Shown here: positions 1 to 47,024 of the stretch, one piece after another
Position numbering within the stretch: the stretch's first letter is position 1
How the letters are laid out: each line of letters begins with the position of its first letter
Assembly (NCBI GenBank): GCA_947176295.1
Contig: CAMWQB010000006.1
Coordinates: forward strand, 1-47,024
DNA length: 47,024 nt
DNA from: an uncultured Porphyromonadaceae bacterium
GTDB lineage: Bacteria > Bacteroidota > Bacteroidia > Bacteroidales > Muribaculaceae
Direction: 5' to 3'
Translations under genes and position numbers: made by a program
The notes under the pieces: generated by a model
Databases searched by the model: none
Seen by the model: only the letters and a program-made list of their open reading frames with translations
What the model was told of the DNA's origin: nothing

Positions 1-1
1 C

Positions 2-379
2 TATGCGACTGATGCGCTGAAGCGTCGGTGCACGATGTTTCTGCTCTCCGATTTCATCTGCCCGGCGGACTACTCGAAGCCACTGACGGTTGCGTCGTCG
101 CGCCACGACCTTATAGGAGTACAGGTGTACGACAAACGCGATGCGTCGCTTCCTAACGTGGGACTGATGCGCGTTCAGGACCTCGAGACCGGCGCAACGC
201 GCTGGGTGGATACCTCATCGGCGCGAGTGCGGAAGGCCTACAACCGCTGGTGGTACGAACGGCAGCAGGAAATGACCACCGTTCTCCGCTCGGCACGTGT
301 CGACTTCGCATCGGTTGCCACTGACGAGGACTACGTGCGCGCCCTGATGGCACTGTTCAAAACCCGCTCCTCGATGTAA
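2..379 (+). CDS. DUF58 family protein, C-terminal part (5' end outside window)
   Basis: The reading frame is open from the window edge (codon phase starts at base 2) to the TAA at 377-379, so only about 125 C-terminal residues are present. The segment ..LPNVGLMRVQDLETG.. followed by WVDTSS is typical of the end of DUF58 proteins, which carry a degenerate von Willebrand A fold. In Bacteroidetes DUF58 genes lie between a MoxR AAA+ ATPase gene and the Bat genes, and the DUF4381-like and batA genes do follow here. The next gene starts 34 bases downstream, which fits one operon. The biochemical role of DUF58 is not established; it is thought to work with MoxR as a chaperone-like module. An in-frame ATG at 35 is internal to the domain and is unlikely to be the true start. 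Confidence 0.8.
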   Translation, partial: YATDALKRRCTMFLLSDFICPADYSKPLTVASSRHDLIGVQVYDKRDASLPNVGLMRVQDLETGATRWVDTSSARVRKAYNRWWYERQQEMTTVLRSARVDFASVATDEDYVRALMALFKTRSSM

Positions 380-413
380 CATTCCCTCTCTCTTCCCTCT
401 GACACACACACTC

Positions 414-1418
414 ATGACTATCAAAAAGATATTCACAGCCCTCGCGGGCTCAGCCATAATAAGCACAGCTGCCGCGGCAGCGCCGGTGGGTCTCAGCGTC
501 AGTGCCGAGGCCGATACGACTGTAGTGGAGATGGCCGATCAACTACACGTGCGCGTGCGCGTGGTATCATCGGAAGCTCTGGAGAACGTGCGCCTGGCGC
601 CGATGCCGGAGCCAGGAACGGAGTACAACGGCGTGGACATCCTCAGCGTGTCGGCCGATACGCTGGAGTCAGGGCAAGGCAAACAGGTAGTGGACTATGA
701 CTTCCTTGTGCAGGCTTTCGACCCGGGGATGGTAACGCTGCCGCCGTTCGGCGCTGTTGCAGGCACGGCCGCGGACACGGCATTCTCGGGCATAGTAACG
801 CTTAAGGTTGTCCCGGTGGATGTGGATTCTCTCGAAACGATAAACCCTCTTGCCCCGACGGCTGATGCACGCAGCCGGTGGTATGACTACGTGCCTTCGT
901 GGACGCCGTGGGTGCTCCTGGCTCTGGCGCTGTGTGCTTTGGCGGCTGCCCTGATATGGTATTTCCGCCGCCGGAAGGTAACGATAATCGAGAAGCGCAC
1001 GAAGCCCGTGCCTCCCTACGAGCTTGCTATCGCCCGCCTGAACGCCCTGGCCGAGCAGAAGCTCGCCGAGAACGGCCGGGAGAAGGCTTACTACACGGAA
1101 CTTGTGGACATCCTGCGCCAGTATCTTGAAGGACGCTTCGGCATCAACGCCATGGAGATGACGTCGCCGCAGATTATCCGCGCGCTACGCTCCAAGGAAG
1201 AGACGCGCCTTAGCGCCGAAGAGATGAAGACCGTGCTCGAAATCGCAGACTTCGTGAAGTTTGCCAAGGTTCGCCCGATGCCCGACGACAACACGAGGGC
1301 ATTCCGCCGGGCCATGGATTTTGTGGAAAGCACGCGTCCGGCCCCCGAACCTGAGGAAGGCTCCGAGGGCGAAGGCAAGATGGCTGAGGGAGCAGAGGGC
1401 AAAACAAGCAAGAAGTAA
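414..1418 (+). CDS. DUF4381-like membrane protein of the Bat operon
   Basis: Predicted protein of 334 residues. An N-terminal signal peptide (about residues 1-22, rich in Ala) is followed by an exported beta-rich region, one transmembrane helix at about 161-185 ending in FRRRK, and a cytoplasmic helical region to about 300. The tail after 305 is Glu/Gly/Lys-rich and low in complexity. The cytoplasmic part, with EKAYYTELVDILRQYLEGRFG, resembles the DUF4381 region and also the C-terminal part of BatD, where a similar sequence (YVGDKFGI) occurs. Its place between the DUF58 gene and batA is the usual one in Bacteroidetes. Its function is unknown; topology and position suggest a membrane partner of the vWA proteins encoded next to it. 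Confidence 0.75.
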   Translation: MTIKKIFTALAGSAIISTAAAAAPVGLSVSAEADTTVVEMADQLHVRVRVVSSEALENVRLAPMPEPGTEYNGVDILSVSADTLESGQGKQVVDYDFLVQAFDPGMVTLPPFGAVAGTAADTAFSGIVTLKVVPVDVDSLETINPLAPTADARSRWYDYVPSWTPWVLLALALCALAAALIWYFRRRKVTIIEKRTKPVPPYELAIARLNALAEQKLAENGREKAYYTELVDILRQYLEGRFGINAMEMTSPQIIRALRSKEETRLSAEEMKTVLEIADFVKFAKVRPMPDDNTRAFRRAMDFVESTRPAPEPEEGSEGEGKMAEGAEGKTSKK

Positions 1419-1453
1419 GCAACAAACACATTCTCACTCCGATACACATATAT

Positions 1454-2440
1454 ATGCAATTCGCACATCCTCATATTCTATGGCTTCTGGTGCTTCTCCT
1501 GCCGCTGGCGGGGTGGTATATATGGAAGTTGCGCAACTCCCATGCCACAATGGCCGTGAGCTCGGTATCGCCCTTCGCCAAACTGCCGCGGTCGTGGAAA
1601 GAATATCTACGATACTTCCTGGTGCTTCTGCGCCTCGGGGCACTGGCGTGCCTGATTGTAGTGCTGGCGCGCCCGCAGGTGAAGGATTCGTGGCGGACGT
1701 CGTCGACCGAAGGCACGGATATAGTACTTGCTCTGGACGTGTCGACGAGTATGCTTGCGCGCGACTTCAAGCCCGACCGATTCGGGGCTGCGAAGGAAGT
1801 GGCAACTCGGTTTATCGCTGGGCGTGAGAGCGACAACATAGGTGTTGTGATCTTTGCCGGGGAAAGCCTGACGGGCGTGCCCATGACCATCGACCGCTCG
1901 CAGCTGATAAGCTACTTGCAGAACCTGGATATGAACATGCTCGAGGACGGCACGGCCATCGGCGACGGCATTGCCACGGCGCTGAACCGCCTGAAGGAAG
2001 GGAAGGCCAAGAGCAAGAGCATAATCCTGCTCACCGACGGCTCGAACAATACGGGTGTGGTGGCTCCGGTTACGGCATCGGAGGTGGCACGCGAACTGGG
2101 TGTGAAGATATACACGATAGGCATAGGCACGAACGGCAACGCTCCCTACCCCACACGCACGATGAGCGGCGCAATCGAGTTTACGCCGCAGCCGGTGGTG
2201 ATCGACGAAGCCACTCTGCGCACCGTAGCTGAAAACACGGGTGGCAAATATTTCCGCGCCACGGGCAACCGCGTGCTCGAAGAAGTGTTCCAGGAAATCG
2301 ACGCACTTGAAAAGACGCACATGGACGTTCGGCATTTCTCTCACACCGAGGACAACTACATGCTCTGGGCATGGCTGGCTCTCGGGCTCTTCATGCTCGA
2401 GCTGCTGCTGCGCTACACGGTGCTTCGCTCTATTCCTTAA
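1454..2440 (+). CDS. batA: BatA, vWA-domain membrane protein
   Basis: Predicted protein of 328 residues. Two transmembrane segments near the N-terminus (about 8-25 and 54-72) precede a von Willebrand A domain (about 88-290) with an intact MIDAS metal site, DVSTS at 95-99, and a second conserved stretch LLTDGSNNTG. A C-terminal transmembrane helix lies at about 303-325. This is the standard BatA layout. The Bat (Bacteroides aerotolerance) proteins were named from oxygen-sensitive Bacteroides fragilis mutants, but their molecular role remains unclear. The gene is 35 bases after the DUF4381-like gene and is followed by batB. The start shown gives the expected N-terminus MQFAHPHILW. Confidence 0.9.
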   Translation: MQFAHPHILWLLVLLLPLAGWYIWKLRNSHATMAVSSVSPFAKLPRSWKEYLRYFLVLLRLGALACLIVVLARPQVKDSWRTSSTEGTDIVLALDVSTSMLARDFKPDRFGAAKEVATRFIAGRESDNIGVVIFAGESLTGVPMTIDRSQLISYLQNLDMNMLEDGTAIGDGIATALNRLKEGKAKSKSIILLTDGSNNTGVVAPVTASEVARELGVKIYTIGIGTNGNAPYPTRTMSGAIEFTPQPVVIDEATLRTVAENTGGKYFRATGNRVLEEVFQEIDALEKTHMDVRHFSHTEDNYMLWAWLALGLFMLELLLRYTVLRSIP

Positions 2441-2496
2441 GCCCCTCCATCACACACATATACAGTCTCATTTTTCTCTCTCCCCTCCACTAAGAT

Positions 2497-4308
2497 ATGT
2501 TTGACTTCGCAAATCCTCAATATCTCTATCTCCTCGGGCTGCCTGTGGTAGTGGCACTGCTCTACTGGTGGGCCCGCGCCTCGCGGAAGGCACGCCTGCG
2601 CCGCTTCGGCAAGCCGGAAATCATAGCTTCGCTGATGCCTGATGCCTCGCGCTATACTCCCACGGTGAAGCTTGTGCTTCAGATTCTTGCTCTAATAGCG
2701 CTCGTGATCGTGGTCGCCCGCCCCCGCGCCGGCCAGAAGGAGCAGGAGCAGACCTCGGCTGGAATCGAGGTGATGATTGCATTCGACGTGTCGAATTCAA
2801 TGCTTGCCTCGTCGAACGATTCGCCGGACGGCATTGCGCGCATCGACCGCGCCAGACTGCTGTTGGAGAAGCTGCTGGGCCGACTGGACAACGACAAGGT
2901 GGGCCTGGTGGTCTTTGCCGGGGAATCGAAGATGCAGCTGCCGCTGACGATGGACTTCTTCAGCGCCAAGATGTATCTGAACGACCTGGTGCCGGGGATG
3001 ATAAACAACCAGGGCACGTCGCTGGCGTCCGCCATGAAGATGGCGATGAACGGATTTTCGCCGGCGAAAGACGTGCATAAGGCGATAATCCTCATCACTG
3101 ACGCGGAGGACCACGAGGGCGCAGCTATAGAGACGGCGCGCATTGCGGCCGAGAACGGCATTCAGGTGGATGTCGTGGGCCTCGGAAGCGCCAAGGGCGC
3201 CCCGATTCCCATGCCGGGCGGGCGCCCGGGCCAATACATGACGGACGCCGAAGGGCAGACCGTGATGACGGCCGTAAACGAAAAATTGGGCACAGAGATA
3301 GCTTCGGCCGGCGACGGTATCTACGTCAACGGGACGGCTTCCAACGCCCTCGACCAGCTTGCCGACAAGCTCGACACGCTTTCGAAATCGGAATTCAGGT
3401 CGGTGTCGTACTCGGCTGCTGCGGAGCAGTTCCCCACCTTCGCCTGGATTGCTTTTGTACTTCTTATAATCGACGGATTTATGGTAGACCGCAAGATAAG
3501 CTGGCTGCGCGGGGTGAACTTCTTCTCGCGCGAAAGCCGTGGAAACAAAAAGGCGCTGATGATTGTGCTTCTGCTCCTTGCCTCGGCTCCCGGAGCGTTC
3601 GCAGCATCGAAAGACACCTCTATAAAGGCCGAGCGGAATTACATCCGCGAGGGCAACAAGGAGTATGCCGATTCGAACTGGCACGCTGCGCTCGAGGCCT
3701 ATGAGAATGCGCTTGCGGCGAATCCCTACAGTGTGCGTGCGGCCTACAACAAGGCCTTGGCCCTGAGCCATCTGTTTTCGGAAGACAACAAGGGCACGGC
3801 GAACGACCCGCGGGTGGCTGCCACCGAGCTTTTCGAGTCTACGGCCGCAGCGGCCATGGCCACCGGCGACCAAGAAATTGCCCGGCGGGCGTTCTACAAT
3901 CTCGGGAACATAGCTTTCAACGACGAGAACTACGACGAGGCTATCAAACGCTATAAACAGTCGCTGCGCATAGGCCCGAACGACCTTGCGGCCCGCCAGA
4001 ATCTACGCCTCGCCCAGCTGAAAAAGCAGGAACAGGAACAGAATCAGGACAACAAGGACGACAAGCAGGACAAGCAGGACCAGCAGCAGCAACAAGACCA
4101 ACAACAGCAGCAACAACAGCAGCAACAACAGCAGCAACAGCAGCAACAGCAGCAGGAACAACAGCAGCAACAACAGCAGCAGATGACGGGATCGGCCCAG
4201 CAGATTCTGCAATCGATGCAAAACAAGGAGAACGCCACTCGCCGCAAAGTGCAGCAAAAAGAAGACGAACAGCCGGCAGGACGATACAGGACAGACAAAC
4301 CGTGGTAA
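2497..4308 (+). CDS. batB: BatB-BatC fusion: vWA domain, TPRs and polyglutamine tract
   Basis: A single open frame of 603 residues joins two proteins that are usually separate. Residues 1-345 are BatB: two N-terminal membrane helices, a vWA domain with the MIDAS motif DVSNS at 97-101, and a helix at about 315-333. Residues 349-370 (NKKALMIVLLLLASAPGAFA) look exactly like the signal peptide of a free-standing BatC, now internal. Residues 371-505 hold tetratricopeptide repeats, for example AFYNLGNIAFNDENYDEAIK. Residues 509-562 are Gln-rich with an almost pure polyglutamine core, and the end (RYRTDKPW) is BatC-like. If the internal hydrophobic segment acts as a signal anchor or is cleaved, the TPR part would be periplasmic. 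I see no stop or frameshift at the junction. Confidence 0.85.
   Translation: MFDFANPQYLYLLGLPVVVALLYWWARASRKARLRRFGKPEIIASLMPDASRYTPTVKLVLQILALIALVIVVARPRAGQKEQEQTSAGIEVMIAFDVSNSMLASSNDSPDGIARIDRARLLLEKLLGRLDNDKVGLVVFAGESKMQLPLTMDFFSAKMYLNDLVPGMINNQGTSLASAMKMAMNGFSPAKDVHKAIILITDAEDHEGAAIETARIAAENGIQVDVVGLGSAKGAPIPMPGGRPGQYMTDAEGQTVMTAVNEKLGTEIASAGDGIYVNGTASNALDQLADKLDTLSKSEFRSVSYSAAAEQFPTFAWIAFVLLIIDGFMVDRKISWLRGVNFFSRESRGNKKALMIVLLLLASAPGAFAASKDTSIKAERNYIREGNKEYADSNWHAALEAYENALAANPYSVRAAYNKALALSHLFSEDNKGTANDPRVAATELFESTAAAAMATGDQEIARRAFYNLGNIAFNDENYDEAIKRYKQSLRIGPNDLAARQNLRLAQLKKQEQEQNQDNKDDKQDKQDQQQQQDQQQQQQQQQQQQQQQQQQQEQQQQQQQQMTGSAQQILQSMQNKENATRRKVQQKEDEQPAGRYRTDKPW
4081..4182 (+). repeat. 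CAG/CAA codon repeat encoding polyglutamine
   Basis: This stretch within the batB-batC frame consists almost only of CAG and CAA codons, giving Gln runs broken by one Asp and one Glu. It joins the TPR region of the BatC part to its C-terminal tail. Mixing of the two Gln codons should limit slippage, but loss or gain of whole codons would keep the frame open, so length may vary between strains. The opposite strand shows a meaningless Leu- or Cys-rich open frame. Confidence 0.9.
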
Positions 4309-4341
4309 ATAAAAGCCGCTAAAGAATACAAGACATATACG

Positions 4342-6171
4342 ATGATGAATATCTCACGTTTCAGACTATACGCAACACTCTTGCTGCTGACACTCGTCGG
4401 CAGCCTGACGGTTGCGGCCCAGCAGCCTCAGTTTGCTCTGGTGCCTCCGCGGTCGGTGGTCGAAGGGAGAAATTTCAATCTCACATTCCGCCTCACTGAC
4501 GGCGAGGGCAATGCGCCGTCGGCTCCTCAGCTCCCTCATTGCCGCCTACTCTACGGGCCGTCGACCTCGACCATGCAATCGACACAGATTGTGAACGGGC
4601 GAATGTCGTCGACCTATTCCATAGACTATACCTTCGTGTATCGGGCCGAAGAGGCCGGCGAAGTAGTCGTGCCGGAAGTGAGCATCAGCTCAGGCGGGAA
4701 GGCCCTCCGCTCGCGCTCGGCTACCTTCAATATCCTCCCCTCCGACAACCCTCAGGGCGCGGGCGGGGCGGCAGCCGGGGGGCAGGGCGGCAGGAACGTC
4801 CATGCCGATGACCACAGCACGCAGACCCCGGGGGCCGTGGGGAAAGACGATCTCCTGGTGCGCGTGAGCTTCTCCAAATCGAAGGTCTACGAACAGGAGC
4901 CCGTGGTGGCCACGATCAAGGTATATACGAAATACGACATCTCGTCGTTCATGGTCACGACGCAGCCGGCCTTCGAAGGCTTCCTCTGCGAGGAGCTGCC
5001 CGTGAATCTTGAGATGAACCTCGAGCACTATAACGGCCAAAACTACCATACGGCCGTGCTGAAGCGCCTGCTTCTCTATCCTCAGAAGCCGGGCAAACTG
5101 AGTGTGAACTCGGGAAAGTATGAGGTGACGATCGTTCAGTACGAAAGCGTGAACATGGGCTTCTTCCGCACGCAGAGGCCCGTGGAAAAGAAGCTGAACA
5201 CCTCGTCGAACGCGGCGTCGCTGACGGTGGAGGCTCTTCCTGAGCCGCGTCCGGCAGGCTTCAACGGCGCTGTGGGCACCTTCACGGCCTCAGCCATCCT
5301 CTCTCCCGAACTGCTCAAGACCAACGAGGCTGCGACGTACAGCTACACCGTTAAGGGCACGGGCAATATCAAGTTCCTCAACACCCCTCAGATGGAGTTT
5401 CCGGCCGGAATCGACGTCTATACTCCGAAGACCGAGATAGATGCGCACGTGGCCGGGGCCAATATGAGCGGCACGCATACCACGGTGTATACGATCGTGC
5501 CCCAGGAGCAGGGCGCATTCTCGATTTCGGGAGTCCCCTTCGTCTACTTCGATCCGGACAAACACGAATACCGGACCATCGACATCCAGGACATCAACAT
5601 CAAGGTGGCCCGCGGGGCAGCGACATCGTCGGCTGTGCCAGAGCAGAAGGCCCTGAACACGGAAATAAACGATATTCTTCACATCCATGCGCTGAAAGGC
5701 GGCGAGCATAAGGCTCCGGCTTACGTGGTTTCGAGCCTCTGGTATTGGCTTGCCTACGCCGTGCTTTTGCTCGGGCTGGTGAGCGTGGTTCTGATCTACC
5801 GCCGCAACATCCGGCTGAATGCCGACGTGGCGGGGCGCAAGCTTGCACGCGCAGGCCGAGTTGCCTCGAAGAGGCTCAAGGAGGCCCGCGGCTACATGCA
5901 GCGCCACGAGGGGGAGAAATTCTACGAGGCCCTATCGCAGGCGCTCCGCGGATATGTGGGCGACAAATTCGGCATTGCCCCGTCGCAGCTCGTGCGCGAC
6001 AACATAGCCTCCCGCCTCGAGGAGCGCGGTGTGGGCGAGGGGACGGTGAAGGAAGTGCTTGACGTGCTCGACACCTGCGAGATGGCACGCTTCACGCCCA
6101 TGGGCTCCGACACGGAAATGTCCGCAATGTATAACAAAGCCGTAGAGGCTATACGCAGCATCGAAAAATGA
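4342..6171 (+). CDS. batD: BatD, exported and membrane-anchored protein
   Basis: Predicted protein of 609 residues. A signal peptide (about 1-26, ending AAQQ) is followed by a long exported region (about 27-460) with repeated beta-sandwich-like stretches, including YTVKGTGNIKFLNTP, typical of BatD ('oxygen tolerance' family). There is a Gly/Ala-rich linker near residues 137-151. One transmembrane helix at about 465-486 leads into a cytoplasmic helical domain (about 500-609) resembling that of the DUF4381-like protein at the head of the operon. The stop codon overlaps the batE start (ATGA), which suggests translational coupling. ATG 4342 is followed by a second ATG; either gives the same signal peptide. 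Confidence 0.9.
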   Translation: MMNISRFRLYATLLLLTLVGSLTVAAQQPQFALVPPRSVVEGRNFNLTFRLTDGEGNAPSAPQLPHCRLLYGPSTSTMQSTQIVNGRMSSTYSIDYTFVYRAEEAGEVVVPEVSISSGGKALRSRSATFNILPSDNPQGAGGAAAGGQGGRNVHADDHSTQTPGAVGKDDLLVRVSFSKSKVYEQEPVVATIKVYTKYDISSFMVTTQPAFEGFLCEELPVNLEMNLEHYNGQNYHTAVLKRLLLYPQKPGKLSVNSGKYEVTIVQYESVNMGFFRTQRPVEKKLNTSSNAASLTVEALPEPRPAGFNGAVGTFTASAILSPELLKTNEAATYSYTVKGTGNIKFLNTPQMEFPAGIDVYTPKTEIDAHVAGANMSGTHTTVYTIVPQEQGAFSISGVPFVYFDPDKHEYRTIDIQDINIKVARGAATSSAVPEQKALNTEINDILHIHALKGGEHKAPAYVVSSLWYWLAYAVLLLGLVSVVLIYRRNIRLNADVAGRKLARAGRVASKRLKEARGYMQRHEGEKFYEALSQALRGYVGDKFGIAPSQLVRDNIASRLEERGVGEGTVKEVLDVLDTCEMARFTPMGSDTEMSAMYNKAVEAIRSIEK

Positions 6172-6944
6172 AATCCATACTCGCATCCCTGATATTGCTC
6201 ATAGGAGCCTCTGCAGCCGCCCAGACCTCTCCTGCCATAGCTGCCGACTCGCTGTATAACAACGAAGAGTTCCGGGGCGCCACGGAAATGTATGCCCGCT
6301 CGATTGCCGAAGAGGGCCCGTCGGCTGAGACATATTACAACCTCGGGAACGCCTACTACCGCACGGGCCAGGCCGGGCGCGCGGTGGTGGCCTACGAACG
6401 GGCTCTGAAGCTGAATCCCACTCACGAGGACGCGCGCACGAATCTGGCCTTCGTCAACAGTAGGATAGAAGACCGACCGGAAGACGACTCGGCTTTCCTG
6501 AGCAATCTGCAACGCAGCATTTCCGACAGCATGACCGCCAACGCGTGGGCGTGGACGGCACTGACACTCTTTGCGCTACTTCTTGGGGCGGCCGCCCTCT
6601 ATATTTTCGCCTCGGGTATCGGGACGCGGAAGTGCGGCTTCTTCGGCGGCATTCTCCTGTGTGTGCTGTTTGTCTACTCGCTTGCCACGGCGATAGGCTC
6701 CGCCTCGCGTGCCCGCTCTCACTCGGAGGCCGTGGTGATAGTTCCCACGACCTATCTGAGCTCCACGCCGCGTCCGTCGTCGACATCGACGGAAAAACTC
6801 GTGGCCATCCACGAAGGCACGAAGGTAGAGATAATCGATTCGCTCTCCACTCCCGACGACCCGACCTCGCCGAAGTGGTATAACGTGAAGATAAACAACA
6901 GCACAAAAGCCTGGCTGAAAGCCATTGACGTAGAGAAAATCTGA
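6168..6944 (+). CDS. batE: BatE, TPR and SH3-like membrane protein
   Basis: Predicted protein of 258 residues. A signal peptide (1-19) is followed by a TPR pair (about 25-95, with ETYYNLGNAYYRTGQAGRAVVAYERAL cut here to its key residues: NLGNAYY and A..YERAL), two closely spaced transmembrane helices (about 125-148 and 155-176), and a C-terminal bacterial SH3-like region (about 185-258, with the typical end WYNVKINNSTKAWLK). This is the normal BatE order. It overlaps the end of batD by four bases and closes the Bat operon. No clear hairpin terminator follows; the next 135 bases are AT-rich and contain a likely promoter. Confidence 0.85.
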   Translation: MKSILASLILLIGASAAAQTSPAIAADSLYNNEEFRGATEMYARSIAEEGPSAETYYNLGNAYYRTGQAGRAVVAYERALKLNPTHEDARTNLAFVNSRIEDRPEDDSAFLSNLQRSISDSMTANAWAWTALTLFALLLGAAALYIFASGIGTRKCGFFGGILLCVLFVYSLATAIGSASRARSHSEAVVIVPTTYLSSTPRPSSTSTEKLVAIHEGTKVEIIDSLSTPDDPTSPKWYNVKINNSTKAWLKAIDVEKI

Positions 6945-6995
6945 GAAAGCGGACCGAATATGCTATTAAACATAGAATGTTTTTAGTCCGATTTC

Positions 6996-7026
6996 TTGTT
7001 TATGTCAAAAAATGAATGTAATTTTA
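6996..7026 (+). promoter_or_regulatory. Probable Bacteroidetes-type promoter
   Basis: TTGT, 19 bases, then TAATTTTA, close to the TTTG/TAnnTTTG consensus of the primary Bacteroidetes sigma factor. It lies in an AT-rich gap and would give a leader of about 50 bases before the start at 7080. One mismatch in each box keeps confidence low. Confidence 0.35.
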
Positions 7027-7079
7027 GCTCCACAAAAACATTCCCGAATTCACTAACCCTTCAAAACACTCGATAAGTT

Positions 7080-7340
7080 ATGACCAAAACGATCACCTTC
7101 AACGAGCTTCGCCGTCTCAAAGACAGGCTTCCCGATGGGACGATGCACCTGATTGCCGACCGTCTCAACACCACCGTACAGACCGTACGCAACTACTTTG
7201 GCGGGTGCAACTACGACAACGGCAAGAACGTGGGTCTCCATATCGAGCCGGGCCCAGACGGAGGCATCGTCGTTCTCGACGATTCTACCATCTACGACAT
7301 GGCCGTAGAAATCCTTCAGGCTCAGGAAGCCGCTGAATAA
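7080..7340 (+). CDS. Small putative DNA-binding (HTH) protein
   Basis: An 86-residue protein. Residues 18-45 (LPDGTMHLIADRLNTTVQTV..) have the pattern of a helix-turn-helix in which a second helix would read DNA. The second half, HIEPGPDGGIVVLDD, is a conserved hallmark of a short Bacteroidales family usually labelled only as DNA-binding protein. No target or partner is known to me. It forms its own unit, with a likely promoter upstream and a strong terminator straight after the stop codon. Such isolated, well-expressed looking units are typical of small nucleoid or housekeeping regulators, but that is inference. Confidence 0.7.
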   Translation: MTKTITFNELRRLKDRLPDGTMHLIADRLNTTVQTVRNYFGGCNYDNGKNVGLHIEPGPDGGIVVLDDSTIYDMAVEILQAQEAAE

Positions 7341-7348
7341 AAGGAATG

Positions 7349-7396
7349 TGTTCGGGAGCTTGGCCTCACAAGGTCAGGCTCCCGGACATTTTTTTT
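7349..7396 (+). terminator. Rho-independent terminator
   Basis: A stem of 11 bases (TGTTCGGGAGC with GCTCCCGGACA, one G-T pair) extends through an imperfect inner stem to a short loop and is followed directly by eight T. It lies 8 bases after the stop of the small DNA-binding protein. Confidence 0.9.
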
Positions 7397-7427
7397 ATAT
7401 CCCTACCACAATATCGCTCAGCAGGAC

Positions 7428-8507
7428 ATGATTACGCTCGCAATCCACACATACGAACGGGCCCTGGCCCTGAGGGCCACGCTCGAGAGCCACGGCATAA
7501 GCGTGGAGCTCACCGACGTGCTGCACGACTCGCCGGAATTTACTTCAGGTGTGCGCGTGCGCATCCCCGAAGACCAGCTTCCTCTGGCCCTCCGCATCAT
7601 CGAGGGCGACGAGGCCTCTCCGGCACCGGGAAATTACATTCTCGTGCCGGTGGATTTCAGCGAGCATTCCTACAAGGCTGTGGGCGTCGCCGCCGGGCTG
7701 GCAGCACGCCTGTCTACCCCCATAAAGCTGCTGTACAGCTACATCGACCCTTACATAGCGGGAAATCTGCAATTTTCCGACAATCTCAGCTACGACATAG
7801 GCGAATCCGGAGCTCGAAAGGCCATGGTGGATAATGCGCGGCTGATGATGCGGAATTTTCTTGAGCGCGTGAACCGCGGAATTTCAGAAGGCTTCATTGC
7901 CAAAGTCAAAATCAAGACTGATGTGGTGGAGGGAGTGCCCGAGGATTCCATCATCGAACTGGCGCATGCCGAGCGTCCGTCGCTAATCGTGATGGGCACG
8001 CGCGGCTCGGAGCAGAAATCGCGCGAGCTCATCGGCTCCGTAACGGGAGAAGTTCTCGACGAAGGGCGCTTCGCGGTCCTGACCGTGCCCGATCCCTGCG
8101 ATGCCTCCAGGCTGCGCAGCCCGGAAAATATAATGTTTCTCGGCGACCTCGACCAAAACGACATCATAGCGCTCGACACCCTTTACAGGCTTTATCCCGA
8201 CATCCATGCCACGGTGCTTCTGTCGTATATGAGCCGGCGGCGGGGGCTGAGCGAAGGAGCTGTGCGCGAAGGGCTGAAACGCCTCAAGACATATTGCGAC
8301 AACAATTTCTCGCGCTTCATATTCGAGACAGCCACGCTCCGCAAGCCCGAAGAAGATACGTTCGAGAATCTTGCGAAAGCGCACGGATGCACGCTCCTTG
8401 TGGTGCCCAACCGTCATCGCAATGCCTTCTCGCGCCTTTTCAGACCGGGAATTGCCAACCGAATCCTTTTCCACACGGACCTTCCCATGCTCGTTATTCC
8501 CAAATAG
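7428..8507 (+). CDS. Tandem universal stress protein with N-terminal DUF2007-like domain
   Basis: Predicted protein of 359 residues in three parts. Residues 1-63 (ALRATLESHGISVELTD, then VRVRIPEDQLPLALRII) resemble the small DUF2007 'putative signal-transducing' fold, which here precedes the stress domains. Residues 64-215 form the first Usp domain, starting ILVPVDFSEHS and ending with the nucleotide-binding type signature GTRG...IGSVTGEVL. Residues 220-359 form a second, more divergent Usp domain that ends NRILFHTDLPMLVIPK and lacks a clear G-2X-G-9X-G(S/T) motif. The first domain probably binds ATP or a related nucleotide; the second may be structural. The gene follows a terminator, so it probably has its own promoter, and it is followed after 12 bases by a membrane protein gene. 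Confidence 0.8.
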   Translation: MITLAIHTYERALALRATLESHGISVELTDVLHDSPEFTSGVRVRIPEDQLPLALRIIEGDEASPAPGNYILVPVDFSEHSYKAVGVAAGLAARLSTPIKLLYSYIDPYIAGNLQFSDNLSYDIGESGARKAMVDNARLMMRNFLERVNRGISEGFIAKVKIKTDVVEGVPEDSIIELAHAERPSLIVMGTRGSEQKSRELIGSVTGEVLDEGRFAVLTVPDPCDASRLRSPENIMFLGDLDQNDIIALDTLYRLYPDIHATVLLSYMSRRRGLSEGAVREGLKRLKTYCDNNFSRFIFETATLRKPEEDTFENLAKAHGCTLLVVPNRHRNAFSRLFRPGIANRILFHTDLPMLVIPK

Positions 8508-8519
8508 CGGGGATAGGAA

Positions 8520-9029
8520 ATGATGAAAGAGCCGTTCCGTCCTGATCCGTCGGCCTACGCCCGCGCCGAAGCGCCGCGTGTGCTTCGAATCTTTTTCCCT
8601 ATAGTTTCTGTCCTTATGGCTGCGTCGGCTGTCGGCGCGCTCTTTGATATACGCTTTCTTTTTGCCGGGCTGATGATTGTGATGGTGCTGTGTCCGGCCG
8701 CTTTTTTCTTTCTCTGGTTCGGCATGACAGGGCGCCAGGATGCACGTCTGCGGTTGCGACCGCAGGTGTGGCATGTGTCCCCCACTCTTCTGCGGATTGA
8801 ATTTTTCGGCTTCGGCGAGGATGCTCCGGTAGAATCGGAGATTGAAATACCCATGTCGGAAATAGAGCGTTTCGAACGCCGGGGAGCGGTCTATCTTGTG
8901 TGCACCACCCATGCCGATTGCAATCTGCTTCTTGCAGACATCGAACATCTTGATGCCGAAAGTGTTAAAATTCTTGCCACGGCGGCATTCGAACATCAAA
9001 ATTCGCGCGACGACGAAGAATTGGCATAA
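8520..9029 (+). CDS. Uncharacterised two-helix membrane protein
   Basis: Predicted protein of 169 residues that I do not recognise. A charged, Pro-rich start (1-22) is followed by two adjacent hydrophobic helices (about 24-42 and 46-66), then a soluble domain (about 70-155) of alternating strands. This layout resembles small proteins with a PH-like or YcxB-like cytoplasmic domain behind a helical hairpin, but the likeness is weak. It starts 12 bases after the universal stress protein gene and is probably co-transcribed with it. The C-terminus is acidic (RDDEELA). Confidence 0.6.
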   Translation: MMKEPFRPDPSAYARAEAPRVLRIFFPIVSVLMAASAVGALFDIRFLFAGLMIVMVLCPAAFFFLWFGMTGRQDARLRLRPQVWHVSPTLLRIEFFGFGEDAPVESEIEIPMSEIERFERRGAVYLVCTTHADCNLLLADIEHLDAESVKILATAAFEHQNSRDDEELA

Positions 9030-9099
9030 GATTTGCCGGTATTCCCGGCAGACACTCAATCTTAGACAGACATATTTTCTTCTCTCTCCAATATCGAAT

Positions 9100-11349
9100 A
9101 TGAACGAACGACTTCGCAAATTTCTCGACCTGATATATACTGACGTGCGCGAGCGGCGCCTCCGCACGGCCCTGACACGCATCCGCGCCTTCGCCAAGGA
9201 ACAGCAGCTTCCGGAAATTGCTTCGGAAGCTGAAGCCATCGAACGGCGCTACTTCTATATGCTCCGCAGCATGGCCATGGGGATGCCCGACCCCAACCAG
9301 CATATAGAGATTGCCGGAATGCTTGAATCGACCCTTGTCCTGGGCCTCCGTGCCTTCCGCGAAGCATCCATCGCCAAGGGTGGCGACACGCTATACGATT
9401 CATACGCGCGCTACGCTTCTATCCGCGGCGAAGAAAATATCTCAACACTGGCTGTGGATTTCCTCACGGAGCATGCAGCCCTTATGTCGGACCCGGCGGC
9501 CCTCACGGATTCGTCCAAGCGGGCTCCGCTCGAGCGCCTGAGCCGCGATATATTCCACCGCGCCTGGGTGGAATATCCGCTGGATTTAGATTCAGCCGAC
9601 GCACTTTATAATCTCGTTGAGGCGGAAGATGTGCCCATGGCCGACCGCGAGGCATGGATCAACGCCGTGGTGCTTGGCCTCCTTTACGGCTACGACCCCG
9701 AACGCATCGCTCTACTTCTGCGATTCACGCGCCTTGACGACACGCGCCTTCGGGCCGCATCCTTAAGCGGAATATTCCTTGCGCTCTATCGGTGGTGGTT
9801 TGCTGAGGGTGGCCCGACGATGTGGACCACCTTGCGGAAACTTGAGCGAGACCCTGATTACAGCGAAGATATGCGCACGGTCATATACGAATTTGCCCGC
9901 CAGCTCCATGCCACGGGGCTTGCCACCAACATAGAGCGGGATGTCCTGCCTGGGATAAACAGTCTCGGGGCCGACCTCATGCAGAAGCTTTCCGGGATAG
10001 ACCTCTCTCAGAAAAGCCCTGAGGAGCTCCGCGAGCTCCTGTCGGGCGCATCTCTTCCCGGCCTTGACAATGATAAAGTTCGCTCGTCGATGCGCAACAT
10101 AAACGAGATGGCCGAGGCAGGCGACGACGTGTTCTTTGCCTTCCTGAAACCCATGCACCAACAGTCGTTCTTCAACGATATCGCCAACTGGTGGATGCCT
10201 TTCGACACTTCGCGAAGCGAATTCGCAGAAATCTTCGAGGGCGAGGGAGCAGTGCTCGGCGAGATGTTCGACAAGCTCGAATTTCTCTGCGACAGCGACA
10301 AATATGCCGTACTGATGGCAGTGGCCGCGGCTCCGCGCAGCATGAGGGCCCGCACGCTCTCGATGATGATAGAGCAGTATGGGATGATTGCCGAGCAGAT
10401 GGGTGAAAAGACGGAAAACTACGATGCCCGCTTCCGCCACAGCGTGGCCAACTACATGAAGAACGCGTTCAGGTTCTATACTTTGTTCAGACGCAAGGGC
10501 GAGCTATACAATCCCTTCACGCCCGAGATAGGGTTCAATTCTCTCAAATCCATTGCGGGCCTCTACACCTCGGCCGAGGCGGTGCTGTCTATCGCCGACC
10601 GGCTTTCGGATTCGGGGCTTCGACCGTTTGCGTTCCCCTTCTACATGGGGCTTATAGAATCGGGAGCGGAGGTCTCGGCCTCGACGTACATGAGAGCGGC
10701 GCAAAGCGCAGAAAGCACACGCCGATTCGACCTTGCCCGCGACTGGTATCATGAAGCTTATGAACTCGACCCCACAAAGGAAGAGGCCCTGCGCGGCAAT
10801 GTGTCGATGCTCAGGAACCTGGGCGACCTCGAGGGTGCGCTTGAAATTCTGGACGAGGCGGGAGTAGACAAAATTGAAAACGTAAAGCTTCTGCGGAAAT
10901 ATGCCGATGCGTTGTTCGAGGTTCGACGCTTCGACGATGCCCAGACTGTGATAGACAAAATCATATATACGGGCACTGAAGAAGATGCCACCGGGGCACG
11001 CCTGCTGCAAGCCTCGATTCTGATCGAGGACGGAAATGCGCTCGGGGCTATCGAGGCCGCCGAGCAACTGCTGGCGGGGCCTCTGTCGGCCGAACGAGAG
11101 CAGGCGGCTTGGCGCCACTCAGGGATGGGCTATCTTGCATGCCGCCAGCCGGACAAAGCGTACGCCGCCCTGCGCCGGAGCATGGGACCAAATCCAAATC
11201 TCACCACCGTCGAAATATGCAGCGATTATCTGCGGCAGAAAACTTCCCTGCTGACAACGGTCTATGGTATAGCTCCCGAGGACATCAACGCTATGTGCGA
11301 TGCTCTGAGATATACAATTTCCGCCACGGATATTCCCTTTGTCAACTGA
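9100..11349 (+). CDS. Large TPR-type helical repeat protein
   Basis: Predicted protein of 749 residues, without signal peptide or membrane helix, so probably cytosolic. It is almost wholly alpha-helical. The last third (about 590-720) has recognisable tetratricopeptide repeats, e.g. RFDLARDWYHEAYELDP and DLEGALEILDEAG. The N-terminal two thirds contain no family I can name. I chose ATG 9100 (MNERLRKFLDL) because the open frame further upstream lies inside the preceding gene and codes for a residue mix unlike the rest. A TPR protein of this type usually serves as a binding scaffold; the partner is unknown. It is followed by a short lipoprotein gene with its own -7 box. Confidence 0.7.
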   Translation: MNERLRKFLDLIYTDVRERRLRTALTRIRAFAKEQQLPEIASEAEAIERRYFYMLRSMAMGMPDPNQHIEIAGMLESTLVLGLRAFREASIAKGGDTLYDSYARYASIRGEENISTLAVDFLTEHAALMSDPAALTDSSKRAPLERLSRDIFHRAWVEYPLDLDSADALYNLVEAEDVPMADREAWINAVVLGLLYGYDPERIALLLRFTRLDDTRLRAASLSGIFLALYRWWFAEGGPTMWTTLRKLERDPDYSEDMRTVIYEFARQLHATGLATNIERDVLPGINSLGADLMQKLSGIDLSQKSPEELRELLSGASLPGLDNDKVRSSMRNINEMAEAGDDVFFAFLKPMHQQSFFNDIANWWMPFDTSRSEFAEIFEGEGAVLGEMFDKLEFLCDSDKYAVLMAVAAAPRSMRARTLSMMIEQYGMIAEQMGEKTENYDARFRHSVANYMKNAFRFYTLFRRKGELYNPFTPEIGFNSLKSIAGLYTSAEAVLSIADRLSDSGLRPFAFPFYMGLIESGAEVSASTYMRAAQSAESTRRFDLARDWYHEAYELDPTKEEALRGNVSMLRNLGDLEGALEILDEAGVDKIENVKLLRKYADALFEVRRFDDAQTVIDKIIYTGTEEDATGARLLQASILIEDGNALGAIEAAEQLLAGPLSAEREQAAWRHSGMGYLACRQPDKAYAALRRSMGPNPNLTTVEICSDYLRQKTSLLTTVYGIAPEDINAMCDALRYTISATDIPFVN

Positions 11350-11356
11350 AAAATCG

Positions 11357-11364
11357 TATATTTG
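11357..11364 (+). promoter_or_regulatory. -7 promoter box (TATATTTG), very short leader
   Basis: A perfect TAnnTTTG box ends 8 bases before the ATG at 11373. A TTTG lies at 11338-11341 but its spacing (15 bases) is shorter than usual. If used, the transcript would start within a few bases of the start codon. Confidence 0.45.
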
Positions 11365-11372
11365 CATCCGTA

Positions 11373-11678
11373 ATGAAAAAAACTACGTTTGCAGTATTGA
11401 CCCTCCTCTGCCTCGCGGCCGCGATGCAACTATCGTCGTGCGCCGGCGACTCGTCCTCGTCTGCGATGAAAGCTGCGGCAGAAGCCGGTCGCCGCGATGC
11501 ACTCGATGTGATGGCTCTTGATTCTGCGGGCATGGGAAGGGAAGGCGGCATCCTCGCCATCCGCACCCGCGAAACCGAATTGCGCGCACAGGGGCTGGAC
11601 TCCTGCGCCAATGCATATGCCCGTGGCGCATACGCCGTAATCGACTCCGTTCTTTCAGCAGAAAATGCCCTTCGTTAA
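11373..11678 (+). CDS. Small lipoprotein
   Basis: Predicted 101-residue precursor. The N-terminus has Lys residues, a hydrophobic stretch and a lipobox ending LSSC, so it should be lipidated at Cys 23 and moved to the envelope. The mature part is short, Ala- and Ser-rich and probably helical; I know no family for it. Its 3' end overlaps the priA start by 14 bases in another frame, so the two are likely co-transcribed. A -7 promoter box lies just upstream, within the end of the preceding TPR gene's 3' flank. Confidence 0.65.
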   Translation: MKKTTFAVLTLLCLAAAMQLSSCAGDSSSSAMKAAAEAGRRDALDVMALDSAGMGREGGILAIRTRETELRAQGLDSCANAYARGAYAVIDSVLSAENALR

Positions 11679-14157
11679 CGTCCTTCTGCCCCTGCCGGTC
11701 CACAGCACGTTCACCTACGCTGTGCCCTCGCATATTCAGGCCTCGGATATCCATCCCGGGGCCCGTGTGCTTGTGCCCTTCGGCTCGCGCCATCTGTATA
11801 CGGGAATCGTCGAGGCAACGGATGTGGTAGCTCCAAAAGGGATTCAGGCAAAGGAAATAAAAAGTCTTCTCGACCCCAAGCCTATAATCCGACATCCGCA
11901 GATGCGCTTCTGGGAGTGGATTTCGACGTACTACCTGTGTACGCGAGGCGAGGTATTCAAGGCGGCCGTTCCGGCTGGACTGAAGGTTGAGAGCGAAACC
12001 GTTGTCGAGCTCAATCCCGATCTCGACGCCTCGCAGCTCGAAGGGCTCGGAGAATGCGAGATGGCTGTTGTAGACTACATCAGGGAGAAGGGAAAGCAGC
12101 CCGGAGGGGCCATTGCTCGCGGCGTGAAACTCCCTGAGGGACGGAGTGCGGAGGGAATAGTTGCGCGGCTCATAGCCTCCGGCGTTGCGGTGGTGAGCGA
12201 GCGCTTGCGCGAACGCTACCGGGCCGTAAAGAAAACATTCGTCCGCCTCACCATTCCGCGCAGCGACCAGGGAGCGATTGCCGCGGCTTTTGCCTCCGTG
12301 CGACGCTCGGCCAAGCAGGAGGCGGCGCTCGTGGCGTTGATAGCCCTAAGCGGATTCAACCGCCCTGAAGGAGACGCGGTCAAGGACGTAAGCCTCGAAG
12401 AACTTGCGGAGAAAGCGGACGTGAGCCGCGCGAACGTGAAAGCTCTGTCCGACAAGGGCTTGTGTGAAATCTTCGACAAGACAATCTCGCGTTATTCCTG
12501 CGACACCACGGCCACCGGCCCGTTGCCAGCTCTCTCCAAAGCCCAGGACGAGGCCCTGCGGGCGATCCATAAATCATTTCTCGACCATCAGGTAACGCTC
12601 CTGCACGGGGTGACGGGTTCGGGCAAAACGGAAATATACCTTCATCTCATCGACTACGTAATGCGGCAGGGCAAGCAGGCTCTATTTCTCGTGCCTGAAA
12701 TAGCGCTTACCACCCAGCTCACCCGCAGGCTTCAGCGAGTATTCGGGTCGAAAGTGGTGATATATCATTCGAAATTTTCTGACAGCGAGCGCGTGGACAT
12801 CTGGCGGCGCCTGCTCGACACGAACGAACCTTTGGTTGTGATCGGAGCTCGCTCGGCTGTGTTTCTTCCCTTCGCGAAGCTTGGGCTGGTGATTGTGGAC
12901 GAAGAACACGAATCTTCTTACAAGCAACACGATCCGGCCCCGCGCTATAACGGACGCGATGCGGCCACGGTGCTTGCGTCGATGCACGGAGCCAAAACCG
13001 TCTACGGCTCGGCCACACCCACGGTAGAGACATACTATAAGGCAATGACGGGCAAGTTCGGACTTGTGCGGCTGACTGAGCGCTTCGAAGGCGCGGAGCT
13101 ACCGGAAATAGAAATCGTGGACCTGCGTCAGGAAAGAAAGATGGGCCGGATGCACCTGGAATTTATTTCCGACAAGCTCTTGGATGCCGTGCATTCCACC
13201 GTGGACGAACGCCACCGGCAGGCAATACTCTTCCACAACCGCCGCGGCTATGCTCCGATGGCACGCTGCCGCATGTGTCAGTTTATCCCCAAATGCGACT
13301 TCTGCGATGTGTCGCTCACCTATCACCGCTTTCACAACACCTTGAGTTGCCACTACTGCGGGGCGGCGTATCCCGTGCCCCGAGTATGCCCCAACTGCGG
13401 TGAACCGGCCATAGAAATCGTGGGCTTCGGCACGGAGCGCCTCGAGGAAGACCTGACTGAGGCTTTCGGACAAGCGAAAATTCTCCGTATGGACCTCGAC
13501 ACCACGCGCAACAAGGATGCATACTCGCGGATTATCGACGATTTTTCCGAGCACAAGGCCGACATACTCGTGGGCACGCAGATGGTTACTAAAGGCCTGG
13601 ATTTCGGAAACGTAGAGCTTGTGGGCGTGCTCAACGCCGATTCGCTTATAAATTTCCCGGATTTCCGCTCGGCGGAAAGGGCATTCAACATGCTCGAACA
13701 AGTGGGCGGACGGAGCGGAAGGCGTGCTGACGGAGCACGCGGCCGTGTGCTCGTGCAGACCTACAACCCCGAGCATCCGGTGCTCCGCTTCGCTGCCACG
13801 CACGACTATGAAGGATTCTACGGACAGGAGCTCGAGGAGCGCCGAGCCTTTAACTATCCTCCCTTCACGCGCATCATCAACATCTATGTGAGGCACCGCG
13901 AGGCGCCGGTGGCCCAAAACGGAGCGGAAGCTCTCGCGGCCGATCTGCGCTCGATTCTCGGCAACCGCGTAAGCGCGGTCCAGGAGCCGCCGGTGAGCCG
14001 CATTCAAAACCAATACATCCGGAAAATTATGCTCAAGGTGGAGGCTGACGCGTCGATGGCCAAGGTAAAAGACATCCTGCGCGAAGCATATATCCGCCTC
14101 ACGTCAGCACCCACCACGCGCTCGCTCACAGTCCATTACGACGTAGACCCGGTATAA
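11665..14157 (+). CDS. priA: Primosomal protein N' (PriA helicase)
   Basis: Predicted protein of 830 residues, a normal length for PriA. PriA reloads the replicative helicase at stalled or collapsed forks. The N-terminal DNA-binding domain starts with the typical NVLLPLPVHSTFTYAVP. The helicase core has Walker A GVTGSGKT (315-322) and the DEEH box (412-415), with HESSYKQ after it. A zinc-binding insert with four CxxC-type pairs (CRMC, CDFC, CHYC, CPNC; about 534-575) and the later ..LVGTQMVTKGLDF.. motif complete the family pattern. All key residues are present. It overlaps the upstream lipoprotein gene and converges on ftsH. Confidence 0.95.
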   Translation: MPFVNVLLPLPVHSTFTYAVPSHIQASDIHPGARVLVPFGSRHLYTGIVEATDVVAPKGIQAKEIKSLLDPKPIIRHPQMRFWEWISTYYLCTRGEVFKAAVPAGLKVESETVVELNPDLDASQLEGLGECEMAVVDYIREKGKQPGGAIARGVKLPEGRSAEGIVARLIASGVAVVSERLRERYRAVKKTFVRLTIPRSDQGAIAAAFASVRRSAKQEAALVALIALSGFNRPEGDAVKDVSLEELAEKADVSRANVKALSDKGLCEIFDKTISRYSCDTTATGPLPALSKAQDEALRAIHKSFLDHQVTLLHGVTGSGKTEIYLHLIDYVMRQGKQALFLVPEIALTTQLTRRLQRVFGSKVVIYHSKFSDSERVDIWRRLLDTNEPLVVIGARSAVFLPFAKLGLVIVDEEHESSYKQHDPAPRYNGRDAATVLASMHGAKTVYGSATPTVETYYKAMTGKFGLVRLTERFEGAELPEIEIVDLRQERKMGRMHLEFISDKLLDAVHSTVDERHRQAILFHNRRGYAPMARCRMCQFIPKCDFCDVSLTYHRFHNTLSCHYCGAAYPVPRVCPNCGEPAIEIVGFGTERLEEDLTEAFGQAKILRMDLDTTRNKDAYSRIIDDFSEHKADILVGTQMVTKGLDFGNVELVGVLNADSLINFPDFRSAERAFNMLEQVGGRSGRRADGARGRVLVQTYNPEHPVLRFAATHDYEGFYGQELEERRAFNYPPFTRIINIYVRHREAPVAQNGAEALAADLRSILGNRVSAVQEPPVSRIQNQYIRKIMLKVEADASMAKVKDILREAYIRLTSAPTTRSLTVHYDVDPV

Positions 14158-14191
14158 ATCAGCGGGCTAATTTCCTTGTCGGAATATTTTT

Positions 14192-14285
14192 TTACACACT
14201 ACAAACGTGCCGAAGGCACGCCCCTGCAAACTATTGGCACAATGTAGATTATGCCGTGTGTAAGCATGGACGTGCCTTCGGCGCG
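14192..14285 (+). repeat. Paired inverted hairpins between priA and ftsH
   Basis: Two 15-base hairpin units, CGTGCCGAAGGCACG (14206-14220) and CGTGCCTTCGGCGCG (14271-14285), are inverted copies of each other with one mismatch. Outside and inside them TTACACAC (14192-14199) and GTGTGTAA (14256-14263) are also complementary. On the minus strand the first unit is followed by a T-rich stretch, so it may end ftsH transcription. The double arrangement could also be a REP-like palindromic element. Confidence 0.6.
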
Positions 14286-14316
14286 TTCCGGAGAGAGGGA
14301 TCGAAGTGCGAGAGAA

Positions 14317-16374
14317 TTATTTCTCGGACGAATCCTTATCCTGAGGTTCCTTATCGGCGTCGGAGACTTCGGTGGCCTCGACATCGATTGGCGGAGGAGT
14401 AGGCTCGGAAGCCTGCGATGCGGGATCTTCGGGGTTCTTGCCGAAGAGTTCGTCGGTGCGCGACGCCCACGGGCGTGGTCCGAAAATATTTTTGACATCT
14501 TCCGTGAAGATAACTTCACGGGTAACGAGTGTATCGGTGAGTTTGCCATGACCTTCGGCATGCTCGCGCAGGATAGCCTTGGCTCGCTCATATTGCTCGG
14601 AAATGATGCGGGACACCTCTTCGTCGATAACCTTTGCCCGCTCGTTGCTATAAGGCTTGCTGAAGCCCATATCCTGGCCTGTGGAATCGTAATAGCTCAG
14701 GTTGGGCATGCGGTCGCTCATGCCGTAGTATACAACCATGGCGTAGGCCTGCTTGGTCACACGCTCGAGGTCGTTGGCTGCACCGGTGGATATACGCCCG
14801 AGGAAAATCTCTTCGGCCGCACGACCGCCAAGAGTGGCGCAGATTTCGTCGAGGAGCACTTGCGATGGTGTGATCTGACGTTCTTCCGGCAGATACCATG
14901 CGGCACCGAGGGCCTTGCCGCGGGGCACGATAGTAACCTTCACCAGCGGATTGGCATAACGTAGATGCCACGACACGGTGGCATGTCCTGCTTCGTGGAT
15001 TGCAATGGCCTTCTTTTCCTCGGCTGTGGTGATTTTCGAGCGCTTTTCAAGACCGCCGATAATGCGGTCGACGGCAGCGGAGAAATCTTCTTTCGACACC
15101 ACGTCCTTGTCGTGGCGAGCAGCGATGAGGGCGGCCTCGTTGCAGACGTTGGCAATGTCAGCGCCGGAGAATCCCGGGGTCTGGCGGGCGAGGAGCTCGA
15201 CGTCGAGATCCGGCGCGGTCTTCACCTTGCGGAGGTGGACCTTGAAAATCTCCACACGGTCGGGGAGATCGGGGAGATCGACGTATATCTGACGGTCGAA
15301 GCGACCTGCACGCATGAGGGCCTTATCGAGAATATCAGCGCGGTTTGTAGCGGCAAGGATAATTACGCCGCTGTTTGAGCCGAAGCCGTCCATCTCGGTG
15401 AGGAGCTGGTTGAGGGTATTTTCGCGTTCGTCGTTGCCACCCATTCCGGCGTTACGGCCACGTGCGCGGCCCACGGCGTCGATTTCATCGATAAAGACGA
15501 TGCACGGCGCCTTTTCCTTGGCCTGGCGGAAGAGGTCGCGGACACGCGAGGCACCCACACCTACGAACATCTCCACGAAGTCGGAACCGCTCATAGAGAA
15601 GAAAGGCACATTAGCTTCGCCGGCCACGGCCTTGGCAAGGAGCGTCTTACCTGTTCCGGGAGGGCCCACAAGGAGAGCTCCTTTGGGAATTTTGCCGCCG
15701 AGGGCGGTGTAGCGGTCGGGTTTGCGCAGGAACTGGACAATCTCCTCGATTTCGGTCTTGGCTTCGGAAAGCCCGGCCACGTCCTTGAACGTAACCTTGT
15801 CGGCATTGTCCTTATCGAACAACATGGCCTTCGACTTGCCGACAGAAAATACACCTCCGCCTCCGCCGGGGCCTCCGGCACCACCGCTCATGCGCCTCAT
15901 CATCCAGATCCAGAATCCTATAAGGAGGACGAAAGGCAGGAAATTAATAAGGATATTGCCGAAGGGGCTCGACTTCTCATAGTCGACACTACCGGTGAAG
16001 TCGCCGTTCTGGCGCCACTGGTCGATGCGTCGGGTAAGGTCGTCGGCGGAAGAAATATTCGTAACGACGTAGGCATGCGTCGCAACCGGTTTCTCCGAAA
16101 AGTTAGAACCATTAAAGACTTTCCGGGCGAGGGAATCGGTGAGCTGTCCCTGAGCTGTCTTGCCGTCGGTGTTAATTATGATTTTCGTGATGCCTCGGTC
16201 CTTTTCGATATAGGAACAGAATTCGGTGAAGGACACTTCTTTTGTCACTTCATTTCGGTCGAGATATACGATTCCGAAAATCACGGCAAAGACAATGGCA
16301 TACATCCACCAGATGCTGAACCTCATTTTGAAAGGTTTCATCGGTCCGCCGGAAGGGTTGTTCTTGGGGGGCAT
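14317..16374 (-). CDS. ftsH: FtsH, membrane-bound AAA+ zinc protease
   Basis: Predicted protein of 685 residues. FtsH is an ATP-driven hexameric protease of the inner membrane that degrades misfolded membrane proteins and regulators. Two membrane helices (about 18-37 and 141-158) flank the periplasmic domain. A Gly-rich linker (164-175) leads to the AAA+ module with Walker A GPPGTGKT (237-244), Walker B FIDEID (294-299) and the second region of homology. The zinc site HEAGH lies at 460-464. The C-terminal tail after about 640 is Pro-, Glu- and Asp-rich, with no fold visible. The gene is 53 bases downstream of rsfS and probably shares its promoter. Confidence 0.97.
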
Positions 16375-16410
16375 AGTTTAAATCGGAAGAAGCAGAGTAA
16401 AGAATATGAA

Positions 16411-16419
16411 GGGGGGGGG
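16411..16419. repeat. G9 homopolymer (C9 on the coding strand) before ftsH
   Basis: Nine G in a row in the 53-base gap between rsfS and ftsH, 37 bases before the ftsH start. Such tracts are prone to slippage and could alter leader length or folding; no direct sign of regulation is visible. Confidence 0.8.
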
Positions 16420-16427
16420 AGAGATAA

Positions 16428-16787
16428 TTAGTCGAGATCAGGTATTTCGGTGATACGAGCATCGTTCCAGAGATCTTCGAGATTGTAGTATCTTCTGGCC
16501 TCGCGAGTGAAGATGTGTACCCAGATGTCGCCATAGTCGAGGACAATCCACTCGTCGCCGTCGGCACCATCGGCATTGAAGGGCTTCTCCGAGCCGTTGA
16601 TGCGCACGTAGTCGCCGACACTTTCGGCGATGGCGCTCACCTGCTGGCGGGAAGTGCCTTCGGCAATGATGAACTTGCGGGCGGAAGCCGAGTCGATGTG
16701 CGAAAGGTCCACGACCGTAATGGCGCGACCCTTGCGTTCCTGGATTCCTTCGATTATAAGTTGCTGCAATGTGTCGGTTTCAATCAT
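16428..16787 (-). CDS. rsfS: Ribosome silencing factor RsfS
   Basis: Predicted protein of 119 residues, the usual length. RsfS binds ribosomal protein uL14 and prevents joining of the subunits when nutrients are short. The family pattern is clear: AITVVDLSHIDSASARKFII near residues 21-40, the SRQQVSAIAESV helix, then DEWIVLDYGDIWVHIF and the aromatic YYNLEDLW. It stands directly upstream of ftsH, an arrangement found in many Bacteroidetes. A perfect -7 box occurs about 54 bases upstream of the start. Confidence 0.95.
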   Translation of the reverse strand: MIETDTLQQLIIEGIQERKGRAITVVDLSHIDSASARKFIIAEGTSRQQVSAIAESVGDYVRINGSEKPFNADGADGDEWIVLDYGDIWVHIFTREARRYYNLEDLWNDARITEIPDLD

Positions 16788-16840
16788 ATTGTGTTGAAAG
16801 GGATTTGTCTGAATTGAGAGGTGATGAATTCTTGAATTTG

Positions 16841-16848
16841 CAAAATTA
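16841..16848 (-). promoter_or_regulatory. -7 promoter box for rsfS-ftsH
   Basis: On the minus strand this reads TAATTTTG, a perfect TAnnTTTG. No TTTG occurs at the usual 19-20 base spacing, though one lies 25 bases away. The leader would be about 50 bases. Confidence 0.4.
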
Positions 16849-16905
16849 ATGATTTTTATTGAATGGAAGCCTGCAAAAAGCGGGCCTGATTACCTACATT
16901 AACAA

Positions 16906-18159
16906 TTATTCGTATTGCATAGTTTTCGCCGGGTCGATTCTTGCGGCAAGATGAGCCGGGAGCACCAGCATGAGCCAAGCCACGAGCACCACTCCGATAT
17001 TGAGCAGAGCGAAGGCTCCCCAGGCCTCTCTAACAGGCACATAGGCGAGATAATACATTTCGGGGTTGAGGGGCAGGAAATGTGTCCGGGCCTGAATGAA
17101 GATAAGCGACAGGCCCACGACATTGCCTGCCAAAAGTCCGAGCCCCACGAGCCGCAAAGCCATCCACACGAAGACATGCGACACCATTCGGCCTGAGGCT
17201 CCGAGCGAACGCAGGATGCCGATTTCGGGAATGCGCTCGAGGATGAGGATAAAAAGGCTCGACACAAGCGTGAAGCCGGCAACGAAAAGCATGAGGATGA
17301 ATATGACAAGCACATTGGTGTCGAGAAGCGACAGCCAGTTGAAATATACTGCGTCGGCCCGCTCCACGCTCGACACAGGGTATATGCCGGGGAGCACTCC
17401 CCGCGCAGCGTCGGTCTCGAGGACTCCGTATAGCTTCATAGCCGCTTCTTCAATTCCGTCGAGGGGGAGGTCGCGGAGGTCAATACGCATGGCCGCAATG
17501 CTGTCGCGCCCGGCCACGGCCCTCAGGAGCGCCGGAGCGACGTATGCTACATTTCTGTCGTAATCGCCAAAATGGGATTCGTATACCCCGGCCACGACAT
17601 GGCGCCGGGCCTTGATATCGGAATTGATAAAGAAGTTGGAATAGACCTTGTCGCCGGTCTTAAGACCAAGTTGGTCAGCCATATACTTCGATATCACTAT
17701 GGCCTCGCGACCATCTTTGCTTGAAAAATCGGGCCATCGGCCTTCGACTATGTTCTCGCGTTCGAAAGTAAAGTCATCGGGGCCGCATGCTTCCTGAGCA
17801 TGGAGAATCACGCCCTGGAAGTCACCATCGGTCTTCAAAATTGCAGGCTGACGGATGGAAAGACGGACGGAAGCCTCGGGCAACGTGCGACCGACGGCGT
17901 CGAGGAGTTCGGGACGAGCCTCAAGCCACGGTTCGACGCCACGAGTTGCGGGGTCGTAGAGCGGAAGGACCGTTACCTGGGCGTCGAAGCCCATGAGTTT
18001 GCGGTGAATTTCGTCCTTAAATCCAAAGGATACGGCCATGGCCAGCTCGAGGACAACGACGGCGAGAGCAACACCCACCACGGCGATTACGGCCCCCGTG
18101 TCGGAACCCGAGCCCCTGCGCAGGCGCATGTGGCGCGACAACCAATAGCTTAGAATCAA
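16906..18159 (-). CDS. ABC transporter permease, LolC/LolE-FtsX type
   Basis: Predicted protein of about 417 residues. One N-terminal membrane helix (AVIAVVGVALAVVVLELAMA), a large periplasmic domain (about 60-270) and three C-terminal helices form the FtsX/MacB permease layout. LolC/E-like permeases extract lipoproteins from the inner membrane. The open frame runs further upstream, but that extension overlaps the muramidase gene and has a foreign composition. I place the start at TTG 18159, giving MILSYWLSRHM, which matches homologues that begin with I-(A/S)-RR-type stretches; ATG 18129 is the alternative and would cut off part of that stretch. No ATPase gene is adjacent. Its substrate is unproven. 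Confidence 0.8.
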   Translation of the reverse strand: MILSYWLSRHMRLRRGSGSDTGAVIAVVGVALAVVVLELAMAVSFGFKDEIHRKLMGFDAQVTVLPLYDPATRGVEPWLEARPELLDAVGRTLPEASVRLSIRQPAILKTDGDFQGVILHAQEACGPDDFTFERENIVEGRWPDFSSKDGREAIVISKYMADQLGLKTGDKVYSNFFINSDIKARRHVVAGVYESHFGDYDRNVAYVAPALLRAVAGRDSIAAMRIDLRDLPLDGIEEAAMKLYGVLETDAARGVLPGIYPVSSVERADAVYFNWLSLLDTNVLVIFILMLFVAGFTLVSSLFILILERIPEIGILRSLGASGRMVSHVFVWMALRLVGLGLLAGNVVGLSLIFIQARTHFLPLNPEMYYLAYVPVREAWGAFALLNIGVVLVAWLMLVLPAHLAARIDPAKTMQYE

Positions 18160-18193
18160 AACCTTTTGTGCTGAATTTAGTGAGGGAAATTGC

Positions 18194-19009
18194 TCAAGTA
18201 AAATCTTTCTTGAATTTGGCGTATGCGTTTGCCAGCCTTGTATGATATCCGCGGGAGGCATACGAGGGACCATTGTAGCCCTTGGCGAAACTGCTCCAGT
18301 TCTTGCTCCGCAAGGCTTCCAGAAGGCCTGAATTACGGATGAATTCGGCGAACATCTCCAGTTGCTCCTGCTCCGAAAGCGACATTCTGCGCACAAAATC
18401 GGCGGGCGAATCGGCGCCGCAACGTTTCCAGTTGAAGCCACCTATCTGGAACATGCCCCAGAACGTTCCGTTGATGGCCGCGATGCTGTCGATTTCCATC
18501 GCCATATCGAGCCTTGCCTGCTGAGCTTTCTGGTAGGAACCATAACGAGCAGTGTTGGGGCGGTTGAAGACCAGGGCATGCGAGCGCGAGTACTTCCCGA
18601 GATTCACGCCCCGGCGGGCTGCCATCTGCCGGAAGACCGAAAGATCGAAATTGATGACAGGCTTGCCTTCGGCATAGAAGCCTCGCTGAGTGGTGCCTGC
18701 TTCGATGCTTACCACTGCCTTGATGGCGGCGGGTTCCACACCCAGCTCCTCGGCCACACGGATGTAGTCGGAGTTGTCGAGGCGGCGCGTCTTTTCGGGG
18801 AGGACGCCCGGGAGATAAGTGGCGTGCATCGTGTCGCCTTCAATGACGATATAGGGGCGTCCGAAGTCGTCCACGCCCGCGCCATATCCTTGTTCATCCG
18901 GGAATGCTATTCCCGAGGCACTCATCTTTGGGGCCGCGGCGGATGCCTGGAGCAAGCCGATCATGGATGCGAGGGCCGGAAGGAAAATAAGGGGCAGAAG
19001 TTTTTTCAT
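18194..19009 (-). CDS. Exported N-acetylmuramidase (DUF3380-like)
   Basis: Predicted protein of 271 residues starting MKKLLPLIFLPALASM, a clear signal peptide; the longer frame upstream adds only a Pro/His-rich stretch and is rejected. Residues from about 85 match the DUF3380 N-acetylmuramidase domain of phage-type endolysins: VSIEAGTTQRGFYAEGKPVI (with the probable catalytic Glu), NGTFWGMFQIGGFNW, and the late FAKGYNGPSYASRGYHTRLA. The enzyme should cut the glycan of peptidoglycan in the periplasm, for remodelling rather than phage release, as no phage genes are near. It is 34 bases upstream of the permease gene. Confidence 0.8.
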   Translation of the reverse strand: MKKLLPLIFLPALASMIGLLQASAAAPKMSASGIAFPDEQGYGAGVDDFGRPYIVIEGDTMHATYLPGVLPEKTRRLDNSDYIRVAEELGVEPAAIKAVVSIEAGTTQRGFYAEGKPVINFDLSVFRQMAARRGVNLGKYSRSHALVFNRPNTARYGSYQKAQQARLDMAMEIDSIAAINGTFWGMFQIGGFNWKRCGADSPADFVRRMSLSEQEQLEMFAEFIRNSGLLEALRSKNWSSFAKGYNGPSYASRGYHTRLANAYAKFKKDFT

Positions 19010-19082
19010 GGGTCGGAACGTGGAAGGATAGAAGGACGGAAAGAGAGGAGAATGGAGAGGCGCATGCAGGCCTGCGCGCACG

Positions 19083-19122
19083 AAAAACCCGTCCGGGGTT
19101 TTTTGGAATGGCCCCGGACGGG
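19083..19122 (-). terminator. Terminator of pepD
   Basis: A perfect 11-base stem (CCCGTCCGGGG / CCCCGGACGGG) with a 13-base loop is followed on the minus strand by five T. It lies 49 bases past the pepD stop codon. Confidence 0.9.
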
Positions 19123-19170
19123 ATAGTCGGGTGCTTATGGAAATTTTATGCAGACGGTGCCTGCCGGGCC

Positions 19171-20631
19171 TCAGGCCTTAAGGTCGGCAACCTTTTCGAG
19201 CGTGCGGGTGAGCTGGCCCCAGAAGCGCTCGACGGCAGGGATATACATCCGCTCGCTGGGAGAGTGTACGCCCTGGAGGGTCGGACCGAAGGAAACCATG
19301 TCGAGGTGAGGATACTTCTCGAGGAAAAGTCCGCACTCGAGACCGGCGTGAATTGCCTTCACGGCAGGCTTGATGCCGTAGAGTTCTTCGTATGCATCGG
19401 AAGCGATATGCATGATGGTAGAATCCATGTTGGGAGCCCAGCCGGGATAGCCATCGCCATGGGTAACGTGAGCGCCTGCGAGCTTGAAGAGAGCTTCGAC
19501 CTGATAAGCGATGTCCCATTTGCGGGATTCGACGGAGGAGCGCTGGCTGGTGGTAACGAGAATTTCGTCCGGAGCGGGCATCTTCACGGATGCGAGGTTG
19601 GTGGAGGTCTCAACGAGGCCTTCGAGCTCGCGGCTCATGGAAATCACGCCGTGAGGAGCGCTGTAAAGTGCTTCGACAAGATGCATGCAGGTGTCGGAGT
19701 CGATGCAGTATTCGGGGCGGTCGATGCTCTCGAGCGTCAGCTCCAGAGTAGGTTCGAGACCCTTGAATTCGTTTTCTACCGCAGCTACATATTTGTTGAA
19801 TTCGGCAACGACTTTCTCCTTGTTGGAAGTGTGCACTCCGAAGAGGACGTGAGCGGCACGAGGGATGGCATTGCGGAGATTGCCACCGTCGATTTCGCAT
19901 AAGCAGATTTCATGCTCGCGGCTGAGGGCGTAGAGATAGCGGGCCACAAGCTTGTTGGCGTTTGCGCGTCCGAGGTGAATGTCGCCGCCGGAATGGCCGC
20001 CGAGCCCCTTGGAGACGTCGAACTTGAAGTAGTGGAAATCTGTGGGCGAGAAGGAGCGCTTGTACTTGAAGGTGCAAGTGGTGTCGACGCCGCCTGCGCA
20101 ACCGATGAAAATTTCGGCATCGTCCTCGGAGTCGAGGTTGAGGAGGATGCTGCCGGCAATCATGCCGTCGCCGAGGTTGTTGGCACCGGTGAGGCCGGTT
20201 TCCTCATCGACAGTGAAGAGAGCTTCCACGGGACCGTGAACGAGGTCCTTATCGACGAGGACAGCGAGGGCGGCAGCCATGCCGATTCCGTTGTCAGCGC
20301 CGAGGGTCGTGCCGTCGGCACGGAGCCAGTCGCCGTCAACGATAGTCTTGATGGGGGAGTTTTCGAAATCGAAACTCTTGTCGTTGCTCTCGCACACCAT
20401 GTCCATGTGCGCCTGCATCACCACGCAGGGAGCCTGCTCCTTGCCGGGAGTTGCGGGTTTGAACATAGCCACGTTGCCGATGGCGTCGGTCTTCACCTCG
20501 ATGCCGTGCTCGGCGGCGAAGTCAAGGAGGAACTTACGGATTTTCTCCTCCTTCTTGGAGGGACGGGGCACCTGATTGATCTGGTCGAAAATCGAGAAGA
20601 CAAGTGCGGGCTTGAGGTCTTTGATTGTCAT
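19171..20631 (-). CDS. pepD: Aminoacyl-histidine dipeptidase PepD
   Basis: Predicted protein of 486 residues, the typical length for this M20-family cytosolic dipeptidase, which splits Xaa-His and other dipeptides. Metal ligands and catalytic residues are in place: HMD at 75-77, GADNG at 111-115, and the DEETG stretch at 143-147. The C-terminal HAGLECGLF and GPTLQGVHSPSER are also family features. No signal peptide is seen. It is transcribed away from the small membrane protein gene, with 184 bases of AT-rich divergent spacer between them, and ends at a strong terminator. Confidence 0.95.
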   Translation of the reverse strand: MTIKDLKPALVFSIFDQINQVPRPSKKEEKIRKFLLDFAAEHGIEVKTDAIGNVAMFKPATPGKEQAPCVVMQAHMDMVCESNDKSFDFENSPIKTIVDGDWLRADGTTLGADNGIGMAAALAVLVDKDLVHGPVEALFTVDEETGLTGANNLGDGMIAGSILLNLDSEDDAEIFIGCAGGVDTTCTFKYKRSFSPTDFHYFKFDVSKGLGGHSGGDIHLGRANANKLVARYLYALSREHEICLCEIDGGNLRNAIPRAAHVLFGVHTSNKEKVVAEFNKYVAAVENEFKGLEPTLELTLESIDRPEYCIDSDTCMHLVEALYSAPHGVISMSRELEGLVETSTNLASVKMPAPDEILVTTSQRSSVESRKWDIAYQVEALFKLAGAHVTHGDGYPGWAPNMDSTIMHIASDAYEELYGIKPAVKAIHAGLECGLFLEKYPHLDMVSFGPTLQGVHSPSERMYIPAVERFWGQLTRTLEKVADLKA

Positions 20632-20782
20632 ATCGCTAATTTGTCTTAAATATTTCCTTTTGACGGGTTGTGTGGGGATTAATAAAGATTGAGTAAAGAG
20701 AAAAGATGTTAAATTGCATGCTTTTCGCCCTCTAAATTACAAAATAAATTTTAGATGAGGAAAAAAATCGCATTTTCTTTCC

Positions 20783-20790
20783 TATATTTG
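20783..20790 (+). promoter_or_regulatory. -7 promoter box (TATATTTG)
   Basis: A perfect TAnnTTTG box in the divergent pepD spacer, 25 bases before ATG 20816. No TTTG occurs 19-20 bases upstream, so only half the consensus is met. Confidence 0.45.
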
Positions 20791-20815
20791 CGGTGCAAAA
20801 CACCCCCGCCCGGCC

Positions 20816-20992
20816 ATGAAGACTCTCCTGCTCTCCATTCTCCTCCTCCTCGCAGCCGTGGTGCTTCTGGGCGTGAAGGTGTTTTTTGTCAAAGGCGGGA
20901 GCTTCCCCAAGGCCCACGCCCACGACATAATGAACAAACGTGCAAAAAACAATTCACACACACATCCATATACCAATCAAGGTAATGACTAA
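20816..20992 (+). CDS. 58-residue single-helix membrane protein
   Basis: A short frame starting MKTLLLSILLLLAAVVLLGV: one transmembrane helix (about 2-22), then VFFVKGGSFPKAH and a polar, His/Asn-rich tail. Small Bacteroidetes proteins with a helix followed by VxxVKGGxFPxxH are, as I recall, widespread, which argues that this is a real gene; those I remember end in a Cys-containing segment that is absent here. Its stop overlaps the start of the OmpH-like gene (ATGACTAA), suggesting coupled translation. A -7 promoter box precedes it. A longer frame in another phase over the same bases has poor composition. The function is unknown. Confidence 0.65.
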   Translation: MKTLLLSILLLLAAVVLLGVKVFFVKGGSFPKAHAHDIMNKRAKNNSHTHPYTNQGND

Positions 20993-21578
20993 ATCATCCA
21001 TCACAGCCAAAGCCCTTCTGGCAGCTCTCGCTCTTGGAGCAGTGGCTTGCAGCAAGCCGGCCGCCGACAACGGTCCCGCCGCTTCCGCAGCTGCATCGGG
21101 CGAAAACGCCGCTCAGACCATCAACATCCGCTACATCGACTATGATTCGCTCCTGAGCCAGTACACCCTCGCACAGGAAATCGCAGCATCGTCACAGAAG
21201 CTCATGGTACAGTATCAGCAGCAGGAACGCCAGAAGCAGCAGGAAATCCAGACGCTCGGCGCCGAAATCGAACGCAAGCAGCAGAACAACATATATCTCT
21301 CGCAGCAGTCCTTCGAATCGGACGTGAACAACTTCAACAAGAAGCAGAACGAGGCAGCCCGCTTCCTGAGCGCCCAACAGGCAAAGATCAACAATGAAAT
21401 CTCCATCCAGCAGCGCCGCCTCACCGATTCCATAAACAACTTCATCGCCGACTACAACGCCACCCGCGGCTACGATGCTATCCTCTTCCGCGAAAGCGGC
21501 GTGTTCTTCAATCCGGCTCTCAACATTACTGAAGAAATCGTGAAGGGCCTCAACGAGCGCTACACTCCTGCCAAGTAA
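20985..21578 (+). CDS. OmpH/Skp-like periplasmic chaperone, probable lipoprotein
   Basis: Predicted protein of 197 residues from ATG 20985. The N-terminus is a signal peptide with a possible lipobox (GAVAC). After a Ala-rich linker the protein reads INIRYIDYDSLLSQY, like the start of OmpH/Skp proteins, followed by a long Gln-rich coiled coil (about 65-145) and the late NFIADYNATRGYDAILF, also typical. Skp-type proteins hold unfolded outer-membrane proteins in the periplasm. An anchored form with a Cys would be less usual. It is translationally coupled to the small membrane protein gene upstream and is followed by a terminator. Confidence 0.8.
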   Translation: MTKSSITAKALLAALALGAVACSKPAADNGPAASAAASGENAAQTINIRYIDYDSLLSQYTLAQEIAASSQKLMVQYQQQERQKQQEIQTLGAEIERKQQNNIYLSQQSFESDVNNFNKKQNEAARFLSAQQAKINNEISIQQRRLTDSINNFIADYNATRGYDAILFRESGVFFNPALNITEEIVKGLNERYTPAK

Positions 21579-21641
21579 TTGATCCACAAAGACGCGTCCG
21601 GGCTCTCCGGAGCCTGACGTATCCCCTCCACCACCTCACAT

Positions 21642-21704
21642 CGGAGCAATCTGAGAGTTCGGCCCCGTTCAAAGGCCCGACACCTCCGCTTGCTCCGCTT
21701 TTTT
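21642..21704 (+). terminator. Terminator after the OmpH-like gene
   Basis: An outer stem CGGAGCAA / TTGCTCCG encloses an imperfect inner hairpin and is followed by C and six T. A smaller hairpin (GGCTC TCCG GAGCC) lies just before it at 21601-21614. Confidence 0.75.
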
Positions 21705-21716
21705 ATTCTATTCCAC

Positions 21717-22502
21717 ATGATTATGGACAGAATACTCATCATTGGCGCCGGGGCCATGGGGTCCGCGATTGCACGCGGACTTGCACGCACAGGCGTGGCA
21801 ACGGGAATATACAACCGCTCCGCGCAGCGGCTCAAGGCTTTGGACGATGTGGAAGGGCTGCAAAGATTTTCCGACCTCGGAAAGGCTGTCGAAGAAATGA
21901 TGCCCGACCTCGTCATCGTGGCTCTCCCCGCCGAGGCAAGCCGCCGCACGATAGAATCGCTGTCGAAAATATCGGGACCGGGAAAGGCCTGCGCGGCAAC
22001 GCTCTCGCCCATGATTTCGCTTGCCGACATGCAGGCAATGATACCCGGGCGGAACGTTGCACGCATCATGCCCAACATAGGCATAACCAAAGGAGAGTCC
22101 ATGACCTTCATCTGCGCCGCCGGACCGTCCGGCGAGAAAGCTGGCGAGAAAATCGCCGCCCTGTTCAGGACCATGGGCGATGCCGTGCTGATTCCCGAGC
22201 ACGAGATGGGCGCCGTTACGGCCCTCGCTTCCTGCGGCACGGCTTACGCGCTGCGATACATCCGCGCATGCATGCAGGCCGGTGTGCAGATGGGCCTCGA
22301 AGCTCCGGACGCATGCCGCTACACGCTGCAGACCCTTCGCGGGGCGTGCGCCCTGCTCGCCGACGGGAACTCTCATCCCGAAGCCGAGATAGACAAGGTG
22401 TGTACTCCCGGCGGCCTCACCATTCGAGGCGTCAACGCCCTCGACCGCGGAGGCTTCTCGGCTGCAACAATAGGCGCAATACTCGAATCCTTCAAATCAT
22501 GA
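21717..22502 (+). CDS. proC: Pyrroline-5-carboxylate reductase
   Basis: Predicted protein of 261 residues. ProC reduces pyrroline-5-carboxylate to proline with NAD(P)H, the last step of proline synthesis. The Rossmann motif IIGAGAMGSAIARGL is at the N-terminus, RIMPNIG in the middle, and the C-terminal family signature includes TPGGLTIRGVNALDRGGF. ATG 21717 (MIMDRIL) or ATG 21723 (MDRIL) may be the start; frames further upstream run into the terminator. Its stop overlaps the SSB gene start (ATGA). Confidence 0.92.
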   Translation: MIMDRILIIGAGAMGSAIARGLARTGVATGIYNRSAQRLKALDDVEGLQRFSDLGKAVEEMMPDLVIVALPAEASRRTIESLSKISGPGKACAATLSPMISLADMQAMIPGRNVARIMPNIGITKGESMTFICAAGPSGEKAGEKIAALFRTMGDAVLIPEHEMGAVTALASCGTAYALRYIRACMQAGVQMGLEAPDACRYTLQTLRGACALLADGNSHPEAEIDKVCTPGGLTIRGVNALDRGGFSAATIGAILESFKS

Positions 22503-22813
22503 ACAAGGCAATCCTAATGGGCATTGCGGGGCGCGACCCGCGCATGAAGATGGTGGGCACAACTCCCGTTGCGGAGTTTTCACTGGCCACCTCCGAACGC
22601 ACTCCCTCGGGAGGCGAGAAAACCGAATGGCACAATATCGTAATGTGGGGCCCGTCGGCAGAATTTGCTGAGAAATATATCCGCAAAGGCTCGCGCCTGC
22701 TGGTCGAAGGAAAAATCCGTACACGGCGATGGGAGGATGCCACAGCCATAAGCCGCAACATCACGGAAATATACGTCGATTCATTCGAACTTCTCCCCGG
22801 CAGAAACGCATAG
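22499..22813 (+). CDS. ssb: Short single-stranded DNA-binding protein without acidic tail
   Basis: Predicted protein of 104 residues with a full OB fold: NKAILMGIAGRDPRMK, then VAEFSLATSE, EWHNIVMWG and GSRLLVEGKIRTRRWED. It ends at LPGRNA shortly after the last strand. Normal bacterial SSBs carry a Gly/Pro-rich linker and an acidic tip ending in Phe that recruits repair proteins; both are absent. This could be a secondary SSB for a special process, with the main SSB elsewhere. The start overlaps the proC stop by four bases. Confidence 0.88.
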   Translation: MNKAILMGIAGRDPRMKMVGTTPVAEFSLATSERTPSGGEKTEWHNIVMWGPSAEFAEKYIRKGSRLLVEGKIRTRRWEDATAISRNITEIYVDSFELLPGRNA

Positions 22814-22863
22814 TGAGCCTATTTTTTTCGGGCTCTATATGCTCTTTTTATCAAAATTATTTG

Positions 22864-22871
22864 TAAATTTG
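22864..22871 (+). promoter_or_regulatory. -7 promoter box (TAAATTTG) of lplA-gcv unit
   Basis: A perfect TAnnTTTG box ends 7 bases before the lplA ATG; T-rich DNA lies at the -33 position without an exact TTTG. It would give a leader of only a few bases. It is the only promoter-like site I see ahead of the whole lplA-to-ridA run. Confidence 0.5.
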
Positions 22872-22878
22872 GGGCGGA

Positions 22879-23844
22879 ATGATTTACCTCGCCCTGCCTC
22901 AGTCGGACGCACCCCGTCGGGTGCCCTTCTTCCTTGCTGTGGAAGAATGGGCCGCACGTTCGTTGCCGCCTGAGGATTTTTTCTTTATATGGCAGCAGGG
23001 TGGCCCGACAATCATATGCGGCCGCAATCAATGCATTCCGGCTGAAGTAGATCTCGAGCGCGCATGCACGCTCGGGGTGGATGTTGTGAGGCGTCGCAGC
23101 GGCGGGGGCGCTGTCGTTGCCGATGAGAACAATCTGATGCTGAGTTGTGTGCGCCCGCGCAACGGACGCCCGGTGGCCGAGCTCTTTGCGGAGTGGTCGG
23201 CAACTCTTGCTTCGGCCCTGCGCAAAGCCGGCCTCGATGCCCGGGCAAGCGGACGGAACGACATATGCATAGGCAGCCGAAAAGTGAGCGGAGGTGCCTT
23301 CTACGCGCTCCCCGACCGGGCCATCGCACACTCTACCCTTCTCTATCGCCGCCCGTCGGCCAAGCTACTTTCCCTGCTCACACCCTCGCGGGCCAAACTC
23401 GAATCCAAGGGCGTGAAATCCGTCGAAGCCCGCATCGGTTCGCTCTGCGACGAAGGCTACGCCGCTGACATGGACAACCTCCGGCGCGCTCTGCGCGAAT
23501 GCATCTGCTCCGCCACGATAGAAATATCGCCCGACAACATCCGCGAAATCGAAGCTATCGAGCAACGCTACTATGCCCCCGACTTCCTAAAGCTCTCGAA
23601 CGCGCCCCAAAATTGGAAGACCATCCACCTTCCGGGCACGGGGACTGTGGCGGGAGCGTATTCCACAGGCCATGTATCGTTCGCAGGCGATTTCCTCAAC
23701 TGCGGCGATGTGGACAGTCTTGCCCGCTCGCTCGAAAAGCTACCGCGGCCTTGGCTCCGCGAGCATCTCGAGGCCCTCAAGCCGGAGGATACAATTCCCG
23801 GCATGGATGCCGACACTCTTCTCTCCCTGTTTCCGAATCCTTAA
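22879..23844 (+). CDS. lplA: Lipoate-protein ligase A
   Basis: Predicted protein of 321 residues. LplA activates free lipoate with ATP and attaches it to a Lys of carrier domains such as GcvH. The adenylate-binding motif RRRSGGGAVVADENN (about 74-88), the GRNDICIGSRKVSGGAF stretch (about 130-146) and a smaller C-terminal domain are present, as in the E. coli enzyme. It lies 39 bases before gcvT, so ligase and its likely substrate GcvH are made together. It implies the use of scavenged lipoate; no lipA or lipB is in the window. Confidence 0.92.
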   Translation: MIYLALPQSDAPRRVPFFLAVEEWAARSLPPEDFFFIWQQGGPTIICGRNQCIPAEVDLERACTLGVDVVRRRSGGGAVVADENNLMLSCVRPRNGRPVAELFAEWSATLASALRKAGLDARASGRNDICIGSRKVSGGAFYALPDRAIAHSTLLYRRPSAKLLSLLTPSRAKLESKGVKSVEARIGSLCDEGYAADMDNLRRALRECICSATIEISPDNIREIEAIEQRYYAPDFLKLSNAPQNWKTIHLPGTGTVAGAYSTGHVSFAGDFLNCGDVDSLARSLEKLPRPWLREHLEALKPEDTIPGMDADTLLSLFPNP

Positions 23845-23883
23845 AACAACATCTATACCTCCAATCCTATCACACACGCAACG

Positions 23884-24996
23884 ATGGAAAACCCCGAAAT
23901 CAAAAAAACTTGTCTCCACGAGCGCCACACGGCTCTCGGCGCAAAGATGGCTCCCTTCGCGGGCTTCGATATGCCTATCGAGTATGAAGGCCTCGATGCC
24001 GAACACCAGGCCGTGCGCAATTCCGTGGGCGTTTTCGACGTGAGCCACATGGGCGAAATCATAGTCGAAGGCCCGGATGCCGAGCGTTTCGTCAATCATA
24101 TCTTCACGAACGACGTGTCCGCCATCCCTGCGGGCCACATCCTCTATGGCATGATGACATATGCCGACGGCGGCACGGTCGACGACCTCCTCGTCTACAA
24201 AGTTGCCGACGACTGCTATCTCCTGGTCATCAATGCTGCGAATATCGACAAGGACGTCGAGTGGATCGTCGATGCCGCTGACGGATATGACGTGGCCATC
24301 ACCGACCTCTGCGAGGCCTACGGCGAGCTTGCCGTGCAGGGCCCCGATGCCGAGCGCATTCTTTCGGAGGTTACGGGCGTGGACCTTTCGCTGATGGGAT
24401 TCTACACCTTCGAGCTTTTCGACGGCGAGGATGCTTCGCTGCCCGTGGTGATAAGCCGCACGGGATATACCGGCGAAGACGGTTTCGAGATATACGACAC
24501 CAACGAGCGCATTGTCGAGCTCTGGGATGCGCTGATGGAATCGGGCGTGAAACCATGTGGCCTCGGCTGCCGCGACACTCTCCGTTTCGAAGCCGGACTT
24601 CCCCTCTACGGCGACGAACTCACTGCCGAAATATCGCCTATGGAAAGCGGCCTCGGCATGTTTGTGAAACTCGACAAGCCCGAAGGCTTCATCGGCTCCG
24701 AGGCCCTCAAGGCTCAGAAGGCCGAAGGCGTGCGCAAAAAGGTCGTGGGCCTCGAAATCGACTCTCCCGCCACGGCGCGCCACGGCTTTGAAGTGCTCAA
24801 TGCCGAAGGCGAGAAAATCGGAGAAATCACCACCGGCTACCGCTCCCTCACTCTCGGGCGCAATCTCGCCATGGCTCTCATAGATGCGAAATACGCTGCC
24901 CTCGACACACCAGTGCAGGTGCGCATCCGCAAGAAATTGGCACCCGCTCGCGTTGTCAAGAAGCGCTTCTACACCACCCGCTACAAGAAAAACTGA
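23884..24996 (+). CDS. gcvT: Aminomethyltransferase, glycine cleavage T protein
   Basis: Predicted protein of 370 residues. GcvT moves the methylene group from the aminomethyl-lipoyl arm of GcvH to tetrahydrofolate and releases ammonia. Family features are plain: LGAKMAPFAGFDMPIEYEG near the start, FDVSHMGEI, the folate-site region ISRTGYTGEDGFEIY, the LGCRDTLRFEAGLPLYGDEL motif, and the late LGRNLAMALID. It starts the gcvT-H-PA-PB-lpdA run. No glycine riboswitch-like structure is apparent in the 39-base gap before it. Confidence 0.95.
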   Translation: MENPEIKKTCLHERHTALGAKMAPFAGFDMPIEYEGLDAEHQAVRNSVGVFDVSHMGEIIVEGPDAERFVNHIFTNDVSAIPAGHILYGMMTYADGGTVDDLLVYKVADDCYLLVINAANIDKDVEWIVDAADGYDVAITDLCEAYGELAVQGPDAERILSEVTGVDLSLMGFYTFELFDGEDASLPVVISRTGYTGEDGFEIYDTNERIVELWDALMESGVKPCGLGCRDTLRFEAGLPLYGDELTAEISPMESGLGMFVKLDKPEGFIGSEALKAQKAEGVRKKVVGLEIDSPATARHGFEVLNAEGEKIGEITTGYRSLTLGRNLAMALIDAKYAALDTPVQVRIRKKLAPARVVKKRFYTTRYKKN

Positions 24997-25044
24997 TTCT
25001 CTCAAAAATAAATAATCAAACTATACATCTCACATTTCACTGCT

Positions 25045-25404
25045 ATGATCAAGTATCTCCCCACACACGAATACATCCGCATCGAAGGAAACGAAGGCTA
25101 TATCGGCATCACCGCGTATGCAGCTAAGGAACTCGGCGTCGTTACCTACGTCGACATGCCCGAAGAAGGCGACGAGCTCACCGCCGGAGAAGAATTCGGA
25201 GCAATCGAAAGCCGCAAGGCTGCCAGCGACCTCTTCTCGCCCGTCTCGGGCGAGGTCCTCGCCGTGAACGAGGCTCTCGAGGAAGATCCTACCCTCATCA
25301 ATGCCGACCCCATGACCAACTGGATTGTGAAGGTGAGCATCGCTGACCACTCCGAGCTCGACGCCCTCATGGACGAAGCCGCCTACGAAGCTTCCATCAA
25401 ATAA
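25045..25404 (+). CDS. gcvH: Glycine cleavage H protein (lipoyl carrier)
   Basis: Predicted protein of 119 residues, a little shorter than the usual 125-130. GcvH carries the aminomethyl group on a lipoyl arm between the P, T and L proteins. The lipoylated residue should be Lys 58 in GAIESRKAASDLFSPVSGEV; the common form has Val where Arg 57 stands. The start THEYIRIEGNEGYIGIT is typical. It is a direct client of the LplA encoded at the head of the unit. Confidence 0.95.
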   Translation: MIKYLPTHEYIRIEGNEGYIGITAYAAKELGVVTYVDMPEEGDELTAGEEFGAIESRKAASDLFSPVSGEVLAVNEALEEDPTLINADPMTNWIVKVSIADHSELDALMDEAAYEASIK

Positions 25405-25420
25405 ATCCGGATACCCCGAC

Positions 25421-26755
25421 ATGAATCCATATCTTCCTCACACGCCCGAAGACATAGCATCCATGCTCGGACGCTGCGGAGCAGCATCGCTCGACGAGCT
25501 GTTTTCCGACGTACCCGCGCAACTGCGTCTCGGGAAGGGCGGCTACGCCCTTGGCGCTCCCATGGCCGAGGCGGAGGTGAACCGATACTTCCGCAGTCTC
25601 GGGAAAAAGAACCTCGAGACGGCCTGCTTTGCCGGCGCAGGCTTCTACAGCCACTATTGCCCGGCAGCTGTCGAAGCCATCACCTCGCGCTCCGAATTCT
25701 ATACGGCATATACACCCTACCAGCCCGAAATATCGCAGGGCACGCTCCAGTATATCTTCGAGTATCAGTCGATGATAGCGTCGCTCACAGGGATGGACGT
25801 GGCAAACGCATCGATGTACGACGGCGCGACCGCTACTGCCGAGGCCATGATGATGGCTGTGGCAGCGTCAAAAAAACGCCGTCGCGTGCTTGTCAGCGCC
25901 ACCCTTCTGCCGGCAGTGAGCCAAGTTCTCGCTACATACGCCGAGGGGCAGGACATTATACTCGAAACAGTGAGCGACCACAACGGAGCCACCGACCGCA
26001 AGGCCCTGAGCGAGCAGCTTGGCGCCGGCGACGTGGCTGCCGTGATTGTGGCCACGCCTAACCGCTTCGGCATTCTCGAAGACTTCGAAGGCCTCGCCGA
26101 AGAGGTGCATGCCGCCAAAGCGCTCCTTATCATCAACACCCACGCCTCCACGCTCGGAGTGCTCCGCAGCCAGGGAGAATGGGGTGCCGACATCGCATGT
26201 GGCGAAGCTCAGAGCCTCGGAATACCTCTGAACTACGGAGGTCCCGGCCTCGGATACCTCGCATGCCGCCAGAGCCTCATGCGCAAGATGCCGGGCCGAA
26301 TTGTCGGAGCCACCACCGATGACGACGGGCAGCGCGTGTTTGTGCTCACCCTTCAGGCCCGCGAGCAACACATCCGCCGCCACAAGGCCACTTCAAACAT
26401 CTGCTCCAATCAGGGCCTGATGACCCTTCATGCCGCCGTATACCTCTCGCTCCTCGGCCCGGAAGGCCTGCGGGAAGTGAACGAGACAAGCGCCTCAATT
26501 GCGCATGACCTCGTTGCACGCCTTACTGCAGGCGGGAAACTCCGCGAAAAGTTTGCCGGCCGGGAGTGGCTCAACGAATGTGTCCTCGAGATCGTGGACG
26601 AAGGCCTTACTCCCCGACGCATCCTCGATGCCTGCCTCGAACGGGGAATACTTGCAGGCAAAATCATCGGCGAAAAAGAAATCATGGTCTGCGCCACCGA
26701 GACGTGCACGCCCGAAGACGTGAAACAATACGTAGAAGCCGTGGAAGCCTTATGA
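25421..26755 (+). CDS. gcvPA: Glycine decarboxylase subunit 1
   Basis: Predicted protein of 444 residues. It corresponds to the N-terminal half of the single-chain P protein. It starts YLPHTPEDIASMLGRCG and contains GAGFYSHYCPAAVEAI, TPYQPEISQGTLQYIFEYQS and GPGLGYLACRQSLMRKMPGR, all typical of the PA subunit. With GcvPB it forms the PLP-dependent enzyme that decarboxylates glycine and passes the methylamine group to GcvH. The stop overlaps the gcvPB start (ATGA), so the two subunits are probably made in equal amounts. Confidence 0.95.
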   Translation: MNPYLPHTPEDIASMLGRCGAASLDELFSDVPAQLRLGKGGYALGAPMAEAEVNRYFRSLGKKNLETACFAGAGFYSHYCPAAVEAITSRSEFYTAYTPYQPEISQGTLQYIFEYQSMIASLTGMDVANASMYDGATATAEAMMMAVAASKKRRRVLVSATLLPAVSQVLATYAEGQDIILETVSDHNGATDRKALSEQLGAGDVAAVIVATPNRFGILEDFEGLAEEVHAAKALLIINTHASTLGVLRSQGEWGADIACGEAQSLGIPLNYGGPGLGYLACRQSLMRKMPGRIVGATTDDDGQRVFVLTLQAREQHIRRHKATSNICSNQGLMTLHAAVYLSLLGPEGLREVNETSASIAHDLVARLTAGGKLREKFAGREWLNECVLEIVDEGLTPRRILDACLERGILAGKIIGEKEIMVCATETCTPEDVKQYVEAVEAL

Positions 26756-28242
26756 ACCAGAAACTATATTCCAAGCTCATATTCGAGCTCTCGCGGCCCG
26801 GCCGCCGAGGCCACACCCTGCCCCAATACAAGGCGGAGACAACCTCTCCGTTCGTCCTTCCCGCAAAGTATGCCCGAAGCTCCCGACCGGCTCTTCCCGA
26901 GGTGGACGAGCCTTCAGTTGTGCGGCACTACACCAATTCCTCGACAAACAATTTCGGCGTCGACACGGGCTTCTACCCACTGGGCTCGTGCACGATGAAA
27001 TACAATCCCAAAATCAATGAGGCTGCCGTGGCGCTCTCGGGAATAGGCTCGCTCCACCCCGCCGCTCCGGCCTCCACCGTGCAAGGCGCACTGGAAATCT
27101 ACAGCCGTCTGCAATCGCTTCTCTCCGAAATCGGAGGCATGGCCGAGTTCAGCCTCAATCCCTTCGCCGGAGCCCACGGCGAGCTCACGGGCCTGATGGT
27201 TGTCCGCACATACCACGCCTCGCGCGGCGAGGGAGAAATCCGCCGCAAGGTCCTTGTGCCCGATTCAGCCCACGGCACAAATCCCGCCTCGGCCGCCATT
27301 GCCGGCTATAATGTCGTGGAATGCCGCAGCCTGCCGGACGGCACTGTGAATGTCGACGACCTGCGCTCTAAGCTTGGGCCGGATGTGGCTGCCGTGATGA
27401 TGACCAACCCCAACACCGTTGGCATGTTCGAAAAAAACATTCCCGAGATTGCGGAGGCCGTCCACGCCTGCGGAGCCCTCATGTACTACGACGGAGCCAA
27501 CCTCAACGCCCTCCTCGGCGTGGCACGCCCCGGCGATATGGGCTTCGACGTGATGCACATCAACCTGCACAAGACCTTCTCCACGCCTCACGGCGGAGGC
27601 GGTCCGGGCGCCGGACCTGTGGGTGTACGTGCCGGGCTCGAGAAGTTCCTGCCTATGCCCCGCGTGGTTCGCGATTCCGACGGCTCCCTGCGCGTTCTCG
27701 ACGACGACACCATGTCGCCGGCCGAGCGGACGGAACTTGACCCTCTCGGACGCGTAAGTGCATGGCTCGGCAACTACGCCGTGTTCGTGAAAGCACTTGC
27801 CTACATCCTCACTATGGGAAAGGATATCGAACAGGTTGGTCCGCTCGCCTGCCTCAACGCCAACTATGTGCTCCATTCCCTCAGCGATCTCTACGAGCTG
27901 CCCATTCCCGGGCCGTGCAAGCATGAAATGGTCTTCGACGGTCTCCGCGACAAGTCCACGGAGTGCACGACTATGAACGTGGCCAAGCGCCTGCTCGACA
28001 TGGGCTTCCACGCTCCCACCATCTACTTCCCGCTGCTCTTCCACGAATCGCTGATGATTGAGCCCACGGAAACGGAAAGCATTGAGACGCTCGACGCCTT
28101 CATCAAGGCCATGCGCGACATCGCACGCGAGGCCGCCGAAGAGCCCGACCTACTCAAGACGGCTCCGCTCGCAACACCCGTGCGCCACCCCGATGAAAAC
28201 GAAGCGGCACTCCATCCGAAAGTTACATACCAAAGCCTCTGA
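26752..28242 (+). CDS. gcvPB: Glycine decarboxylase subunit 2 (PLP-binding)
   Basis: Predicted protein of 496 residues from ATG 26752, which overlaps the gcvPA stop. The open frame extends upstream inside gcvPA, but that part has a foreign composition. Motifs include YPLGSCTMKYNPKINE, DSAHGTNPASAA and the PLP-binding segment INLHKTFSTPHGGGGPG with Lys 274. The stop is 10 bases before lpdA. The two-chain P protein is the form common in Gram-positives, Thermotoga and archaea; many other bacteria have one chain of about 950 residues. Confidence 0.95.
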   Translation: MNQKLYSKLIFELSRPGRRGHTLPQYKAETTSPFVLPAKYARSSRPALPEVDEPSVVRHYTNSSTNNFGVDTGFYPLGSCTMKYNPKINEAAVALSGIGSLHPAAPASTVQGALEIYSRLQSLLSEIGGMAEFSLNPFAGAHGELTGLMVVRTYHASRGEGEIRRKVLVPDSAHGTNPASAAIAGYNVVECRSLPDGTVNVDDLRSKLGPDVAAVMMTNPNTVGMFEKNIPEIAEAVHACGALMYYDGANLNALLGVARPGDMGFDVMHINLHKTFSTPHGGGGPGAGPVGVRAGLEKFLPMPRVVRDSDGSLRVLDDDTMSPAERTELDPLGRVSAWLGNYAVFVKALAYILTMGKDIEQVGPLACLNANYVLHSLSDLYELPIPGPCKHEMVFDGLRDKSTECTTMNVAKRLLDMGFHAPTIYFPLLFHESLMIEPTETESIETLDAFIKAMRDIAREAAEEPDLLKTAPLATPVRHPDENEAALHPKVTYQSL

Positions 28243-28252
28243 CAGCATACCG

Positions 28253-29515
28253 ATGAAGTATGATGCTATAGTAATCGGCGCGGGCCCCGGCGGATACACT
28301 CTTGCCGCCGGGCTCGCTGCCTCCGGCCTGCACACGGCCATCGTTGAACGCGACCTTCCCGGCGGCACTTGCCTCAACCGCGGCTGCATACCCACGAAGG
28401 CACTCTGCGCTTCCGGCTCGGCGCCCTGGGATTCGGCCACTGAGCACGCTCGCAGCGTGGTGGCTCAGCTCCGCGACGACGTCAAGGCTTCTCTAACGGC
28501 CGTAGAGTGGATTCCAGGCGATGCCCGGCTCCTTCCGGGGCGCCGGATAAGCGTCGGAGATGGTGAGATCGAGTCCGACAGAATATACATCGCCACCGGC
28601 TCGGCTCCCGCCGCACTGCCCATCGAGGGGGCGGAACACGCAATCGACTCCACAGCATTCCTGAAGCTCGAAAAGCTCCCTGAGCGCGTGGCCGTGATTG
28701 GCGCAGGGGTAATAGGCCTCGAATTCGCTTCAATCCTTGCCGACAAAGGCGTGGACGTTACGGTGCTTGAATACTGCAAGGAAATCCTTCCGCCGGCCGA
28801 TAAGGATGTGGCCAAGCGTCTGCGCAGCCTTCTCTCGCGCCGAGGAGTGGCATTCCTGACGGGTGTGGCTGTGAAAGCCATTCATCCCGGATTCTCGATC
28901 GACTACGAAGGTAAGAAAGGCCTTGCCACTCTCGACACCGATATGGTCCTTATGGCTGTCGGCCGTCGGGCTGTGGTTCCCGAAGGCGTCGCCGAAGCGG
29001 GCGTGGAGCTCACTCCGCGCGGTTTCATAAGCGTCGACCCGCACACCTTAGCCACCACCGCCGAGGGCATCTACGCAATAGGCGATTGCAACGGCCTCTG
29101 CATGCTGGCCCATGCCGCCGAGGCTCAGGCCCGCGTTTTGCTCGGTCGTCCCGTAGTGATGGAAGCCATGCCGTCGGTTGTCTTCACGCATCCTCCATGC
29201 GCGTGGGTCGGCCCGACGGAAGATGCCCTTAAAGCCGAAGGCCGGTCCTTCATTTCCGGGAAGGCACTATACGGCGGAAACGGCAAAGCCATGGCCGACG
29301 GAACCACCGACGGCTTCGTGAAAGTACTCGCCGACCCCGAGACACGCAAAATACTCGCCTTCCATATTCTTGGCGCCGATGCAGACGCTCTCATAGGCGA
29401 AGCCACACTCGCCGTAGCTCTCGGTGTATCGCTCAACACTTTAGCATCCGCAGTAATTCACCCGCATCCCACTCTAACCGAACTCCTCGCCACCGCATGC
29501 GCAAACTGCCGTTGA
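28253..29515 (+). CDS. lpdA: Dihydrolipoyl dehydrogenase (glycine cleavage L protein)
   Basis: Predicted protein of 420 residues. It reoxidises the dihydrolipoyl arm of GcvH with NAD. The FAD motif GAGPGG (9-14), the redox-active disulfide GGTCLNRGCIPTK (Cys 40 and Cys 45), the NAD motif VAVIGAGVIGLEFASIL and the C-terminal HPHPTLTE pair (His about 403-405, Glu about 410) are all present. It is some 35-50 residues shorter than most family members, apparently by trimmed loops around residues 50-120 as the domains are otherwise complete. The frame is open upstream, but ATG 28253 (MKYDAIVIGAG) is the natural start. It overlaps the next gene by 19 bases. Confidence 0.92.
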   Translation: MKYDAIVIGAGPGGYTLAAGLAASGLHTAIVERDLPGGTCLNRGCIPTKALCASGSAPWDSATEHARSVVAQLRDDVKASLTAVEWIPGDARLLPGRRISVGDGEIESDRIYIATGSAPAALPIEGAEHAIDSTAFLKLEKLPERVAVIGAGVIGLEFASILADKGVDVTVLEYCKEILPPADKDVAKRLRSLLSRRGVAFLTGVAVKAIHPGFSIDYEGKKGLATLDTDMVLMAVGRRAVVPEGVAEAGVELTPRGFISVDPHTLATTAEGIYAIGDCNGLCMLAHAAEAQARVLLGRPVVMEAMPSVVFTHPPCAWVGPTEDALKAEGRSFISGKALYGGNGKAMADGTTDGFVKVLADPETRKILAFHILGADADALIGEATLAVALGVSLNTLASAVIHPHPTLTELLATACANCR

Positions 29516-30549
29516 TTCCGCTCCTCACCGCCGTGCTCCTGCTTCCGGTTCTGCTCTTGCAGTCCGTCGACGCGGGAGCCTGCACTTCGCTTATAGCCGA
29601 CGGGCGTGCTACCGCCTCAGGGCGTCCCATGCTTTGGAAGCATCGCGACACGGGCGCCCCGTCCAACTTCCTTGCCCGCGTCGAGCCCCGTTGCGCGGAC
29701 GAAATAGGCTTTGTCGGCCTGTTCAACGCAGGCGACAGCCTGCTCGCTGAAGCATGGGCCGGAATGAACGACGCCGGGTTTGCCATAATGAACACGGCAA
29801 GCTACAACCTGGCGCCGGACACCACCGACTATTGCGACCGCGAAGCTATCGTCATGAGCCGGGCGCTTGCCGTATGCCACACTGTCGCCGACTTCGCCGC
29901 TCTGCTCGACACACTGCCGAAGCCGCTGGGCGTGCAGGCCAACTTCGGAGTAATCGACGCGGAGGGCAATGCGGCGTACTTCGAAACACACGACCATGAC
30001 TACACCCGCTTCAATACGGCCGACGAGCCCTCGGGGATGATTATCCGCACAAATTTTTCCATCTCGGGCAAACAGGATGGCAGCGGATCGGGTTATAACA
30101 GATATGATACCGCGCACGAGCTTCTCGACAGCATCGCTGCCCAAGGACGCCTCACCCCGGCCTTCCTCACCGACACGGTTTCGCGGTCGTTCCGCCATGC
30201 GCTGATGGGCCGTGACCCCCTTGCCGACGGCGACCTCACGATAGCCGACGGCGAGTTCATCCCTCGCCGCATATCCACGGCTTCGATCGTCGTGGAAGGA
30301 ATCCTGCCGAGAGAGAATCCGCTCGAAACGATGAGCATGCGCGCGGCCCCGGGCTATCCGCCGCTTGCAGAAGTATTCGACGTGTCGCTTACGTCCATCC
30401 CCGCTGCCGCCGGACCGGACATGCCCGGATGGGATTCGTCGGCAGCACGAAAGGCCAACGAGCTGCGCGACAAGGTGTTTCACTTCCGGGGCTCAGACCG
30501 CGAAAAATACATCGATCTCGAAATTCTGCGCGAGTTAATGGAAAAATAA
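29497..30549 (+). CDS. Exported Ntn-type amidase (AAT/choloylglycine hydrolase-like)
   Basis: Predicted protein of 350 residues. A signal peptide (1-28, VLLLPVLLLQSVDAGA) ends directly before Cys 29. The following CTSLIADGRATASGRPMLWK is the hallmark of N-terminal nucleophile hydrolases of the acyl-CoA:6-APA acyltransferase and choloylglycine hydrolase group, in which that Cys becomes the catalytic N-terminal residue. NFGVIDAEGNAAYFET and the late ..RRISTASIVVEG.. fit the same fold. Such enzymes cut linear amide bonds, e.g. N-acyl amino acids or bile salts; the substrate here is unknown. The start lies within the end of lpdA, so it belongs to the glycine cleavage unit. A lipoprotein reading of the same Cys is possible but would block catalysis. 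Confidence 0.75.
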   Translation: MRKLPLIPLLTAVLLLPVLLLQSVDAGACTSLIADGRATASGRPMLWKHRDTGAPSNFLARVEPRCADEIGFVGLFNAGDSLLAEAWAGMNDAGFAIMNTASYNLAPDTTDYCDREAIVMSRALAVCHTVADFAALLDTLPKPLGVQANFGVIDAEGNAAYFETHDHDYTRFNTADEPSGMIIRTNFSISGKQDGSGSGYNRYDTAHELLDSIAAQGRLTPAFLTDTVSRSFRHALMGRDPLADGDLTIADGEFIPRRISTASIVVEGILPRENPLETMSMRAAPGYPPLAEVFDVSLTSIPAAAGPDMPGWDSSAARKANELRDKVFHFRGSDREKYIDLEILRELMEK

Positions 30550-30572
30550 GTTCATCATAAGCACGACAACCT

Positions 30573-31925
30573 ATGAACCAAAGACTTGAACGGCTGAAAA
30601 CACGGGTCATCGCCGCCTGGGAGTATTGCTCCGACGGCGTCTGGAAGGACACGCGCCGCAATTGGTGGGTAACGGCTATCAAGACCCTCAATCTGTCTAT
30701 ACGCACCTTCCTCAGCGGCGACGTCCAGACCCAGGCATGTGCCATGACTTACCGCACGCTGCTCGCACTGGTACCCGCTCTGGCCCTGCTGCTTGCCATC
30801 GCGCGCGGATTCGGCTTCCAAGGCTACCTCGAAGCGGAGCTTTACCGCCTCTTCCCAGCGCAGGAAACCGCCATCCGCTATGCCTGGAACTTTGTGGACT
30901 CCTATCTCAACCAGGCCTCCGAAGGCCTTTTCGTCGGCGTGGGCATCGTCTTCCTCCTCTATACACTGGTTTCCCTTATCAGCACCACGGAAGATACCTT
31001 CAACAGCATCTGGGGCGTCAGACAGGGGCGTTCACTCGCTCGCAAAATCAGCGACTACACCTCTTTGTTGCTGATTCTTCCAATCCTCGTGGTCTGCGTC
31101 AGCGGTATCGAGCTGATGCTGAGCTCCACCCTCAGGGCCATCTTCTCCCTCGAATTCATGACCCCCGTCGTTTCATGTCTGCTCGAAGTAAGCTCCTGGA
31201 TTCTCACCTTCCTCTTCTTCGGCGCCGTGTATCTCCTTTTCCCCAACACGCGCGTGCCAATACCCTCAGCCCTGATATCGGGAGTGTTCGCCGGAGTGGG
31301 CTTCCTCGTGGTGCAATGGCTCTTCGTTACGGGTCAGATGTACGTCTCCCGCTACAACGCAATCTATGGCTCCTTCGCCTTTCTCCCCCTGCTGCTGATA
31401 TGGCTCCAGCTCGTGTGGATGATTACCCTCGCGGGGGCTGTCCTCTGCTATTCCTCGGCCAATATCTTCAGCTTCAGTTTCGACCAGGAAGTCAAAAACA
31501 TCGCGCCGCTCTACCGCCGCAAAGCATTCGTGGCCGTGGCCACCATTCTCACACACCGCTTCGAGGCAGGACAGCCTGCGGTAACCACCCGCGAACTCAT
31601 CGAAAACTACGAGCTCCCGGGACGGCTCGTCAACGACATATTCGCTCACCTCATCGAAGCAGGCATAGTGGCACAAGTAGTACTCGATGCCGGTAAACGC
31701 ATATACGCATATCAGTTGTCAGTGCCCGCGGAGCGAATGACCATAGCATTTCTCTTCGACAAACTCAACACCCTCGGCCTCCACGGCTTCATCCCAGAAT
31801 TCAGCCTTCGCTTTCCGGGCGTAGAAGAAACATTCAAGGAAATTTCAGAGGCTACCGAGGACACTCTGGAAAAGATCTATCTAAAAGACATACAAATACA
31901 ACCAATTAGCAAACAGCAAATATGA
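30573..31925 (+). CDS. YihY/BrkB family membrane protein
   Basis: Predicted protein of 450 residues. Residues about 40-310 contain six membrane helices with the family pattern [32 protein letters not shown] and [19 protein letters not shown]. YihY proteins are of uncertain function (once called RNase BN in error). The C-terminal 130 residues are soluble and resemble a winged-helix region ([29 protein letters not shown] in outline: TTRELIE and VNDIFAHL), as in several Bacteroidetes members. The stop overlaps the ridA start (ATGA). Confidence 0.85.
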
Positions 31926-32308
31926 AAAAACAGATTTCCACCTCAGCCGCTCCAGGCGCTATAGGCCCCTACAGCCAGGCCATCGACACGGGTTCTTTCC
32001 TTTATGCCTCCGGCCAGATACCCATCAATCCCGCCACGGGCGAGATTCCCGAAGGAATCACTGCTCAGACGCGTCAGGCCCTCGCAAACGTCCGCGCCAT
32101 TCTCGCCGAAGCCGGCCTCACAATGGCAAACGTCGTGAAAACAACCGTTTTTCTCAGCGACATGGACCACTTCGCCGCTATGAATGAGGTCTATGCCGAA
32201 GCCTTCGGCGAGCCTCCCTACCCCGCCCGCTCGGCCGTGGCCGTTCGCACCCTTCCCAAAAACGTCCTGGTTGAAGTCGAAGTCATCGCCTGCCGCTTTT
32301 CCGATTGA
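31922..32308 (+). CDS. ridA: RidA, reactive enamine/imine deaminase
   Basis: Predicted protein of 128 residues, the standard length. RidA hydrolyses 2-aminoacrylate and other imines set free by PLP enzymes, sparing other PLP enzymes from damage. Family motifs: [20 protein letters not shown], the [16 protein letters not shown] stretch and [20 protein letters not shown], whose first Arg is the substrate-binding residue. It is the last gene of the lplA-gcv unit and is coupled to yihY. The link fits biology: 2-aminoacrylate is known to harm one-carbon and glycine metabolism. Confidence 0.95.
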
Positions 32309-32389
32309 AAAGAAGGCCGCCGTAATCTCCTTAAGCAGAATGAACGCACCTCCGGCACGCGAGATTGAAAACAAAACAAAATAATAATA

Positions 32390-32432
32390 AGCAAGAGCCT
32401 AAGGTTTAAACCTTAGGCTCTTGCTGCTTTTT
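32390..32432. terminator. Bidirectional terminator between ridA and tRNA-His
   Basis: A perfect 18-base inverted repeat (32390-32407 with 32408-32425) is followed by TTTTT on the plus strand. On the minus strand it is followed by TTATTATTATTTTG, so it should also end the tRNA-His transcript. Confidence 0.92.
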
Positions 32433-32436
32433 CGAG

Positions 32437-32511
<75 letters not shown>

Positions 32512-32540
32512 ATATTAGGTGCTTCCTTTCAAAAGCACTG

Positions 32541-32572
32541 CAAAGTTACTACATTTTTTTTAATTCTCCAAA
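32541..32572 (-). promoter_or_regulatory. Consensus promoter of tRNA-His
   Basis: On the minus strand TTTG, 20 bases, TAACTTTG: an exact match to the Bacteroidetes consensus, about 30 bases before the mature 5' end of the tRNA. Confidence 0.85.
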
Positions 32573-32671
32573 TCCGAGCCGCATTTTTTATCAAAAAAAT
32601 TTTTCATTCTCCACGAACAAAAATGCCGCTCGGAGCATTTATATCTTAGACATAATATACTCCGCATCATT

Positions 32672-33520
32672 ATGAAAATCGAACACCGTATCCGCGTCTA
32701 TGCTGCCTGCGCTCTCAGCCTCCTGCTGGCAGCAGCTGTTTCGTCATGCTCCGCATCCTGCGACAAGGCACAATGCGCAGATTCCGACGACACTGACGAC
32801 ACGCGAGTGGCCTTCACCACCGTAAGCGAAAGCGAAACCTATACCCTTCCCGGAACCGATTCGCTCTTTAATTCCGATAAAGATGCCGTCTTCTCGGCCC
32901 ACGCATCCCTGATAATGCCCGCCAATGTGAGCAATGCCAATGTTACAATCCTGCGCGAAGCAATCGTCAAGGCCGCAACAGCCGGAAAGGTAGATGTTAA
33001 GTCTCCCGAACAAACACTTAAGGAATATTTCAAGGCCACGGCCCAATCCCTCGGTTATCCCGAAGTAGCCAAGTCCGATGACGACGTCGACATAATGGAC
33101 GCTGATGGCTTCATTTCCATCACCGGCACGATAGCCTCCATGTCGCCAAGAATTCTTTCATACGCCATCACGGAATATCTATATCCCGTCCACGCAGCCA
33201 ACGGGCAGACCACCCTCACCTATGTGAACTACGATTTTTCGGACGGCAAGGTGATGACCCTCGGCGACGTCTTCACGCCCGAAGGCCTCAAGGAGCTTCC
33301 GGCTGTGATAGCGGAACGCGCCAAGGAAACACAGCCAGAAGCCGAAATCACGGCTCTTCCGGCCTCCGGCAGCTACTACATCGACTATGAGGGCCGCATC
33401 GTCTTTGTCTACGAGCAAGGCGAGGTTGCCGCCCGCGCAGCCGGAGCTGTTTCTGCAGCATTCTATCCTCAGGAACTCATGCAGTACATGACCCCTGCCG
33501 GCCGGGAGTTTCTGAAATAA
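32672..33520 (+). CDS. DUF3298/RsiV-like lipoprotein
   Basis: Predicted protein of 282 residues. A signal peptide with lipobox AVSSC predicts a lipoprotein. The mature part is about 260 residues. Residues about 120-282 resemble the DUF4163-DUF3298 pair also found in the anti-sigma factor RsiV: YVNYDFSDGKVMTLGDVF, then YYIDYEGRIVFVYEQGEVAARAAG in outline, ending with a strand leading to the C-terminus. In Bacteroidetes such lipoproteins are common and of unknown function; a link to lysozyme sensing is known only for RsiV of Firmicutes. It stands alone, between divergent tRNA-His and a two-way terminator. Confidence 0.75.
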   Translation: MKIEHRIRVYAACALSLLLAAAVSSCSASCDKAQCADSDDTDDTRVAFTTVSESETYTLPGTDSLFNSDKDAVFSAHASLIMPANVSNANVTILREAIVKAATAGKVDVKSPEQTLKEYFKATAQSLGYPEVAKSDDDVDIMDADGFISITGTIASMSPRILSYAITEYLYPVHAANGQTTLTYVNYDFSDGKVMTLGDVFTPEGLKELPAVIAERAKETQPEAEITALPASGSYYIDYEGRIVFVYEQGEVAARAAGAVSAAFYPQELMQYMTPAGREFLK

Positions 33521-33540
33521 GAGACAAAACACACACATAT

Positions 33541-33588
33541 AAAGACAAACGCCCGGGATGACCTGAATTATCCCGGGCGTTTGTCTTT
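33541..33588. terminator. Bidirectional terminator
   Basis: A perfect 19-base stem (AAAGACAAACGCCCGGGAT with its complement at 33570-33588) and a 10-base loop separate two convergent genes: the DUF3298-like gene (+) and the last gene of the CHAT operon (-). T-rich ends occur on both strands. Confidence 0.9.
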
Positions 33589-33606
33589 CTTCTTGGGAGA
33601 TGGGGC

Positions 33607-34827
33607 TTACTTCATCAGCTTGTAATGCTTAAGGCCGGTCGTCAGCACGGTCTTATAAGAATTCTTCACGATATTCATGCCCTGCTGGTTCCAAAGAGTT
33701 TCGAAATATTCGCGCACCTCGCTGCTTCGGTTCTGCATCTTGCGCATCCGCGAATAGTCTTCGCGCCATTTCCGGGCCTTTTCGCTGTCGGGGTCGAAGG
33801 AGCATTGCTCCTTCACCTTCACCTTAATATTATACTCGCCCGTCCCCCACATGCGCTTGCCGTTGTCCAGGGGCATGAACGACCGCGGCACCACGAAACA
33901 TTCGCCCTCGACGTTCACAAGGTTTCGGGCCAGATAAGCAGCCCTCTCACTCTCGGGAAGGCGTTCCGCATCGGCGAGGACCTCATTGCGCGAATAGGTG
34001 TAGCGCGTAACATTATCGGGAATATTCACGGACAGGCGGAAGTTGCCGAGCTCCACATCGCGGTGAACCTGCACAGCCTCGTTTATCCACGACGAAGACA
34101 AGTCGAAGTCGATGCCCACGCGGAGATTTTCGCGGTCGTCGAATGAGAAACCGTTGCCTCCGGGGCGCAGGATAGTGTCGCCGGCTACGGTCGCCTTTCC
34201 TTTTTTGAGCTCCTTCATGACGCGGATGCCGTTGGCGGCAACATTAGGCAGGTGGCACGAATAGGGATAGAAGGCCAGAGTGTCGAGCACCAGATTGAAT
34301 TTGCTGTGGCGGAAGAGATTGTCCAGCCGCGAGCGGTCGATGCTGCACGACATGTAGATTACCTCCCGGCCGTTGCGCATCCCTCGGATTTCTATGCCGT
34401 TGAAGTTTATGTCCGACGGGTCGAGGGCCCCCAGCTCCGAGTTCTTGGCGTAGAAGTCCTTCAGGCCCTTTATGCTTGTGATGCTGTCGGTGTAGTTGTT
34501 TTCGCGCTCGATCATCTCCATCCACTCCTTCTTCTGACGCTGACGCATCTTTGCAAGATTGATAGTCTCAGACACCAACACGTCCACTGCGCCACCCACA
34601 AGGCCGAAGCCTACGGCCTGCCCTATTTCGGCGAGCACACCGCGGTCGTCGGCCGTGCCATTGAGTTCGCGCATTGTCGAAGATATGCGCTCCCGCATGT
34701 GGGGATCCATCTCCTTGACCGAAACCTCCCACGAGTCGACCTCCTGTGAGGCCTGCGCCCTCATCGGAACAACCGGAAGGGCAAGCGCCAGGCCAAGCAA
34801 GACGGCCGTAATTTTGTTCTGTATCAT
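33607..34827 (-). CDS. Exported protein of the CHAT operon, unknown family
   Basis: Predicted protein of 406 residues that I do not recognise. A signal peptide (1-26, ALALPVVPMRAQA) is followed by a helical region with a Gly-rich hydrophobic stretch, IGQAVGFGLVGGAVDVLV (68-85), then a charged helix. Residues about 130-330 look beta-rich, and the end is again helical and basic. It is the last gene of the operon, 23 bases after the CHAT gene. The hydrophobic Gly-rich stretch could insert into a membrane or pack in a core. Being exported alongside two proteases, it might be a substrate, an effector or a partner; this is inference. Confidence 0.7.
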   Translation of the reverse strand: MIQNKITAVLLGLALALPVVPMRAQASQEVDSWEVSVKEMDPHMRERISSTMRELNGTADDRGVLAEIGQAVGFGLVGGAVDVLVSETINLAKMRQRQKKEWMEMIERENNYTDSITSIKGLKDFYAKNSELGALDPSDINFNGIEIRGMRNGREVIYMSCSIDRSRLDNLFRHSKFNLVLDTLAFYPYSCHLPNVAANGIRVMKELKKGKATVAGDTILRPGGNGFSFDDRENLRVGIDFDLSSSWINEAVQVHRDVELGNFRLSVNIPDNVTRYTYSRNEVLADAERLPESERAAYLARNLVNVEGECFVVPRSFMPLDNGKRMWGTGEYNIKVKVKEQCSFDPDSEKARKWREDYSRMRKMQNRSSEVREYFETLWNQQGMNIVKNSYKTVLTTGLKHYKLMK

Positions 34828-34850
34828 ATATATTCGAAAATTATTGATTT

Positions 34851-37055
34851 TTAATCTATTGCATCAATGAGGATAAAAGCGTCGGTGTATTGAGGAAAAT
34901 CATAATCCGGAATCTCGTCCATAGTCATGACCTCGCCTGCCATAGTGGCGGGATTGAAAAAGTATGTTCCGGCCGGGGTGCTGATGTTATGAGCCTCGAC
35001 TGAATAGGCTCCGCTTTTGAGATCCTCGCGGGCCCCACGGAATGCGGCTCTCATACTCTCGCCCTCGTTCATCCTGCGGTAAAAAGCCGTCATCAAGCGG
35101 GCCGTGGCATCAGATTGTACGCTCCACAAGCTCACGAGCATGGCTCCCGCACCTGCATTCTTAAGTCCGCGCTGCAGGCCGTACACCCCGTCAGCTCCAA
35201 CCTCGCCGAGACCCGTCTGGCACGCCGACATCGTGAAGAGCTTGCATCGCGAAAGGTCCAGCCCCGAGAGCTCGCGGGCCGACACGAGGCCATCGTAATG
35301 GGTGCGGGCAATGCTGCCGTACTCGTCCATGCATGGGTTCACACCGGTAAAACTTATCACGGTCGACGACAGTGCATCATCGCAAACGGCAGGCTTGAGG
35401 TCCGTGGAATAGTCGCCGTGCTTGTTGGCCGAAAGCGACACCCCGTGTGTGCTGATGAGAATCGACGGGAAATTCCCGGCGAGCCGGCGAAAACTGCCTT
35501 CCGTGGCAAAAATGCCTCTCATCCTCGCGTCCGAGGGGTTGTCGCGCAGGCGCGCTATGGCCCGAGATTCGTCGGTCTCCGCGCTGAGAATTGGGAACTT
35601 ATAGTAGTTGAACGCCAGATATGCGTCGTAGTCGTTGTAAGCACATTCCTCCGGTGTCGGGGTGTAGTCGTAGTCGATGTCGCCGTAAAGGAGCATGGCG
35701 TCCTCAGCCTTCAGCGAGCGATCGGCGCGTCCGCGGTCCATAAGGCGTCGCGTCGACGTGAGGCGCCGGGCCTCCGGTCCATCTCCAGGCAGGAGATATT
35801 CCACAGCCAGAGTATGATAGCGGCCGTCAGGAGCAAAGAATATTGTCTTGGCCCCATTCAAAGCGTCCATCAGGGTAGGGCTCCAGACCATCCCCGGCAA
35901 CTTAGGGTCGCTGTACACGCGGTCTTTTGTCTTGCGCAAGCCGTCGTCGATCAGCGGGCCGAAACGTTTTTCAAGAAGCGTTGGCGAAGGCTGCTGCACC
36001 CACACGGGCTTTTTGCCCGGCAGGAGCAACAGGGCACCCATAGCCTGCTCCTCGCTCCCGAAAGGCGTGTACTGCACAAACTCCACGGCAGCCTCTCCGG
36101 GCTTGAGTTTCTTCCGAATATCTTTCCACGTCAGCGAAAGCTCTTCGAGATTGCGGCGCGTGGGGCGGCCCTCGCTGTCGGTGGCGGCATCAAGCTGCAT
36201 AAGCAGTCCTTTGGCAAAGAGAGTCAAGTCGTAAAGAAATTCCGGATCCGCATCCTCAAGAGCGTATGCATCGGCAACGAAGGGGCGGAGCATCATCCAA
36301 TACTCCTCGCGTCCTTTCGAATTCATGCCGGCGAAGCGTTCAAGCGCATCAGCCTTCTGGAGAGCGAAATATTCCTTGTAAGCTTTCAGAGCCTCGCGTC
36401 GGTCGACTCCTGTGAGACCGAGAATTTTGGCATACATCCGTCGGCCGCGGCCATAATCGAGGCTTTTCTTGTCCTTGAAAGTCGAAAGTGCTTCCTCCGC
36501 CTCCCTGCGGGCCTCCTCGTCATTGCCGAGACGTGCGTTGATAATGGCCCTTTGGAGCAGAACGGAATTCCACTCCGTGTCGCCCGGCTCATAAATTCCC
36601 GTCGTATCGTAATACTCCAGGACAGCATTTATGCAACCCAGAGCGTCGTCATAGCGCTTTTGTTTGTAATACAGCTGCGCCAGCTCCAGATCTATGAGCG
36701 CTCCGGTCGAGAATCTCTGCGCATCCATCTCCTTGGCATCCATGTAAAGCCGCTCGGCAAGCTCGAGTTGGTCGGCATTCCCGGTGGCGCACCCTTCAAG
36801 ATAGTTCATGTTTCCTTCGAGCTTGCGCAGCGATGCGCCATACGACATATATTCATCGTCGTCAAGGCTCCAAAGCTCTCTTAGCATCATGTAGCCTTCG
36901 CCTACCACCTCGTCAATCCTTAGCTGTTGACCGAGAAGATACGCGCGGTTGCCTTCGCTGATGAGGCTGTCGAGTTCGGCAGTCGAAGCTGCCCGAACAG
37001 ACCCACCGCTCACAAGCATCGCAAGGGCAATAACAATCCGTCCGGTCAGTTTCAT
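34851..37055 (-). CDS. Exported TPR-CHAT caspase-like protease
   Basis: Predicted protein of 734 residues. A signal peptide (1-23, ending VRAAS) exports it. Residues about 30-240 are TPR-like helices (e.g. ALIDLELAQLYYKQKRYDDA). The C-terminal CHAT domain (about 400-700) is a clan CD, caspase-like peptidase domain with both catalytic residues: His 537 in ILISTHGVSL and Cys 612 in FTMSACQTGLGEV, followed by LVSLWSV and a ..SM..AFRGAREDL.. helix, all family signatures. Well-studied TPR-CHAT proteases (Craspase, gasdermin-activating) act in the cytosol, so the signal peptide is notable. ATG overlaps the stop of the upstream gene by four bases. Confidence 0.9.
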   Translation of the reverse strand: MKLTGRIVIALAMLVSGGSVRAASTAELDSLISEGNRAYLLGQQLRIDEVVGEGYMMLRELWSLDDDEYMSYGASLRKLEGNMNYLEGCATGNADQLELAERLYMDAKEMDAQRFSTGALIDLELAQLYYKQKRYDDALGCINAVLEYYDTTGIYEPGDTEWNSVLLQRAIINARLGNDEEARREAEEALSTFKDKKSLDYGRGRRMYAKILGLTGVDRREALKAYKEYFALQKADALERFAGMNSKGREEYWMMLRPFVADAYALEDADPEFLYDLTLFAKGLLMQLDAATDSEGRPTRRNLEELSLTWKDIRKKLKPGEAAVEFVQYTPFGSEEQAMGALLLLPGKKPVWVQQPSPTLLEKRFGPLIDDGLRKTKDRVYSDPKLPGMVWSPTLMDALNGAKTIFFAPDGRYHTLAVEYLLPGDGPEARRLTSTRRLMDRGRADRSLKAEDAMLLYGDIDYDYTPTPEECAYNDYDAYLAFNYYKFPILSAETDESRAIARLRDNPSDARMRGIFATEGSFRRLAGNFPSILISTHGVSLSANKHGDYSTDLKPAVCDDALSSTVISFTGVNPCMDEYGSIARTHYDGLVSARELSGLDLSRCKLFTMSACQTGLGEVGADGVYGLQRGLKNAGAGAMLVSLWSVQSDATARLMTAFYRRMNEGESMRAAFRGAREDLKSGAYSVEAHNISTPAGTYFFNPATMAGEVMTMDEIPDYDFPQYTDAFILIDAID

Positions 37056-37669
37056 TTGCGGGAATTGAAATTAAATATTGCAAGCGAGCGGGGCTTGTCG
37101 GTGCCGTTGGCAACGCGAATCTTGACAGTCTGCCCCTCTGCTACGCTTCCTGTGAAAATATACGCATCCTTTTCTATAGTCTTAGTCATGACCTTCCCTC
37201 CGGCACTCACACTCACATCGAGTCCGGCAGACTTCAGCCCGTCGTAAGGCATTATCACGATACACTGCGAGCCCGAGCGACCTTTCAGCGTGTATTCGAG
37301 CGTCGACCCCGCCTTCACCCCACGCTCATAAAGCGAGTAGTTGAAGTGCGGATTCTCGCCATTGAGCATATTGCCGGTCGAGGTCTCGAACCGGCGCTTC
37401 TGCTCGGCGGCGGCAAGAAGCTTGTTGAGCCGGAAGCCTGCCACGCGGTCCGACGCGCGGCACTCCGCCTTGGGGTCGGCAGCCTTCAGTTCGTTCATCG
37501 GGGTCCAGCTCTTGTCAGCCCCGAGCTTCTCGGCGGCGGCTTCAAAAGCCTTCTGGCCTCCGGACTTAAGACTGCGCACGGCATCCATCATGGCCGTGAG
37601 CGTGGCGTCCTGAGCCGAGGCGGCGATGCACGAAAAAATTATACAGACAACAAAAGCAAGTCTTTTCAT
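37052..37669 (-). CDS. Small exported protein of the CHAT operon
   Basis: Predicted protein of 205 residues from ATG 37669, which gives a clean signal peptide (MKRLAFVVCIIFSCIAASAQ). A longer frame upstream adds only MNSQTCSK. Residues about 22-110 are helical and charged; residues about 115-205 (NYSLYERGVKAGSTLEYTLK, then VKIRVANGTDKPRSLAIF) look like a small beta-sandwich. I know no family for it. Its stop overlaps the CHAT protease start, so the two are probably made in fixed ratio and may bind each other in the periplasm. Confidence 0.7.
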   Translation of the reverse strand: MKRLAFVVCIIFSCIAASAQDATLTAMMDAVRSLKSGGQKAFEAAAEKLGADKSWTPMNELKAADPKAECRASDRVAGFRLNKLLAAAEQKRRFETSTGNMLNGENPHFNYSLYERGVKAGSTLEYTLKGRSGSQCIVIMPYDGLKSAGLDVSVSAGGKVMTKTIEKDAYIFTGSVAEGQTVKIRVANGTDKPRSLAIFNFNSRK

Positions 37670-37702
37670 TTTGGAACATGTTTGAGAATTCAAAAGAAAG
37701 CA

Positions 37703-38353
37703 TCAGTCCATCTTCTCGGGCCATAGGGCATCAAGTGTGTCGGGAGTGGCCCTTGTGATTGTGCTGCTCTTCTTCAAAGGCCGCACATTGGTTTCCGGTC
37801 TCTCGAGCCTTTCGATGGCACGGCATGCAATTTCATTTATCTCTTTGACTTCAGGGCGCTCCGATGGTTTAAAACTTAGACAGCGTCTCACAAGGGCTGA
37901 AAGCTCGGGAGCATTCCGACGCATTACCGGCACGGGTGTGCCGGCCCCTTGGTAGCGTCCGCCGCAGCCTTGAAACACCCCGCATCCCAAAAAGAGGAAA
38001 AAAACCGATGCGCCTAATGCCCACACAGGCTCATAGCCCTCCGGGGCCGTATATGCACTGTCCTTGCTTTTGCTCCAGGGATTGAGACAAAAGCGGCCTT
38101 CGCCTTTTATCATAATATGCGCGGGCTCCACAGGAACTCTCACGCCCGCGGCAAGCTCCGCCGCCACGTCGCGCAAAATCTGCCACGCCGTCAGCTCCGA
38201 CGTCTCGCCCGCAAGGGCCGATGTGTCGCGTTCAGGGAAGTACTCTTCCCGTCGTTTTTCCCCTGAGACAGACGTTTTCACAGCCTCGAGCAAGCCGTCG
38301 GCCCCGCGCTCGACGGAAATGGTGTAGAGCGGGCCCCTATGGATGGTCTTCAT
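37703..38353 (-). CDS. Minimal pseudokinase-like protein
   Basis: Predicted protein of 216 residues. Its second half follows the C-lobe of Ser/Thr kinases: an APE motif (103-105), WALGASVFFLFLG (111-123) in the place of D-W-x-L-G, and LVRRCLSFKPSERPEV (154-169) with the conserved late Arg. The catalytic parts are lost: PVEPAHIMI (74-81) replaces HRDxKxxNI and NPW (91-93) replaces DFG. The N-lobe is reduced to about 65 residues, with Lys 26 in EAVKT possibly equal to the beta-3 Lys; no Gly-rich loop is visible. It should not phosphorylate, but may bind a ligand or regulate a partner. It overlaps the FHA-protease gene by 17 bases. Confidence 0.65.
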   Translation of the reverse strand: MKTIHRGPLYTISVERGADGLLEAVKTSVSGEKRREEYFPERDTSALAGETSELTAWQILRDVAAELAAGVRVPVEPAHIMIKGEGRFCLNPWSKSKDSAYTAPEGYEPVWALGASVFFLFLGCGVFQGCGGRYQGAGTPVPVMRRNAPELSALVRRCLSFKPSERPEVKEINEIACRAIERLERPETNVRPLKKSSTITRATPDTLDALWPEKMD

Positions 38354-39656
38354 TGTTTTTCGGAATTGCGGTGGTAGGAACAGAATAAGAGCGATGGCCG
38401 TTGGTGCGATCCAGGACGGAGATTACACCCACCGCCACAAACCCTTCCGGAGCGGCGTCCGTGCGCATCAGCACCGGGCCTCCGGAATATCCGGGCGAAA
38501 GGCGCCCTCCGTGGGCCAGCATCATGAATCCTTCATCCTCGCCCTCGGGCCGTGCAAGGGGCTGCCGGAGGAAATCGCTTTCGAGCTCGGCTGTCTCGTC
38601 GCGTCCCTGCGTGAGCGGAAAACCGAGAAAACTCAGTGTCCGACGAGGCTTCAGCTCGCTTTCCATGAGCGTGCGGTCGGCAAGCCTTATGCATCCTGCG
38701 GTGTCCATCCTGCAGGCCACGGCATCGCCGAGCATCACCTCGCCACGGTCGTAGCGGGCCTGGATGTTGCGCCAATAGAAATCCTCTTCCCAGCTGCCGC
38801 ACTCAATAATTTCATCTCTGCTGCGGTCGAACATAAAATCCGTCGAGCGCAGGCGCATGCTTGTCCCTGAGGCGTCGGTCAGAATCATCGAACTTACAAG
38901 CTTCGGGAGGGGATCTTCATCGCCGGCAAGCTGGGCCGCGGTCTCGGCGCGCAGCGCGAGCTGCACGGAGGCATCTGTGTTCGACAATATGTCGGGAATT
39001 TCTGCTGCAGTGAGCGCGTTGAGCCAAGGCTCTACACAGTGGCGCGCCGTTACGAGCAGCGAATCGGTGGTCAGGAAGGCCGTGCCCGAGCGAGGCGAAG
39101 CATACTCATAGGCGTCCACAAGCGAATCGCCCTCGAAATACAGCAGCGAATCCACTTCTATCCTGTAGAGCGAACTCATCGCCGAAGCCACCATCGGCTC
39201 GGCCAGCTCGTCTCTGTCGCTCATTTTCACAACCCACCACACTATTCCCGCCACCATCATGGCCATAGCTGCAGCCAGCACCCCCACCCCACGGCGGCTG
39301 AGACCTGTATGCACTTTCGTTTCGCCCGGCTCGGGCCCTTCATGAAGGCGGAACCTGAAATGGGGCTCAAGCCCGGCCACCTCCACGGCATCCTTGTCCG
39401 AGAGGTAGCACACATGGCCCACATCCTTGCCGTTCACTGCCACCGGATAGTCCCTTCCGAGCCTCAACAGGCGCCACTCTCCGGGCCCGCAAGGCTCGAT
39501 TCGAGCCACGTTCACGTCCTCGTATGGCCCGGGATTCGAGAGCCTGACATCAGCATCGGACTTCTGACCGATCACCACAGTCTTACCTCTCCCCGGCGTG
39601 AATATCCTTCCGTCGGAAAGATTCAGCGAATAGTGCACCTGTCTGTCATCATTCAT
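38337..39656 (-). CDS. FHA-like/transmembrane/trypsin-like serine protease
   Basis: Predicted protein of 439 residues in three parts. Residues 1-105 resemble an FHA domain (VVIGQKSDADVRLS, later VNGKDVG), but the phosphothreonine-binding Arg and Ser-x-x-His are not conserved. One membrane helix spans about 123-143, with RR before and DRDE after it, which predicts an N-terminus in the cytosol. Residues about 155-435 form a trypsin-like protease: His 206 in LVTARHCVEP, probable Asp 311 in GDAVACRM and Ser 391 in SPGYSGGPVL. The protease would be periplasmic. ATG 39656 overlaps the upstream stop (ATGAATGA); ATG 39665 is an alternative start adding three residues. Confidence 0.8.
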   Translation of the reverse strand: MNDDRQVHYSLNLSDGRIFTPGRGKTVVIGQKSDADVRLSNPGPYEDVNVARIEPCGPGEWRLLRLGRDYPVAVNGKDVGHVCYLSDKDAVEVAGLEPHFRFRLHEGPEPGETKVHTGLSRRGVGVLAAAMAMMVAGIVWWVVKMSDRDELAEPMVASAMSSLYRIEVDSLLYFEGDSLVDAYEYASPRSGTAFLTTDSLLVTARHCVEPWLNALTAAEIPDILSNTDASVQLALRAETAAQLAGDEDPLPKLVSSMILTDASGTSMRLRSTDFMFDRSRDEIIECGSWEEDFYWRNIQARYDRGEVMLGDAVACRMDTAGCIRLADRTLMESELKPRRTLSFLGFPLTQGRDETAELESDFLRQPLARPEGEDEGFMMLAHGGRLSPGYSGGPVLMRTDAAPEGFVAVGVISVLDRTNGHRSYSVPTTAIPKNNEDHP

Positions 39657-40812
39657 CGTTCTCATCCGTAAAAGATTTCACTATCAGCGGAATCGCGGCG
39701 ATGAGGTCACTGTCGTAGCGGGCCACGTTCCGTCCCGTCTCATCCTCGCCCAGCTCATCGAAAGCCACGAGGTCGTAATGGGCGTTTCTTTCCTTCTTGT
39801 ATTTCTTTTTCAGGGAAATATCCTTTTCAATTTCCAGGCGTTCGCTGTCTGTGCACGGGCGCGAGCCTTGCAAGAGCCGTTCCACGCTCCACCGGTTGTG
39901 TTCCGTCGGCGTCATCTCCTCGATTTCCGAGGCTGTCAGCGCATAAAAAGTCTGCCAGTCGTCGCGAGAATGCCCGAGAGTGCGCATCTTCGTGGCTATC
40001 GTGAGGATGTTGAACAGATTCGACAGGCGCATCTGCGGGCTCATAACACACTCCCAAGCCTTCTCCACATCCTCGCGGGGCAGCTCGGTGGGCACGTGCT
40101 TAAGCTCGTAGCTCGCGTTATAGAAATAATTCAGATACTTAGCCATATCCATCATCCGCTCAAAGCGTGCATCGATGTCAACCGGAACATCAAACACGCG
40201 GATTCCCGGACAGACCTCATCGCACTTGTCTCCCAATGCAAAAAACTGCACCGGCGGTGCCCCGACGGGATGCCGAGCAAGAGCATGGGAGGCATAGCGC
40301 ATGTTCCTTTCACGGTCGTCTCCGCAAAACACGAGCGTAAGCTGGCGCTCGGGGTCGCTCTCCCATTTTGCAAGCTTCTGCTGGAGAGCCGGGTGAGTGA
40401 AACGGCCGAGCACAAACTCCACCTCTACATCCACAAAATCCTTACGTCGCCCCTCGTACATGGGACGATGCATGTCGATGTCGATATCCTTGTCGCGCAA
40501 GTCCACCGTGCGCCACCGGCAATTGTCGAAAAGCTCGCGGTGCTCATACACAAATTCCTCAACCTCCGGCCGCTCGACGCCGGCCCAGGTGATGCGCGTG
40601 CGCAGGTCGCGACGCCGCTCGTAGTTGGGATAGTGGCATACAAGAATAGCCATCTTCACCCACGCCTCAGCCCACCGGCCCGTGCCGACTACAACAATAT
40701 GCAGGTGGTTGTCCGACGAATATCGCAGTGGCGCGCGGAAATCGAAGGCTGCGGAATCGGGAAACATTCCCGACACAAGGGCGGCTACGGTCTTCTCTTG
40801 GAGTGTAAGCAT
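39649..40812 (-). CDS. Rossmann-RyR domain protein, first gene of the CHAT operon
   Basis: Predicted protein of 387 residues, cytosolic. Residues about 35-230 form a Rossmann-like (TrkA-N type) domain starting LHIVVVGTGRWAEAWV, with G-x-G at 43-45. Residues about 295-355 match the RyR domain: MTPTEHNRWSVERLLQGSRP (300-319), a basic stretch, then NAHYDLVAFDEL (343-354). RyR domains in bacteria have been proposed as nucleotide-ligand sensors in conflict and signalling systems. This is the promoter-proximal gene, so it is likely to be the sensor. It overlaps the FHA-protease gene by 8 bases. Confidence 0.75.
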   Translation of the reverse strand: MLTLQEKTVAALVSGMFPDSAAFDFRAPLRYSSDNHLHIVVVGTGRWAEAWVKMAILVCHYPNYERRRDLRTRITWAGVERPEVEEFVYEHRELFDNCRWRTVDLRDKDIDIDMHRPMYEGRRKDFVDVEVEFVLGRFTHPALQQKLAKWESDPERQLTLVFCGDDRERNMRYASHALARHPVGAPPVQFFALGDKCDEVCPGIRVFDVPVDIDARFERMMDMAKYLNYFYNASYELKHVPTELPREDVEKAWECVMSPQMRLSNLFNILTIATKMRTLGHSRDDWQTFYALTASEIEEMTPTEHNRWSVERLLQGSRPCTDSERLEIEKDISLKKKYKKERNAHYDLVAFDELGEDETGRNVARYDSDLIAAIPLIVKSFTDENDE

Positions 40813-40835
40813 CAGTTTTACTTTTGTCTATGTTA

Positions 40836-40867
40836 CAAAGATAATAATTTTTCAGACCACGCACAAA
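40836..40867 (-). promoter_or_regulatory. Consensus promoter of the six-gene CHAT operon
   Basis: On the minus strand TTTG, 20 bases, TATCTTTG, an exact consensus match. The leader would be about 17-20 bases. No other promoter of this quality is seen before the end of the operon at 33607. Confidence 0.85.
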
Positions 40868-40880
40868 CCTTTTACCTTTT
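40849..40880 (+). promoter_or_regulatory. Possible rubrerythrin promoter overlapping the operon promoter
   Basis: TTTT, 20 bases, TACCTTTT: one mismatch in each box. It overlaps the minus-strand promoter by 19 bases, so the two would compete if both are used. Confidence 0.3.
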
Positions 40881-40938
40881 CCGCGTGTTTTTTTATCAAA
40901 CGGACATAAATTCAACATTCTAACCCTTTCTCACTATT

Positions 40939-41535
40939 ATGGCAACTGAACCCAAAAACCTCAAAGGCACAAAGACGGAGGCCAATCTCGTAACTTCCTA
41001 TCTGGCTGAATCATCGGCCTATACCCGCTATACTTTCTACGCACAGCAGGCAACGAAAGAAAAATATTTCCCCATCGCTCAGGTGTTCAATGAAACCGCA
41101 GCAAACGAACTCCACCATGCCAAGGTTTACTTCAAGTTCCTGCAGGGTGGCCAGGTAACTGTTCCCGTGAGCGCTGACTCGGGCGTAATCGGCACCACCG
41201 CCGAGAATCTTGCATGCGCTGCCGCCGAGGAGCTTTCCGAAGGCGTGGACATGTATAAGGCTTACGCTAAAGTGGCTCAGGAAGAAGGCTTTGACGACAT
41301 CGCAGAACACTTCCTCGCCATCGCCACCATTGAGGAGGCTCACCACAACCGCTTCCTGCGCATGCTCCAGCAGGTAAAGGACGGCACCGTATGGAAACGC
41401 GAAAAGCCCATCACGTGGAAGTGTCTCGTATGCGGCTATGAATACGTTGGCACTGAGCCCCCGGCCGTTTGCCCTGCATGCGACCATCCCCGCGAACACT
41501 ACATCGCCCTGGACGACGCTCAGGAACTCGCATAA
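40939..41535 (+). CDS. rbr: Rubrerythrin
   Basis: Predicted protein of 198 residues. Rubrerythrin reduces hydrogen peroxide in anaerobes. The four-helix diiron domain has the Glu-rich pairs (LAESSAYTRYTFYA, NETAANELHHAKVYFKF, TIEEAHHNRFLRML), and the C-terminal rubredoxin domain has the iron ligands CLVCGYEY and CPACDHP. All ligands appear intact. It is divergent from the CHAT operon across a 126-base spacer and ends at a strong terminator, so it is a single-gene unit. With the Bat operon, it fits an oxygen-sensitive host. Confidence 0.95.
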   Translation: MATEPKNLKGTKTEANLVTSYLAESSAYTRYTFYAQQATKEKYFPIAQVFNETAANELHHAKVYFKFLQGGQVTVPVSADSGVIGTTAENLACAAAEELSEGVDMYKAYAKVAQEEGFDDIAEHFLAIATIEEAHHNRFLRMLQQVKDGTVWKREKPITWKCLVCGYEYVGTEPPAVCPACDHPREHYIALDDAQELA

Positions 41536-41559
41536 TTACATCCCCTGCATAACGCATTG

Positions 41560-41607
41560 AAGTAGAGGATGCAGCAGGAATCACGACCTGTCGCATCCTC
41601 TACTTTT
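41560..41607 (+). terminator. Terminator of rubrerythrin
   Basis: A 13-base stem (AAGTAGAGGATGC / GCATCCTCTACTT) with a looped top, followed by TTT and AT-rich DNA, 24 bases after the stop codon. Confidence 0.85.
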
Positions 41608-41618
41608 ATATATTCCAT

Positions 41619-41649
41619 TTTGACGTTTAACTATTTTTTTCTACCTTTG
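41619..41649 (+). promoter_or_regulatory. Consensus promoter with very short leader
   Basis: TTTG, 19 bases, TACCTTTG, exact consensus. The -7 box ends 8 bases before ATG 41658, so transcription would start 0-6 bases ahead of the start codon. Confidence 0.8.
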
Positions 41650-41657
41650 CATAGATT

Positions 41658-42272
41658 ATGAGCAAGTCCGGATCTTTTATCATTGCCGCTCTGGCCCTTG
41701 TGGCTTGCGTTGCATCAGCTTCCGCACAGTTCCGTGTCGGTCCGCGCGTCGGTGTTGCGCTCAACACCTTGCGCTTCGACAAGAGTGCCTTCAATTCCGA
41801 CAACCGCGCGGGAGTCACGGCTGGGCTTCAGGCCGAGTTCACTATCCCGGTGATAAACCTCGCCTTCGATGCCTCGGTGATGTACACCCGCCGAAGCGCC
41901 GAGGCTCCGGTGAGCACGGTGCTCCCCGACGGCTCCATTTACCGCAGCCGCGACTTCGTGAACATCCCCGTAAACATCAAATTCAAGTTCGGGATTCCCG
42001 TAGTTGGGAAAATCATCACGCCTTACATCTTCACCGGGCCCGACTTCGCATTCCTCACATCATGGCATGCGGTAGCCGACGACTGGACGGAGAAAAAAGT
42101 AGACATCGCCTGGAACATCGGCGTCGGACTGCAGCTCATTGAACACCTGCACATAAGCGCCTCCCACGGCTTCGGCATGTCGAAATACATCGACATCCTG
42201 AAACCTATCGATGGAAAGTATATGAGCGGGCGCAACAACTACTGGACCGTTACCGCCGCATGGCTGTTTTGA
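41658..42272 (+). CDS. Outer-membrane beta-barrel protein (PorT/OMP_b-brl type)
   Basis: Predicted protein of 204 residues. A signal peptide (about 1-22, ending ASASAQ) is followed by RVGPRVGVALNTLRFD and a series of amphipathic strands with alternating hydrophobic residues, ending in WTVTAAWLF with a terminal Phe, the usual mark of outer-membrane barrels recognised by BamA. It belongs to the broad Bacteroidetes barrel family of about eight strands. No substrate can be inferred. It has its own exact consensus promoter with almost no leader. Confidence 0.85.
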   Translation: MSKSGSFIIAALALVACVASASAQFRVGPRVGVALNTLRFDKSAFNSDNRAGVTAGLQAEFTIPVINLAFDASVMYTRRSAEAPVSTVLPDGSIYRSRDFVNIPVNIKFKFGIPVVGKIITPYIFTGPDFAFLTSWHAVADDWTEKKVDIAWNIGVGLQLIEHLHISASHGFGMSKYIDILKPIDGKYMSGRNNYWTVTAAWLF

Positions 42273-42327
42273 ACCTATGACTCACAATATATTTTATTCA
42301 CTTCTCTAAACCAAATCATCTGAACTT

Positions 42328-43119
42328 ATGCGACTGATTATCGAACCGGACTACGCTGCCGTTTCCCGTTGGGCCGCCGAATACGTGGCTGCTCGCATCA
42401 ATGAAGCAAATCCCACCGAAGAACATCCCTTCGTCCTCGGATGTCCCACCGGCTCCTCGCCCCTCGGCATGTATCGCGAGCTCATCAAGCTCGTCAAGGA
42501 AGGAAAAGTCAGCTTCAAGAACGTCGTTACCTTCAACATGGACGAATACTGCAACCTCCCCAAGGAGCACCCCGAAAGCTACTACTCCTTCATGTGGAAC
42601 AACTTCTTCTCCCACATCGACATCAAGCGCGAGAACGTGAACATCCTCAACGGCAACGCCGAAGACCCCGAAGCCGAATGCAAGGCTTATGAAGAGAAAA
42701 TCGCCTCCTACGGCGGCATCGACCTCTTCATGGGCGGTGTAGGCCCCGACGGCCATATCGCTTTCAACGAGCCCGGCTCCTCCCTCACCTCACGCACTCG
42801 CATGAAAACCCTCACCACCGACACGATCATCGCCAACTCCCGCTTCTTCGAAGGCAATGTAGACCTCGTGCCAAAGACGGCTCTCACCGTCGGCGTAGGC
42901 ACTGTGATGGCTGCACGCTCCGTGATGCTCATCGTCAACGGCCACAACAAGGCTCGCGCCCTCAAGCACGGCGTCGAAGGCGGCATATCCCAGATGTGGA
43001 CTATCTCCGCTCTTCAGATGCATCCCCGCGCAATTATTGTTGCCGACGAAGATGCTTGCGGCGAACTCAAGGTCGACACATACCGCTACTTCAAGGATAT
43101 CGAGAAGAACAACCTCTGA
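42328..43119 (+). CDS. nagB: Glucosamine-6-phosphate deaminase
   Basis: Predicted protein of 263 residues, normal for NagB, which converts glucosamine-6-phosphate to fructose-6-phosphate and ammonia. Motifs include [28 protein letters not shown] (catalytic Asp), [16 protein letters not shown] and the late [16 protein letters not shown]. It links amino-sugar use (mucin or peptidoglycan sugars) to glycolysis. The upstream gap of 55 bases shows no clear promoter, so it may be read from the barrel gene. A GC-rich hairpin follows it. Confidence 0.96.
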
Positions 43120-43144
43120 TTCCGCAACTCTTAACTTTTTTTCA

Positions 43145-43177
43145 GCCCCCGGATGCAACCTTCGCGCTTCCGGGGGC
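43145..43177 (+). terminator. Hairpin after nagB, probable weak terminator
   Basis: A perfect 9-base stem GCCCCCGGA / TCCGGGGGC with a 15-base loop. Only a short T/AT-rich run follows and the long T run lies before the stem, so its strength is uncertain. Confidence 0.5.
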
Positions 43178-43240
43178 GTTCTATATTCGAAAATTCGAAA
43201 AACACACAAGACTAACATAACTTATACTCCTAACAATACT

Positions 43241-44173
43241 ATGGAAAGAAAAATAACCATCAAAGATGTCGAGAAGGCCATGAACGAGGCCTATGAACAG
43301 AATAAGGAAAACCGCGACGGTGCAGTCGACCCGCGTCTTGCGGCCGATGCCGATGCCGATTCGTTCGGTATCGCAGTAGTCCTCACCGACGGACGCACCC
43401 TTTCCGTCGGCGCCACAAAGACACTCTCGCCTCTGGGCAAGTCGGCACGCCTTCCACTCAGTGTCGAGCTCCTCAGCCAGTACACTCCCGAAGAGCTCAC
43501 AAAGAAGAGCGGCAGCTGCTGCGCCGAGAAAAGCGCTTGCAGCGCCAAGCCTAAGATTGCATTCGGCGCTCATTCTGTCCGCGCCGTCAGCGCTGTAGCC
43601 CCCCAGGGCGACCGCGATGGCAAGTACCAGGTGCTCCTCGACCGTATCCTCGGCCTCACCGATGGCGAACCCGTCTTCAACGACGAGTTGTATAAACTTC
43701 TTTCCGAAGAAGCATCCGCCATGAAGATGGCCGATGTCCTCGCCGACGCCGGCTACACACTTTACGACGACGCCGAGCAGAGCCTCGATGTTTATGCCCG
43801 ACTTATGTCGCTGCAGCTCACCGCCGAACAGCTTGCAGTGATGGGTGCAACCATTGCTGCCGACGGCCGCAATCCGCGCTCGGGCGTGTATGCCTTCGAC
43901 GGGTCGGTAGCCGCTAATGTCGTAGGCCTTATGGCAAGCCGCAAGCTCGGCAAGCACGGACGCCGCGCATGGATGATGCGCACTGGCCTGCCTGCTACCG
44001 CAAGCTTCGGCGGCACGGTTTTGGCCGTTATTCCGGGATTCGGCGCCGTGGCTGCATTCTCGCCCCGTCTGTGCGACAATGGAGTGAGCATCCGCGCTGC
44101 CCGCGCCGTGGCCCAATTTGCCGCCGCCCTCGGCCTCAACGTCTACTCCTCCGCAAGAGTAGCCGTAGAATAA
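43241..44173 (+). CDS. Glutaminase-like protein, probably catalytically inactive
   Basis: Predicted protein of 310 residues. Its overall order follows glutaminase A (GlsA): DSFGIAVVLTDGRTLSVG (about 44-61), SLQLTAEQLAVMGATIAADG (about 193-212) and TASFGGTVLAVIPGFGAVAA (about 254-273). The catalytic SxxK of GlsA (SISK) appears as PLGK, and the NAGAI and nearby Asn/Glu segments are replaced by other sequence. A Cys-rich stretch with CC and Cys at about 97-106 is unusual. The frame is open further upstream, but ATG 43241 gives the natural N-terminus MERKITIKDVEKAMN. It may be a scaffold or bind another ligand. Confidence 0.6.
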   Translation: MERKITIKDVEKAMNEAYEQNKENRDGAVDPRLAADADADSFGIAVVLTDGRTLSVGATKTLSPLGKSARLPLSVELLSQYTPEELTKKSGSCCAEKSACSAKPKIAFGAHSVRAVSAVAPQGDRDGKYQVLLDRILGLTDGEPVFNDELYKLLSEEASAMKMADVLADAGYTLYDDAEQSLDVYARLMSLQLTAEQLAVMGATIAADGRNPRSGVYAFDGSVAANVVGLMASRKLGKHGRRAWMMRTGLPATASFGGTVLAVIPGFGAVAAFSPRLCDNGVSIRAARAVAQFAAALGLNVYSSARVAVE

Positions 44174-44253
44174 AAGAGCCCGGATTTTTCCTTCAGAAAC
44201 TTGTCTGAAGGCTCAAATGAAATTTATGGTTGAATGTTATATAATTCTGCAAG

Positions 44254-44296
44254 ATTGTCCCGGTACCGCTCGTCGATATCGGGGCAATTATTTTTT
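44254..44296 (+). terminator. Terminator before the DedA gene
   Basis: Stem ATTGTCCCG / CGGGGCAAT (one G-T pair) with a 17-base loop, followed by TATTTTTT. The T run merges with the -33 box of the next promoter. A second hairpin (CCTTCAGA / TCTGAAGG) lies upstream at about 44191-44213. Confidence 0.65.
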
Positions 44297-44325
44297 GAAT
44301 TTTTGGGGGAATTTCCTTACCTTTG
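44294..44325 (+). promoter_or_regulatory. Consensus promoter of the DedA-rpe-ftsK run
   Basis: TTTG, 20 bases, TACCTTTG, exact consensus; leader of about 50 bases to ATG 44382. Confidence 0.85.
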
Positions 44326-44381
44326 TAAACTATTAGAAAAAAGTTTCAACACACCCAATTTATTACAATTTCACCTGCAAA

Positions 44382-45044
44382 ATGATTGATGCCCTTCTGC
44401 AGCCGCTCGTTATTTTCGATGCAGCGGCCTTCTTCGACTGGTTTGTGAATAATGCAAGCTATCTTTTTGTCTTTGTATTCATGGTCATAGAAAGCTCCTT
44501 CATTCCCTTTCCCTCGGAAGTCGTTGTTCCGCCTGCCGCATATCTCGCCGTGCAGAGAGGCGACATGAATGTATTCATCGTGGTCCTCGTGGCCACGGCA
44601 GGAGCTATCGTGGGCGCCTTGATAAACTACGTCCTCGCCCTTCTCATCGGGCGCCCCGTGGTCTATGCTTTCGCCAACTCCCGCATCGGCCACGCTTGCC
44701 TCATCGACGAAGCCAAGGTCCGCAAGGCCGAAGACTACTTCGACCGCCACGGCGCTGTCTCCACATTCATCGGACGCCTCATCCCCGCAGTCCGTCAGCT
44801 CATTTCCATCCCCGCCGGCATCGCCCGCATGAACATCTGGAAATTCTCATTCTACACCGGGCTCGGCGCTCTTGTCTGGAACGCCATTCTCGCCGGCCTC
44901 GGCTGGTGGCTCGCTCAGCACGTGAGCCTCGGAAGCCTCTACGACGCAGTCGAGAAATACAACTCCTACCTCACTATCGCCGGCTTCGCACTTCTTGGCG
45001 TATGCATCATCTATATAGTCTGGCACGCCTTCAAAAAGAAATAA
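44382..45044 (+). CDS. DedA family membrane protein
   Basis: Predicted protein of 220 residues with about five hydrophobic segments. Family features: VFMVIESSFIPFPSEVVVPPA (about 33-53, shown here by FIPFPSEVV), the re-entrant-type GALINYVLALLIGRP, and FIGRLIPAVRQLISIPAGIARM, the DedA signature with its conserved Arg residues. DedA proteins are proposed lipid-carrier (undecaprenyl phosphate or phospholipid) flippases needed for envelope upkeep. It is 25 bases upstream of rpe. Confidence 0.92.
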   Translation: MIDALLQPLVIFDAAAFFDWFVNNASYLFVFVFMVIESSFIPFPSEVVVPPAAYLAVQRGDMNVFIVVLVATAGAIVGALINYVLALLIGRPVVYAFANSRIGHACLIDEAKVRKAEDYFDRHGAVSTFIGRLIPAVRQLISIPAGIARMNIWKFSFYTGLGALVWNAILAGLGWWLAQHVSLGSLYDAVEKYNSYLTIAGFALLGVCIIYIVWHAFKKK

Positions 45045-45069
45045 CCCTTCCACTCCCCTCTTCAAAGTA

Positions 45070-45714
45070 ATGATCGTCTCCCCCTCGATTCTCTCCGCCG
45101 ACTTCGCCAACCTCGGTCGCGACATCCGAATGCTGCAGGAAAGCGAGGCCGCATGGATCCACTGCGACGTTATGGACGGCGTCTTCGTCCCCAACATATC
45201 CTTCGGCTTCCCTGTCATCAAAGCCGTCAGCGCCTACACCGACAAGCCTCTCGACGTCCATCTCATGATTGTCGATCCAGGGCGCTATGTCAGCGCTGTC
45301 CGCGATGCCGGAGCTGCCATAATGAACGTGCATCAGGAAGCATGCACCCATCTCCACCGCACGGTCCAGGCCATAAAAGACGCCGGCATGAAGGCTGCGG
45401 TTACCCTCAATCCCGCCACGCCAGTCTCCACTCTCGAAGACATTATCGGTGAACTCGACATGGTGCTCCTCATGAGCGTAAATCCCGGCTTCGGCGGTCA
45501 GAAATTTATTGAGCACACCCTCGAAAAGACCCGCCGCCTCCGCCGCCTCATCGACGACTCGGGCTCAAAGGCACTGATTCAGGTCGATGGTGGTGTGAAC
45601 CTCACAACCGGCCCCCTGCTTGCGCAGGCCGGAGCCGACTCTCTCGTCGCCGGCAACGCCGTCTTCGCTGCCCCCGGCCCCAAGGCTGTAATCGCAGCCC
45701 TCGCCGCCCTCTGA
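45070..45714 (+). CDS. rpe: Ribulose-phosphate 3-epimerase
   Basis: Predicted protein of 214 residues, standard length. It interconverts ribulose-5-phosphate and xylulose-5-phosphate in the pentose phosphate pathway. TIM-barrel motifs: SPSILSADFANLG, WIHCDVMDGVFVPNISFG (metal ligands His and Asp), LDVHLMIVDP, MSVNPGFGGQKFI and IQVDGGVN. No anomalies. It is probably co-transcribed with the DedA gene and perhaps with ftsK, whose start is 53 bases on. Confidence 0.96.
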   Translation: MIVSPSILSADFANLGRDIRMLQESEAAWIHCDVMDGVFVPNISFGFPVIKAVSAYTDKPLDVHLMIVDPGRYVSAVRDAGAAIMNVHQEACTHLHRTVQAIKDAGMKAAVTLNPATPVSTLEDIIGELDMVLLMSVNPGFGGQKFIEHTLEKTRRLRRLIDDSGSKALIQVDGGVNLTTGPLLAQAGADSLVAGNAVFAAPGPKAVIAALAAL

Positions 45715-45767
45715 TGCTTTATCCGATAATCTAATCACATATACACACATTCTTGCCCTCATCTCCT

Positions 45768-47024
45768 ATGACCGACCGATTCAACCGACCCGAAAGCCTC
45801 GACGACTACGACCTCGGAATGGGCGGAGCACCCGCCCGCCCTGCTCCTCGCGTCCGTAAAAACGAAAAGAAAGTACGCGAGCGTACACTCCACTCCACTG
45901 CCCGCGAGCCCGAGCAGCGAAAGCGCACGGCCACTACAACAAAGCGCCCCGCTCCAGCAGCCCGCAAGCCCCGCAAACCATCCTATGGCCTCAAAGACTT
46001 CCTTGCCGACTATCGCACGCACCTTGCCTTCGGCCTATGTCTCTGCGTCCTTGCAGTGGTCATGACAGGCGTATCCATCAGCTTCTTCTTTAACGGACAG
46101 CTCGACCAGAGCATCACCCACGGGCGCACCATCTCCGAAGTCGTTGCCTCCGGGCAGGAAGTCGGCAATGCCGGCGGCGCCGTCGGCGCCCGCCTTGCCC
46201 GCTTCCTTATGGTCGACACCCTCGGCATCGGCTCTTTCATCATTGCCCTGTATATCTTCCTTATCGGACTATGGGCCATGCGCGTAATCCGCATCAATTT
46301 CATCACCCTCACGTTCAAGAGCCTATACTCGGCCATCGCCATCTCCCTCATTCTCGGCCTCCTCACCTTCCATTCCGACGGCTTCTTCCACCTCGGCGGC
46401 AACCACGGCTACTACATCAACGACATGATTCAGCGCTTCGCCGGCGGCCTCGGTGCATACGCCGTCGCAGTGATTCTTCTCGGAGGCCTCGTGGCTATAT
46501 ATCTCCACCCCATCACAACCTTCATGCTCGCTGCCATGCGCACATTCCATGGCGTCCGCAGCCACATCCCCGATAGAAAGAGCAGCCAACCTGCCGCCCC
46601 CGACAGCGTCGATCCGGAGGAGAGCGAAGCCCTCTCTCCCGTCAGCCTCACATCCCTCGACGAGACCGACGATGCCGCCTCTCACCCGCAGCTTTCCGGC
46701 GAAGCTGCCGAAGACGACGACGATGATGATGACGATGATGATGAGCCCGACGATAACCGCTCCTCCGACCCTACCGAAGAGCCTGAAGACGAGGGAAAGG
46801 TCGAGCGATTCGATACCCCGGACATAGACATTCTCGAAGAAGAACCGCAAAAAAACGACGAGATACCCTTCACCGTCCGCATCCCTCAGGTGCCCGCAGC
46901 CGATCCTGCCTCGCCACCCCTGTCCATCACCAACCTCGCCACCGAGGACGACGACGAACACACCCTTCCCGAAGACAACGAAATCGCCGACGGAGCACAC
47001 CTCGGCCTCGAAACGATATACGAC
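45768..47024 (+). CDS. ftsK: DNA translocase FtsK, N-terminal part (3' end outside window)
   Basis: The frame opens at ATG 45768 (MTDRFNRPESLDDYDLG) and stays open for 419 codons to the window edge. A basic, Pro-rich cytosolic start (about 1-72) is followed by four membrane helices (about 85-105, 140-170, 180-200 and 222-245), the FtsK N-terminal layout that anchors the protein at the septum. Then comes an acidic, low-complexity linker with a run of ten Asp (about residues 316-325). The last residues HLGLETIYD match the start of the conserved region before the FtsK motor in Bacteroidetes. The ATPase motor and gamma domain lie beyond the window. FtsK moves DNA to clear the septum and activates XerCD. 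Confidence 0.85.
   Translation, partial: MTDRFNRPESLDDYDLGMGGAPARPAPRVRKNEKKVRERTLHSTAREPEQRKRTATTTKRPAPAARKPRKPSYGLKDFLADYRTHLAFGLCLCVLAVVMTGVSISFFFNGQLDQSITHGRTISEVVASGQEVGNAGGAVGARLARFLMVDTLGIGSFIIALYIFLIGLWAMRVIRINFITLTFKSLYSAIAISLILGLLTFHSDGFFHLGGNHGYYINDMIQRFAGGLGAYAVAVILLGGLVAIYLHPITTFMLAAMRTFHGVRSHIPDRKSSQPAAPDSVDPEESEALSPVSLTSLDETDDAASHPQLSGEAAEDDDDDDDDDDEPDDNRSSDPTEEPEDEGKVERFDTPDIDILEEEPQKNDEIPFTVRIPQVPAADPASPPLSITNLATEDDDEHTLPEDNEIADGAHLGLETIYD

What the first reader, a model, noticed from the sequence alone, without database searches (positions are those of the whole stretch)
33607..40867. Six-gene Rossmann-RyR / FHA-TM-trypsin / pseudokinase / CHAT cassette, a possible trans-envelope protease signalling system
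One exact consensus promoter (40836-40867) precedes six same-strand genes with overlaps of 8, 17 and 4 bases and gaps of 33 and 23 bases. They encode a cytosolic Rossmann-RyR protein, a membrane protein with an FHA-like part inside and a trypsin-like protease outside, a pseudokinase, and three exported proteins, one a TPR-CHAT protease with intact His 537 and Cys 612. RyR, CHAT and trypsin-like modules recur in bacterial conflict systems, but I know of no described system with this exact set spanning the inner membrane. Model (inference): RyR/pseudokinase sensing changes the state of the FHA-TM protease, which cuts and activates the periplasmic CHAT protease, which acts on the 406-residue or 205-residue exported proteins or on the envelope.
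Basis: partly seen in the sequence, partly recalled or inferred. Interest (0 to 1): 0.88.

Follow-up and report, generated by a model that had tools for sequence, protein, structure and literature searches.

The report
RyR–pseudokinase–protease trans-envelope cassette
A rare but faithfully kept set of six neighbouring genes in gut and rumen Bacteroidales looks like a signalling circuit that reads a small internal alarm molecule and answers with two proteases on the far side of the inner membrane, built on a protein-phosphorylation apparatus whose phosphorylation parts have gone dead.

Summary
In detail: six co-directional genes at 33607-40812 (minus strand), with the stated overlaps, gaps and promoter. 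It is a real unit: 16 collinear loci including the window, 12 with all six families, four lacking fam6 or cut by contig ends. It is rare: 4 of 49 genus and 11 of 397 family genomes, only the window's own of 345 in a phylum sample.

The domain readings hold and sharpen. Protein 1 ends in a RyR domain; the four residues that bind or cleave cyclic ADP-ribose in phage RyDEP (PMC13232231) are kept in 15 of 15 copies. Kinase motifs and the FHA phospho-binding motif are lost in 14 of 14 copies each, though kept in relatives from a kinase/FHA-protease/PP2C locus; the trypsin triad and CHAT dyad are intact. TIR genes lie within 10 kb in 6 of 12 genomes (0.4 expected); a TIR-TM protein's outer domain occurs in 8 of 12 cassette genomes against 2 of 68 others.

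Best model (inference): a TIR-made ADP-ribose signal is read by the RyR protein and relayed through pseudo-FHA and pseudokinase to periplasmic trypsin-like and CHAT proteases. No function is shown.

The parts
40836..40867 (-). Bacteroidota-type promoter TTTG-N20-TATCTTTG before gene 1
   Evidence: read; pattern scan (5 in window, 0.16 expected); consensus recalled
39649..40812 (-). fam1, 387 aa, no TM found: Rossmann-like part plus C-terminal RyR (R12) domain with H305, W308, H345, D367
   Evidence: 15 of 15 cassette copies keep all four residues; profile match to stand-alone RyR ORFs 96.5%, E 7e-10; PDB profile hits led by ryanodine receptor chains
38337..39665 (-). fam2, 442 aa: degenerate FHA (in), TM about 127-145, trypsin-like protease (out) with H209, D314, S394
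   Evidence: full-length profile match to parental FHA-TM-trypsin, E 9e-24; residue table; TM; Trypsin_2 below cut-off
37703..38353 (-). fam3, 216 aa: pseudokinase (C-lobe kept, N-lobe and catalytic motifs lost), WPEEM-like tail
   Evidence: profile match to parental kinase E 4e-23; L047 copy Pkinase 3e-16; HxD and DFG lost in 14 of 14
37052..37669 (-). fam4, 205 aa: export-type N-terminus, helical region, C-terminal beta-sandwich; in one open frame with the pseudokinase in 3 loci
   Evidence: model pLDDT 73
34851..37055 (-). fam5, 734 aa: exported TPR-CHAT protease, H537 and C612
   Evidence: CHAT E 3e-33; dyad 14 of 14; export by inspection of the N-terminus
33607..34827 (-). fam6, 406 aa: exported protein of unknown fold; closest of the six between window and L044 (84%)
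   Evidence: low-confidence model
33541..33588 (.). perfect 19-nt inverted repeat between the convergent ends of fam6 and the DUF3298-like gene, possible shared terminator

Best explanation
An accessory, probably protective, trans-envelope signalling cassette. SHOWN by comparison: the six genes are one evolutionary unit; gene 1 carries an RyR domain that keeps the cyclic-ADP-ribose contact residues; genes 2 and 3 are homologues of an FHA-TM-protease and a Ser/Thr kinase from a phospho-signalling locus but have lost the phospho-binding and kinase motifs; both proteases keep their catalytic residues; transmembrane TIR proteins accompany many of the cassettes. INFERRED: (1) a TIR protein, often a single-pass one with an outside domain (Ig-like or FGE-like), is triggered and makes an ADP-ribose-type signal from NAD in the cytosol; (2) the RyR domain of protein 1 binds, or binds and finally hydrolyses, that signal; (3) bound protein 1 docks on the pseudo-FHA and pseudokinase, which act as fixed protein-protein relays in place of phosphorylation; (4) the change passes through the TM helix to the outer trypsin-like protease; (5) that protease activates the periplasmic TPR-CHAT protease by a cut, and (6) CHAT processes the exported 406-residue or 205-residue protein or other envelope targets, damaging or remodelling the envelope.
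For: Collinearity in 16 of 16 loci. RyR: profile match E 7e-10; PDB profile hits led by ryanodine-receptor chains. Four RyDEP residues (H75, W78, H100, D117; PMC13232231, abstract, passages and section 5 read) align with H305, W308, H345, D367: kept in 15 of 15 cassette copies and 12 of 13 large relatives; all four are among the only six invariant positions of 18 aligned domains (about 4e-6 by chance). Stand-alone RyR ORF L054:5817 has the RyDEP spacing +3, +25, +42. TIR within 10 kb in 6 of 12 cassette genomes, 0.40 expected, P 6e-7. 8 of 9 linked TIR proteins have a TM segment followed by a further domain. The outer domain of the TIR-TM type is found in 8 of 12 cassette genomes against 2 of 68 others (P 7e-7; without the two genomes that supplied the profile 6 of 10 against 2 of 68, P 2e-5); the window's own genome has one (L175:197-1312). 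In a separate order-wide sample, 4 of 30 RyR loci have a TIR within 1.5 kb, 0 of 29 and 0 of 10 in two control sets. Phospho-site loss: 0 of 14 cassette FHA domains keep GR and SRxH against 5 of 5 parental; 0 of 14 cassette kinases keep HxD/DFG against 4 of 4 parental. Relay: pseudokinase and fam4 are one open frame in 3 loci.
Against: No experiment. 7 of the 16 loci, the window included, show no TIR in the stretch held (L050 judged by its ORFs only), and G523 (94% complete) has no TIR_2 hit at all, so any TIR partner must work from elsewhere or be replaceable. The RyR loop of protein 1 is longer than in RyDEP (H345 is +40, D367 +62 from H305), so the pocket is inferred from alignment. The stand-alone RyR ORF beside one cassette (L009:6218) lacks the third residue. 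With the cassette copies alone the RyR profile match is insignificant, and PF02026 does not detect protein 1. TIR counts are not phylogenetically independent (5 of 12 genomes share one genus, 4 another); by genus, the TIR-TM outer domain is found in cassette genomes of 2 of 5 genera. One counted TIR (G621) lies about 8 kb away, and the TIR-FGE protein nearer to that cassette is under the Pfam cut-off. Export of proteins 4-6 rests on N-terminal inspection and hydropathy, not on a trained predictor. PADLOC gave no defence family of note for the six; fam4 has no relative in viral contigs and protein 1 none in phage records.
Confidence: 0.4

Rival explanations
1. The RyR domain is an off-switch: protein 1 degrades or soaks up an ADP-ribose signal (as phage RyDEP proteins do) and so restrains a TIR system; the protease genes respond to some other cue.
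For: RyDEP itself is a glycosidase and two of its homologues act as sponges (PMC13232231); the equivalents of both catalytic residues, H305 and D367, are kept.
Against: Protein 1 is the first gene of a tight six-gene unit with no TIR inside it, which suits a reader for the proteases better than a restrainer of a distant TIR. Of eight RyDEP homologues tested in that paper six bound and none cleaved, so kept residues do not imply cleavage.
Confidence: 0.2
2. Envelope-stress or redox proteolysis system unrelated to NAD signalling: the pseudo-FHA/pseudokinase scaffold reads a protein partner or membrane state and the RyR/Rossmann part senses another metabolite such as an adenine nucleotide.
For: Rossmann and RyR folds bind adenine nucleotides (partly recalled); rubrerythrin-type genes lie beside the cassette in the window, L044 and L010 and beside the parental locus in L011 (only the window gene was checked by Pfam, the others by look); 7 of 16 loci show no TIR in the stretch held.
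Against: TIR proximity and co-occurrence statistics; the patchy distribution (11 of 397) is unlike a housekeeping stress system.
Confidence: 0.25
3. Residual phospho-signalling: kinases elsewhere in the cell still phosphorylate a partner that the FHA-like domain binds.
For: The FHA-like part keeps the NG turn in 12 of 14 copies.
Against: Loss of GR and SRxH in 14 of 14 copies and of kinase motifs in 14 of 14; no PP2C among the six proteins.
Confidence: 0.05
4. Decaying or chance gene cluster without a joint function.
For: Two of the domains have lost their catalytic or ligand motifs.
Against: Collinear in 16 of 16 loci across at least two families of the order; dN 0.11-0.39 with saturated dS; protease and RyR residues kept.
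Confidence: 0.03

Closest known systems
Bacteroidales kinase / FHA-TM-trypsin / PP2C locus (L011-L015 here; no description found in the listings)
   Same: FHA-TM-trypsin protein homologous over its whole length (E 9e-24); kinase homologous to the pseudokinase (E 4e-23); same relative order, protease before kinase; L012 also has a CHAT-like protein downstream (BLAST to P0005 E 7e-17; export-like by look)
   Different: Parent has intact FHA motif, kinases with all motifs, PP2C and a zinc-ribbon protein by look (Pfam checked in L012) and no fam1 or fam4 match; cassette FHA-proteases lie on one side of a 100/100 branch; fam4 and fam6 have no detected counterpart there
Phage RyDEP proteins (PF02026; PMC13232231)
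   Same: RyR (R12) domain with the four cADPR-contacting residues
   Different: RyDEP is a phage evasion protein; here the domain sits in a host protein behind a Rossmann-like part and heads a protease operon
Thoeris (TIR plus ThsA)
   Same: A TIR protein associated with a reader carrying a putative ADP-ribose pocket, as a working analogy
   Different: No ThsA-like hit among the six proteins; TIR often transmembrane and unlinked; the outputs would be extracytoplasmic proteases
Peptidase-centred conflict systems of Kaur et al. 2020/2021 (PMC7159879, PMC8195603; passages read)
   Same: Combination of trypsin-like and caspase-superfamily peptidases with TIR, kinase or FHA modules
   Different: No NTPase or vWA domain found by Pfam in the six proteins; the word RyR does not occur in either paper
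RCK-gated channels and CASTOR/DMI1-type proteins
   Same: The large relatives of protein 1 carry TM and RCK-like parts before the Rossmann-RyR part
   Different: Protein 1 has neither TM nor first RCK; longer cassette copies keep a remnant

Membership tests
RyR (R12) domain family, PF02026 | sequence-profile similarity over the domain | tested here: met
   hhalign A12 vs A10 96.5%, E 7e-10; Pfam itself does not call protein 1 or the cassette orthologues scanned; 5 of 14 large relatives hit PF02026 at E under 0.005, one of them over the cut-off
RyR (R12) domain family, PF02026 | H, W, H, D ligand residues | tested here: met
   15 of 15 cassette copies
FHA phosphothreonine readers | GR and SRxH phospho-binding residues (recalled as defining) | tested here: not met
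   0 of 14 cassette copies; 5 of 5 parental keep them
Active Ser/Thr kinases | HxD catalytic loop and DFG | tested here: not met
   0 of 14 cassette copies; 4 of 4 parental keep them
Trypsin-like serine proteases (S1) | His-Asp-Ser triad | tested here: met
   14 of 14 cassette and 5 of 5 parental copies; Pfam Trypsin_2 below cut-off for the window copy
CHAT peptidases, PF12770 | family score and His/Cys dyad | tested here: met
   115.8 bits, cut-off 24; dyad 14 of 14
Thoeris | TIR ThsB with ThsA effector | tested here: inconclusive
   no ThsA-like hit among the six proteins in PADLOC, genomes not searched for ThsA; several linked TIR proteins hit ThsB models weakly
Thoeris | production of a cADPR signal | not testable with these tools
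   needs biochemistry
Type IX secreted proteins | T9SS C-terminal sorting domain on exported proteins | tested here: inconclusive
   no such NCBIfam hit on proteins 4-6; absence at that sensitivity only

The most novel reading that the evidence does not exclude
A cyclic-ADP-ribose-gated, two-protease cascade across the bacterial inner membrane: a transmembrane TIR receptor sensing the periplasm makes the messenger, an RyR protein, kin of the ryanodine-receptor R12 domain, reads it in the cytosol, and a relay of dead kinase and dead FHA domains hands the signal back out to a trypsin-like and a caspase-like (CHAT) protease. It would be a bacterial pathway joining TIR, RyR and caspase-like logic and a case of a complete phospho-relay turned into a phosphorylation-free scaffold.
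Probability: 0.25. Interest if true: 0.93.

Novelty: new variant of a known kind. Interest (0 to 1): 0.74.

Why it matters
If true, it gives a defined genetic unit in which to test three open points at once: whether host (not phage) RyR domains read TIR-made ADP-ribose signals, how a cytosolic nucleotide alarm can be turned into proteolysis outside the inner membrane, and how a kinase/FHA pathway can keep working after both phospho-writing and phospho-reading are lost. The RyR pocket makes a direct prediction testable with purified protein and a handful of nucleotides.
Full report
1. The observation. Six genes on the minus strand, 33607-40812, are there as described, with the overlaps, gaps and promoter reported. 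The Bacteroidota promoter pattern (consensus recalled) occurs five times in the window where 0.16 are expected, so it is meaningful but not special to this cassette. A perfect 19-nt inverted repeat at 33541-33588 separates the cassette from a convergent DUF3298-like gene.

2. It is one unit. Profiles of each gene, first from three genomes and then from up to eight, recover the same order and strand in 16 loci: the window, L044 (G470), L009/L045 (G128), L010/L046 (G056), L047, L048, L049, L050, L105 (G478), L106 (G523), L107 (G653), L108 (G621), L109 (G685), L110 (G554), L111 (G542) and L064 (G390). Twelve hold all six families; in L048 and L108 no fam6 was found; L050 and L105 are cut by contig ends. 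The named records are uncultured Bacteroidales, 'Porphyromonadaceae' and Prevotella MAGs, three from goat or buffalo foregut. Distribution by a fam4 profile: 4 of 49 genomes of the genus, 11 of 397 of the family, 3 of 295 of the order sample, one of these (G262) weak and not counted as a cassette, 1 of 345 (the window's own) in a phylum sample. No fam4 relative in viral contigs. Window against L044: dN 0.11-0.39 with saturated dS.

3. Protein 1. Pfam sees nothing. Larger homologues of 670-840 aa in the same family of bacteria carry TM helices, in several a detectable RCK-like part, and the same C-terminal region; a profile of cassette and large members hits Ca-activated K channels, a TrkA-domain channel and CASTOR/DMI1 with its N-terminal part and RyR repeats with its C-terminal part. 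Ten longer cassette copies, scanned over their first 170 residues, match a profile of the RCK side with E from 2e-11 to 4e-3. The C-terminal domain compared with stand-alone RyR ORFs gives 96.5% and E 7e-10, and in the PDB the best hits are ryanodine-receptor chains, with unrelated chains only at E 0.3 and above. With the seven cassette copies alone the comparison was not significant.

4. The ADP-ribose pocket. A May 2026 preprint (PMC13232231; [quoted passage not shown] of eight homologues tested six bound and none cleaved. Stand-alone RyR ORF L054:5817 has the same spacing, +3, +25 and +42. In protein 1 the aligned residues are H305, W308, H345 and D367. They are kept in 15 of 15 cassette copies and in 12 of 13 large relatives, L058 having N for D; the stand-alone ORF L009:6218 lacks the third. 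In 18 aligned domains only six positions are invariant, and these four are among them, about 4e-6 by chance. The loop between W308 and H345 is longer than in RyDEP, so the pocket is a prediction.

5. Proteins 2 and 3 and the lost phospho-chemistry. Protein 2 matches, over its whole length, an FHA-TM-trypsin protein of another Bacteroidales locus (E 9e-24) that also encodes Ser/Thr kinase and PP2C (Pfam checked in L012; the other loci by look and alignment). Protein 3 matches the second kinase of that locus (E 4e-23) and solved kinases (best E 3e-8); its L047 orthologue is recognised by Pkinase at 3e-16. The GR and SRxH residues of FHA are absent in 14 of 14 cassette copies and present in 5 of 5 parental ones; HxD and DFG are absent in 14 of 14 cassette kinases and present in 4 of 4 parental ones; the protease triad is present in all 19. 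Cassette and parental proteases are separated by one branch with 100/100 support, 14 against 11 rows. The root is unknown, so 'derived from' is inference; loss of residues is the simpler direction.

7. The TIR link. TIR genes lie in the fetched stretch of 9 of 16 cassette loci (L009, L047, L048, L049, L064, L107, L108, L109, L110; L049 by likeness to L048, and L108 is under the Pfam cut-off). In the 12 genomes that could be searched whole there are 41 TIR_2 hits; 6 of 12 have one within 10 kb of the cassette, 0.40 expected, P 6e-7 (for G621 the counted hit is C12:7331, about 8 kb away). Eight of the nine linked TIR proteins have a TM segment followed by a further domain: FGE-like in L064, L108 and L110 (Pfam), Ig/CarboxypepD-like in L009, L048, L049 and L107 (a sub-threshold Pfam hit in L009 and mutual alignment), unnamed in L047; that this domain lies outside is inferred. 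A profile of the Ig-like domain hits 8 of 12 cassette genomes and 2 of 68 cassette-free ones (cassette status); without the two genomes that supplied the profile, 6 of 10 against 2 of 68, P 2e-5; within the genus 4 of 4 against 1 of 45. The window's own genome holds such a protein on another contig (L175:197-1312). Members of the large RyR family sit near the cassette in seven loci (L047, L048, L049, L108, L109, L110, L111, where the first three had helped to build the profile; Pfam RyR in L047 and L049). In a separate sample, 4 of 30 RyR loci have a TIR within 1.5 kb, against 0 of 29 and 0 of 10 controls. These counts include related genomes and overstate independence.

8. Reading. The simplest account is a TIR-signal-driven, phosphorylation-free version of an FHA-protease pathway, ending in periplasmic CHAT proteolysis. 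The order of steps after RyR binding is inference. The main rivals are an off-switch role for RyR and a stress system unrelated to NAD signals; rubrerythrin-type genes beside the cassette in the window, L044 and L010 keep the second alive.

9. Novelty. No described system with this set was listed in nine answered paper searches of an open-licence library; most subscription papers are not covered. The parts are known kinds in conflict systems, so I rate it a new variant of a known kind, with a distinctly novel mechanism if the model holds.

Noticed in passing
window 40939-41535; L010:13704-14317; L011:3227-3778: Rubrerythrin-type genes lie beside the cassette in the window, L044 and L010 and beside the parental kinase/FHA locus in L011 (only the window gene checked by Pfam).
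   Followed up: partly
window 32436-32510: A tRNA-His gene lies about 1.1 kb from the cassette end, beyond the DUF3298-like gene; no sign of integration was tested.
   Followed up: no
L054:5817-6101, L059:8778-9077, L060:8471-8773, L134-L163: Stand-alone RyR ORFs of about 95-100 aa often sit next to large TM-RCK-RyR-type proteins, sometimes with TIR or STAND genes; possibly a second, uncharacterised RyR system in Bacteroidales.
   Followed up: partly
L109:55-5420: Large RyR-family protein, SIR2-TIR protein and an nSTAND protein with a C-terminal glycosyl hydrolase family 25 domain directly upstream of a cassette.
   Followed up: partly
L011-L015: Bacteroidales locus with zinc-ribbon (by look), Ser/Thr kinases, FHA-TM-trypsin and PP2C; L012 continues with a CHAT-like protein, a sigma-factor-like ORF and a caspase-like ORF by look.
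   Followed up: partly
L110:15893-17773, L108:16771-18660: A second, shorter CHAT-like protein with an export-like N-terminus follows the linked TIR-FGE gene in two loci.
   Followed up: no
L107:14909-15577, L108:4827-5528, L048:11513-12187, L049:14294-14971: A small exported-looking protein of about 225 aa recurs at the edge of the cassette in four loci (by look).
   Followed up: no
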